Shown: positions 1-38,924 of the stretch, one piece after another
Layout: every line of letters starts with the position of its first letter
Position numbering within the stretch: the stretch's first letter is position 1
Assembly: GCA_002746155.1 (NCBI GenBank)
Contig: NVWF01000001.1
Span: forward strand, 40,850-79,773
DNA from: Gammaproteobacteria bacterium
GTDB lineage: Bacteria; Pseudomonadota; Gammaproteobacteria; Enterobacterales; GCA-2746155
Length of the DNA stretch: 38,924 bases
Direction: 5' to 3'
The notes under the pieces: model-generated
Databases searched by the model: none
What the model was told of the DNA's origin: nothing
What the model saw: only the letters and a program-made list of their open reading frames with translations
Made by a program: the position numbers and the translations under genes

Positions 1-286
1 TGCCCGCTCGCGCACGAAATGTTGTGGTTAAATAGGCAATTGCAGGAGTCGGCATTGGCCCTAATAAATGACAATCAACACCTGCGGCTGATAAACCGGC
101 TTGAAGAGCTGATTCAAACATATACCCAGAGATGCGTGTGTCCTTGCCGACCAGTATTTTACTGCCCCGTCCATTGCCTAGGATCTGGCCCACAGCCCAG
201 CCTAGCTTCATGACAAATTCAGCTGTTATTGGGGGTTCGCCCACTAGGCCTCTGATTCCGTCTGTTCCGAAGTATTTTTTGCTCAT
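1..286 (-). CDS. glmM: Phosphoglucosamine mutase, N-terminal part (cut by window start)
   Basis: GlmM converts glucosamine-6-phosphate to glucosamine-1-phosphate in the cytoplasm, on the way to UDP-GlcNAc for peptidoglycan and LPS. Only about 95 N-terminal codons are inside the window. The start [13 protein letters not shown] is the family hallmark (FGTDGIRG), followed by a VGKDTRISG segment; the phosphoserine loop lies beyond the edge. The ATG at 286 follows an AGGAAAG ribosome site. It is the last gene visible in the run carA...ftsH-folP-glmM, 65 bases after folP, and this folP-glmM linkage is classical in gammaproteobacteria. The identification is firm; the partial state is only the window edge. 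Confidence 0.95.
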
Positions 287-351
287 CTTCTTTCCTAGAT
301 ATTCAGGCTAGTTAAATTGCCAAGTTTACTAATAGGTCGATTTTATAGTAG

Positions 352-1206
352 TTATGGATTAGATTCAAAACTGTTTGTTGATGAATTAACAGCCATCACC
401 ATATCCAAGGCATCTTTGGTTTGTTGCACATCATGTACTCTGATCAATGAAGCACCCTTCTGCCAAGCTAAAATGGCTAAGGCTACCGAAGCTGAAACTC
501 TCTTATCAGCGGGCTTATTGATGGTCTGCCCGATCATTGATTTTCGTGACATACCGACTAATAGCGGACAATTTAAAACGTTAAATTCTTGAAGTCGGCT
601 TAGCATGTTTAGGTTGTGTTCTAAGGTTTTACCGAATCCAAACCCTGGATCTAATACTAATAAACTTGCGTCAATACCTGTGGCTGTACAAGCCTCAATA
701 CGCTGTTTGAAAAATTGAATGATATCGACTACCACATCATCGTAATGCGGTTTATCTTGCATGGTTTGCGGTGAGCCCTGCATGTGCATTAAACAGATTG
801 GCACTTGTAACTTGCTAGCAGCTTCTAGAGCACCCGGATTTTGTAAAGCGCAGACATCGTTTATCATTGAAGCTCCAGCCTTTACTGCTGCTTCCATAAC
901 ACTCGCTTTATTGGTATCGATTGAAACAGGAATGTTCAGTTGAGTAATATACTCAATGACAGGGATAACTCTTGCCAACTCTTCATCGGCTGAAATAGGC
1001 TTGGCACCGGGGCGAGTAGATTCTCCCCCCACATCAATAATAGAAGCTCCCTCTTCGACCATTAATTTTGCTTGTTGCTTGGCTTTATCTGAATCGACAA
1101 ACAGACCACCATCAGAAAAGGAATCTTGAGTGACATTCAAGATCCCCATTATCTGTGGTTTAGATAAATCGAGAGTGTATCTACCTAGTTTGAAATCAGA
1201 TTTCAA
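352..1206 (-). CDS. folP: Dihydropteroate synthase
   Basis: FolP condenses 6-hydroxymethyl-dihydropterin diphosphate with p-aminobenzoate to give dihydropteroate in folate synthesis; it is the sulfonamide target. The 284-residue protein is of normal length. Visible elements are loop 1 GILNVTQDSFSDGG (21-34), loop 2 GGESTRPGA (60-68), the SIDT aspartate D97, N116 in MINDV, the pterin-site DPGFGFGK (186-193) and a C-terminal SRKS. The usual TPDSF of loop 1 reads TQDSF here (Q27). It starts 12 bases after the ftsH stop, so it is almost certainly co-transcribed with ftsH and glmM. Confidence 0.97.
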   Translation of the reverse strand: MKSDFKLGRYTLDLSKPQIMGILNVTQDSFSDGGLFVDSDKAKQQAKLMVEEGASIIDVGGESTRPGAKPISADEELARVIPVIEYITQLNIPVSIDTNKASVMEAAVKAGASMINDVCALQNPGALEAASKLQVPICLMHMQGSPQTMQDKPHYDDVVVDIIQFFKQRIEACTATGIDASLLVLDPGFGFGKTLEHNLNMLSRLQEFNVLNCPLLVGMSRKSMIGQTINKPADKRVSASVALAILAWQKGASLIRVHDVQQTKDALDMVMAVNSSTNSFESNP

Positions 1207-1218
1207 AAAAATCTCGCT

Positions 1219-3159
1219 TTATATTTCTTCTGCAGTACCGCCTATTTCTGGCTTATCAGCTTTTTTAGGCTTGGATGGTTTTTCACTTGTGCTGCTGCTT
1301 GAATTATCCGTATCATCCCTATTATCATCCCAACCTTTTGGCTTACGAACTTCTTTTCGCGCCATAAGATCTTGAATTTGGTCTGCATCAATTGTTTCGT
1401 AGGTCATTAAAGCTTCGGCCATAGAATGAAGGATATCTTCATTTTCTTTCAACATGGTTTCAGCTTTCAGATAACTTCTATTGATGATGTCACGAACTTC
1501 TTCATCGATGTCTTTAGCAGTTTGATCTGAAATTGTCTTATGTTGAGTTACCGAACGTCCGAGGAAAACTTCACCTTCATCTTCAGCATAAGTTAGAGGA
1601 CCCATACGTTCTGAAAAGCCCCAAGCAGTTACCATATTATGGGCAATTTTTGTTGCCCTTTGAATATCATTGGAAGCGCCAGTGGTTATACCGCCTTCGC
1701 CATGGATCATTTCTTCAGCAATACGACCACCGTAAAGCATGGCCAGTTGTGCATAGAAATAATCCTTTGAATAGCTATAACGATCTTGTTCGGGCAGAGA
1801 CATGGTAAGTCCTAAGGCTCGACCTCGAGGTATAATGGTTACCTTATAAACAGGATCACTTTCTTCTTGTAAACAACCTATTATAGCGTGGCCAGCTTCG
1901 TGATAAGCCGTGTTGTTTTTTTCTTCGATAGACATCACCATTGAGCGACGTTCTGTACCCATGAGGATTTTATCTTTCGCTTTTTCGAATTCTTCCATAT
2001 GAACAAGTCGACGATTAGCTTTAGCAGCAAATAAAGCGGCTTCATTAACTAGGTTTGCTAAATCAGCACCTGAAAATCCTGGTGTACCACGTGCGATAAT
2101 ACCGGCATCCACATCATCATCGATTGGTACCTTGCGCATGTGTACTTTCAATATCATTTCACGGCCCCTGATATCAGGAAGACCAACCGTTACCTGTCTG
2201 TCGAAACGTCCAGGTCTTAAAAGGGCTGGGTCAAGTACATCAGGTCTGTTTGTTGCAGCGATAACGATGACACCTTCATCACCATCAAAACCATCCATTT
2301 CAACCAACAGTTGGTTTAGTGTTTGCTCACGTTCATCGTGTCCACCACCAAGGCCGGCACCACGGTGACGCCCCACAGCATCAATTTCATCAATAAAGAT
2401 GATGCAAGGGCTAGTCTTCTTAGCCTGCTCAAACATATCTCTAACACGTGATGCACCAACACCCACGAACATTTCTACAAAATCTGAACCCGAAATGGTG
2501 AAGAAGGGTACCCTAGCTTCACCGGCTATAGCTCTAGCTAATAAGGTTTTACCGGTACCTGGAGGGCCAACCATAAGGATACCACGAGGCAATTTACCAC
2601 CTAGGCGCTGAAATCTCCCTGGGTCCTTAAGAAAATCAACCAGTTCACTGACTTCTTCTTTAGCTTCATCACAGCCCGCCACATCGGCAAAGGTTGTTTT
2701 TGATTGCTCTTCAGTTAATAGACGTGCCTTACTCTTACCAAATGACATGGCTCCGCGACCGCCACCACCTTGCATTTGGCGCATAAAGAATATCCAAACA
2801 CCTATAAGTAACAACATGGGGAACCAAGAAATGAAAAGTTGAGCTAAAAAGCTAGATTCTTCATTATCGGTGCCCTTAACGGTAATATCAGGATACTCTT
2901 CTAATAAGTTTTCAAGTAAATCGCCACCAAGAGGGATCATAACTCGAAATTGCTCACCATTTTTTGTGGTGCCTAAAATTTCTCGAGTATTAGGATTAAT
3001 CTCAACTTTTTCTACCTTGCCTCTTCTGATATCAGTCTTAAAGGTTGAATACTCAATGGTTTTAATCGGAACTTTTCCAGGATTAAAATTATTGAATAGG
3101 GAAATCAGCACTACAGCTATTACTAGCCAGAGCAGCATATTTTTAGTCAGATCGTTCAA
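1219..3159 (-). CDS. ftsH: ATP-dependent zinc metalloprotease FtsH
   Basis: FtsH is the inner-membrane AAA protease that degrades misfolded membrane proteins and regulatory substrates such as sigma-32 and LpxC in E. coli. Of 646 residues, the visible parts are TM1 (about 7-25), a periplasmic domain, TM2 (about 107-126), a glycine linker, Walker A GPPGTGKT (198-205), Walker B IIFIDEID (253-260), the second region of homology with [20 protein letters not shown] (302-321), and the zinc site HEAGH (420-424). The tail is charged and Ser/Lys-rich. It follows rlmE after a 126-base leader rich in inverted repeats, the usual rlmE-ftsH pairing. Confidence 0.98.
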
Positions 3160-3190
3160 ACTACACCTCTTTTGTTCACAAATAACTTGC

Positions 3191-3268
3191 TTAGGTAACT
3201 ATTACTTTGAGGTTACCTAAACTATTAAAGTCATGCTATTAAATTTAGTTACTAAATAGTTACCAAAT
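3191..3268. repeat. Cluster of GTTAC-type inverted and direct repeats in the ftsH leader
   Basis: The rlmE-ftsH gap contains a perfect 9-bp inverted repeat, TTAGGTAAC (3191-3199) and GTTACCTAA (3212-3220), with a 12-base loop. Further related copies are TTTAGTTACTAAA (itself palindromic) from about 3245 and ATAGTTACCAAAT from about 3256. On the ftsH mRNA strand the first pair could form a hairpin shortly before the ribosome site. It could be a protein operator, an mRNA-stability hairpin or a weak terminator between rlmE and ftsH; no long T run follows it. The function is unassigned. Confidence 0.45.
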
Positions 3269-3285
3269 ATTATTAATGCTCTTCA

Positions 3286-3912
3286 TTAATCATCAGCTTT
3301 ATAGCCAGTTGCGACTATATATACTTCCCTCGAACGTCCTCGAGAAGCCTCGGGTTTTCTCACTTTCACCTTGCTAAAGTGCTTTCGACAGTCGGCTAAA
3401 AAGGTATCGGAACCTGTTCCCTGAAACACTTTAACCACAAATCCGCCACCCTTCTTTAGCACCTGAGTGCTTAAATCTAATGCTAATTCAGTCAAATACA
3501 TGGCTTTTGGCTGATCTATTGCATCTACTCCACTCATATTGGGGGCCATATCTGATAAAACAAGGTCTGCTTTACCATCTCCTATAACATTTAATATTTT
3601 TTCAAGCACAGTATCTTCCCGAAAATCACCTTGAATAAACTCAACATCAGGTAACGCGTCCATGGGAAGAATATCCGTGGCGATGATCCGTCCCTTGCCT
3701 TTCAGGTAGTAGGTGAGCCACTGGGACCAACTACCAGGAGCAGAGCCCAGATCAACAATTTTCTGGCCTGATTTAAATAATTGATCTTTATTGTTAATTT
3801 CTTCGAGTTTGTAGGCAGCGCGAGAGCGTAAACCATCCTGTTGTGCTTGTAGCACAAAACGGTCACTAAAATGTTCGGTAAGCCAGCGTTTACTGCTTTT
3901 ACTTCTTGCCAT
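3286..3912 (-). CDS. rlmE: 23S rRNA (uridine-2'-O)-methyltransferase RlmE
   Basis: RlmE (RrmJ/FtsJ) methylates the 2'-O of U2552 in 23S rRNA (E. coli numbering), a late step in 50S assembly. The 208-residue protein has the SAM-binding motif DLGSAPGSW (54-62) and the full K-D-K-E tetrad K35, D121 (LSDMAPN), K161 (VVKVFQG) and E196 (REVY), with the same spacing as E. coli K38/D124/K164/E199. Its ATG lies inside the end of yhbY (14-base overlap), suggesting translational coupling. In E. coli yhbY is divergent from rlmE; here they run together. Confidence 0.97.
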
Positions 3913-4216
3913 TAGCTTTTAATTTTGGACCAGGTAGATCAATAACGGCTTGTTTGGTAGGCCTATATATCAGTAACACCATGCCAATAGTTTGTACAAG
4001 ATGAGCCCCTGTTTTTTTACAAATTTCTTCATAGATCGCAAGTCGTTGATCTCTTTGCAATCGTACTTTAACCTTGATCAACTCATGAAATTCAAGAGCT
4101 TCTTCGATAGCGAGCATAACCGTTTCTATCAAGCCACGGTCTGCAACTGTGACCACCGGAGATAGACTATGGCCCAATTTTCGTAGGTGTTTTATTTGTT
4201 TTGGATTTAATTTCAT
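3899..4216 (-). CDS. yhbY: YhbY-type CRM-domain RNA-binding protein
   Basis: This 105-residue protein is a single CRM domain, as in E. coli YhbY, which associates with pre-50S ribosomal particles. Family features are the N-terminal [18 protein letters not shown], the central [12 protein letters not shown], and the C-terminal [17 protein letters not shown]. It lies between greA and rlmE, and its last 14 bases overlap rlmE. A role in ribosome assembly beside an rRNA methyltransferase fits the context. The extra basic tail (LKANGKK) is encoded in the overlap. Confidence 0.93.
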
Positions 4217-4246
4217 AATATTTTCTTTTTAAGTAGCGTTTTTACA

Positions 4247-4723
4247 CTAGATGTAATCAACCTTGGATATCTCGTAGGCTACTAATCCACCGGGAGTTTG
4301 TACTTCAGTTTCATCCCCTTCATCTTTGCCAATTAAAGCACGGGCGATGGGAGATCTAAAGGAAATCAAATTTTTCTTAATGTCTGCCTCATCATGTCCA
4401 ACGATTCGATAAGTTACTTCTTTATCAGTATCTAGATTGAACAACTTCACCGTAGCGCCGAAAATGACTTTTCCATTATTCGTCATGCTTGTCACATCGA
4501 TTATTTGAGCATTAGACATTTTACTTTCAAGTTCTGCAATTCTTCCTTCACTAAAACTTTGTTGTTCTCTCGCTGCATGGTATTCAGCATTTTCTTTCAA
4601 GTCACCATGAGCCCTTGCGTCAGCAATTGAATTGGTAATCCTTGGGCGAACAACTGTCTTTAATTCAGTAAGTTCATCACTTAGCGCCTCTGCACTTTGT
4701 GCTGTCATTGGTTCTCTTTCCAT
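4247..4723 (-). CDS. greA: Transcription elongation factor GreA
   Basis: GreA rescues backtracked RNA polymerase by stimulating cleavage of the nascent transcript. The protein has 158 residues, the same as E. coli, and aligns end to end. The coiled-coil tip carries [17 protein letters not shown], with the acidic pair D41 and E44 that acts in the polymerase channel. The C-terminal globular domain contains VIFGATV and [10 protein letters not shown]. The start gives [14 protein letters not shown], in register with E. coli MQAIPMT. It lies 28 bases after carB and before yhbY in the same run. Confidence 0.97.
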
Positions 4724-4751
4724 ATTTGTTTCCTGTTTTTAATTCTTGTTT

Positions 4752-7700
4752 TTAGTTCTTCTCTTTAATTCTAAGATGTAATTCTTGAATTGAAGAAACG
4801 GCCTGATTGTTACTAGAAGCTAATGCTTCGCAGGTTGCCATGGCGCCGGCTAAGGTTGTGCTGTAGTAGACCTTTTGCTGTAGAGTAGCTTTTCTTATGA
4901 CATAAGAGTCTTTCAATGCCATCTTACCTTCAGCAGTGTTTACAATATAATTCACTTCGCCGTTTTTAATCATATCAACAATGTGAGGTCGACCCTCAAG
5001 TACCTTGTTGACGCGTGTACAAGCTACACCAGCTTTACTTAAAAATTGTTCCGTTCCATGGGTTGCGTAGATATCAAAGCCCTGTTTAATCATCGCCTTC
5101 GCTGCGATAACTGCCTTATCTTTATCGGCATCCCTGACAGTGATTATAGCGCGTCCACCGGTAGGTACAACTTTATTACCACCTCTTTGAGCTTTATGGT
5201 AAGCCTCACCGAAGCTTTCACCAACTCCCATAGCTTCACCAGTAGACTTCATCTCAGGAGATAACATGGGGTCAGTTCCGTGGAATTTGTTAAACGGAAA
5301 AACAGCTTCCTTGACACAAAAATAAGGTGGAATAACTTCACTAAATCCGCCTTGTTCTGCAAGCGAGGTTCCAGCCATGCATCTCGCTGCAATTTTGGCT
5401 AATTGTTGTCCCGTTGCCTTTGAGACAAAGGGCACAGTTCTTGATGCACGGGGATTCACTTCAAGGACATAGATATCATCACCCTTGATGGCAAACTGAG
5501 CATTCATCAGACCAACAACTTCTAATTCTAGGGCAAGTTGCACCATTTGCTCACGCATTCTATCTTGGATTTCTTGACTCAAACTGTAAGCAGGCAATGA
5601 GCAAGCGGAATCTCCTGAATGCACACCAGCCTGTTCAATGTGTTCCATAATGCCAGCAATCATCACTTCTTTGCCATCGGAAATGGCATCAACATCAACT
5701 TCGATAGCATCGTCAAGGAATCGGTCAAGAAGTACTGGGGCATCATTTGAAACACTCACGGCTTCGGTCATGTAACGACGCAATTCTGATTCGTTATAAA
5801 CGATTTCCATGGCTCTTCCGCCAAGTACGTAGGAAGGACGAACTACCAAGGGATAGCCAATTTCCAAGGCGAGAATAACACCTTCATCGATATTTCTTGC
5901 GGTTCTATTAGGCGGTTGCTTTAATCCTAAACGCTCGATAACACCTTGAAAACGTTCGCGATCCTCTGCTCTATCAATAGCGTCAGGCGAGGTTCCTATA
6001 ATGGGTACACCCGCTGCTTCTAAGTCGCGGGCTAGCTTAAGTGGAGTCTGGCCACCATAATGAACGATTACCCCCTTAGGCTTTTCTATTGCTACTATTT
6101 CTAGTACATCTTCAAGGGTTACAGGCTCAAAATACAGTCTATCCGAGGTGTCATAATCCGTAGAAACTGTTTCCGGATTACAATTAATCATGATGGTTTC
6201 ATAACCATCTTCTCGCATGGCAAGGGCAGCATGAACACAACAATAATCGAACTCAATGCCTTGACCAATTCGATTTGGACCGCCACCGAGAATCATTATT
6301 TTATCATTTGCAGTGGGATTAGCTTCACATTCCTCTTCATAACTTGAGTAGAGATAAGCAGTATCCGTTGAGAATTCAGCTGCACAGGTATCGACTCTTT
6401 TATAAACAGGTCGAATATTAAATTTATGACGACGGCGTCTAAACTCCTGTTCCGTAGCACCAAGAATTTTTGCTAAGCGCCTATCAGAAAAGCCCTTACG
6501 CTTTAACTTGCGAATAAAGGTTTCGTCTAGACCGGATAATCCCTTTTGACAAGTTTCTTTCTCAAGTTTTATCAGCTCTTCTATCTGTACTAAAAACCAA
6601 GGGTCAATGGCAGTAATTTCATTCACTTCAAGCAGAGATAAACCTGCTCTGAAAGCATCACCTATCCACCAGATGCGCTCAGCACCTGGTATTTGAATTT
6701 CATGTTTAATGACATCCAACAAATCATCGGCCTTTAGATCAGCTTTTTCATCAAAACCATCGGCGCCTACTTCAAGTCCTCTTAAGGCTTTTTGTAGTGA
6801 CTCTTGGAAGGTTCTGCCAATGGCCATCACTTCGCCCACTGATTTCATCTGAGTTGTTAAAGTGGCATCAGTATCAGGAAATTTTTCAAAATTAAAGCGA
6901 GGGATTTTTGTCACAACATAATCAATTGCTGGTTCAAAAGATGCTGGTGTGTTACCACCGGTAATATCATTTTTGAGCTCATCTAGGGTATAACCAACCG
7001 CTAACTTTGCTGCGATTTTAGCAATGGGAAAACCCGTGGCTTTTGATGCTAAGGCTGACGAACGAGAAACCCTTGGGTTCATCTCAATGACAACCAGTTT
7101 ACCGTCAGCTGGGTTGATGGCAAACTGCACATTTGATCCACCGGTTTCAACGCCAATTTCTCTTAATACTTTAATCGAAGCGTTACGCAGTATTTGATAT
7201 TCTTTGTCCGTGAGAGTCTGGGCCGGTGCAACGGTGATAGAGTCACCGGTATGCACACCCATGGGATCAAAGTTTTCAATGGAACAAACGATAATACAAT
7301 TATCCTTGGTATCCCTGACCACTTCCATCTCATATTCTTTCCAACCGATTAATGACTCATCGATTAACAGCTCTGTGGTGGGAGACAGATCGAGCCCCCT
7401 GGTACAGATCTCTTCAAATTCTTCTTTATTGTAAGCAATACCACCACCTGAACCACCCATGGTAAAAGAGGGGCGGATGATACAAGGAAAGCCCACCATG
7501 TCGAGTACTTCCTGAGCTTGTTCCATGCTGTGCGCTATACCTGCCACAGGCATATCGAGTCCAATACGCTCCATGGCTCTAGCAAATTTCTCTCGATCTT
7601 CCGCCATATCAATGGCTTCACGGTTTGCACCGATCATTTGAACATTATGCTTTTCTAAAACGCCTTTTGAGGCCAGATCGAGTGCACAGTTAAGTGCAGT

Positions 7701-7979
7701 TTGACCACCCATAGTGGGAAGAATGGCATCGGGTCTTTCTTTTTCGATGATCTTTTCAACCACATCCCAATGAATAGGTTCTATATAGGTTGCATCGGCC
7801 ATTTCTGGATCGGTCATAATGGTCGCTGGGTTTGAGTTCACCAGGATGACGCGGTAACCTTCTTCTTTTAAGGCTTTACAGGCTTGGGCTCCAGAATAAT
7901 CAAACTCGCAAGCCTGACCAATGACAATAGGTCCAGCTCCAAGGATTAGAATGCAGTTAATGTCGGTACGTTTTGGCAT
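4752..7979 (-). CDS. carB: Carbamoyl-phosphate synthase large subunit
   Basis: CarB makes carbamoyl phosphate from bicarbonate, ATP and the ammonia supplied by CarA, feeding arginine and pyrimidine synthesis. At 1075 residues it has the expected internal duplication: two ATP-grasp halves, each beginning with a Rossmann-like preATP-grasp segment ([20 protein letters not shown] at the N-terminus, [19 protein letters not shown] near the middle), an oligomerization segment between them, and a C-terminal MGS-like allosteric domain. It lies 18 bases after carA, with which it forms the heterodimer. Confidence 0.98.
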
Positions 7980-7997
7980 CTTAACTAATATCCTCGA

Positions 7998-9134
7998 TTA
8001 TTTTTCTGACATGAATTCAATAAATTGGTCAAATATAGGTGCTACATCGTGGGGACCTGGACTTGCTTCCGGGTGCCCTTGAAAACTGTAGGCTTGGCAG
8101 TCTTTTCTTCTAAAGCCTTGTAGTGAACCATCAAATAAAGAACGGTGCGTAGCTTCCATATTGCTGGGCAGGCTATTTTCATCTATGGCGAAACCATGGT
8201 TTTGACTTGTAATCATTACCGTTTTATCCGCAAGGTTTTGTACCGGATGATTGGCTCCATGATGTCCAAACTTCATTTTAACCGACTGGGCACCACTGGC
8301 TAATCCCAGTAATTGATGACCTAAACAAATACCAAAAATAGGCATGTTGTTTTCTAATAAAGTTTTAATGGCTGTAATTGCATAATCACAGGGTTCTGGG
8401 TCACCTGGGCCATTAGAGAGAAATACTCCATCTGGTTTCATAGCCATGACGTCTTTTGCACTTGTCTCGGCTGGAACCACTGTCACTCGACAACCTCGGT
8501 CGGCTAACATTCTTAGGATGTTAGTCTTGATACCATAATCATAGGCAACAACATGATATTTTGCCTCATCAGCTAGTGGTTGATAGCCTGTCTTTAAATC
8601 CCAAGTACCTTCATACCATTCGTAGGACTCAGTTACTGTGACTTCCTTGGCGAGATCCATTCCCTTTAAACCAGGGAAGCTTTTGGCAAGAGTAAGGGCT
8701 TGGGCTTCATCAAGATGATCATTATCATCAGCAGCCAGAATGCATCCGCCTAAAGCGCCCTTATCCCGTAGTATACGAGTAAGACGTCTGGTATCAATGT
8801 CAGCAATTCCTGAAATCTTATTGTTGATTAGATATTCATTTAAACTAATTTCTTTACGCCAGCTACTGGCAAGTAAAGGCAGATCACGAATAATTAATCC
8901 CGTTGCAAAAATGGCTCTGGATTCTTGATCCTCTTCCGTGACGCCGGTATTACCGATGTGTGGATAAGTTAGGGTAACCATTTGCTGGGCATAAGATGGA
9001 TCTGAGAGAATTTCCTGATATCCGGTCATAGCAGTATTAAATACCACTTCACCCACGCTAGAGTCATGATGACCAATAGAAATACCGTAGAAAAGACTGC
9101 CATCTTCAAGAGCTAACAAAGCACGTCGTGACAA
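7998..9134 (-). CDS. carA: Carbamoyl-phosphate synthase small subunit (probable TTG start)
   Basis: CarA is the glutamine amidotransferase subunit that releases ammonia and channels it to CarB. The class I glutaminase domain shows the nucleophile loop GICLGHQ and the His/Glu motif [11 protein letters not shown] near the C-terminus; the N-terminal CPSase_sm domain shows [15 protein letters not shown]. The longest open frame begins at ATG 9233, but that adds 33 residues with no counterpart in the family. I choose the TTG at 9134: it gives (M)[11 protein letters not shown], aligns with E. coli MIKSALLVLEDG, yields 378 residues (E. coli 382), and has GGAGG at 9140-9144, five bases upstream. Confidence 0.95.
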
Positions 9135-9157
9135 GACAACCTCCAAACAAGATATAG

Positions 9158-9207
9158 AAAAAGCGGAGAGAATAAAGATCGAGCTGACCCCATTCATTTC
9201 CGCTTTT
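9158..9207 (-). terminator. Terminator-like hairpin in the carA leader (possible attenuator)
   Basis: Read on the carA strand, AAAAGCGGA (9207-9199) can pair with TCCGCTTTT (9167-9159) across a 31-base loop. The second arm is followed by further T residues (TTTTTCTAT). The structure ends about 14 bases before the GGAGG ribosome site of carA. A GC-containing stem followed by a T run inside a pyrimidine/arginine gene leader suggests transcription attenuation, but the large loop makes it weaker than a standard terminator. An anti-terminator was not identified. Confidence 0.4.
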
Positions 9208-9284
9208 AGATTGCGTATTAAACCGGATGTCATTTTACGCTAGTTGCTATAAAAATGTCCATAATACAATGCTGAAAAAATGAT

Positions 9285-9300
9285 TAATTCTGCAGAATTA
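9285..9300. promoter_or_regulatory. Perfect 16-bp palindrome upstream of carA
   Basis: TAATTCTGCAGAATTA is a perfect 16-bp palindrome between carA and the first regulatory RNA. It does not match the ArgR box (TGAAT-N4-ATTCA) or the LexA box that I know. Its position fits an operator for carA or for the divergent small-RNA promoter. No regulator can be named. Confidence 0.35.
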
Positions 9301-9385
9301 GTCCTAATTTTGAATTAACCTAGCTAGCCGCAATAAAAAATCAAACGGTTTTGTTTATCCTAACTATAACCTTGTTCGGTTTGAT

Positions 9386-9403
9386 TGTGAGAGATCTCTC
9401 AAT
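9386..9403. promoter_or_regulatory. GacA/UvrY-like response-regulator box upstream of sRNA 1
   Basis: TGTGAGAGATCTCTCAAT contains the perfect 14-bp palindrome TGAGAGATCTCTCA and matches the family of GacA/UvrY/VarA boxes (TGTAAG-N6-CTTACA and E. coli variants with AGAGATCTCT at the centre). Its centre is about 150 bp upstream of the predicted start of sRNA 1, a distance typical of Csr/Rsm RNA promoters. A second similar box precedes sRNA 2. Confidence 0.7.
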
Positions 9404-9542
9404 ACCATATGAGATATTCGCCATAGATGGTGGAGGAGATTGTCCATTCTTGGAAAAGAGATACAAACTAACTTATTGATAATATAGATTTATTTATTTT
9501 AACATCTAAAAAACACTAGATTTTTCAAAATATGCTCTTGTA

Positions 9543-9733
9543 GGAAATTCTCCCATGGATATGATTAACCTCGTTTTCAGGGATGAAACACTAGACTCAC
9601 ACGGAAGTTGCTACCACAAAGGACTGTCACAAGGAGGTCTGCATGGAGCAAGGGCGTTTAGGATTGACCGCCGTGACATGGATGTTACAAGGACTATTTT
9701 TAATCAAAAAGGGCGATTATCGCCCTTTTTGTT
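9543..9733 (+). ncRNA. CsrB/RsmX-Y-Z-type CsrA-sequestering small RNA, copy 1
   Basis: This non-coding stretch carries ten GGA motifs (9543, 9557, 9581, 9603, 9621, 9633, 9645, 9661, 9680, 9691) and ends in a strong intrinsic terminator. Several GGA motifs fall in the loops of short hairpins: TTTC-AGGGAT-GAAA (9575-9588), ACA-AAGGAC-TGT (9616-9627), TGC-ATGGA-GCA (9640-9650) and GTGAC-ATGGAT-GTTAC (9673-9688, one G-U pair). GGA in a hairpin loop is the binding site of CsrA/RsmA. The predicted start near 9543 follows a TATGCT -10 (9531-9536) with no good -35, as expected for an activator-dependent promoter. A 79-codon open frame crosses the region and its terminator, but I regard it as chance. 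By family knowledge such RNAs titrate CsrA and relieve its translational repression. The 5' end is inferred. Confidence 0.8.
9706..9730 (+). terminator. Intrinsic terminator of sRNA 1
   Basis: AAAAAGGGCGA (9706-9716) and TCGCCCTTTTT (9720-9730) form a perfect 11-bp stem with a TTA loop, ending in a T run and followed by GTTGTTT. This is a textbook rho-independent terminator on the plus strand; the A/T symmetry could also let it act on the minus strand. Confidence 0.9.
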
Positions 9734-9762
9734 GTTTAGCATAAAGACAACAATTTGCTATT

Positions 9763-9780
9763 TGTGCGAGATCTCTTACA
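9763..9780. promoter_or_regulatory. GacA/UvrY-like response-regulator box upstream of sRNA 2
   Basis: TGTGCGAGATCTCTTACA matches TGT-N3-AGATCT-CTTACA, with the canonical right arm CTTACA and the AGATCTCT core shared with the box at 9386-9403. Its centre lies about 178 bp upstream of the predicted start of sRNA 2. It sits just after the terminator of sRNA 1, so each RNA seems to have its own activator site. Confidence 0.75.
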
Positions 9781-9915
9781 AATCTGTAGGATAAAATACA
9801 ATAAACCACTAGATATTTTCACTTTTTTAAATTCAAACTTTACATAACACCTTGATTTTTAAATTAATCTTCATTAATTCATCGATAAAGCTATTTTTAT
9901 GAAGGCTAGACTGTA

Positions 9916-9943
9916 TTGAACCTCAATCTAAATCCTTTATAGT
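9916..9943 (+). promoter_or_regulatory. Predicted promoter of sRNA 2
   Basis: TTGAAC (9916-9921), a 16-base spacer and TATAGT (9938-9943) form a reasonable sigma-70 promoter. A start near 9950 places transcription directly before the GGA-rich RNA. Confidence 0.6.
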
Positions 9944-9949
9944 TAATTC

Positions 9950-10092
9950 GTGCAAAGGGAATTGCATAAATCACCCCAAGGATGGGGCGAGCAAGGATGC
10001 TAAGGATTGTAAGATCCAAAGGATACAACAAGGATGTTGTAGCTTGTCAGCAAAGTAATACCAGAGGGTGGTTAATTATCACCCTCTGATAT
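9950..10092 (+). ncRNA. CsrB/RsmX-Y-Z-type CsrA-sequestering small RNA, copy 2
   Basis: A second GGA-rich RNA of about 140 bases follows the first. It has six GGA motifs, five of them inside exact AAGGAT copies (9978, 9993, 10002, 10019, 10030). Three AAGGAT copies are perfect six-base hairpin loops: CCCC-AAGGAT-GGGG (9974-9987), AGC-AAGGAT-GCT (9990-10001) and TACAAC-AAGGAT-GTTGTA (10024-10041). This is the arrangement expected for high-affinity CsrA/RsmA sites. A GacA-like box, a sigma-70-like promoter and a 3' hairpin frame it. Its sequence differs from copy 1 outside the motifs, so the two look like functional paralogues and not a recent duplication. No open frame of note lies in it. Confidence 0.85.
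10062..10088 (+). terminator. 3' hairpin of sRNA 2 (probable terminator)
   Basis: CAGAGGGTG (10062-10070) pairs perfectly with CACCCTCTG (10080-10088) around a 9-base loop. Only a weak T-containing tail (ATATTCT) follows, so termination may be partial and some transcripts may continue into dapB. Confidence 0.6.
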
Positions 10093-10206
10093 TCTACAAA
10101 CCTTTGTTAGTTTACAAACCCCTAAACTGTACAAATTCCTATAAACCCTATTATTTTTGCCTTATACTTTTTACTCATACAAAATCCATGTCGGATCGAA
10201 ACAAGC

Positions 10207-11025
10207 ATGAGCAAAAATAACAAAACAGTTAAAGTGGCAGTTGCTGGGGCTAATGGCCGGATGGGATTAGAACTGTTGCAAGAATGTATTGCCAATAACA
10301 GGCTTGATGTTAGCGAAGCTCTCGTCAGACCATCGAGTAGATTACTCGGCAAAAATATTTCTGAGTTATTAACTGAGCAGGAACTAAACTTAACCTTCTC
10401 ATCCCAATCAGAAGCCTTGAAGCCAGAAACAAGAGTACTTATTGACTTTACTTTGCCAGACAATACCTTAATCAATATTCAAACTTGTGTTGATAATAAT
10501 AGAGCCATCGTCATTGGAACTACTGGGTTTAGCCCTGAGCAGCAACAAAGCATCGTTGAGGCTTCAAGTCACATCGCCATTTTACAAGCATCCAATATGA
10601 GTGTAGGGGTGAATCTAACCTTAGCCCTACTGAAACAGGCTTCAAGCGTTTTAGGTACTGATGTAAAAGTTGAGATCCTCGAAACCCATCATATCCATAA
10701 GAAAGATTCGCCTTCAGGAACTGCGGTTACTATGGGCGAAGTAATCGCTAACTCCAACAACAAGAGTTTGCAGGATTGTATGGTAATAGATGATTCTCAG
10801 AGCCTGTCAACGGATGTCGGCTCTATCAAATTTAGCTCAATTCGAGAAGGCGAAGTCATTGGTGATCACCAGGTTAGTTTTATAATGAATGATGAAGTGA
10901 TTGAAATCTCACACAGAGCAATTGACAGAAAAGTATTCGCCAAGGGTGCCGCTAGAGCAGCTATTTGGCTCTTTGGTAAAGCGCCAGGCTTATATGCTAT
11001 GGATGATGTTCTGGGACTAAAATAA
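10207..11025 (+). CDS. dapB: 4-hydroxy-tetrahydrodipicolinate reductase
   Basis: DapB reduces 4-hydroxy-tetrahydrodipicolinate with NAD(P)H in the diaminopimelate/lysine pathway. The 272-residue protein has the nucleotide-binding VAVAGANGRMG (about 10-20), TGTTGFSPEQ, and the active-site segment ETHHIHKKDSPSGTA, where the second His pair and Lys match the family HHxHKxDxPSGTA. In many relatives dapB runs directly into carA; here it points away from carA with two small RNAs between them. It converges on dnaJ with only 7 bases between the stops and no terminator visible in that gap. Confidence 0.97.
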   Translation: MSKNNKTVKVAVAGANGRMGLELLQECIANNRLDVSEALVRPSSRLLGKNISELLTEQELNLTFSSQSEALKPETRVLIDFTLPDNTLINIQTCVDNNRAIVIGTTGFSPEQQQSIVEASSHIAILQASNMSVGVNLTLALLKQASSVLGTDVKVEILETHHIHKKDSPSGTAVTMGEVIANSNNKSLQDCMVIDDSQSLSTDVGSIKFSSIREGEVIGDHQVSFIMNDEVIEISHRAIDRKVFAKGAARAAIWLFGKAPGLYAMDDVLGLK

Positions 11026-11032
11026 CCAAGGA

Positions 11033-12160
11033 TTACATCGCATCAAAGAATCGTTTAACTCCATCAAACCAACTTGATGCTTGGGGAGAGTGTTTGGTCG
11101 TTCCCTCTAAAGATTTAGAAAATGCTTCCATCAAGCCTTTTTGCTCTTTACTTAATTTAACAGGTGTTTCAATAACCACTCTGCACATTAAATCGCCTGC
11201 TGAGCCACCACGCATGGGCTTGACGCCCTTGCCTCTTAGTCTGAACATACGTCCAGTTTGTGTTTCAGAGGGTATGTGCAACTTAACTCGACCATTAAGG
11301 GTTGGCACTTCGAGATCACCACCAAGAGCTGCTATATGAAAACCAATCGGTACTTCACAGTAGAGGTTTTCACCATCTCTTTGAAAAATTTCATGCTCTT
11401 TTACATGAATTTGTACATAAAGATCACCGGAAACAGCGCCCGGGCCGCCGGCTTCACCTTCACCCGATAAGCGAATACGATCTCCAGTGTCTACACCTGA
11501 AGGTACCTTTACCGATAAGGTTTTAACCTTTTTAGTACGGCCTTGTCCTGAACAGGTGGTACAAGGATCCTTGATCATCTTGCCTTGCCCATGACAAGCA
11601 GGGCAGGTTTGTTGAATTGAAAAGAAGCCCTGTTGCATGCGAACCTGACCAACACCACCACAGGTAGTACAGTTTACTGGAGAAGAACCTTTTTTAGCGC
11701 CTGAACCTGAACAGCTTTCACAATTAACATAGGTTGGGATTTTGATTTTGACCGTCGTGCCACTTACTGCATCTTCTAGTGAAAGTTCGAGGTTATATCT
11801 TAGATCTGATCCCCTGGCTTGTCGCTGTTGACCACCTCGACCAGCACCACCGCCGCCGAAGATATCACCAAATACATCACCAAATACATCACTAAAATTA
11901 CCAGAACCAGCTCCGCCACCGCCAAATCCGCCAGCACTTTTTAGGCCTTCGTGACCATAACGATCGTAGGTAGAACGCTTTTCTTCATTAGAGAGAACTT
12001 CATAGGCTTCTTTAGCTTCTTTAAACTTTTCTTCGCCGTCTTTACCAGGATTACGATCAGGATGAAATTTCATAGCCTTACGCTTGTAGGCTTTTTTCAT
12101 CTCTGCATCAGTAGAGGATTTAGATACACCAAGTACTTCGTAATAATCACGCTTAGACAT
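11033..12160 (-). CDS. dnaJ: Chaperone DnaJ
   Basis: DnaJ is the Hsp40 co-chaperone that delivers substrates to DnaK and stimulates its ATPase. The 375-residue protein has a J domain with HPD (33-35), a Gly/Phe-rich region (about 75-115), four CXXCXGXG zinc repeats ([32 protein letters not shown]), and C-terminal substrate-binding domains. It follows dnaK after a 102-base gap that holds a strong hairpin, giving the usual grpE-dnaK-dnaJ order. Confidence 0.98.
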
Positions 12161-12205
12161 TGCTTAATTCCAAACCCTACAATAAATTAAATTAGCTCTT
12201 CATCA

Positions 12206-12237
12206 AGACAATAGGCGGAAAAATCCGCCTATTGTCT
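12206..12237 (-). terminator. Strong hairpin between dnaK and dnaJ
   Basis: AGACAATAGGCGGA (12206-12219 with the flanking A) and its exact complement TCCGCCTATTGTCT (12224-12237) form a 14-bp stem with an AAAA loop. On the operon strand it is followed by TTGATGAAG, not a T run, so it may lower dnaJ expression or protect the 3' end of dnaK mRNA more than terminate. Confidence 0.6.
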
Positions 12238-12262
12238 AAAGTTATGTTCTAAAACCTAAAAC

Positions 12263-14203
12263 TTATTTTTTGTCGTCGACTTCTTCAAACTCAGCATCAA
12301 CAACATCCTCTCCAGCATCCTTCGAACCAGCGGCTTGCTCACCACTAGCATCACCAGCATCAGCGCCACCTGCAGCTTCTGATTCAGCTTGAGCTTTTGC
12401 ATACATTTTTTCAGCCATTTTTGCTGAAGCTTTTGACAGTGTTTCAGTTTTAGCCTCGATGTCATCCTTATCATCGCCTTTCAAAGCTGTTTCAAGATCA
12501 GCTATGGCTGATTCAAGTTCGGCTTTTTCTTCGTCTGATAACTCAGCATCTTCCATGGTTTTCTTTACTGAATGAATAAGGCCATCACCTGTGTTTCTGG
12601 CTGTAACCATTTCTTCAAACTTCTTATCTTCTTCAGCATTAGCCTCAGCATCACGAACCATAGCATCGATTTCTTCATCAGAAAGTCCACTAGAGGCCTT
12701 GATAACTATTGACTGCTCTTTCCCTGTAGCCTTATCTTTTGCATGAACGTGCATGATACCGTTTGCATCAATATCAAAGATAACTTCAATTTGCGGCATA
12801 CCACGTGGAGATGGTGGAATATCTTGTAAATCAAACTTGCCAAGAGATTTATTCTGGCTAGCCATTTTACGCTCACCCTGAAGTACGTGAACGGTTACAG
12901 CAGTTTGATTATCATCGGCTGTTGAGAAAACCTGATCAGCCTTAGTTGGGATAGTGGTATTCTTCTCAATCAGATTAGTCATCACACCGCCCATGGTCTC
13001 AATACCAAGAGATAGAGGTGTTACGTCTAGTAATAGAACGTCAGTAACTTCACCCGATAAAACACCACCTTGAATTGCTGCGCCAACGGCAACAGCTTCA
13101 TCAGGGTTCACATCGCGACGTGGCTCTTTACCGAAAAACTCAGTAACAATTTCTTGTACTTTTGGCATACGAGTCTGACCGCCAACAAGAATAATATCGT
13201 CAATATCGGTGATATTAAGACCAGCATCACTGATTGCCATTTTTAATGGAGGCAAAGTGCGTTCAATCAAATTTTCAACTAATGATTCTAATTTCGCTCG
13301 TGTCAATTTAACGTTAAGGTGCTTTGGACCTGAAGCATCAGCAGTAACGTAGGGAAGGTTTACATCCGTTTGCTGTGAAGAAGATAATTCTATCTTAGCC
13401 TTTTCAGCAGCTTCTTTTAAACGCTGTACCGCTAATGGATCACCGGTTAAATCCATGCCTGTATCTCTCTTGAATTCGTCAGCAAGATATTGAATAATTC
13501 TTAAGTCGAAATCTTCACCACCTAGGAAAGTATCACCGTTAGTGGCTAATACTTCAAAAGTGTGCTCGCCTTCTACTTCTGCAATCTCAATGATTGAGAT
13601 ATCAAAAGTACCACCACCTAAATCGAATACTGCGATAGTGTGGTCGCCTTTACCCTTGTCCATTCCATAGGCAAGTGCAGCGGCAGTAGGCTCGTTGATG
13701 ATACGCTTAACTTCTAGACCAGCAATTTTACCCGCGTCTTTCGTCGCTTGACGTTGTGAGTCATTAAAGTAGGCAGGAACCGTTACAACAGCTTCCGTCA
13801 CAGGCTCACCAAGATAATCTTCAGCCGTCTTCTTCATTTTCTTTAGAACTTCAGCTGAGATTTGTGGAGGTGCCATCTTCTCACCATTGCCTTCAACCCA
13901 GGCATCACCATTATCAGCTGCTACTATTTTATACGGAACCATCTTAATGTCTTTTTGAACAACTTCATCGGCGAACTTACGTCCGATAAGACGTTTGATG
14001 GCAAATAAAGTATTTTCAGGGTTAGTTACGCCCTGACGCTTAGCTGGCATGCCGACGAGTGTCTCACCGTCTTTTGTGAATGCAACGATTGAAGGTGTAG
14101 TACGCGCACCTTCAGAATTTTCAATAACTCGAGTTTCTTTTCCATCAAGAACAGCCACACATGAATTCGTGGTTCCTAGATCGATTCCAATTACTTTACC
14201 CAT
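12263..14203 (-). CDS. dnaK: Chaperone DnaK (Hsp70)
   Basis: DnaK is the ATP-driven Hsp70 chaperone. The 646-residue protein opens with [18 protein letters not shown] (phosphate 1 motif), has the [13 protein letters not shown] motif near 195, a VGGQTRMP adenosine motif, the [14 protein letters not shown] linker and substrate-binding entry, and ends in an acidic tail with EFEEVDDKK. The region before the tail is rich in Gly/Ala/Asp. It lies 170 bases after grpE; that gap contains a hairpin overlapping the end of grpE and a likely second heat-shock promoter. Confidence 0.98.
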
Positions 14204-14298
14204 TTTCTTTCTCCAAAACTTGTCTTTATTTACAAATAAACTGCTTGTGATAAAAGACTAATTACTTAATTAATGATTATAAATATGCTTGCTGTTAT

Positions 14299-14326
14299 TA
14301 ATTGGGTCAGCTTTCTCTATTTCAAG
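14299..14326 (-). promoter_or_regulatory. Likely second sigma-32 promoter, before dnaK
   Basis: On the minus strand, CTTGAA (14326-14321) is followed by a 13-base spacer and ACCCAATTA (14307-14299), close to the sigma-32 pattern CTTGAA / CCCCATTTA. It lies about 95 bases before the dnaK start, so dnaK-dnaJ could be induced apart from grpE. Confidence 0.5.
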
Positions 14327-14373
14327 TGCTTATTTATAGGCTTATTTAATTTATTTCTTTGATGAGCAAATAC

Positions 14374-14994
14374 TTAGGCTTGCTCATCAATTGATTTAAC
14401 GTCGGCTGTACCACGAGAGACAACAACTCTTGCTGGACGTGCAAGACGACCGTTTAGTTGAAAACCTTTCTGGAACACTGTGATAACATGATCTTCTGGA
14501 ACTTCAGCACTTTCAACCATTGACATGGCTTCATGAAGTTCAGGATTAAATTTCTCTCCTACTGCCATAATCTGCTTCAAACCTTGCCTTTCAAGAGCAG
14601 AAATCAGCATCTCACAGGTCATTTTCATGCCTTCACGAAGTACTTTTACATCGGTAACATTTTGACTTGTCTCTAGACCCTGCTCCAGTGAATCCACAAC
14701 GGGAAGGATGGCTTGAGCAAAACGCTCCACAGAAAACTTACGGGCATTCTCAACGTCTAAACGTGCACGACGTTTAATGTTTTCCATTTCAGCCTTTGAC
14801 CTTACTACCTGGTCCCAATACTCTGCGACCTTAGTATCAGCGGCTATTAGCTGCTCTTGAAGTTGTTCAATCGATAAATCTCCAGACAAAAGCTCTTCAA
14901 CGATACTTTCATCTGATACCTCAGCTGCTTGTTCATTGATAGCTTCATCTAACTCAGAGCTAGCCTGATCTAATTTATTTTCTTTACTAGTCAT
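14374..14994 (-). CDS. grpE: Nucleotide exchange factor GrpE
   Basis: GrpE releases ADP from DnaK. The 206-residue protein has an acidic N-terminus, a long coiled coil (about 40-105, with DQVVRSKAEMENIKRRA) and the C-terminal beta domain with the signature around FNPELHEAMSMVES and DHVITVFQKGFQLNGRLARPA. It is the first gene of the heat-shock operon. A 9-bp hairpin (14361-14369 with 14380-14388) spans its stop codon. Confidence 0.97.
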   Translation of the reverse strand: MTSKENKLDQASSELDEAINEQAAEVSDESIVEELLSGDLSIEQLQEQLIAADTKVAEYWDQVVRSKAEMENIKRRARLDVENARKFSVERFAQAILPVVDSLEQGLETSQNVTDVKVLREGMKMTCEMLISALERQGLKQIMAVGEKFNPELHEAMSMVESAEVPEDHVITVFQKGFQLNGRLARPARVVVSRGTADVKSIDEQA

Positions 14995-15065
14995 CCTATT
15001 CTCCGGACACGGTGTTCAGTTGCATGAAAAACATTGGATTAAACCAATATTTTTGTTCTGCAGGC

Positions 15066-15096
15066 TATATGGGGCTTAAGATACAGAGTTCAAGGG
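15066..15096 (-). promoter_or_regulatory. Sigma-32 heat-shock promoter of grpE-dnaK-dnaJ
   Basis: On the minus strand, CCCTTGAA (15096-15089), a 14-base spacer and CCCCATATA (15074-15066) match the sigma-32 consensus (CCCTTGAA / CCCCATTTA) almost perfectly. It lies about 70 bases before the grpE start codon. Confidence 0.88.
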
Positions 15097-15136
15097 ATTG
15101 TCTGATAAAAGTACTGTCTTAATTATAGATATTGTT

Positions 15137-15742
15137 CTATTGATGCTGCCAATTATCTGGGTCATGGGATTGATTCGGTGAGAGACCTAGTATATCTCCT
15201 TCGCTATAAACTCCTAGCCCTAATACCGTTCTGTTGGCGTAATTAAAGTAGGCCACAACTTGGTTAATCTCTAGTATCTCTCCATCATCCCAGCCTGAGT
15301 TTCTAAGATCTATAACAGCATTTTTAGTTAATTTATGAGCATTCACGGTTAGATTTTTAGCATATTCTAATGCTTTGGATTGTTTTTCCTCAAAGTCACT
15401 GGTGAAGTTTTCAGTTTCAAGAGCAAGACGAATTGCCTGAGATCGCTTGTCATCCTTGATTAAACGTGACATGCCATTGTAATGGTGTTCAACACAGTAC
15501 TCACATTGATTTAAAAGACTAGTGTATACACCCAATACTTCTAAAAACCATTTCGGTATTTCATTTGATAGATGATGAAGCACATTTTTATAGAGCGCCA
15601 TGTGCCCTTCCATAGTGTGTGGCCTAAGGCTATGGGCAAGCATGATATTGTCGACATTATTATCAGGCCCTTTCACTCGTTTATAGAGTTTGAGTAGTTT
15701 GCCTTCTGCTTGATCATAGGGAATGTGTTTAATCCAACTCAT
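15137..15742 (-). CDS. AhpD-like / carboxymuconolactone decarboxylase-family peroxidase-related protein
   Basis: The 201-residue protein belongs to the AhpD/CMD fold, in the group annotated as uncharacterized peroxidase-related enzymes. The AhpD active-site pattern E-X11-C-X2-C-X3-H is complete: E68, C80, C83 (QCEYCVEHH) and H87. By analogy with AhpD it may reduce peroxides through the CXXC pair, but substrate and electron donor are unknown. No signal peptide is seen. It sits directly upstream of the sigma-32 promoter of grpE on the same strand, with its own Shine-Dalgarno AAGGAGA before ATG 15742. Confidence 0.82.
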   Translation of the reverse strand: MSWIKHIPYDQAEGKLLKLYKRVKGPDNNVDNIMLAHSLRPHTMEGHMALYKNVLHHLSNEIPKWFLEVLGVYTSLLNQCEYCVEHHYNGMSRLIKDDKRSQAIRLALETENFTSDFEEKQSKALEYAKNLTVNAHKLTKNAVIDLRNSGWDDGEILEINQVVAYFNYANRTVLGLGVYSEGDILGLSPNQSHDPDNWQHQ

Positions 15743-15853
15743 TTTTCTCTCCTTAATTTATATTCAAGATGTTAGCACAAAAAATAATATTTCCTCTGCT
15801 TATAAAACTGTGAAATACTGGTTTAAATCAAGTTCCAATGTGTAGCTCCAGCT

Positions 15854-17071
15854 ATGAAACCAGTAAAAAGATCAAATAAACTCGCAGGTGTCTGCTATGA
15901 CATCAGAGGTCCTGTTTTAAAAGAAGCCAAACGACTTGAAGATGAAGGTCATAAAATCTTAAAGTTGAACATTGGTAATCCCGCCCCTTTTAATTTTCAA
16001 GCACCAGATGACCTGCTCAAAGATGTGATACATAACCTACCTGATGCTCAGGGGTATGGCCCTTCTAATGGTCTTTATTCAGCCAAGGTGGCTATTCATC
16101 AGTATTATCAAACCTTTGGGCTTTTGAATACTGATGTAGATGATATTTACATCGGCAATGGCGTCAGTGAGCTTATTGTTATGGCCATGCAGGCTCTACT
16201 CAATACTGGTGATGAAATATTAATTCCATCACCAGACTATCCGCTTTGGACGGCAGCTGTAAAACTCAGCGGTGGTAATCCCGTGCATTATCTTTGTGAT
16301 GAGTCTGCAGATTGGCAGCCTGATATCGAGGATATTAAATCTAAGATCACTGCTAATACTAAAGCGATTGTTATTATTAATCCTAACAATCCCACTGGCG
16401 CAGTTTATTCAAAAGAGATTTTGCAACAGATTACTAGCCTTGCCCAAAAACATAATCTGATTATTTACAGTGATGAAATTTACGATAAAGTTTTATTTGA
16501 TAATGCTAAGCACCTTCCTATTGCTACCTTTAGTGATGATGTTTTTTGTGTCACCTTTGGTGGCTTATCAAAGAACTATCGGGTGGCTGGGTTTCGCATG
16601 GGTTGGATGATTGTCACTGGTCCGAAACATCTTGCTAAGGATTATATTGCTGGTTTAGATATGCTCTCCTCCATGAGACTTTCAGCTAATGTTCCTATGC
16701 AGCATGCTATTCAAACTGCTTTGGGTGGTTATCAAACTATTAATGATCTGGTAGCTCAGGATGGGCGCCTTTATCAGCAGATGGAACTTTGTCATACACT
16801 TATAAATGAAATTCCTGGGTTGAGTAGTACTCGGCCTAAGGGGGCTATGTATTTGTTTCCTAAAATTGATGTTAAGCGTTTTGGGATCACGGATGATGAG
16901 CAGTTTATTCTTGATTTGCTTAAGGAAAAGCAGATATTACTTGTTCATGGGCGGGCTTTTAATTGGGGGCAGCCTGATCATTTTCGTATTGTTTTTTTGC
17001 CGCATGTTGAAGAGCTTGCTGGGGCTATTTACTCGATTGGGGAATTTTTGGCTGGGTATCGGCAGGGGTGA
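15854..17071 (+). CDS. alaA: Glutamate-pyruvate aminotransferase AlaA
   Basis: AlaA is a PLP enzyme that forms L-alanine from pyruvate with glutamate as donor. At 405 residues it equals E. coli AlaA in length and matches along its whole course. Visible motifs are YDIRGPVL (15-22), NIGNPAPF (39-46), NPNNPTG (176-182), SDEIYDK (206-212) and the PLP lysine K240 in GGLSKNYRVAGFR. It stands alone on the plus strand and converges on galU with 32 bases between stops. Confidence 0.95.
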   Translation: MKPVKRSNKLAGVCYDIRGPVLKEAKRLEDEGHKILKLNIGNPAPFNFQAPDDLLKDVIHNLPDAQGYGPSNGLYSAKVAIHQYYQTFGLLNTDVDDIYIGNGVSELIVMAMQALLNTGDEILIPSPDYPLWTAAVKLSGGNPVHYLCDESADWQPDIEDIKSKITANTKAIVIINPNNPTGAVYSKEILQQITSLAQKHNLIIYSDEIYDKVLFDNAKHLPIATFSDDVFCVTFGGLSKNYRVAGFRMGWMIVTGPKHLAKDYIAGLDMLSSMRLSANVPMQHAIQTALGGYQTINDLVAQDGRLYQQMELCHTLINEIPGLSSTRPKGAMYLFPKIDVKRFGITDDEQFILDLLKEKQILLVHGRAFNWGQPDHFRIVFLPHVEELAGAIYSIGEFLAGYRQG

Positions 17072-17103
17072 ACTTTGTTGCTTATTCTTCGATACTCTTC
17101 GGT

Positions 17104-17970
17104 TTATAGTTCGCCTTTTAATTCAGGGTGTTTGTTGGCGTAGGCTATGACTGCTTTTGCGTAGCCTTGTTTATTGCCGCAGTCGTGGCTTTTTCCGGTC
17201 ATGTAGTAGGCGTGCATTGTTTCTGTTTTTATGAGTTCGTCCATGGCGTCTGTTAGTTGGATTTCTCCGCCGACTCCGGCTTTGGTTTCTGCTAACAGTG
17301 CCCAGATTGATGGTGAAAAGATGTAGCGGCCTACTATGGCTAGGTTTGATGGGGCGTCTTCAAAAGCTGGCTTTTCTACTACTCTAGTCAATGGCGCTGA
17401 GTCGCCTGCATTAAGCTTGATTCCCTTGATGTCTGCTATGCCGAATTTACTGACGTCTTTGTCTGCTACTAACTCAACCATGATTTGGCTCACGTTTGAT
17501 CGCTCAAAGTTTGTTACCATGGTTGATAAGTTATCCAGATCGCCCGATGCTGATGACTCGTCGATGAGAACATCAGGTAGTATTACTACGAAGGGTTCGT
17601 CTCCGACTATATCTTTGCCGCATAACACTGCGTGGCCTAAGCCTTTTGCTTCTCCCTGTTGGACATAACTGATATTGACTCCTTTTGGCTTGGTATTTTG
17701 CACGATTTTCAGTAGTGCATCTTTACCTTTGTTTGACAGGGAATCTTCTAACTCTTTAGCTTGAGAGAAGTGATTTTCAATGGCCTTTTTTGATGTGTGG
17801 GTTACCATTACTATGTCTGTGATACCTGCTTTTGCACATTCCTCGACTATGTATTGAATGATTGGTTTATCGATGATGGGTAACATTTCCTTGGGTATAG
17901 CCTTGGTGGCTGGCAACATTCTACTTCCGAAACCTGCTACTGGGATGACTGCTTTGGTTACTTTTTTCAT
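17104..17970 (-). CDS. galU: UTP-glucose-1-phosphate uridylyltransferase
   Basis: GalU makes UDP-glucose from UTP and glucose-1-phosphate. The 288-residue protein starts with the nucleotidyltransferase motif AVIPVAGFGSRMLPATKAIPKEMLP (about 8-32), followed by PIIQYIVEE and the ending typical of bacterial GalU (NKQGYAKAVIAYA). It is the last gene of manC-pgi-(Ugd-like)-galU; its ATG shares one base with the stop of the preceding gene (TAATG). UDP-glucose feeds both Ugd and GalE farther along the window. Confidence 0.97.
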   Translation of the reverse strand: MKKVTKAVIPVAGFGSRMLPATKAIPKEMLPIIDKPIIQYIVEECAKAGITDIVMVTHTSKKAIENHFSQAKELEDSLSNKGKDALLKIVQNTKPKGVNISYVQQGEAKGLGHAVLCGKDIVGDEPFVVILPDVLIDESSASGDLDNLSTMVTNFERSNVSQIMVELVADKDVSKFGIADIKGIKLNAGDSAPLTRVVEKPAFEDAPSNLAIVGRYIFSPSIWALLAETKAGVGGEIQLTDAMDELIKTETMHAYYMTGKSHDCGNKQGYAKAVIAYANKHPELKGEL

Positions 17971-19253
17971 TAGGTTCTTTCTCCACGTCCGATTGCGAAA
18001 TAGCGATACCCTCTTTCTTTCATCCGTTTAGGATCATAGATATTTCTGCCATCAAAGATAAGTGGCTGAACTAGGCGTTGTTTTATCTCTTCAAAATCAG
18101 GCACTAGAAACTCTCTCCACTCCGTTACAATGAGTAGAGCATCAGCTCCATCTAGTGCTGAATATGGGCACCCAGAAATGCCAATTTGGTTTGATATACT
18201 TTTTTCTTCTAGGTACTTCAATAACTCTTCACTACACCCAGGATCATAGATATTTAAAATGGCATCTTGATGGGCGAAGGCTTCAATTAAATTTAAGATG
18301 GGAGCATTGTGTATTTTGGTTGAATTTGGTTTGAAAGCTCCTCCCCATATTGCGAAGGTTTTTCCTCTTATATCACCATTAAAAAATCGCCAGACCTTCC
18401 TAAACAATGTTTCTTTCTGGCGTTCGTTAATTTTCATTACACGGCTTATCAGTCCAATATTATCAGGTTGAGAATCTTCTAAATCGCTTACTAATAACAG
18501 GTCATTTGCTAACTGTCTGCCTCCAAAACCAATGCCTGGATTCAAGTACTGCTCGCCAATTCTTGGATCAGAACCTAAGGCTCTTTTTATTGCATCAATA
18601 TCTATTTTTAGAACATCGGATATGTTTGCCAATTCATTCATAAAGCTTACTCGAGTTGCAAGCATGGCACTAATGGCAAAGCGTGCAAACTCAGCTTCTT
18701 TGATAGTCATTATTTGTACCGAGGTATGACTTTGAATAAAAGGTCTATAGAGTTCATTGATTAACTTTAACAACTCATTGTTTTCACAACCAATGGTTAA
18801 GGTATTTAAGTTTCTAAAATCTTCAAGCGCTCGGCCTTCTCGAATAAACTCTGGAATGTAGGCGATGGGTAAGTGATTCTGCTTCATAGCTTTATCAATT
18901 TCACCAACCGGTAAGGAACAGGTAAAAATAAGTCCCTTACAATGCTTATCTTCGGAGAGTTCATCAAGTAGTGATAAAACGGTAACTTTGTCGTCAGGTA
19001 TTGTAGTGACAATATAAAGATCAGAGGAATATTCTTCCACATTAATTGCTGTTGAGACCTTTAGTCGCTTTTCATCAATTTGCGTTTTAAAGACAGAATG
19101 TAATCCTCCATCTTGCATACTAGGATGTTCAAAAAGATTATCATTAAATTCATGTTTATCCATGGGCGTGAGATAAACACTATTGCCAATTTCGGCAAGG
19201 CAAGACGCCATGGTTATGCCTTCTAGAGTATGCCCAACCACGGTAATTTTCAT
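17970..19253 (-). CDS. UDP-glucose/GDP-mannose dehydrogenase-family protein lacking the catalytic Cys
   Basis: The 427-residue protein has the overall three-domain order of nucleotide-sugar dehydrogenases (MKITVVGHTLEG N-terminus, [15 protein letters not shown] core, C-terminal WREFLVPDF and IFDGRNIYDPKR), clearly related to the intact Ugd at 25.1-26.5 kb. However, the active-site GGSCFPKD is GGRQLAND here (242-251): the nucleophilic Cys is Q247 and the Lys is N250. The catalytic Lys and Asn of the core are R191 and S195, and the NAD loop reads GHTLEG instead of GIGYVG. It is therefore unlikely to oxidize UDP-glucose; a regulatory, binding or different catalytic role is possible. It overlaps pgi by 4 bases (ATGA) and galU by 1, so it is embedded in a working operon and the frame is intact. 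Confidence 0.88.
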   Translation of the reverse strand: MKITVVGHTLEGITMASCLAEIGNSVYLTPMDKHEFNDNLFEHPSMQDGGLHSVFKTQIDEKRLKVSTAINVEEYSSDLYIVTTIPDDKVTVLSLLDELSEDKHCKGLIFTCSLPVGEIDKAMKQNHLPIAYIPEFIREGRALEDFRNLNTLTIGCENNELLKLINELYRPFIQSHTSVQIMTIKEAEFARFAISAMLATRVSFMNELANISDVLKIDIDAIKRALGSDPRIGEQYLNPGIGFGGRQLANDLLLVSDLEDSQPDNIGLISRVMKINERQKETLFRKVWRFFNGDIRGKTFAIWGGAFKPNSTKIHNAPILNLIEAFAHQDAILNIYDPGCSEELLKYLEEKSISNQIGISGCPYSALDGADALLIVTEWREFLVPDFEEIKQRLVQPLIFDGRNIYDPKRMKERGYRYFAIGRGERT

Positions 19254-20908
19254 GATTGTTGCTCCGCTTCAGCTAGGGTTCTTTTAACTTGCTCAATTAG
19301 CGCTGAGGTAGAGCAATCAAGATAATCCAGCTTCTCACCTTGAAGAGCAGGCTGAATTTTATTCGCGATGGACTTACCTAATTCAACTCCCCATTGATCG
19401 AAGGGGTTAATATCCCAAAGAATCGATGAGATAAAAACTTTATGTTCATACAAGGCGATTAAACTACCTAAAGTGTAAGGTGTTAATTGATCAATAAGTA
19501 TGGTTGTTGATGACTGACTTCCCGCATACTGTTGATGTGGTGAAAGTTTCATTTGCTCATCTAAGGAGAGGGCAGTACTGCCAAGAGCCAGTACTCTCGA
19601 TTGGGCAAGGCAGTTTGATAGGTTCAGACTGTGATGCTCTGCAAAAGACTCTTTTACATCACGCGCTTCACCGGTACATCGTTTTATAGCCACTAGAAAG
19701 TCACTATTTACAGACTCTGTACCTTGATGGAGTAATTGATAGAAAGCATGTTGAGCATTAGGGCCAACTTCTCCCCAAAGTATTGGACAAGTACGATAGT
19801 TAATATCTTCATTACCTACTGATACAGATTTTCCATTGCTTTCCATTTCCAGTTGCTCAAGATAAGCATGGAAATGTTTTAAACGCCCATCGTAGGGTAA
19901 AATTGCATGGGCGTTTGTACGTAAAAAATTACAGTTCCAAATATCGATAAGAGACAATAAAACTGGAATATTTTTTTCCAAGGGCGTTTCAGCTAGGTGC
20001 TTATCAAGGTGATGGGCTCCCGCTAAAAATTCTTTAAAACCTTCCATGCCGATTTGAAGAGCAATACTAAATCCTACCGTTGACCATAAGGAGTAGCGAC
20101 CACCAACCCAGTCCCAAAAAAGCAGCTGATTTGATTTTGCTATTCCCCAGTCTGTCATTTTTTCCGTGGTGGAAGAGATACCAATAAAGTGTAATTTTTT
20201 TAAAAGTGCTTCATCTGCACCAGCAGTTTTTAACCAGGATACCGCTGTGTTGGCATTACTTAGGGTATCAATAGTGCTGAAGGATTTAGAAACCACAATA
20301 AACAAGGTTGTCTCTGGATTAAGCCCAGGCAAAAGACCTGCTAATTGTGCCCCGTCTATGCTTGATGCAAAGTGAATATTTAATTTCTTAGAGTCGGGTG
20401 CGGTAAACTCTTTTAATGCATAAGTAGTCATAAGAGGTCCCAAGTCAGAACCACCAACACCGATATTTACAATGTCTTTTATGGGTTTGCCTGTAAAGCC
20501 GCGCCACTGTTTTGCTTGAATGCGCTTAATGAGCACTTCCATTTTATTTAAAGACTTCTGGATTTTTTTATTGAACTGCTTATCTTCTAAAAAACACTCT
20601 TCAGCAGAGGGTGCTCTCAGCGCTGTGTGAAGAGCCGCTCGATTTTCAGATTTATTTACAATTTCACCTGAGAGTAACCCTTGAATTTTTTCTTCAACTT
20701 TAGCTTGTTTTGCCAAATCGATAAGCTCATCAAGCACTTCAGAAGATAAACGCTGCTTGGAAAAATCCATCACAAAGTGCTCTAGACTAGAGAACATTAA
20801 TTTCTGTTGTCGCTCAGGATCATGGAGCAGTTTATCGAGGTGCATCTCGGAGAATTGTTCAGCTTTGGCACGGAGGGAGTCCCAGCCAGGTAATAAATTT
20901 AATAGCAT
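19250..20908 (-). CDS. pgi: Glucose-6-phosphate isomerase
   Basis: Pgi interconverts glucose-6-phosphate and fructose-6-phosphate. The 552-residue protein is close to the E. coli length and shows VGGSDLGPLM, the signature FIVVSKSFSTIDT, GGRYSLWSTVG, EVGPNAQHAFYQLLHQG, and the C-terminal lysine motif ALYEHKVF followed by NPFDQWGVELGK. In this operon it links hexose phosphates to mannose (manC) and glucose (galU) nucleotide sugars. It starts 12 bases after manC. Confidence 0.97.
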   Translation of the reverse strand: MLLNLLPGWDSLRAKAEQFSEMHLDKLLHDPERQQKLMFSSLEHFVMDFSKQRLSSEVLDELIDLAKQAKVEEKIQGLLSGEIVNKSENRAALHTALRAPSAEECFLEDKQFNKKIQKSLNKMEVLIKRIQAKQWRGFTGKPIKDIVNIGVGGSDLGPLMTTYALKEFTAPDSKKLNIHFASSIDGAQLAGLLPGLNPETTLFIVVSKSFSTIDTLSNANTAVSWLKTAGADEALLKKLHFIGISSTTEKMTDWGIAKSNQLLFWDWVGGRYSLWSTVGFSIALQIGMEGFKEFLAGAHHLDKHLAETPLEKNIPVLLSLIDIWNCNFLRTNAHAILPYDGRLKHFHAYLEQLEMESNGKSVSVGNEDINYRTCPILWGEVGPNAQHAFYQLLHQGTESVNSDFLVAIKRCTGEARDVKESFAEHHSLNLSNCLAQSRVLALGSTALSLDEQMKLSPHQQYAGSQSSTTILIDQLTPYTLGSLIALYEHKVFISSILWDINPFDQWGVELGKSIANKIQPALQGEKLDYLDCSTSALIEQVKRTLAEAEQQS

Positions 20909-20920
20909 ATTTTATAATTC

Positions 20921-22333
20921 CTAATCATCACTTCGACCATAGCGATCTTCAAATCGGACTATGTCATCCTCACCTAAATAGCTACCCGATTGCACCTCAA
21001 TCATTTCAAGAGGAATATTACCCGGGTTTTCTAAGGCGTGGGTTTCACCGATTGCTATGTAGGTTGACTGGTTTTCTGATACCAAAAAGGTATCTTCGCC
21101 CTTTGTCACCTTTGCAGTGCCGCTAACCACTATCCAGTGTTCGGCTCTGTGATGATGCATTTGTACTGACAGTTTTTCACCGGGCTTGACAACTATTCGC
21201 TTAACTTGAAAGCGATCTCCTGAGTCGATGGAGTCATAATATCCCCAAGGGCGATAGACTTTACGGTGATTATTAATTTCATCTCGGTTTTGCCTTTTCA
21301 GTTCATTAATGATGAGCTTGATGTCCTGAACCTTATTTTTGTCAGCAATTAATACGGCATCATCGGTTTCCACCACCACTAGATTATCAAGGCCGATGAT
21401 TGAAACTAATTTATTCTCACTGTGAACGTAAGAATCGTTCACTGATTCAACTAGCACGTCACCATTTAATACGTTGTTATTACTATCTTTATCAGATAAT
21501 TCCCAAAGAGAAGACCAAGCACCCACATCACTCCAACCTGCGTCTAGAGGAACAACCACCGCCTTGTGTGTTTTTTCCATTAAGGCATAGTCGATAGAAA
21601 CTGCTGGGCATTTTGAAAAGGCATTGTGATCAAGCCGTAAAAAGTCGAGGTCGGATAGAGCCTTCTCTACGGCCTCGGTGCAAGCTTCAACTATATCTGG
21701 TGAAAATTGACTCAGTTCATTAATCAAGGTCGATGCCTTAAACATGAACATGCCACTGTTCCAGAAATAATCACCGCTATTTACGTATTGCTCGGCTGTT
21801 GCTTGATCGGGTTTTTCAACAAACTCCATGACAGGAAAAGTTGTTGTACCGGCCTGCTTATTGGCTTTGATATAACCGTAGCCTGTGTGAGGTGACTGTG
21901 GAACTATACCAAAAGTCACCAAGGCACCTGCTAAAGCTGCCTTTTCTGCCATGGCGATTGCTTCTTGAAATACTGTCACATTTTTTATTTCATGATCAGC
22001 CGATAAAACTAATAATAGAGGGTCATCCTGTTTTGACTTAGCAGCTATGGCGGCTGCGGCTATAGCTGGTGCAGTATTTCTACCCTCAGGTTCTAGGATG
22101 ATCAGACTGTCTTTAAGATCTAAACCACTTAGTTGCTCGGCAACCATAAATCGATGGTCTTGATTACAAACAACAATTGGAGATTCTATGGATGAAACAC
22201 CTTCTAAGCGAAGTAGAGTGTTTTCAAATAGGGTGTTTTTGTTCAAGAGAGGCAAAAATTGCTTTGGTTTTTGTTTTCTAGAAAGCGGCCAAAGTCTTGT
22301 TCCACTACCACCTGACATCACTACAGGGATCAT
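20921..22333 (-). CDS. manC: Mannose-1-phosphate guanylyltransferase / mannose-6-phosphate isomerase
   Basis: This type II PMI-GMP enzyme (ManC/CpsB/AlgA family, 470 residues) makes GDP-mannose from mannose-1-phosphate and, in the bifunctional members, also isomerizes fructose-6-phosphate to mannose-6-phosphate. The N-terminal nucleotidyltransferase domain carries GGSGTRLWPLSR (8-19) and FVEKPD; the C-terminal cupin domain has RPWGYYDSID, the metal-binding QMHHHRAEHW and TKGEDTF. It has an AGGA ribosome site and is first in the operon, divergent from nadK. GDP-mannose use points to O-antigen, capsule or exopolysaccharide. Confidence 0.95.
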   Translation of the reverse strand: MIPVVMSGGSGTRLWPLSRKQKPKQFLPLLNKNTLFENTLLRLEGVSSIESPIVVCNQDHRFMVAEQLSGLDLKDSLIILEPEGRNTAPAIAAAAIAAKSKQDDPLLLVLSADHEIKNVTVFQEAIAMAEKAALAGALVTFGIVPQSPHTGYGYIKANKQAGTTTFPVMEFVEKPDQATAEQYVNSGDYFWNSGMFMFKASTLINELSQFSPDIVEACTEAVEKALSDLDFLRLDHNAFSKCPAVSIDYALMEKTHKAVVVPLDAGWSDVGAWSSLWELSDKDSNNNVLNGDVLVESVNDSYVHSENKLVSIIGLDNLVVVETDDAVLIADKNKVQDIKLIINELKRQNRDEINNHRKVYRPWGYYDSIDSGDRFQVKRIVVKPGEKLSVQMHHHRAEHWIVVSGTAKVTKGEDTFLVSENQSTYIAIGETHALENPGNIPLEMIEVQSGSYLGEDDIVRFEDRYGRSDD

Positions 22334-22504
22334 AAAAGTTCCTTTTGTATCTTTATCTGCATAAATATGGCTTTAAAGAGCAATACTAGCATAAATAAAA
22401 CAATATAAAGTTATATCTGTCACATATTCCTTGCCTAATCAAGGAGTTAACGACTAGAATTAAACCATCATTCTATTTTTTATCACAAAAACTAAGTCTA
22501 AACT

Positions 22505-23383
22505 ATGAGCAGAAAATTCACTACAGTTGGTATCATGGGGAAACCCAATAACCCTAATGTTGCCGAGACAGCTAGTATTCTTTACAAATACTTACTTTCC
22601 AAGGTTTCAAATGTCCTGGTCGAAGAGTCTTTTGCTACTGGCATGTCGCCATCACCTGAACTAACCGTATCAAGGGAACAGATAGGCAGTAAATGCGATC
22701 TAGTTATCGTTGTTGGCGGTGATGGCAGTATGCTTAATGCAGGTCGGCTACTGGCAAATTATGAAGTACCTGTCCTTGGAATTAATCGAGGTTACTTGGG
22801 ATTTTTAACCGATATCAGTCCTAAAGAAATGGTACAACAAGTCTCAGAAGTGATTGACGGTAATTTTATCGAAGAGAAAAGGTTTTTACTATTTGCTGAA
22901 GTTAATCGAGGTTCAGGTAATGTTGATCATAGTGAAGCGATGAACGATATCGTTCTCTACCCCGGTGAAATTTCTAAAATGCTCGAGTTTGAAGTCTACA
23001 TAGATGACCAATTTGCTTTCTCCCAGCGAAGTGATGGAATTATCGTATCCACTCCTACTGGTTCTACGGCTTATGCCTTATCCGGTGGAGGTCCAATAAT
23101 GCATCCTAGTTTGGATACGATTGTTTTAGTGCCAATGAATGCTCATACACTAAGTTCGAGACCTATCGTGGTTAATATTAATAGCCACATCGATATTATC
23201 GTGGCTGAGTCAAATAAACATAATCCACAAATCAGTTGTGATGGACAGTTTACTTTTCCTGTGAAGCCTGGTGATAAAATAAGTATTCGAAAAAAGAAGC
23301 GACAACTTTGGTTATTGCATCCAGCTGATTATGATTATTATCGTGTTCTGAGAACTAAACTGGGCTGGGGCTCTAAGCTTTAA
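22505..23383 (+). CDS. nadK: NAD kinase
   Basis: NadK phosphorylates NAD to NADP. The protein has 292 residues, as in E. coli, with the diacylglycerol-kinase-like motif VVGGDGSMLNAGR, the following NRGYLGFLTD, and the substrate loop STPTGSTAYALSGGGPI. It diverges from manC across 171 bases and is followed after 30 bases by an outer-membrane protein gene on the same strand, probably in one transcript. Confidence 0.97.
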   Translation: MSRKFTTVGIMGKPNNPNVAETASILYKYLLSKVSNVLVEESFATGMSPSPELTVSREQIGSKCDLVIVVGGDGSMLNAGRLLANYEVPVLGINRGYLGFLTDISPKEMVQQVSEVIDGNFIEEKRFLLFAEVNRGSGNVDHSEAMNDIVLYPGEISKMLEFEVYIDDQFAFSQRSDGIIVSTPTGSTAYALSGGGPIMHPSLDTIVLVPMNAHTLSSRPIVVNINSHIDIIVAESNKHNPQISCDGQFTFPVKPGDKISIRKKKRQLWLLHPADYDYYRVLRTKLGWGSKL

Positions 23384-23413
23384 AAATACATACTAAGTAA
23401 GGCATTCGACTTC

Positions 23414-23983
23414 ATGAATATCATTAAAAATCTGCAATTATTTTTGCTGGGCACACTACTTTTATCAAGCACATTATTTGCTGATTCAGAGATTTCAATT
23501 CTCTACTCGAGTGCTAACCCTGATTACAAACCCTTTGAAAGTACGTTTGGTTACGCTTTAAGTGGACAGTTTAACTTTGAAAATGGTTTATTTGTTAGTG
23601 GCTATTTTAACGAAACTGATTTTAAAGCCAGTGGACCTTTTGTCGGTAATGTTGATGTTACAAGTTGGTCAGAAGTAGGTATTGGATATTCTTTTGCTCA
23701 CAAGTGGGGTCAGTTTTACTCTCTTATTACCTTTGAAAAAATCGATACTGAATTTAAAACATTTGATGGATATGGTGCCCATTTTGGATATCGAAATGAT
23801 TTTGCAAAAGATTGGACCGGAGTAATTCAGCTGGGATACATCGACACTGATTTTACCGATTGGCAACTTATTGGAAAACTCTTTTATTCAGTCTCAGACA
23901 CCCTGAGTCTGACCTTTGGCATCAGGGATTACGACAATTGGGATTATACAAATTATGAGGCTGGAGTTGTGTTTCGGTTTTAG
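23414..23983 (+). CDS. Small outer-membrane beta-barrel protein, function unknown
   Basis: The 189-residue protein begins with a signal peptide (MNIIKNLQLFLLGTLLLSSTLFA, cleavage expected before DSEI). The mature part is a series of alternating polar/aromatic strands (for example SGQFNFENGLFVSGYFNE, WSEVGIGYSFA, GYGAHFGYRNDF) and ends in VVFRF, the C-terminal Phe signature recognised by the BAM complex. Its size fits an eight-stranded barrel of about 165 residues, like OmpW/OmpX-size proteins, but I see no specific family match. A related annotation would be a porin-family or OmpA-like barrel without a periplasmic domain. Confidence 0.8.
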   Translation: MNIIKNLQLFLLGTLLLSSTLFADSEISILYSSANPDYKPFESTFGYALSGQFNFENGLFVSGYFNETDFKASGPFVGNVDVTSWSEVGIGYSFAHKWGQFYSLITFEKIDTEFKTFDGYGAHFGYRNDFAKDWTGVIQLGYIDTDFTDWQLIGKLFYSVSDTLSLTFGIRDYDNWDYTNYEAGVVFRF

Positions 23984-23993
23984 AATGTTTAAA

Positions 23994-24150
23994 TTACTCT
24001 TTAATATCCCACTTTTCACCTGTGGAATAGATGGCATCTGTACTCTTAATTTGATTCTCATGCATACCATAGAGAGTTGAGCGTTTGATTTACAAAATCC
24101 ATTAAATGAAGGCACTTTGCTTTAAATTCTGAAGCTTTGATTGTTTGCAT
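23994..24150 (-). pseudogene. Decayed Phd/YefM-family antitoxin with internal deletion
   Basis: From ATG 24150 the frame reads MQTIKASEFKAKCLHLMDFV, a clear Phd/YefM N-terminus (T-x-x-EFKAKCLxLMDxV), but it stops after 30 codons at 24058. In the neighbouring frame, the sequence from about 24083 to 23994 encodes STLYGMHENQIKS and ends IYSTGEKWDIKE-stop, like the C-terminus of the same family. The central strand segment (normally VITKNGKPVAKLVP) is absent, so an internal deletion with frameshift near 24080-24090 joined the two ends. No partner toxin remains next to it. The match is by eye and the C-terminal part is less certain than the N-terminal. Confidence 0.65.
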
Positions 24151-24225
24151 GATATTTGCCCAGTTAAGTCCATGGTCATAATTATAGTCATATCGAACTG
24201 AAAATCAATAATTAGCAAGGTCAGT

Positions 24226-24242
24226 TAGGTGCCAGACACCTA
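24226..24242. repeat. REP-like short palindrome, copy 1
   Basis: TAGGTGCCAGACACCTA has 6-bp arms (TAGGTG/CACCTA) around CCAGA. Related copies lie at 25075-25087 and 27706-27720. This one is 9 bases past the hepT stop and could also form its 3' hairpin. Confidence 0.6.
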
Positions 24243-24251
24243 CATTCTAGA

Positions 24252-24695
24252 TTACAGTTTGAGTAACTTTTCCAAAATAGTTTTGCTGTAGTTTTCAACT
24301 TGCTTGTATTTTCTAGTTCTTAAAATTTTTTCTAACTTTTTCCAATCAAGGTTAAGGTAATCATGAATAATGGCATTTCTCATGCCCACAGCACCTCTCA
24401 TATCATTGATGTCTGTTGAAGTCAGAGCGAGAATTTCATAGAGTCTTTCGATAGTTGCTCGAGCTTCAGATGGCACAGGCTTGTTAATCGCTTTAAGATA
24501 ATGCTTTGAGCAGCCAATTGCACTTTCTACAATCACTTGCAAACTTCTCTCTGCAGCACTACGTTCGTTAAATGTCAGGGGTCTTGTTAGAATACAGTCG
24601 GTTAATTCATCTAAACCAGAAATATGTTGTTCTAACTGTTCTAGCAATGCCAATACATAAGGCTCGTAATTATTTCCTAAATCGTCGGTGTTCAT
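24252..24695 (-). CDS. hepT: HepT-like HEPN toxin (RNase) of a HepT/MntA pair
   Basis: The 147-residue protein is a helical HEPN-domain protein of the HepT type. The RX4HXY catalytic pattern is complete: R106, H111, Y113 (RNAIIHDY). HepT proteins are RNases or tRNA-targeting toxins; in characterised pairs the partner MntA blocks them by adding AMP to the Tyr of this motif. The ATG overlaps the end of mntA by 26 bases, so the pair is translationally linked with the antitoxin first. Between this module and its neighbours lie short palindromic repeats, hinting at recent insertion. Confidence 0.85.
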   Translation of the reverse strand: MNTDDLGNNYEPYVLALLEQLEQHISGLDELTDCILTRPLTFNERSAAERSLQVIVESAIGCSKHYLKAINKPVPSEARATIERLYEILALTSTDINDMRGAVGMRNAIIHDYLNLDWKKLEKILRTRKYKQVENYSKTILEKLLKL

Positions 24696-25053
24696 ATTTA
24701 TAAGATTCCCATAATGACCATATACGTTGCTGCTCTGAGTGTAACCTTAAATCATTTAAACAAAGAATTAGTTTTCCATCGGTTATGACATTATAAGCCA
24801 ATGGAACAGGTATTTGATTAATATCAATAATTGATATTTTTTTTCCTATTATTTCTGTCCAATGTGATGATAGTTTATCAGGATAATATTCATCTAAAGA
24901 ATTTTTAGCTGGATGTTCAGTTAGTGCAATTGCCAAATCATAATCGCTTGAATCTGTTTGCATTCCCTTTGCACGAGAACCATATAACCAGACTATTTCG
25001 ATATCCCTAGCATCCAAGGCTAGTTGATAAATTTTTTTTTGATTTTTGGGCAT
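24670..25053 (-). CDS. mntA: MntA-like nucleotidyltransferase antitoxin
   Basis: The 127-residue protein is a minimal nucleotidyltransferase with the GSX10DXD pattern: G25-S26 (LYGSRAKG), D37 and D39 (SDYDLAI), and a downstream acidic position in ISIIDIN. In characterised systems MntA transfers AMP from ATP to the HEPN toxin Tyr and so neutralises it. Its gene precedes and overlaps hepT. The AAGGCGCCTGGCACC repeat lies about 20 bases upstream of its start. Confidence 0.85.
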   Translation of the reverse strand: MPKNQKKIYQLALDARDIEIVWLYGSRAKGMQTDSSDYDLAIALTEHPAKNSLDEYYPDKLSSHWTEIIGKKISIIDINQIPVPLAYNVITDGKLILCLNDLRLHSEQQRIWSLWESYKYEHRRFRK

Positions 25054-25074
25054 AAACTCACTTTGTCATATTAA

Positions 25075-25087
25075 GGCGCCTGGCACC
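25075..25087. repeat. REP-like short palindrome, copy 2 (diverged)
   Basis: GGCGCCTGGCACC resembles the reverse of copy 1 and copy 3 (GGTGCCTGACACC) with two changes. It lies just upstream of mntA, so copies 1 and 2 bracket the toxin-antitoxin pair. Confidence 0.45.
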
Positions 25088-25124
25088 GGATATTTTGCAA
25101 TGTTAGAGCAGTCTAAGTCAATAT

Positions 25125-26468
25125 CTACAAATGAACATTGGATGATAAGCCTCGACCAATTGCGTAATAAGCAATGCCTAAATCGGCTAATAGTTTAGGA
25201 TCAAATAAATTACGACCATCTATGATGACACTTTCACTCAGCTCATTTTTAATTACATTAAAGTCAGGCGCTCTAAATTGACTCCACTCTGTGCAGATCA
25301 CAAGGGCATCGGCCCCCTTTAGTGCAGCTTCTTTACTCTGGCTGAGTAGAAAGTCGTCACGCTCACCGTATATCCTTGTAGATTCAGCCATAGCTTCAGG
25401 GTCATAGGCCTGTACAACTGCCCCATCTTTCCACAAACTTTCCATTAGAGTTCGACTAGAAGCCTCACGCATATCATCAGTATTAGGTTTAAAGCTCAAT
25501 CCCCAGAGCGCAATGGTCTTGCCTTTTAAATCGCCGTCAAAGTGATGATTTAAATATTCATACAACTTATGTTTTTGTCGATAGTTAACTTCTTCCACCG
25601 CCTCAAGCAACGATGGTTTATAGCCAATTTGAGTTGCAGTGCGAACTAGCGCCTGCACATCTTTAGGAAAACATGAACCACCATAGCCAGCTCCAGGATA
25701 AATAAACTGATAGCCAATTCTTGGATCAGAGCCAATACCGTGTCGTACAGCTTCTATGTCAGCTCCGAGACGCTCTGCCAGGTTAGCGAGTTCATTCATG
25801 AAGGATATTTTGGTTGCAAGCATGCAGTTTGCTGCGTACTTAGTAAGCTCAGCGGAACGAACATCCATGACAATTACCTTGTCATGATTACGATTGAAGG
25901 GAGCATAAAGTTCGCGCATTTTTTTCTCGGCGTTAATGTCTACTGTGCCAATGATGATGCGATCAGGCTTTAGGCAATCAGCAAGTGCTGAACCTTCTTT
26001 TAAAAATTCTGGGTTTGATACTACGGCAAAAGTAAGTGACGAATCTCGCTCTGCAAGCTTCTTGGACATGGTTGATTCAACTTTATCTGCCGTACCAACT
26101 GGAACCGTAGACTTGTTGACTATAAGCTTAGGTGATTGCATATAGGTCGCGATTGTATTGGCCACCGAGAGAACGTATTTGAGATCCGCTGAACCATCTT
26201 CATCAGGAGGTGTACCAACCGCTATAAATTGGAACTCTCCATGATTAACAGCCAGCTGCATATCGGTGGTAAATTGTAGTCGACCAGAACTATAGTTCTC
26301 CGTGACCAAATTAGTTAGGCCAGGTTCAAAAATTGGGGTTTTTCCCTGTTTAAGCGATTCAACCTTACTTTCATCGATATCAACACATATAACATCATGT
26401 CCAACAGATGATAAAACTGCACCTTGTACTAAACCAACGTAGCCAATGCCAAAAACCGTTACTTTCAC
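25125..26468 (-). CDS. ugd: UDP-glucose 6-dehydrogenase
   Basis: Ugd oxidizes UDP-glucose to UDP-glucuronate with two NAD. The 447-residue protein is canonical: NAD loop GIGYVG (7-12), STVPVGT (120-126), NPEFLKEG with E154, K210 and N214 in [11 protein letters not shown], and the nucleophile C266 in [10 protein letters not shown] (261-270). It is the active counterpart of the degenerate paralogue at 18-19 kb. It follows galE after 119 bases on the same strand. UDP-glucuronate is used for acidic capsules or O-antigens. Confidence 0.96.
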
Positions 26469-26587
26469 TGTTTATCTACCTTATTTTAAATTAATTGACT
26501 GCTTCTTCAGTCGCTTTGTATTCTTTCTATGCCATGCAAGTGCTCGAGCAATTGCCGATTAGCAAATAATAATTATATTAAAAAAAA

Positions 26588-27607
26588 TTAAATTTTATAC
26601 CCTTTTGGATTATTATTTTGCCATCTCCAAGTGTCTTTCATCATTTCTGCTAAGCCTCGGTTAGCCTTCCAGTTAAGTGTTTTTTCAGCAAGAGAAGGAT
26701 CAGTCCAACATTCGGCAATATCTCCAGAGCGTCTAGCAACAATTTCATAGGCTACGGATTTTCCGCTTTCTTTCTCAAAGGCTTTAACCATTTCTAAAAC
26801 CGAATATCCATTACCTGTTCCTAGATTAAGGGTGGTGATTCCAGAAAGCTTTACATGACTAGTAACCGCTTTAACATGAGCAGCAGCTAGATCCATTACA
26901 TGGATATAATCACGAACACCGGTACCATCGGGTGTTGAGTAATCATCACCAAAAATTCTTAGCTTTTCTCTTTCACCAACGGCAACCTGACTTATAAAAG
27001 GAACTAAATTATTGGGGATACCTTGGGGATCTTCTCCAATTAAACCACTTTCATGGGCTCCAACAGGGTTAAAATATCTCAGCAGGATGATATTCCAACT
27101 AGGATCTGAATGGGCAAGATCACGCATTATCTCTTCTACAAAGAGTTTAGTACGTCCGTAAGGATTGGTCGCCGAGGTGGGGAAGCTTTCGTTTATAGGG
27201 ACAGAAGCAGGATCTCCATAGACGGTCGCGGAAGAACTAAACACTATTTGAGAACAGTTAAATTCTTTCATCACCTTAAGTAAGTTAATCGAGCCTGAAA
27301 TATTCTGTTCATAGTAATCTAATGGGATCTCGGCTGACTCCCCCACCGCCTTAAGCCCGGCGAAATGAATTACGCTTGAGATATTATTTTCATTAAAAAT
27401 GTCTGCGATTTGCTGAGTATTACGCAGATCAGCCTGATAAAACTTAACTTTCTTCCCAGTAATTTTCTCAACCCTGTGCAATGACTCTAGAGATGAATTA
27501 GACAAGTTATCTAAAACCACTACCTCAAAACCCGCTTTAAGTAGCAGTAATGTCGTATGACTACCTATGTAACCAGAACCACCTGTGACTAAAATTGTTT
27601 GCAACAT
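26588..27607 (-). CDS. galE: UDP-glucose 4-epimerase
   Basis: GalE interconverts UDP-glucose and UDP-galactose. The 339-residue extended SDR has GGSGYIGSH (8-16), the catalytic SSSATVYG serine region and YGRTK (the YxxxK motif), and the GalE-specific RYFNPVGAHESG and GVRDYIHVMDLA segments. With ugd next to it and galU upstream it completes the UDP-hexose branch for surface polysaccharide. The 217 bases before it hold one REP-like palindrome and no gene. Confidence 0.96.
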   Translation of the reverse strand: MLQTILVTGGSGYIGSHTTLLLLKAGFEVVVLDNLSNSSLESLHRVEKITGKKVKFYQADLRNTQQIADIFNENNISSVIHFAGLKAVGESAEIPLDYYEQNISGSINLLKVMKEFNCSQIVFSSSATVYGDPASVPINESFPTSATNPYGRTKLFVEEIMRDLAHSDPSWNIILLRYFNPVGAHESGLIGEDPQGIPNNLVPFISQVAVGEREKLRIFGDDYSTPDGTGVRDYIHVMDLAAAHVKAVTSHVKLSGITTLNLGTGNGYSVLEMVKAFEKESGKSVAYEIVARRSGDIAECWTDPSLAEKTLNWKANRGLAEMMKDTWRWQNNNPKGYKI

Positions 27608-27705
27608 TTTATAACATATTCTCGTATCAAAAGCGTAGAATTTGAAATAGTAATAATATCAAATTCAAACCAAGTAAGCATCACATAAACCTTTTTATAA
27701 AACAA

Positions 27706-27720
27706 AGGTGCCTGACACCT
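27706..27720. repeat. REP-like short palindrome, copy 3
   Basis: AGGTGCCTGACACCT differs from copy 1 (AGGTGCCAGACACCT) at one central base. It sits in the galE/AAA ATPase intergenic gap. Confidence 0.6.
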
Positions 27721-27824
27721 ATAATTTAGAACATATACCAATGCATAATTACCGCTTAAACAGATTAATTCCAAACCAAAATATCTAAAATCATCTTTAC
27801 ATGAGTAATTTCCAAGTGTAACAT

Positions 27825-29066
27825 ATGGTTATGACTTATCTAACTAGAAATATTGAATCAAAAATTAACCGTTTATTGACTATCTTTCCAGTGGTTATGC
27901 TCATTGGTAGTAGGCAAACAGGTAAAACAAGCTTGTGTCAAAATATTCGACCCAAGTGGCAGTACTTTGATCTAGAAAATAGTTCTGATTTTGATCTGAT
28001 TTGCGAAGACTTTAATTTTTTCTTCACAGAGCATCCAACTCATATCATCATTGATGAAGCACAGGAGTCTGCAGAATTATTTCGCCATTTACGAGGTGTA
28101 ATAGACGCTAACCGTGAACAGAAGGGTCGTTTTCTATTAACCGGTTCCAGCTCACCTGAATTACTCAAAAATGCTAGTGACACTTTGGCAGGGCGCATTG
28201 CTATTGTCGAAATTGGCACTCTAAAGATGAACGAAATCAATCAACAACCCTTACCACATTTCTATCAAATATTTGAAAACGATTTAACAATAGATATCCT
28301 TACAACCTTAAAAACAATGTCTGATCCTGCTGATGATCCTATACAGTTGTTTTTGAAGGGAGGCTATCCTGAGCCATTATTTTATGAGGATAATTTTGCC
28401 TATCAAGCTTGGATGGAAAACTATTTTAAAAGCTATGTAAACCAAGATATTAGAAGGTTATTTCCAAGACTTGATATCACTCGATTTAGGCGATTCATAT
28501 CGACTCTCTCCTCATTATCAGGAACCATTATAAATAAAGCACAACTAGGCAGAGCAATTAACGTGTCAGAAGTAACAATCGCTGATTATTTAGATATTGC
28601 AGACAATACATTTATTTGGCGAATTATCCGCTCTTATGAGTCAAACAAAAGTAAGGCCGTTGTTAAGATGCCAAAGGGGTTAATAAGAGATAGTGGTCTG
28701 AATCATTATCTACTGGGCATTGAAAACCGTGAAAAATTATTGCGCTCTCCTCACGTTGGACATAATTTTGAATCCTTCGTCATTGAAGAAATCATTAAAG
28801 GTATTCAAGCAACAGAACTCACCCATTGGGACTATCATTATTTTAGAACAAGAAATGGTGCAGAAATTGATCTTATTTTGGAAGGGAATTTTGGGCTGCT
28901 ACCTATAGAAATAAAATTTGGTCAAAATACCAGCCTAAGACAGTTAACTTCACTTACTCAATTTATAGAACGACATGATTTACCATTAGGTATTGTGATT
29001 AATAACTGTGTGGAAATTAAGATGCTAAGTAATAATATTATTCAAATACCCGTTGGATTCCTTTAA
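27825..29066 (+). CDS. AAA ATPase with DUF4143 domain (first of two)
   Basis: The 413-residue protein joins an N-terminal AAA_14 ATPase to a C-terminal DUF4143 domain. Walker A is GSRQTGKT (28-35), Walker B is HIIIDEAQE (about 74-82), and FLLTGSS follows as a sensor-like strand. The C-terminus has NGAEIDLILEG and LLPIEIKFG, the E-x-D ... E-x-K layout of a PD-(D/E)XK nuclease fold. A helix-turn-helix-like linker lies between (NVSEVTIADYLDIAD). Cellular role is not established for the family; such genes are accessory and often sit beside toxin-antitoxin loci. An alternative start at Met3 is possible. It converges with higA. Confidence 0.85.
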   Translation: MVMTYLTRNIESKINRLLTIFPVVMLIGSRQTGKTSLCQNIRPKWQYFDLENSSDFDLICEDFNFFFTEHPTHIIIDEAQESAELFRHLRGVIDANREQKGRFLLTGSSSPELLKNASDTLAGRIAIVEIGTLKMNEINQQPLPHFYQIFENDLTIDILTTLKTMSDPADDPIQLFLKGGYPEPLFYEDNFAYQAWMENYFKSYVNQDIRRLFPRLDITRFRRFISTLSSLSGTIINKAQLGRAINVSEVTIADYLDIADNTFIWRIIRSYESNKSKAVVKMPKGLIRDSGLNHYLLGIENREKLLRSPHVGHNFESFVIEEIIKGIQATELTHWDYHYFRTRNGAEIDLILEGNFGLLPIEIKFGQNTSLRQLTSLTQFIERHDLPLGIVINNCVEIKMLSNNIIQIPVGFL

Positions 29067-29070
29067 GCCC

Positions 29071-29499
29071 CTAAAAAAATAATGCAGGGTCAAGGTTAAA
29101 ACGCTCAGAAAGAGCTTTAATATGATTTTTATTTAAGCTTCTTTGCCCTGACAGCACTCGTGAGACCATAGATTTTGAACCTATTTCTGGGAGATCAGCA
29201 GTGCCAAGAGCATGCTGGTCCATTAACACTCGAAGTACAGTAAGATCAGATGATTGAGCCATAGCGTAATTTTCAAATTCAACAAGCTCTTTATCATTGT
29301 TCTCATAAGTTTCAACTGCCTGACTTAATAGCTCAATAACGGCATTAATTGGATTATTTTTAGAATCATCAGCCTCTTCTAATAGGTTTTCAATTAACTG
29401 AAGCGTTTCTTCATAATGGTGTTGATCAGCAATATAGAGATAAGGTTGAGCAGCTAGCGCAAAGCTGTAACAGGTATCTTTAAAAGCAGCTACAGTCAT
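29071..29499 (-). CDS. higA: HigA-like antitoxin with C-terminal HTH
   Basis: The 142-residue protein matches the HigA/COG5499 group: an N-terminal helical region, then an Xre-type helix-turn-helix at the C-terminus (DLPEIGSKSMVSRVLSGQRS, then LNKNHIKALSERFNLDPALFF). It would bind and neutralise HigB and repress the operon. Its ATG shares one base with the higB stop (TAATG), the toxin-first order typical of hig loci. Confidence 0.88.
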   Translation of the reverse strand: MTVAAFKDTCYSFALAAQPYLYIADQHHYEETLQLIENLLEEADDSKNNPINAVIELLSQAVETYENNDKELVEFENYAMAQSSDLTVLRVLMDQHALGTADLPEIGSKSMVSRVLSGQRSLNKNHIKALSERFNLDPALFF

Positions 29500-29810
29500 T
29501 ATAATTCTCCTTGATTGTATCTTTTACAAAGCTTATCGTATTCATTATGTGTGAGGATATGTTTAACGTAAATACGGTTACATGAAAATTGAATAAAAAC
29601 GATAACACGAAGGTGGTTACCCCCTACATTTAGTACCCACCATCTGTCCTTATGTTTGAAATTATCTAATGATGGAAATAGCAATCGCATTTCATCAGGA
29701 GAATTAAATTCACTATTTCTTAAAACTTTATACAAATCAGCTAGAGCTCTCTTTTGATTTGGATACTTTCTTGCCGCCTCATTAAATGGATATTTTGAAA
29801 TTACATGCAT
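29499..29810 (-). CDS. higB: HigB-like mRNA interferase toxin
   Basis: The 103-residue protein belongs to the HigB_toxin family of RelE-type ribosome-dependent mRNA interferases. Typical segments are the N-terminal helix AARKYPNQKRALADLYKVL, the beta part WWVLNVGGNHLRVIVFIQF and the C-terminal IYVKHILTHNEYDKL. It is complete, with no sign of decay, and is followed directly by higA. The divergent 156-base gap to the next ATPase gene holds a possible promoter with an inverted repeat. Confidence 0.88.
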   Translation of the reverse strand: MHVISKYPFNEAARKYPNQKRALADLYKVLRNSEFNSPDEMRLLFPSLDNFKHKDRWWVLNVGGNHLRVIVFIQFSCNRIYVKHILTHNEYDKLCKRYNQGEL

Positions 29811-29839
29811 ACCATTCCCTGTTAACTTACTGCTTCATA

Positions 29840-29865
29840 TTGACCTTGCGTTGCCAATAAGTCAA
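29840..29865 (-). promoter_or_regulatory. Candidate higBA promoter/operator
   Basis: On the minus strand TTGACT (29865-29860) and CAATAT-like bases 17 bases later could be a promoter. The inverted repeat TTGAC/GTCAA (29840-29844 and 29861-29865) spans it, as expected for an autoregulating antitoxin. Both signals are short. Confidence 0.35.
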
Positions 29866-29966
29866 CTTTATTAAGCCAGAATTGTTGGCATTATCAGCAA
29901 TTTGTAGTAATAACTTCATTAATATGCCATTATTCATAATACCAACTTACGTTTATTGGACTTTTT

Positions 29967-31121
29967 ATGGCTAATTCACTAAAATATAACCGTTTAATTG
30001 ATCTTTCTGATATATCAAGAAAAAGTCTTTTTTTATTCGGTCCTAGGCAGACTGGAAAGTCGACTTTACTAAAATCACTCTACCCAGATAGTCCGTTGGT
30101 CAACCTTTTAATGTCAGATCAGTTTTTAAAATACCAATTAAACCCACGAGCTTTTCGTGAAGAAATTTTAACAGAAAGTAATAGGCTGCCGATTATTGTT
30201 GATGAAATTCAGAAACTACCTATTTTATTAGATGAAATTCATTACTTGATTGAAAATCATTCCTATCGATTTATTTTAACCGGCAGTAGTGCAAGAAAAC
30301 TACGAAGAGAATCATCTAATTTATTAGCAGGAAGGGCTCTTGAAAGAAGGTTATTTCCATTAGTGACTAGAGAAATCGGTCAATATGATATCAACAGGAT
30401 AATCAACTTCGGCTCACTACCAGCCATTTATGATTCCCCCGACCCCGAAGAAGATCTTTTTAGTTATGTTGGTTCATATTTGAAAGAAGAAATCCAGCAA
30501 GAGAGTAATATTAGAAAACTCGGACCATTTGCAAACTTTCTTGAACAGGCTGCATTGGATAATTCTGAATTACTTAATTTTGCCAATATCGCTAGTGACG
30601 TGGGAGTATCGGCCAATACTGTTAAGGAATATTACCAAATATTGGAAGATACTTTGATAGGCACCTTCCTACCCCCTTTCAAACGAACGATAAAGCGAAA
30701 AGCCATAAGTAAGGCGAAATTCTATTTCTTTGATGTTGGAGTTGCTAATATTCTTGCCAAGAGGCTGAATATAAAGCCTAAAAGTGAGCTCTATGAAAAA
30801 TGCCTTGAGCATCTGGTTTATGTTGAATTAAAGGCTTGGCTGAGTTATTCACGCAATAGACAATCACTGACATTTTGGCGATCAATTAATGGACAAGAGG
30901 TTGATTTTATCATCGGTAATGAAATAGCTATTGAGGTCAAATCTACCACCAGAGTACAAGGCAAGCACCTGAAAGGCATAAAAGCACTAGCTGAGGAAGT
31001 TCCATTGACTCATAAGATAATTATCAGCCTAGATAATAAAAAAAGGATCATGGATGACAATTTTATTATTTATCCAGTCAAAGATTTCTTTGCTGAACTA
31101 TGGGCAAATAAGATATTTTAA
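29967..31121 (+). CDS. AAA ATPase with DUF4143 domain (second of two)
   Basis: The 384-residue protein has the same architecture as the ATPase at 27.8 kb but belongs to a different branch. Walker A is GPRQTGKST (25-33), Walker B IIVDEIQKL (about 75-83), followed by FILTGSSARKL. The DUF4143 part contains an HTH-like segment (SDVGVSANTVKEYYQILED) and the nuclease-like GQEVDFIIG ... IAIEVKSTT near 310-329. It diverges from higBA. The function is unknown; the similarity to restriction-like PD-(D/E)XK folds is structural only and catalytic activity is unproven. Confidence 0.86.
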   Translation: MANSLKYNRLIDLSDISRKSLFLFGPRQTGKSTLLKSLYPDSPLVNLLMSDQFLKYQLNPRAFREEILTESNRLPIIVDEIQKLPILLDEIHYLIENHSYRFILTGSSARKLRRESSNLLAGRALERRLFPLVTREIGQYDINRIINFGSLPAIYDSPDPEEDLFSYVGSYLKEEIQQESNIRKLGPFANFLEQAALDNSELLNFANIASDVGVSANTVKEYYQILEDTLIGTFLPPFKRTIKRKAISKAKFYFFDVGVANILAKRLNIKPKSELYEKCLEHLVYVELKAWLSYSRNRQSLTFWRSINGQEVDFIIGNEIAIEVKSTTRVQGKHLKGIKALAEEVPLTHKIIISLDNKKRIMDDNFIIYPVKDFFAELWANKIF

Positions 31122-31147
31122 CTAACTGTCCGTATGACGTAAGTCGT

Positions 31148-32860
31148 CTACTTCAGATAACCCATACTCTCAAGCTTCAATAGTATTTTTTGAACCTCTT
31201 CTTCCACAGTGTATTGTGTTGTATCAATAACAATTTCGGCATTAGTAGGCTCTTCATAAGGATCACTGATTCCAGTAAATTCCTTAATTATACCCTTACG
31301 GGCCAAGGCATAGAGTCCTTTACGATCACGTCTTTCACACTCCTCTAGGGGAGTCGCCACATACACTTCTACAAAGCCACCGTAGTTTGATATCATTTCT
31401 CTGACCCGTCTACGTGTGGAGGTGTAGGGAGCAATAGGCGCACAGATTGCAATGCCTCTATTTTTGACAATTTCACTGGCCACATAGCCAATTCGAGTAA
31501 TGTTTATATCGCGATGTTCTTTAGAAAATGTCAGCTCGCTCGATAGGTGTTTACGCACTAAGTCGCCATCAAGTAGGGTTGTTGCACGACCGCCGGCCTC
31601 TAAAAGTTTAATCATCAAGGCATTAGCGATGGTTGATTTTCCAGATCCTGAAAGACCCGTAAAGAACACAGCAAAGCCTTGTTTATGTCGCGCTGGTTTG
31701 GTTTTACGTAACTCTTCAACTACCTTATCGTAGGAAAACCACTTAGGAATATCTAAGCCTTCATTAAGTCGACGACGAAACTCTGTGCCTGAGATATTGA
31801 GCATAGTTTCAGACTCTTTTACTTGAGAGATGGGAGCATATTCAGCGCGCTCTTCAACATAAACCATCATTTCAAATGGCATCATTTTTATGCCAATTTC
31901 ATCTTGGTATTTTTGCAATAATTCTTGGGCATCATAGGGGCCGTAAAAATCGTTTCCGTTTGAATCTTTACCTGGACCTGCGTGATCACGTCCTACAATG
32001 AAATGTGTACAGCCATAATTTTTACGGATGATTGCATGCCACACAGCTTCTCGTGGACCGCCCATTCGCATTGCTAGAGGTAAGAGGCTTAACGCAGTTG
32101 TTTGCTCTGGATACTCTTCGAGAAGGTGCTCGTAACATCTGACTCTTGAATAGTGATCAATATCTCCAGGTTTAGTCATACCTACAACTGGGTGTATCAG
32201 AAGGTTGGCTTCTAGGTTTTTTGCTGCACGAAAGGTTAACTCTTGATGGGCTCGGTGCATTGGGTTTCTTGTTTGGAAAGCGACTACTTTAGTCCAGCCT
32301 TTTGCTTTAAATTTGGCGCGTAGTTCAGCTGGGGTGTCTCTTAGTGATTTATAATCGTAGTGGCCTGGTGCCTCTACGCCACGAAGTTTACCGCCAAGAT
32401 AAACTGGGTTTGATCGATTGATTAAATAATCGACTGCAGGATGTAACTCATCCGTTGTGCCAAAGATTTGTTCTGCTTCTAGTTTTTTATCTGCAAGCCA
32501 TTTTGAATCTATATCTAAAATGGCAATAACCACGCCTTCAGGATCACGAAGTGTAACTCCATTGCCTTTTGATACTTTCTCAGCAAACTCTTCAGATACG
32601 TCTAAGGTTATTGGTATCGGCCATACTGAGCCATCTGTTAGTTTTAGATCTTTACAAACTGCTTGATAATCGTCTTCACCCATAAAACCAGTGAGAGGTG
32701 AAAATCCACCGTTTAGTATTAATTCGATGTCACATAGTTGACGTTCTGTCAGGTCCCATGAAGGTAGTTCTTGAGCTTCATTTTTTGCTGCGTCGAGCAA
32801 ACTGCTATCTAAGTAGCAATTCACTAGTTCCCCACCATGGGGCGCTATTATCTTAGCCAT
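31148..32860 (-). CDS. Bifunctional sulfate adenylyltransferase / adenylylsulfate kinase
   Basis: The 570-residue fusion makes APS from sulfate and ATP and then PAPS. The N-terminal ATP sulfurylase (about 1-385) has the nucleotide motif QTRNPMHRAHQE and VGRDHAGPG; the C-terminal APS kinase (about 390-570) has the P-loop GLSGSGKST, DGDLVRKHL, and RDRKGLYALARKG. It is the homo-oligomeric Sat-CysC type, unrelated to the CysDN heterodimer of E. coli. No cysH/cysG or sulfite reductase genes are nearby. Its place between a capsule dehydratase and accessory genes suggests PAPS for sulfated polysaccharide as well as cysteine synthesis; that is inference. Confidence 0.95.
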   Translation of the reverse strand: MAKIIAPHGGELVNCYLDSSLLDAAKNEAQELPSWDLTERQLCDIELILNGGFSPLTGFMGEDDYQAVCKDLKLTDGSVWPIPITLDVSEEFAEKVSKGNGVTLRDPEGVVIAILDIDSKWLADKKLEAEQIFGTTDELHPAVDYLINRSNPVYLGGKLRGVEAPGHYDYKSLRDTPAELRAKFKAKGWTKVVAFQTRNPMHRAHQELTFRAAKNLEANLLIHPVVGMTKPGDIDHYSRVRCYEHLLEEYPEQTTALSLLPLAMRMGGPREAVWHAIIRKNYGCTHFIVGRDHAGPGKDSNGNDFYGPYDAQELLQKYQDEIGIKMMPFEMMVYVEERAEYAPISQVKESETMLNISGTEFRRRLNEGLDIPKWFSYDKVVEELRKTKPARHKQGFAVFFTGLSGSGKSTIANALMIKLLEAGGRATTLLDGDLVRKHLSSELTFSKEHRDINITRIGYVASEIVKNRGIAICAPIAPYTSTRRRVREMISNYGGFVEVYVATPLEECERRDRKGLYALARKGIIKEFTGISDPYEEPTNAEIVIDTTQYTVEEEVQKILLKLESMGYLK

Positions 32861-32992
32861 TTTATGGAGCCCTGTACTTAGTTTTGGTGTTTAAAAAATA
32901 TGCGGGGAGTTTACCTGATGCGTGGTCTGGAGTCATTAAGATTGCTATATGTATTGGTTATATGGTTATTCCTGTTGTTGTTGATATAAGAA

Positions 32993-34951
32993 CTAACTAT
33001 CTGTTCCAGAAGTAATATGGACGACCTTGGCAAGGGATTCGACTTCAGCAGGTTTTTTATAAAAAGGGTCAGAAATAGGATATTGTTGATTAAAGTCGAT
33101 ATCAAGTTCATGAAGTAAATCGAATATCCCACCGATGTCATTACCATCAATATAGGCATGCAATCGATACAAGGCTTTTTTCATTACAGGCCATTCGTGA
33201 GAACGTTCTCGTGCGGACAAGATGCGCGGGTGCTGGGTGCCTGATGTATCCTCTCCAACTAGTAGCTCTTCGTAGAGCTTTTCACCTTGTCTCAGGCCGG
33301 TATACTCAATCTCGATATCTCCTTCAGGGGACTCATCATTTTTAACTGTTAAGCCAGATAATCTAATCATTCTTTCAGCTAAATCTGCAATCTTAATTGG
33401 AGCCCCCATATCGAGCACATATACATCAGCGCGTGAGCCCATTGCACCAGCCTGGATAACTAATTGGGCAGCTTCAGGTATAGTCATGAAGTACCGAATT
33501 ACCTCTGGGTGGGTAACTGTTACAGGGCCACCAGCGATAATTTGCTCTTTAAAAAGAGGAACAACTGAACCTGAAGAACCTAATACGTTACCAAATCGCA
33601 CAATACCACACTTAAAATTTGGATTAGCACTAACCATACCCTGTAGAACTAGCTCAGCCATACGCTTGCTAGCTCCCATAAAATTAGTTGGCCTCACAGC
33701 TTTATCAGTTGATATTAGCGTAAACTTTTCAACTTTAAATTGTTCTGCAGCTGTTGCTACATTCCAAGTACCGATGACATTGTTTAAAAACCCTTGGCCA
33801 ATATTATTTTCAACTATTGGCACATGCTTATAGGCTGCTGCATGATAGACCGTTTGAATCTTATATTCTTTGAAAACTGAATTTAGGAGGTTTCGATTTT
33901 GTACACTGCCAACAATTTGAACAATTTTAGATTCAAGTGATAACGTCTTCTTTAATTTTTCAAGTTCTTGTGATATTTCATATAATGCAAACTCTGAAAC
34001 ATCAAAAAGAATTAAAAGTTTAGGTTTAAGTTTAAGCACTTGCCTAGAAAGTTCAGAACCAATAGACCCTCCAGCACCTGTAATTAGCACTTTTTTATTA
34101 GTATTGTGGGACATCAACAGACTATTGTCAGGAGTAACCGGATCACGGCCTAGTATCTCTTCAATATCAATATCATAAACTTCTTCTATTTTTACTTTAC
34201 CAGAAACAATATCAGACATGCCCGCAATACTTTTAATCTTAACGGGCAATTTTTCAAGACTTCTAATTATTTGATGCCGGCGCGCACGTGATGCGGAGGG
34301 CATTGCTAATAAAATTCTTTCAACATTTTTCTTTATAACTAACGACTCAAGCATAGATTCTGAATACACTTTCTGGCCACCAATTAGTGAACCCTGTAGA
34401 TCAATATCATTATCTATATATGCAACATGATGGTAATCGAATCCTAATCTTATTGCGCTAGCTAATTGTTGTCCAGCCTGACCTGCACCATAAATAATGA
34501 CATTCTTACTACCTTTTTGATTTATTACTTTTATAACATTACGGACTAATAATCGAGGTATACCGATGAATATTACTAAAAAAGCCCATAATATAATTGT
34601 TCCACGTATGTCGTAAGGTTCAATTTGGGAGTAAATTATGCTCCATATAAAACTAGCCGCTAATGTACAAGAAAATATTAAAAATATTGCATGCTCACTT
34701 ATGCTCCTTAGAATTGTTCGATAAAGTCCAAAAATACTAAAGGTCAAAATAGAAAGGGCAGCAGATATAACTACAAAAACAATTAAATTCACATTTAATA
34801 ATGAACTAAAAGAATCATTTCTTAACAGCAGTGTCATAATTATACCCGCTGAAATAGCAATTAAATCTACGCATATTGAAATTGTAGTTTTTTGAGAGCG
34901 AGGAAGTTCAAAAAATGTACGAACATAAGTTCTTAATTTAGTTTCAAACAT
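32993..34951 (-). CDS. Membrane-anchored NDP-sugar 4,6-dehydratase (WbpM/CapD/PglF family)
   Basis: The 652-residue protein has four N-terminal membrane segments (about 20-130), a CoA-binding-like Rossmann segment (IIYGAGQAGQQLA), then the catalytic SDR domain: GAGGSIGSE near 295, HAAAYKHVP, and ISTDKAVRPTNFMGASKR. The catalytic Tyr is replaced by Met as usual in this family, whose members dehydrate UDP-GlcNAc to a 6-deoxy-4-keto sugar. WbpM of Pseudomonas has a similar length. Products include precursors of QuiNAc, FucNAc or bacillosamine. It ends the polysaccharide gene run and is separated from the sugar transferase by 397 bases with a gene relic. Confidence 0.94.
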   Translation of the reverse strand: MFETKLRTYVRTFFELPRSQKTTISICVDLIAISAGIIMTLLLRNDSFSSLLNVNLIVFVVISAALSILTFSIFGLYRTILRSISEHAIFLIFSCTLAASFIWSIIYSQIEPYDIRGTIILWAFLVIFIGIPRLLVRNVIKVINQKGSKNVIIYGAGQAGQQLASAIRLGFDYHHVAYIDNDIDLQGSLIGGQKVYSESMLESLVIKKNVERILLAMPSASRARRHQIIRSLEKLPVKIKSIAGMSDIVSGKVKIEEVYDIDIEEILGRDPVTPDNSLLMSHNTNKKVLITGAGGSIGSELSRQVLKLKPKLLILFDVSEFALYEISQELEKLKKTLSLESKIVQIVGSVQNRNLLNSVFKEYKIQTVYHAAAYKHVPIVENNIGQGFLNNVIGTWNVATAAEQFKVEKFTLISTDKAVRPTNFMGASKRMAELVLQGMVSANPNFKCGIVRFGNVLGSSGSVVPLFKEQIIAGGPVTVTHPEVIRYFMTIPEAAQLVIQAGAMGSRADVYVLDMGAPIKIADLAERMIRLSGLTVKNDESPEGDIEIEYTGLRQGEKLYEELLVGEDTSGTQHPRILSARERSHEWPVMKKALYRLHAYIDGNDIGGIFDLLHELDIDFNQQYPISDPFYKKPAEVESLAKVVHITSGTDS

Positions 34952-35348
34952 ATTGATATTTGACTCGTATTGTATTTATTATTTGACCGTGAATGTAATC
35001 AGTATAGCCTATATTCTACAATCCACTAATTATGGAGACCCTATCCGTAAGTGACACCATCTTATTTATCTATGCATATTTAGTGCGAAAATTGAGGTTG
35101 TAAAACCAACTGAGTAACTGCCCGCTTCATAGATGAGGAATTAGCTCCTTTTCGAATTCAATCATAAATCGACATGACCAGTTCCCGCAACAGTAACTTT
35201 CATATACTACCTAAATTAATTTCAACACGGTTCGAATGTTTATGATACTATCACCAGAAATGTATATCAGATAATTCTAATCCATGAACAGCTATTTTAC
35301 TGAATTTTACAGGATGTTTTAAATATTTGAGATGCATATTAACAAAAC
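34952..35348. other. 397-base non-coding gap with a ugd relic and decayed sequence
   Basis: No intact gene is seen. The minus strand carries a TATACT -10-like element about 80 bases before the dehydratase start (near 35010), which may serve as its promoter, and a 13-codon ugd start remnant (35162-35203). The rest, including a 16-codon ATG frame near 35130, shows no recognisable coding. The area looks like the scar of a deletion. Confidence 0.5.
35162..35203 (-). pseudogene. Relic of a ugd start codon region
   Basis: On the minus strand, a ribosome-site-like AGG precedes ATG 35203 and the frame reads MKVTVAGTGHVDL-stop. MKVTVAGTGYVGL is the N-terminus of a second common branch of UDP-glucose dehydrogenases; here Y is H, G is D, and a TGA follows at once. 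Nothing downstream continues the gene. I infer that a ugd copy was deleted here, while the intact ugd lies about 9 kb away. Thirteen residues are little evidence, so this is moderate confidence only. Confidence 0.45.
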
Positions 35349-35915
35349 TCACTTAGTATCAACAGCATCACCTGAACCACTTCCTGTAGCTGTCATAAAA
35401 ATATATTTGAAATAATCTTTTAATGTTAACGACAATAACATCCTTTGATCTGTTTCCGCTAACAGCTTAGGAGTAGACATATCAATGTTATTTATTTGCG
35501 CCAAACCAGTGATCCCAGGCAATACATTGTAAACACCTCTACGATCACGCTCCTCAATCAGTTCTTCTTGATTAAAAAGATTCGGTCTTGGTCCAACAAA
35601 GCTCATATCACCATTAAGAACATTGATTAATTGAGGTAGCTCATCAATTTTAGTTTTTCGTAAAAATGAGCCTAGTTTTGTGATTGATGCTGTATTTGCT
35701 AGATGACTGGCTACAGATTTTGTTTCTACGCTCATAGTCCTAAATTTGATTAGGGTAAAAGCTTTCTTATTCTTACCGACTCTCTTTTGTAAAAAAATAG
35801 GAGAGCCTGTATCAAATAGACCTATGATGATAATAATCAATAAAAAAGGAAATGTGAATAATAAGCCTAAGAAAGCAAATAAAAAATCAAGAATTCGTAT
35901 AAGTATATTCGTCAT
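35349..35915 (-). CDS. Initiating sugar (phosphoglycosyl) transferase, PglC-like size
   Basis: The 188-residue protein is a minimal bacterial sugar transferase (PF02397) that moves a sugar-1-phosphate to undecaprenyl phosphate, starting O-antigen, capsule or glycan assembly. It has one N-terminal hydrophobic re-entrant segment (about 6-32), the catalytic Asp-Glu dyad in TKIDELPQLINVL, and the conserved MSFVGPRP and PGITGLAQI. It lacks the multi-membrane N-domain of WcaJ/WbaP enzymes. It lies between the SDR gene and the dehydratase gene, a usual trio for 2-acetamido-6-deoxy-sugar initiation. Confidence 0.93.
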   Translation of the reverse strand: MTNILIRILDFLFAFLGLLFTFPFLLIIIIIGLFDTGSPIFLQKRVGKNKKAFTLIKFRTMSVETKSVASHLANTASITKLGSFLRKTKIDELPQLINVLNGDMSFVGPRPNLFNQEELIEERDRRGVYNVLPGITGLAQINNIDMSTPKLLAETDQRMLLSLTLKDYFKYIFMTATGSGSGDAVDTK

Positions 35916-35947
35916 TAAGTTAAACCAATATTATTTATTAATTACAA

Positions 35948-36868
35948 TTAGATCTTTATGAAGTGTGTAGCCGTTACATTAAATGCTTCCTTTATAGAAA
36001 CAGGTGGTTGCCAATCAAGTAGTTGTTTAGTTTTTGAAATGTCAACCTGTAGTGAACCACACAAGCGTTCTACGATGGCAGATTTACCCGTAACCTTTCC
36101 CAAGATATCAAATACCTTAACAGGTACGGGTAACATCCAGCCTTTATTTCCTTGTGAAATACTCATCTCTTTGACCATTCTAGCCGTTGATAAGTCATCA
36201 TCATCTGAAACCAGAAAAGTTTGATTAGCTGCTTTATGATGATAAATACACTTAATAATTAAATCAACCAAATTTTCAATATAAACCATGCTTAGTCTGT
36301 TATTTGTGATACATCCAAATGGTAATGGAACTCCAAAAGAAGCCAGTTTCATTAAAGCTACAAAGTTTGCTTTAACACCTGGTCCATATACTAAAGGCGG
36401 GCGAATAATAACAAACTCCATATTTGACGACTCACATATTTTTTTTAATGCTTGCTCGGCTTGATATTTAGATTTAGCTGCTAATGAATTAGGTGAAATA
36501 GTTGATGTACTTTTAATACCTTGCCCTACATTACCGTGAACTAAAAGAGTACTAATATAAATAAATCTTTTAACATCTGAACTTGCGGCTTGTTTAGCTA
36601 AATTTTCTGTAGCTTTATAATTAATTTCGAAATACTCATCTTCTGAAAATATTTTATGAGCGCATCCAGCTAAGTGAATAACAACATCAATATCTTTAAA
36701 AAAACCACTCCAATTAGTAGAAGATGTTATATTTTCACAAACAATCTCACTATCGTCTGAGTAGGTGTTCTTTCTAACAACACATTTAAAATCATTGTGT
36801 TTTATGGCTAGAGTTTTTTTAAGGCAAGTACCGATAAAGCCTGTAGAGCCTGTGACTAATATACGCAT
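35948..36868 (-). CDS. Extended SDR (epimerase/reductase family) with missing catalytic Tyr
   Basis: From ATG 36868 the protein has 306 residues and begins MRILVTGSTGFIG, the right place for the NAD(P) loop; a TTG start 21 bases upstream is open but unlikely. The position fits the WbpV/Gne-like enzymes (4-keto reductase or epimerase) that accompany an initiating transferase and WbpM. Serine/threonine of the triad are seen in IYISTLLVHG. The YxxxK motif is altered: where YGxSK is expected the protein reads AAKSK (A130, K134), followed by YQAEQAL. Unless Y135 replaces it, the enzyme may be inactive or unusual. Confidence 0.85.
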   Translation of the reverse strand: MRILVTGSTGFIGTCLKKTLAIKHNDFKCVVRKNTYSDDSEIVCENITSSTNWSGFFKDIDVVIHLAGCAHKIFSEDEYFEINYKATENLAKQAASSDVKRFIYISTLLVHGNVGQGIKSTSTISPNSLAAKSKYQAEQALKKICESSNMEFVIIRPPLVYGPGVKANFVALMKLASFGVPLPFGCITNNRLSMVYIENLVDLIIKCIYHHKAANQTFLVSDDDDLSTARMVKEMSISQGNKGWMLPVPVKVFDILGKVTGKSAIVERLCGSLQVDISKTKQLLDWQPPVSIKEAFNVTATHFIKI

Positions 36869-36872
36869 TAGG

Positions 36873-37013
36873 TTAAGACTCAATATCAAATATTAATTTT
36901 TGTAAATTAACCATTAACATTCCTTTTTTTAACTCTTTCATATAAAAATACAGCAATCTCAGTATAATAATGCCGTTGATATCAAAACATTCTTCCCAAA
37001 TAAAACGACGCAT
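36873..37013 (-). CDS. Possible 46-codon open frame, unrecognised
   Basis: The 169-base gap between the GT4 gene and the SDR gene is almost filled by an open frame from ATG 37013 to TAA 36873 on the same strand. It starts MRRFIWEECFD and contains a hydrophobic stretch (INGIIILRLLYFY) and a lysine-rich middle. No good ribosome site precedes it and I recognise no family. It may be a chance frame or a fragment of an older glycosyltransferase gene. Confidence 0.2.
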   Translation of the reverse strand: MRRFIWEECFDINGIIILRLLYFYMKELKKGMLMVNLQKLIFDIES

Positions 37014-37037
37014 TCAGATGTAACTGAGGAACCTTTC

Positions 37038-38327
37038 CTACCTAATCTTAAGGCTGTTAAGCCTTTGTGATTTCGAAACTATTTTTTCTATTCTTACTTC
37101 TAAATCGCTCAATATTATTTCTGGATGAAACCTCTTTAAATACAGATCCTTTGCATTAATTGACTTTTCATTTAAAATTGAAGGTTTGCATAAATATCCG
37201 AACAAAATGCACTCTAACTGAGATACTGAACTGTAAGTATCACCGGCTTCATGATTAGCCAAGATATGCTTACCTAATCCCTTAAGGCTTGATATAATGG
37301 GTTTTCCTGCGGCGCAATACTCCATAAACTTATTTGGCAAGTGATTACGAAAGTTTGAAATATTTTTATAAGGGGCAAGTAACAAATCTGATTTGGTTAA
37401 TAATGAAAAAACAATATTTGCATCGATTTGTCCAGTAAATAGTACATTTGGCAAAGAAGCAAACTTATTTTTCAAGCCCTCAAACTTACCTCCCGTGCCA
37501 CAAATGATAACTTTAACCGACGCAAAAGATTTTCTCTGCGTACTTAGCACTTGGTATAACGGCTCAAAGTCAAACATTAAACCGAGTGTACCAGCAAATG
37601 TTATTAATATATCATTGTCCTTCAAATCTAGTTTGTTTATAAAACTTGTCGCCAGCTCATCGTTTTTAGCTGTAATAGTTGGTAATAAGAACGGTATATA
37701 TGAAACAAAATCGCAATCACATTTATCTCGCCCAGAATTATGAGTCGCCCACTTTAAAAAATCAGGGTTAACTGCCATGATATTTGTTGAATATTTCATT
37801 GCAAATGTCTTCATTAAAATATACGGAGAAAAAAGCAACTTCAAAACTAATGCATACTTCTTACCGCTTGTTTCAAACACAACATCAGGCCATTGATCGC
37901 GAATATCCAATACCACAGGTGTTTTTGAGACCAGCCCATATAAAACAGTAAAAAAACTTGATTCTGGTGTCGGATAGGAACAAATGATCACATCAGAATT
38001 ATCCCGTTTGAGCAAATGAAAAAACACTTTTATCCCAAAAATAAAATGATCAACAAACCTCCAAAGAGATAGGTTTGATTTATATCCTGGAGTACGCAAC
38101 ATTGTGATAATTTTATGTAAAGAGCCTACATTTTTAGTATCCCCCCTATTTACTTTATTAAAGTGGTCAAAAGAAGAAAAAACCCATGACACGTCATGGC
38201 CTTTTGAATAAAAGAAGTCTGCAAATATACCCGATCTCCACAACCTTGCGCCATTAGAGTCAGTGGGTAAACACTCAGAGTTTCGGATTATGGTAATAGA
38301 AAACTTGCCCTTAGTGGTTTCATTCAT
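37038..38327 (-). CDS. Glycosyltransferase family 4 (WbuB-like)
   Basis: The 429-residue protein is a GT-B glycosyltransferase of the GT4 type for O-antigen or capsule. The N-terminal domain resembles WbuB-like proteins (GARLWRSGIFADFFYSKGHD near 26-46, then VVLDIRDQWPDV near 140). The C-terminal domain has FAGTLGLMFDFEPL, VLFTGQID and LLLAPYKN ... NKFMEYCAAGKPI, the usual nucleotide-sugar-binding E/G loops. Donor and acceptor cannot be told. Its start overlaps the end of the polymerase/ligase-like gene by 8 bases, so they are coupled. Confidence 0.92.
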   Translation of the reverse strand: MNETTKGKFSITIIRNSECLPTDSNGARLWRSGIFADFFYSKGHDVSWVFSSFDHFNKVNRGDTKNVGSLHKIITMLRTPGYKSNLSLWRFVDHFIFGIKVFFHLLKRDNSDVIICSYPTPESSFFTVLYGLVSKTPVVLDIRDQWPDVVFETSGKKYALVLKLLFSPYILMKTFAMKYSTNIMAVNPDFLKWATHNSGRDKCDCDFVSYIPFLLPTITAKNDELATSFINKLDLKDNDILITFAGTLGLMFDFEPLYQVLSTQRKSFASVKVIICGTGGKFEGLKNKFASLPNVLFTGQIDANIVFSLLTKSDLLLAPYKNISNFRNHLPNKFMEYCAAGKPIISSLKGLGKHILANHEAGDTYSSVSQLECILFGYLCKPSILNEKSINAKDLYLKRFHPEIILSDLEVRIEKIVSKSQRLNSLKIR

Positions 38328-38924
38328 ATTTAATTATTTTTCTCTTAGAGTATGATGCAACAGTTGAAATAACAGCAAGGCTTAATATTAAAGAGTCTGC
38401 GTATAACGTAACATTTGCATTCGAAAATATAAACATTCCAATTAAGGTTGATTTAATCCAATTACGATCTCTAATTGAACAACTATTATTGAATAGAACA
38501 TAGAATAAAGAACATATTAGTAATAAGTAAAAAAACAAGCCCCACACTCCTCCTTCAAGCATAACTTCTAGAAAGTTATTATGAGTACTTTTTAAATCTC
38601 TAAGTGGCAACAATACAACCCTTGCTTGATTTAAGCCCTGCCCAAAGATAGGATTTTCTTTTATTAATTCAATAGAAAACTCAAACAATTCAAATCTACC
38701 ACTACCGGTTTGCGCCCTTTCTGTACGGAACGCCATAAATTCGTAAATAAATTCACCTAAAGGGGATAAGCTTAATAGAACAATAACTAAAATAAACATC
38801 GCAATAAGAAATATTATCACTACCATCTTTTTAGCACTAAAAGTAAATTTACCTATTATCAGCTTGCGTACTAATATAAGAAAAAAAGCAGCTGCTACTG
38901 CTAAATATGTTGTAAATGAAAAAG
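38320..38924 (-). CDS. O-antigen polymerase/ligase-like membrane protein, C-terminal part (cut by window end)
   Basis: The open frame continues to the window end upstream of the first Met at 38826, so the gene is 5'-truncated by the edge. The visible about 200 residues have membrane segments (TTYLAVAAAFFLILV, IIFLIAMFILVIVLLSL, GLFFYLLLICSLFYVLF, LILSLAVISTVASY) and the Wzy_C loop: RFELFEFSIELIKENPIFG, then STHNNFLEVMLEGG. This loop is shared by Wzy polymerases and WaaL ligases, so the two cannot be separated. It is the first gene seen of the polysaccharide run and overlaps the GT4 gene. Confidence 0.85.
   Translation of the reverse strand, partial: FSFTTYLAVAAAFFLILVRKLIIGKFTFSAKKMVVIIFLIAMFILVIVLLSLSPLGEFIYEFMAFRTERAQTGSGRFELFEFSIELIKENPIFGQGLNQARVVLLPLRDLKSTHNNFLEVMLEGGVWGLFFYLLLICSLFYVLFNNSCSIRDRNWIKSTLIGMFIFSNANVTLYADSLILSLAVISTVASYSKRKIIKYE

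Follow-up and report, generated by a model that had tools for sequence, protein, structure and literature searches.

A probable tandem pair of GacA-controlled Csr/Rsm sponge RNA genes beside carA in a gammaproteobacterium

Introduction

The hexamer AAGGAT occurs five times within a short interval between carA, on the minus strand, and dapB, on the plus strand, in a gammaproteobacterium of the order Enterobacterales (contig NVWF01000001.1). The intergenic region spans positions 9234-10206 of the window, the whole stretch of 38,924 nucleotides that was analysed, and dnaJ-dnaK-grpE lie beyond dapB. Does this cluster belong to a small RNA that binds the regulator CsrA, or is it a leader of dapB, a small translated frame or a repeat array? 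The marks of a Csr/Rsm sponge gene that were looked for are several ANGGA or GGA motifs with a good part of them in loops, a promoter and a Rho-independent terminator of its own and no coding frame, a GacA/UvrY box upstream of the promoter, and a genome that also encodes CsrA, GacA/UvrY and the BarA/GacS kinase.

The motif cluster and its hairpins

The original prediction described the interval 9950-10092 as a second Csr/Rsm-type RNA with five AAGGAT motifs, three of them as exact hairpin loops of six bases. All five copies are indeed found between 9978 and 10035 on the plus strand, and three of them are hexaloops closed by the Watson-Crick arms CCCC/GGGG, AGC/GCT and TACAAC/GTTGTA (Table 1). 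The last of these stems shares its first base with the fourth motif, which ends in that T. The predicted interval was good, the likely transcript, called RNA2 here, being about 9951-10098. A sixth site, which had escaped the earlier list, is the sequence AGGGAA at 9956-9961, the loop of a hairpin at the 5' end.

The energy models usually close the hexaloops by one extra A-U pair, leaving a 4-nt AGGA loop. The predicted probabilities of being unpaired are 0.89, 1.00, 0.85, 0.02, 0.56 and 1.00 for the six GGAs of RNA2, so that four of the six ANGGA sites are clearly exposed in the ensemble (at least 0.85). The motif at 10002 is predicted to be buried, probably by pairing with GATCC at 10013-10017. 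RNA2 thus carries several ANGGA/GGA motifs, of which a good part are in loops. The CsrA consensus obtained by SELEX is RUACARGGAUGU, presented in hexaloops (PMC7652899). The sequence ACAAGGATGT of the TACAAC/GTTGTA hairpin is the core of that consensus, and together with the six-base loops it matches the SELEX optimum.

The window at large shows no enrichment of AAGGAT (31 copies observed, 30 expected), and the signal therefore lies in its clustering. Neither five AAGGAT copies nor three such hairpins arose in any of 5000 dinucleotide shuffles, whether it was the RNA body that was shuffled or the entire intergenic region. When the motifs were held fixed and the remaining letters shuffled, at least three stems of 3 bp appeared in 7 of 200,000 trials (p about 3.5e-5). 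RNA2 is more stable than its shuffles (MFE z-score -4.28). An RNA from the minus strand at the same place folds better still (z -7.79), but the motifs, promoters and terminators all fit the plus strand, and the minus-strand fold is discounted because the antisense of a hairpin will necessarily fold too.

Table 1. Features of the two proposed RNA genes in the window and of their counterparts in the congener (locus L120)
Feature	Position	Strand	Remarks
RNA1, proposed sister CsrA-sponge RNA	9571..9735	+	eight GGA sites
GacA/UvrY-box-like palindrome of RNA1, TGTGAGAGATCTCTCAAT	9386..9403	.	14/18 match; congener counterpart TGTGCGAGATGTCTCACA at L120:802
Sigma70-like promoter of RNA1, TTGTAG-16-TATGAT	9538..9565	+	-10 ends 179 nt past box start
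Intrinsic terminator of RNA1, AAAAAGGGCGATTATCGCCCTTTTT	9705..9731	+	called by terminator scan
RNA2, proposed CsrA-sponge small RNA	9951..10098	+	start from promoter, end from terminator hairpin
GacA/UvrY box (upstream activating sequence) of RNA2, TGTGCGAGATCTCTTACA	9763..9780	.	16/18 bases of TGTAAGAGATCTCTTACA
Sigma70-like promoter of RNA2, TTGAAC-16-TATAGT	9916..9943	+	-10 ends 180 nt past box start
5' hairpin TGCAA-AGGGAA-TTGCA	9951..9965	+	GGGA loop
AAGGAT copies	9978-9983, 9993-9998, 10002-10007, 10019-10024, 10030-10035	+	
Hairpin CCCC-AAGGAT-GGGG, candidate CsrA site	9974..9987	+	arms 9974-9977/9984-9987; GGA P(unpaired) 1.00
Hairpin AGC-AAGGAT-GCT, candidate CsrA site	9990..10001	+	arms 9990-9992/9999-10001; GGA P(unpaired) 0.85
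Two AAGGAT motifs between hairpins	10002..10024	+	first predicted to pair with GATCC (GGATT-GTAA-GATCC); second half exposed
Hairpin TACAAC-AAGGAT-GTTGTA	10024..10041	+	arms 10024-10029/10036-10041; contains ACAAGGATGT
RNA2 terminator hairpin, CCAGAGGGTG...CACCCTCTG then ATATTCT	10061..10095	+	weak T tract
Congener box, RNA1	L120:802		
Congener box, RNA2	L120:1282		counterpart of box 9763
Congener promoters, TTGTAG-16-TATTCT and TTGTGG-16-TACTAT			

Two units of the same design

The intergenic region holds two units built in the same way, each consisting of a box, a promoter, an RNA and a terminator. That RNA2 is the second RNA of its type, as had been claimed, is borne out by RNA1, which lies just upstream with a box, a promoter and a terminator of its own. 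There is no evident similarity between the two RNAs outside the motifs. RNA1 is just mildly more stable than its shuffles (z -1.93).

A GacA/UvrY box lies upstream of the promoter of RNA2. In the literature the GacA site reads TGTAAG-N6-CTTACA, and that of rsmZ in P. aeruginosa is at -196 (PMC4950607). The RNA2 box is the sole zero-mismatch match to the degenerate pattern TGTNNGANATNTCNNACA in the 3.5 Mb genome to which the window belongs. The box palindromes are symmetric, and their direction was assigned from the positions of ANGGA, of which mostly four to seven occur in the 180-330 nt downstream of a box and mostly none upstream. RNA2 has its own promoter and a Rho-independent terminator, whose hairpin is strong and whose T tract is weak in this species; the hairpin was not called by the terminator scan. 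RNA1 and the RNA2 of the congener have full terminators. The promoters are weak consensus matches picked after inspection, in a region that holds about the number of such matches that chance alone would yield (6, with 4.3 expected).

Conservation in the congener

The sole other genome of the genus and family among those compared (G001, the congener) has both RNAs on contig C86, between carA and dnaJ. Its units also carry boxes, promoters, GGA-rich bodies and terminators, and the RNA2 terminator has a full T tract. Exact matches to TGTNNGANATNTCNNACA number only two in its 3.3 Mb, and these are the boxes of the two orthologous RNAs. From the start of the box to the end of the -10 element the units of the window measure 179 and 180 nt and those of the congener 178 and 179 nt, so that all four copies lie within 178-180 nt.

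The longest stretches that are identical between the RNA2 bodies of the two species are the CsrA motifs CAAGGATGG and ACAAGGATG, and also CAAGGATG. In the RNA1 bodies the islands GCATGGAGCA and CATGGATGT are identical. The RNA1 of the congener is no more stable than its shuffles (z 0.17). The first RNA2 hairpin presents its AGGGAA loop on GTGCAA/TTGCAT in the window and on GTGCA/TGCAC in the congener. In the second, CAAGGATGG sits on CCCC/GGGG in the window and on TTATTAC/GTAATAA in the congener, where the hairpin has slipped by one base. The expectation that an orthologous alignment would reveal kept loops on changed stems thus held in these two species for the first two hairpins and failed for the middle of RNA2, which MAFFT aligns poorly and in which the number of motifs and their arrangement are not conserved one to one. 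The original argument that the structure was selected, and not produced by copying, gains from three observations: the stems are unrelated, they pair far more often than in shuffles, and in the first two hairpins of RNA2 they have changed between species yet still pair.

The surroundings of the RNA pair differ between the two genomes. In the window (9234-11033) an inverted dapB separates the RNA pair from dnaJ; the gene is absent from the corresponding interval of the congener (L120 600-1705), whose best dapB match is distant (about 31%) and on another contig. In relatives where dapB and carA are both seen, they are neighbours that point the same way. The locus formed by carA, the RNA pair and dapB/dnaJ is rearranged.

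Weighing the explanations

By combining these observations it is possible to assign to 9950-10098, with a probability of about 95%, a stand-alone non-coding small RNA gene of the Csr/Rsm sponge class, which would be activated by GacA and titrate CsrA together with RNA1. The Csr/Rsm-type identity is supported by the GacA box, the promoter at fixed spacing, the terminators, the existence of RNA1, a genome that encodes csrA as well as gacA, and the retention of the pair in the congener.

The gene dapB (10207-11025) has the orientation of RNA2 and begins about 108 bp beyond it, which might suggest that RNA2 is a 5' leader or a riboswitch-like element of dapB, and the weak T tract after the RNA2 hairpin makes read-through possible. 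The congener, however, has kept RNA2 with a strong terminator followed by the convergent dnaJ and no dapB. No leader or riboswitch family of Rfam matches, and all 29 dapB loci that were compared in other families lack a GacA box. A role as a dapB leader is therefore very unlikely. Still less credence is given to the idea of a small translated frame for which the AAGGAT copies would act as Shine-Dalgarno-like sequences. Such a frame of 35 amino acids does run through RNA2 (9982-10089, plus strand), and the motifs resemble ribosome-binding sites, but the congener has no related frame, the motifs are conserved while the DNA between them is not, and three of them lie in hairpin loops. Moreover, the start codon shares bases with its nearest motif, which leaves too little distance for a ribosome-binding site.

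Five identical hexamers within 58 nt could also be the remains of a degenerate direct-repeat array that arose by copying and has no function as RNA. The identity ends at CAAGGATG, however, the stems on either side of the copies are unlike one another, their pairing far exceeds that in shuffles, and conservation in the congener together with box and promoter contradicts this origin, which is about as improbable as the translated frame.

Proposed mechanism

The genome that carries the proposed sponge pair encodes both CsrA and GacA/UvrY. CsrA is a near-canonical protein of 66 residues (87.7 bits), the gene of which adjoins alaS, and the UvrY/GacA equivalog scores 335.4 bits against NF007018 (curated cut-off 280). 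For the BarA/GacS kinase (model NF008318) the best matches, BarA-like hybrid kinases, reach 663.6 bits in this genome and 796 in the congener, both under the curated cut-off of 890. A second, divergent CsrA-like frame of 72 amino acids is also present (L002 1501-1719; Pfam CsrA, 33.2 bits). Directly beyond csrA and convergent with it lies a 396-aa frame that looks transposase-like by eye; the two genes occupy L001 6-1196 and 1459-1659.

Transcription of RNA2 and RNA1, its dependence on GacA, CsrA binding and titration are what we infer from the sequence, and the process might be described as follows. A kinase of the BarA/GacS type would phosphorylate the GacA/UvrY response regulator, which in this state would bind the 18-bp box at 9763 and activate the promoter at 9916-9943. 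The resulting RNA2, about 148 nt long, would offer four GGA loops that are clearly exposed, along with one or two weaker sites. CsrA dimers would become bound at these sites, and the target mRNAs of CsrA would be released. RNA1 would act in the same way from its own GacA-controlled promoter, the two RNAs together forming one titration device.

It is conceivable, though rather unlikely, that the weakly structured RNA1 and RNA2, with its stable hexaloops near the SELEX optimum, diverged anciently and are non-redundant, differing in their affinity for CsrA or in turnover, and that leaky termination of RNA2 couples dapB to the Gac signal in the window species.

Relation to known sponge RNAs

At gathering scores Rfam has no match within the window. 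In a relaxed search RNA2 aligns over the full length of the PrrB_RsmZ model (RF00166; 9949-10092, 27.0 bits, E 4.2e-4), as does the RNA2 of the congener (32.5 bits, E 1.6e-5), both below the gathering score of 44. A minus-strand stretch that is mainly terminator also reaches 23.9 bits, and part of the score is therefore due to the terminator. Membership in RF00166 was rejected on account of this sub-threshold and partly terminator-derived score. Membership in RF00018 (CsrB/RsmB, gathering score 71 bits) was likewise rejected, as the RNA2 locus has no match at gathering and none is listed for it at E up to 10. In function RNA2 would nevertheless belong to the Csr/Rsm sponge RNAs and probably work like RsmZ and CsrB, while standing outside both families.

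RsmZ/PrrB of Pseudomonas, at about 120-150 nt, is similar to RNA2 in size; it likewise has a terminator, several loops with ANGGA and a GacA box roughly 180-196 nt upstream, and RNA2 aligns over the full length of its model. RNA2 differs in its genomic place, between carA and dapB, and in its tandem arrangement with a second sponge RNA. With CsrB/RsmB it has in common the sponge principle, the control by UvrY/GacA and GGA hairpin loops that carry the SELEX core ACARGGAUGU. Its length of about 148 nt, however, falls far short of the 356 positions of the CsrB model, and it has fewer sites. Tandem rsmX copies occur in Pseudomonas brassicacearum, P. fluorescens F113, P. stutzeri and P. syringae (PMC7911923). 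There too, two sponge-RNA genes lie side by side under the control of GacA boxes; they are, however, duplicates of 75-87% identity, whereas RNA1 and RNA2 are dissimilar outside the motifs and have been kept as a pair across two species. In Marinomonas mediterranea, csrB and csrC depend on a BarA/UvrY-like pair according to RNA-seq (PMC8523701). They have the GacA box, ANGGA hairpins and terminator of RNA2, but lie at two separate loci and are longer. The sponge pair described here is new and its kind well known, which a specialist would find expected rather than surprising.

Relatives in the order

A search for relatives by way of dapB in named genomes yielded only distant dapB genes and no RNA locus. 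Among the 29 dapB loci mentioned above, a GGA cluster was found at one, without a box. The lack of boxes at these loci suggests that the carA-side position is particular to the genus of the window, as far as it has been sampled. A set of 248 genomes of the order was also scanned for three AAGGAT in a row, and the many matches that were simple repeats or lay inside coding sequence were discarded. In three families (f5, f9 and f10) intergenic GGA clusters lie downstream of GacA boxes, often as two or three tandem units. Eight such units exceed the Rfam threshold for CsrB, which validates the logic of the search.

These results suggest that the Gac-Csr switch of a little-sampled gammaproteobacterial family probably uses a pair of short sponge RNAs in tandem, which fall below the Rfam thresholds. 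Where sequence models fail, such RNAs are recovered by a simple rule (a GacA box, a promoter with a -10 element ending about 179 nt past the start of the box, and clustered ANGGA hairpins). That several families of the order have sponge genes in tandem points to a common dosage device and not to a peculiarity of Pseudomonas.

Tandem CsrB/Rsm-like RNAs, two or three at a locus and many with a GacA box of their own, were seen at L169 (1264-3326), at L158, L159, L160 and L165, at L161-L163 and at L177. Those of family f5 (L158-L160 and L165) score under the Rfam gathering thresholds and look like an undescribed group.
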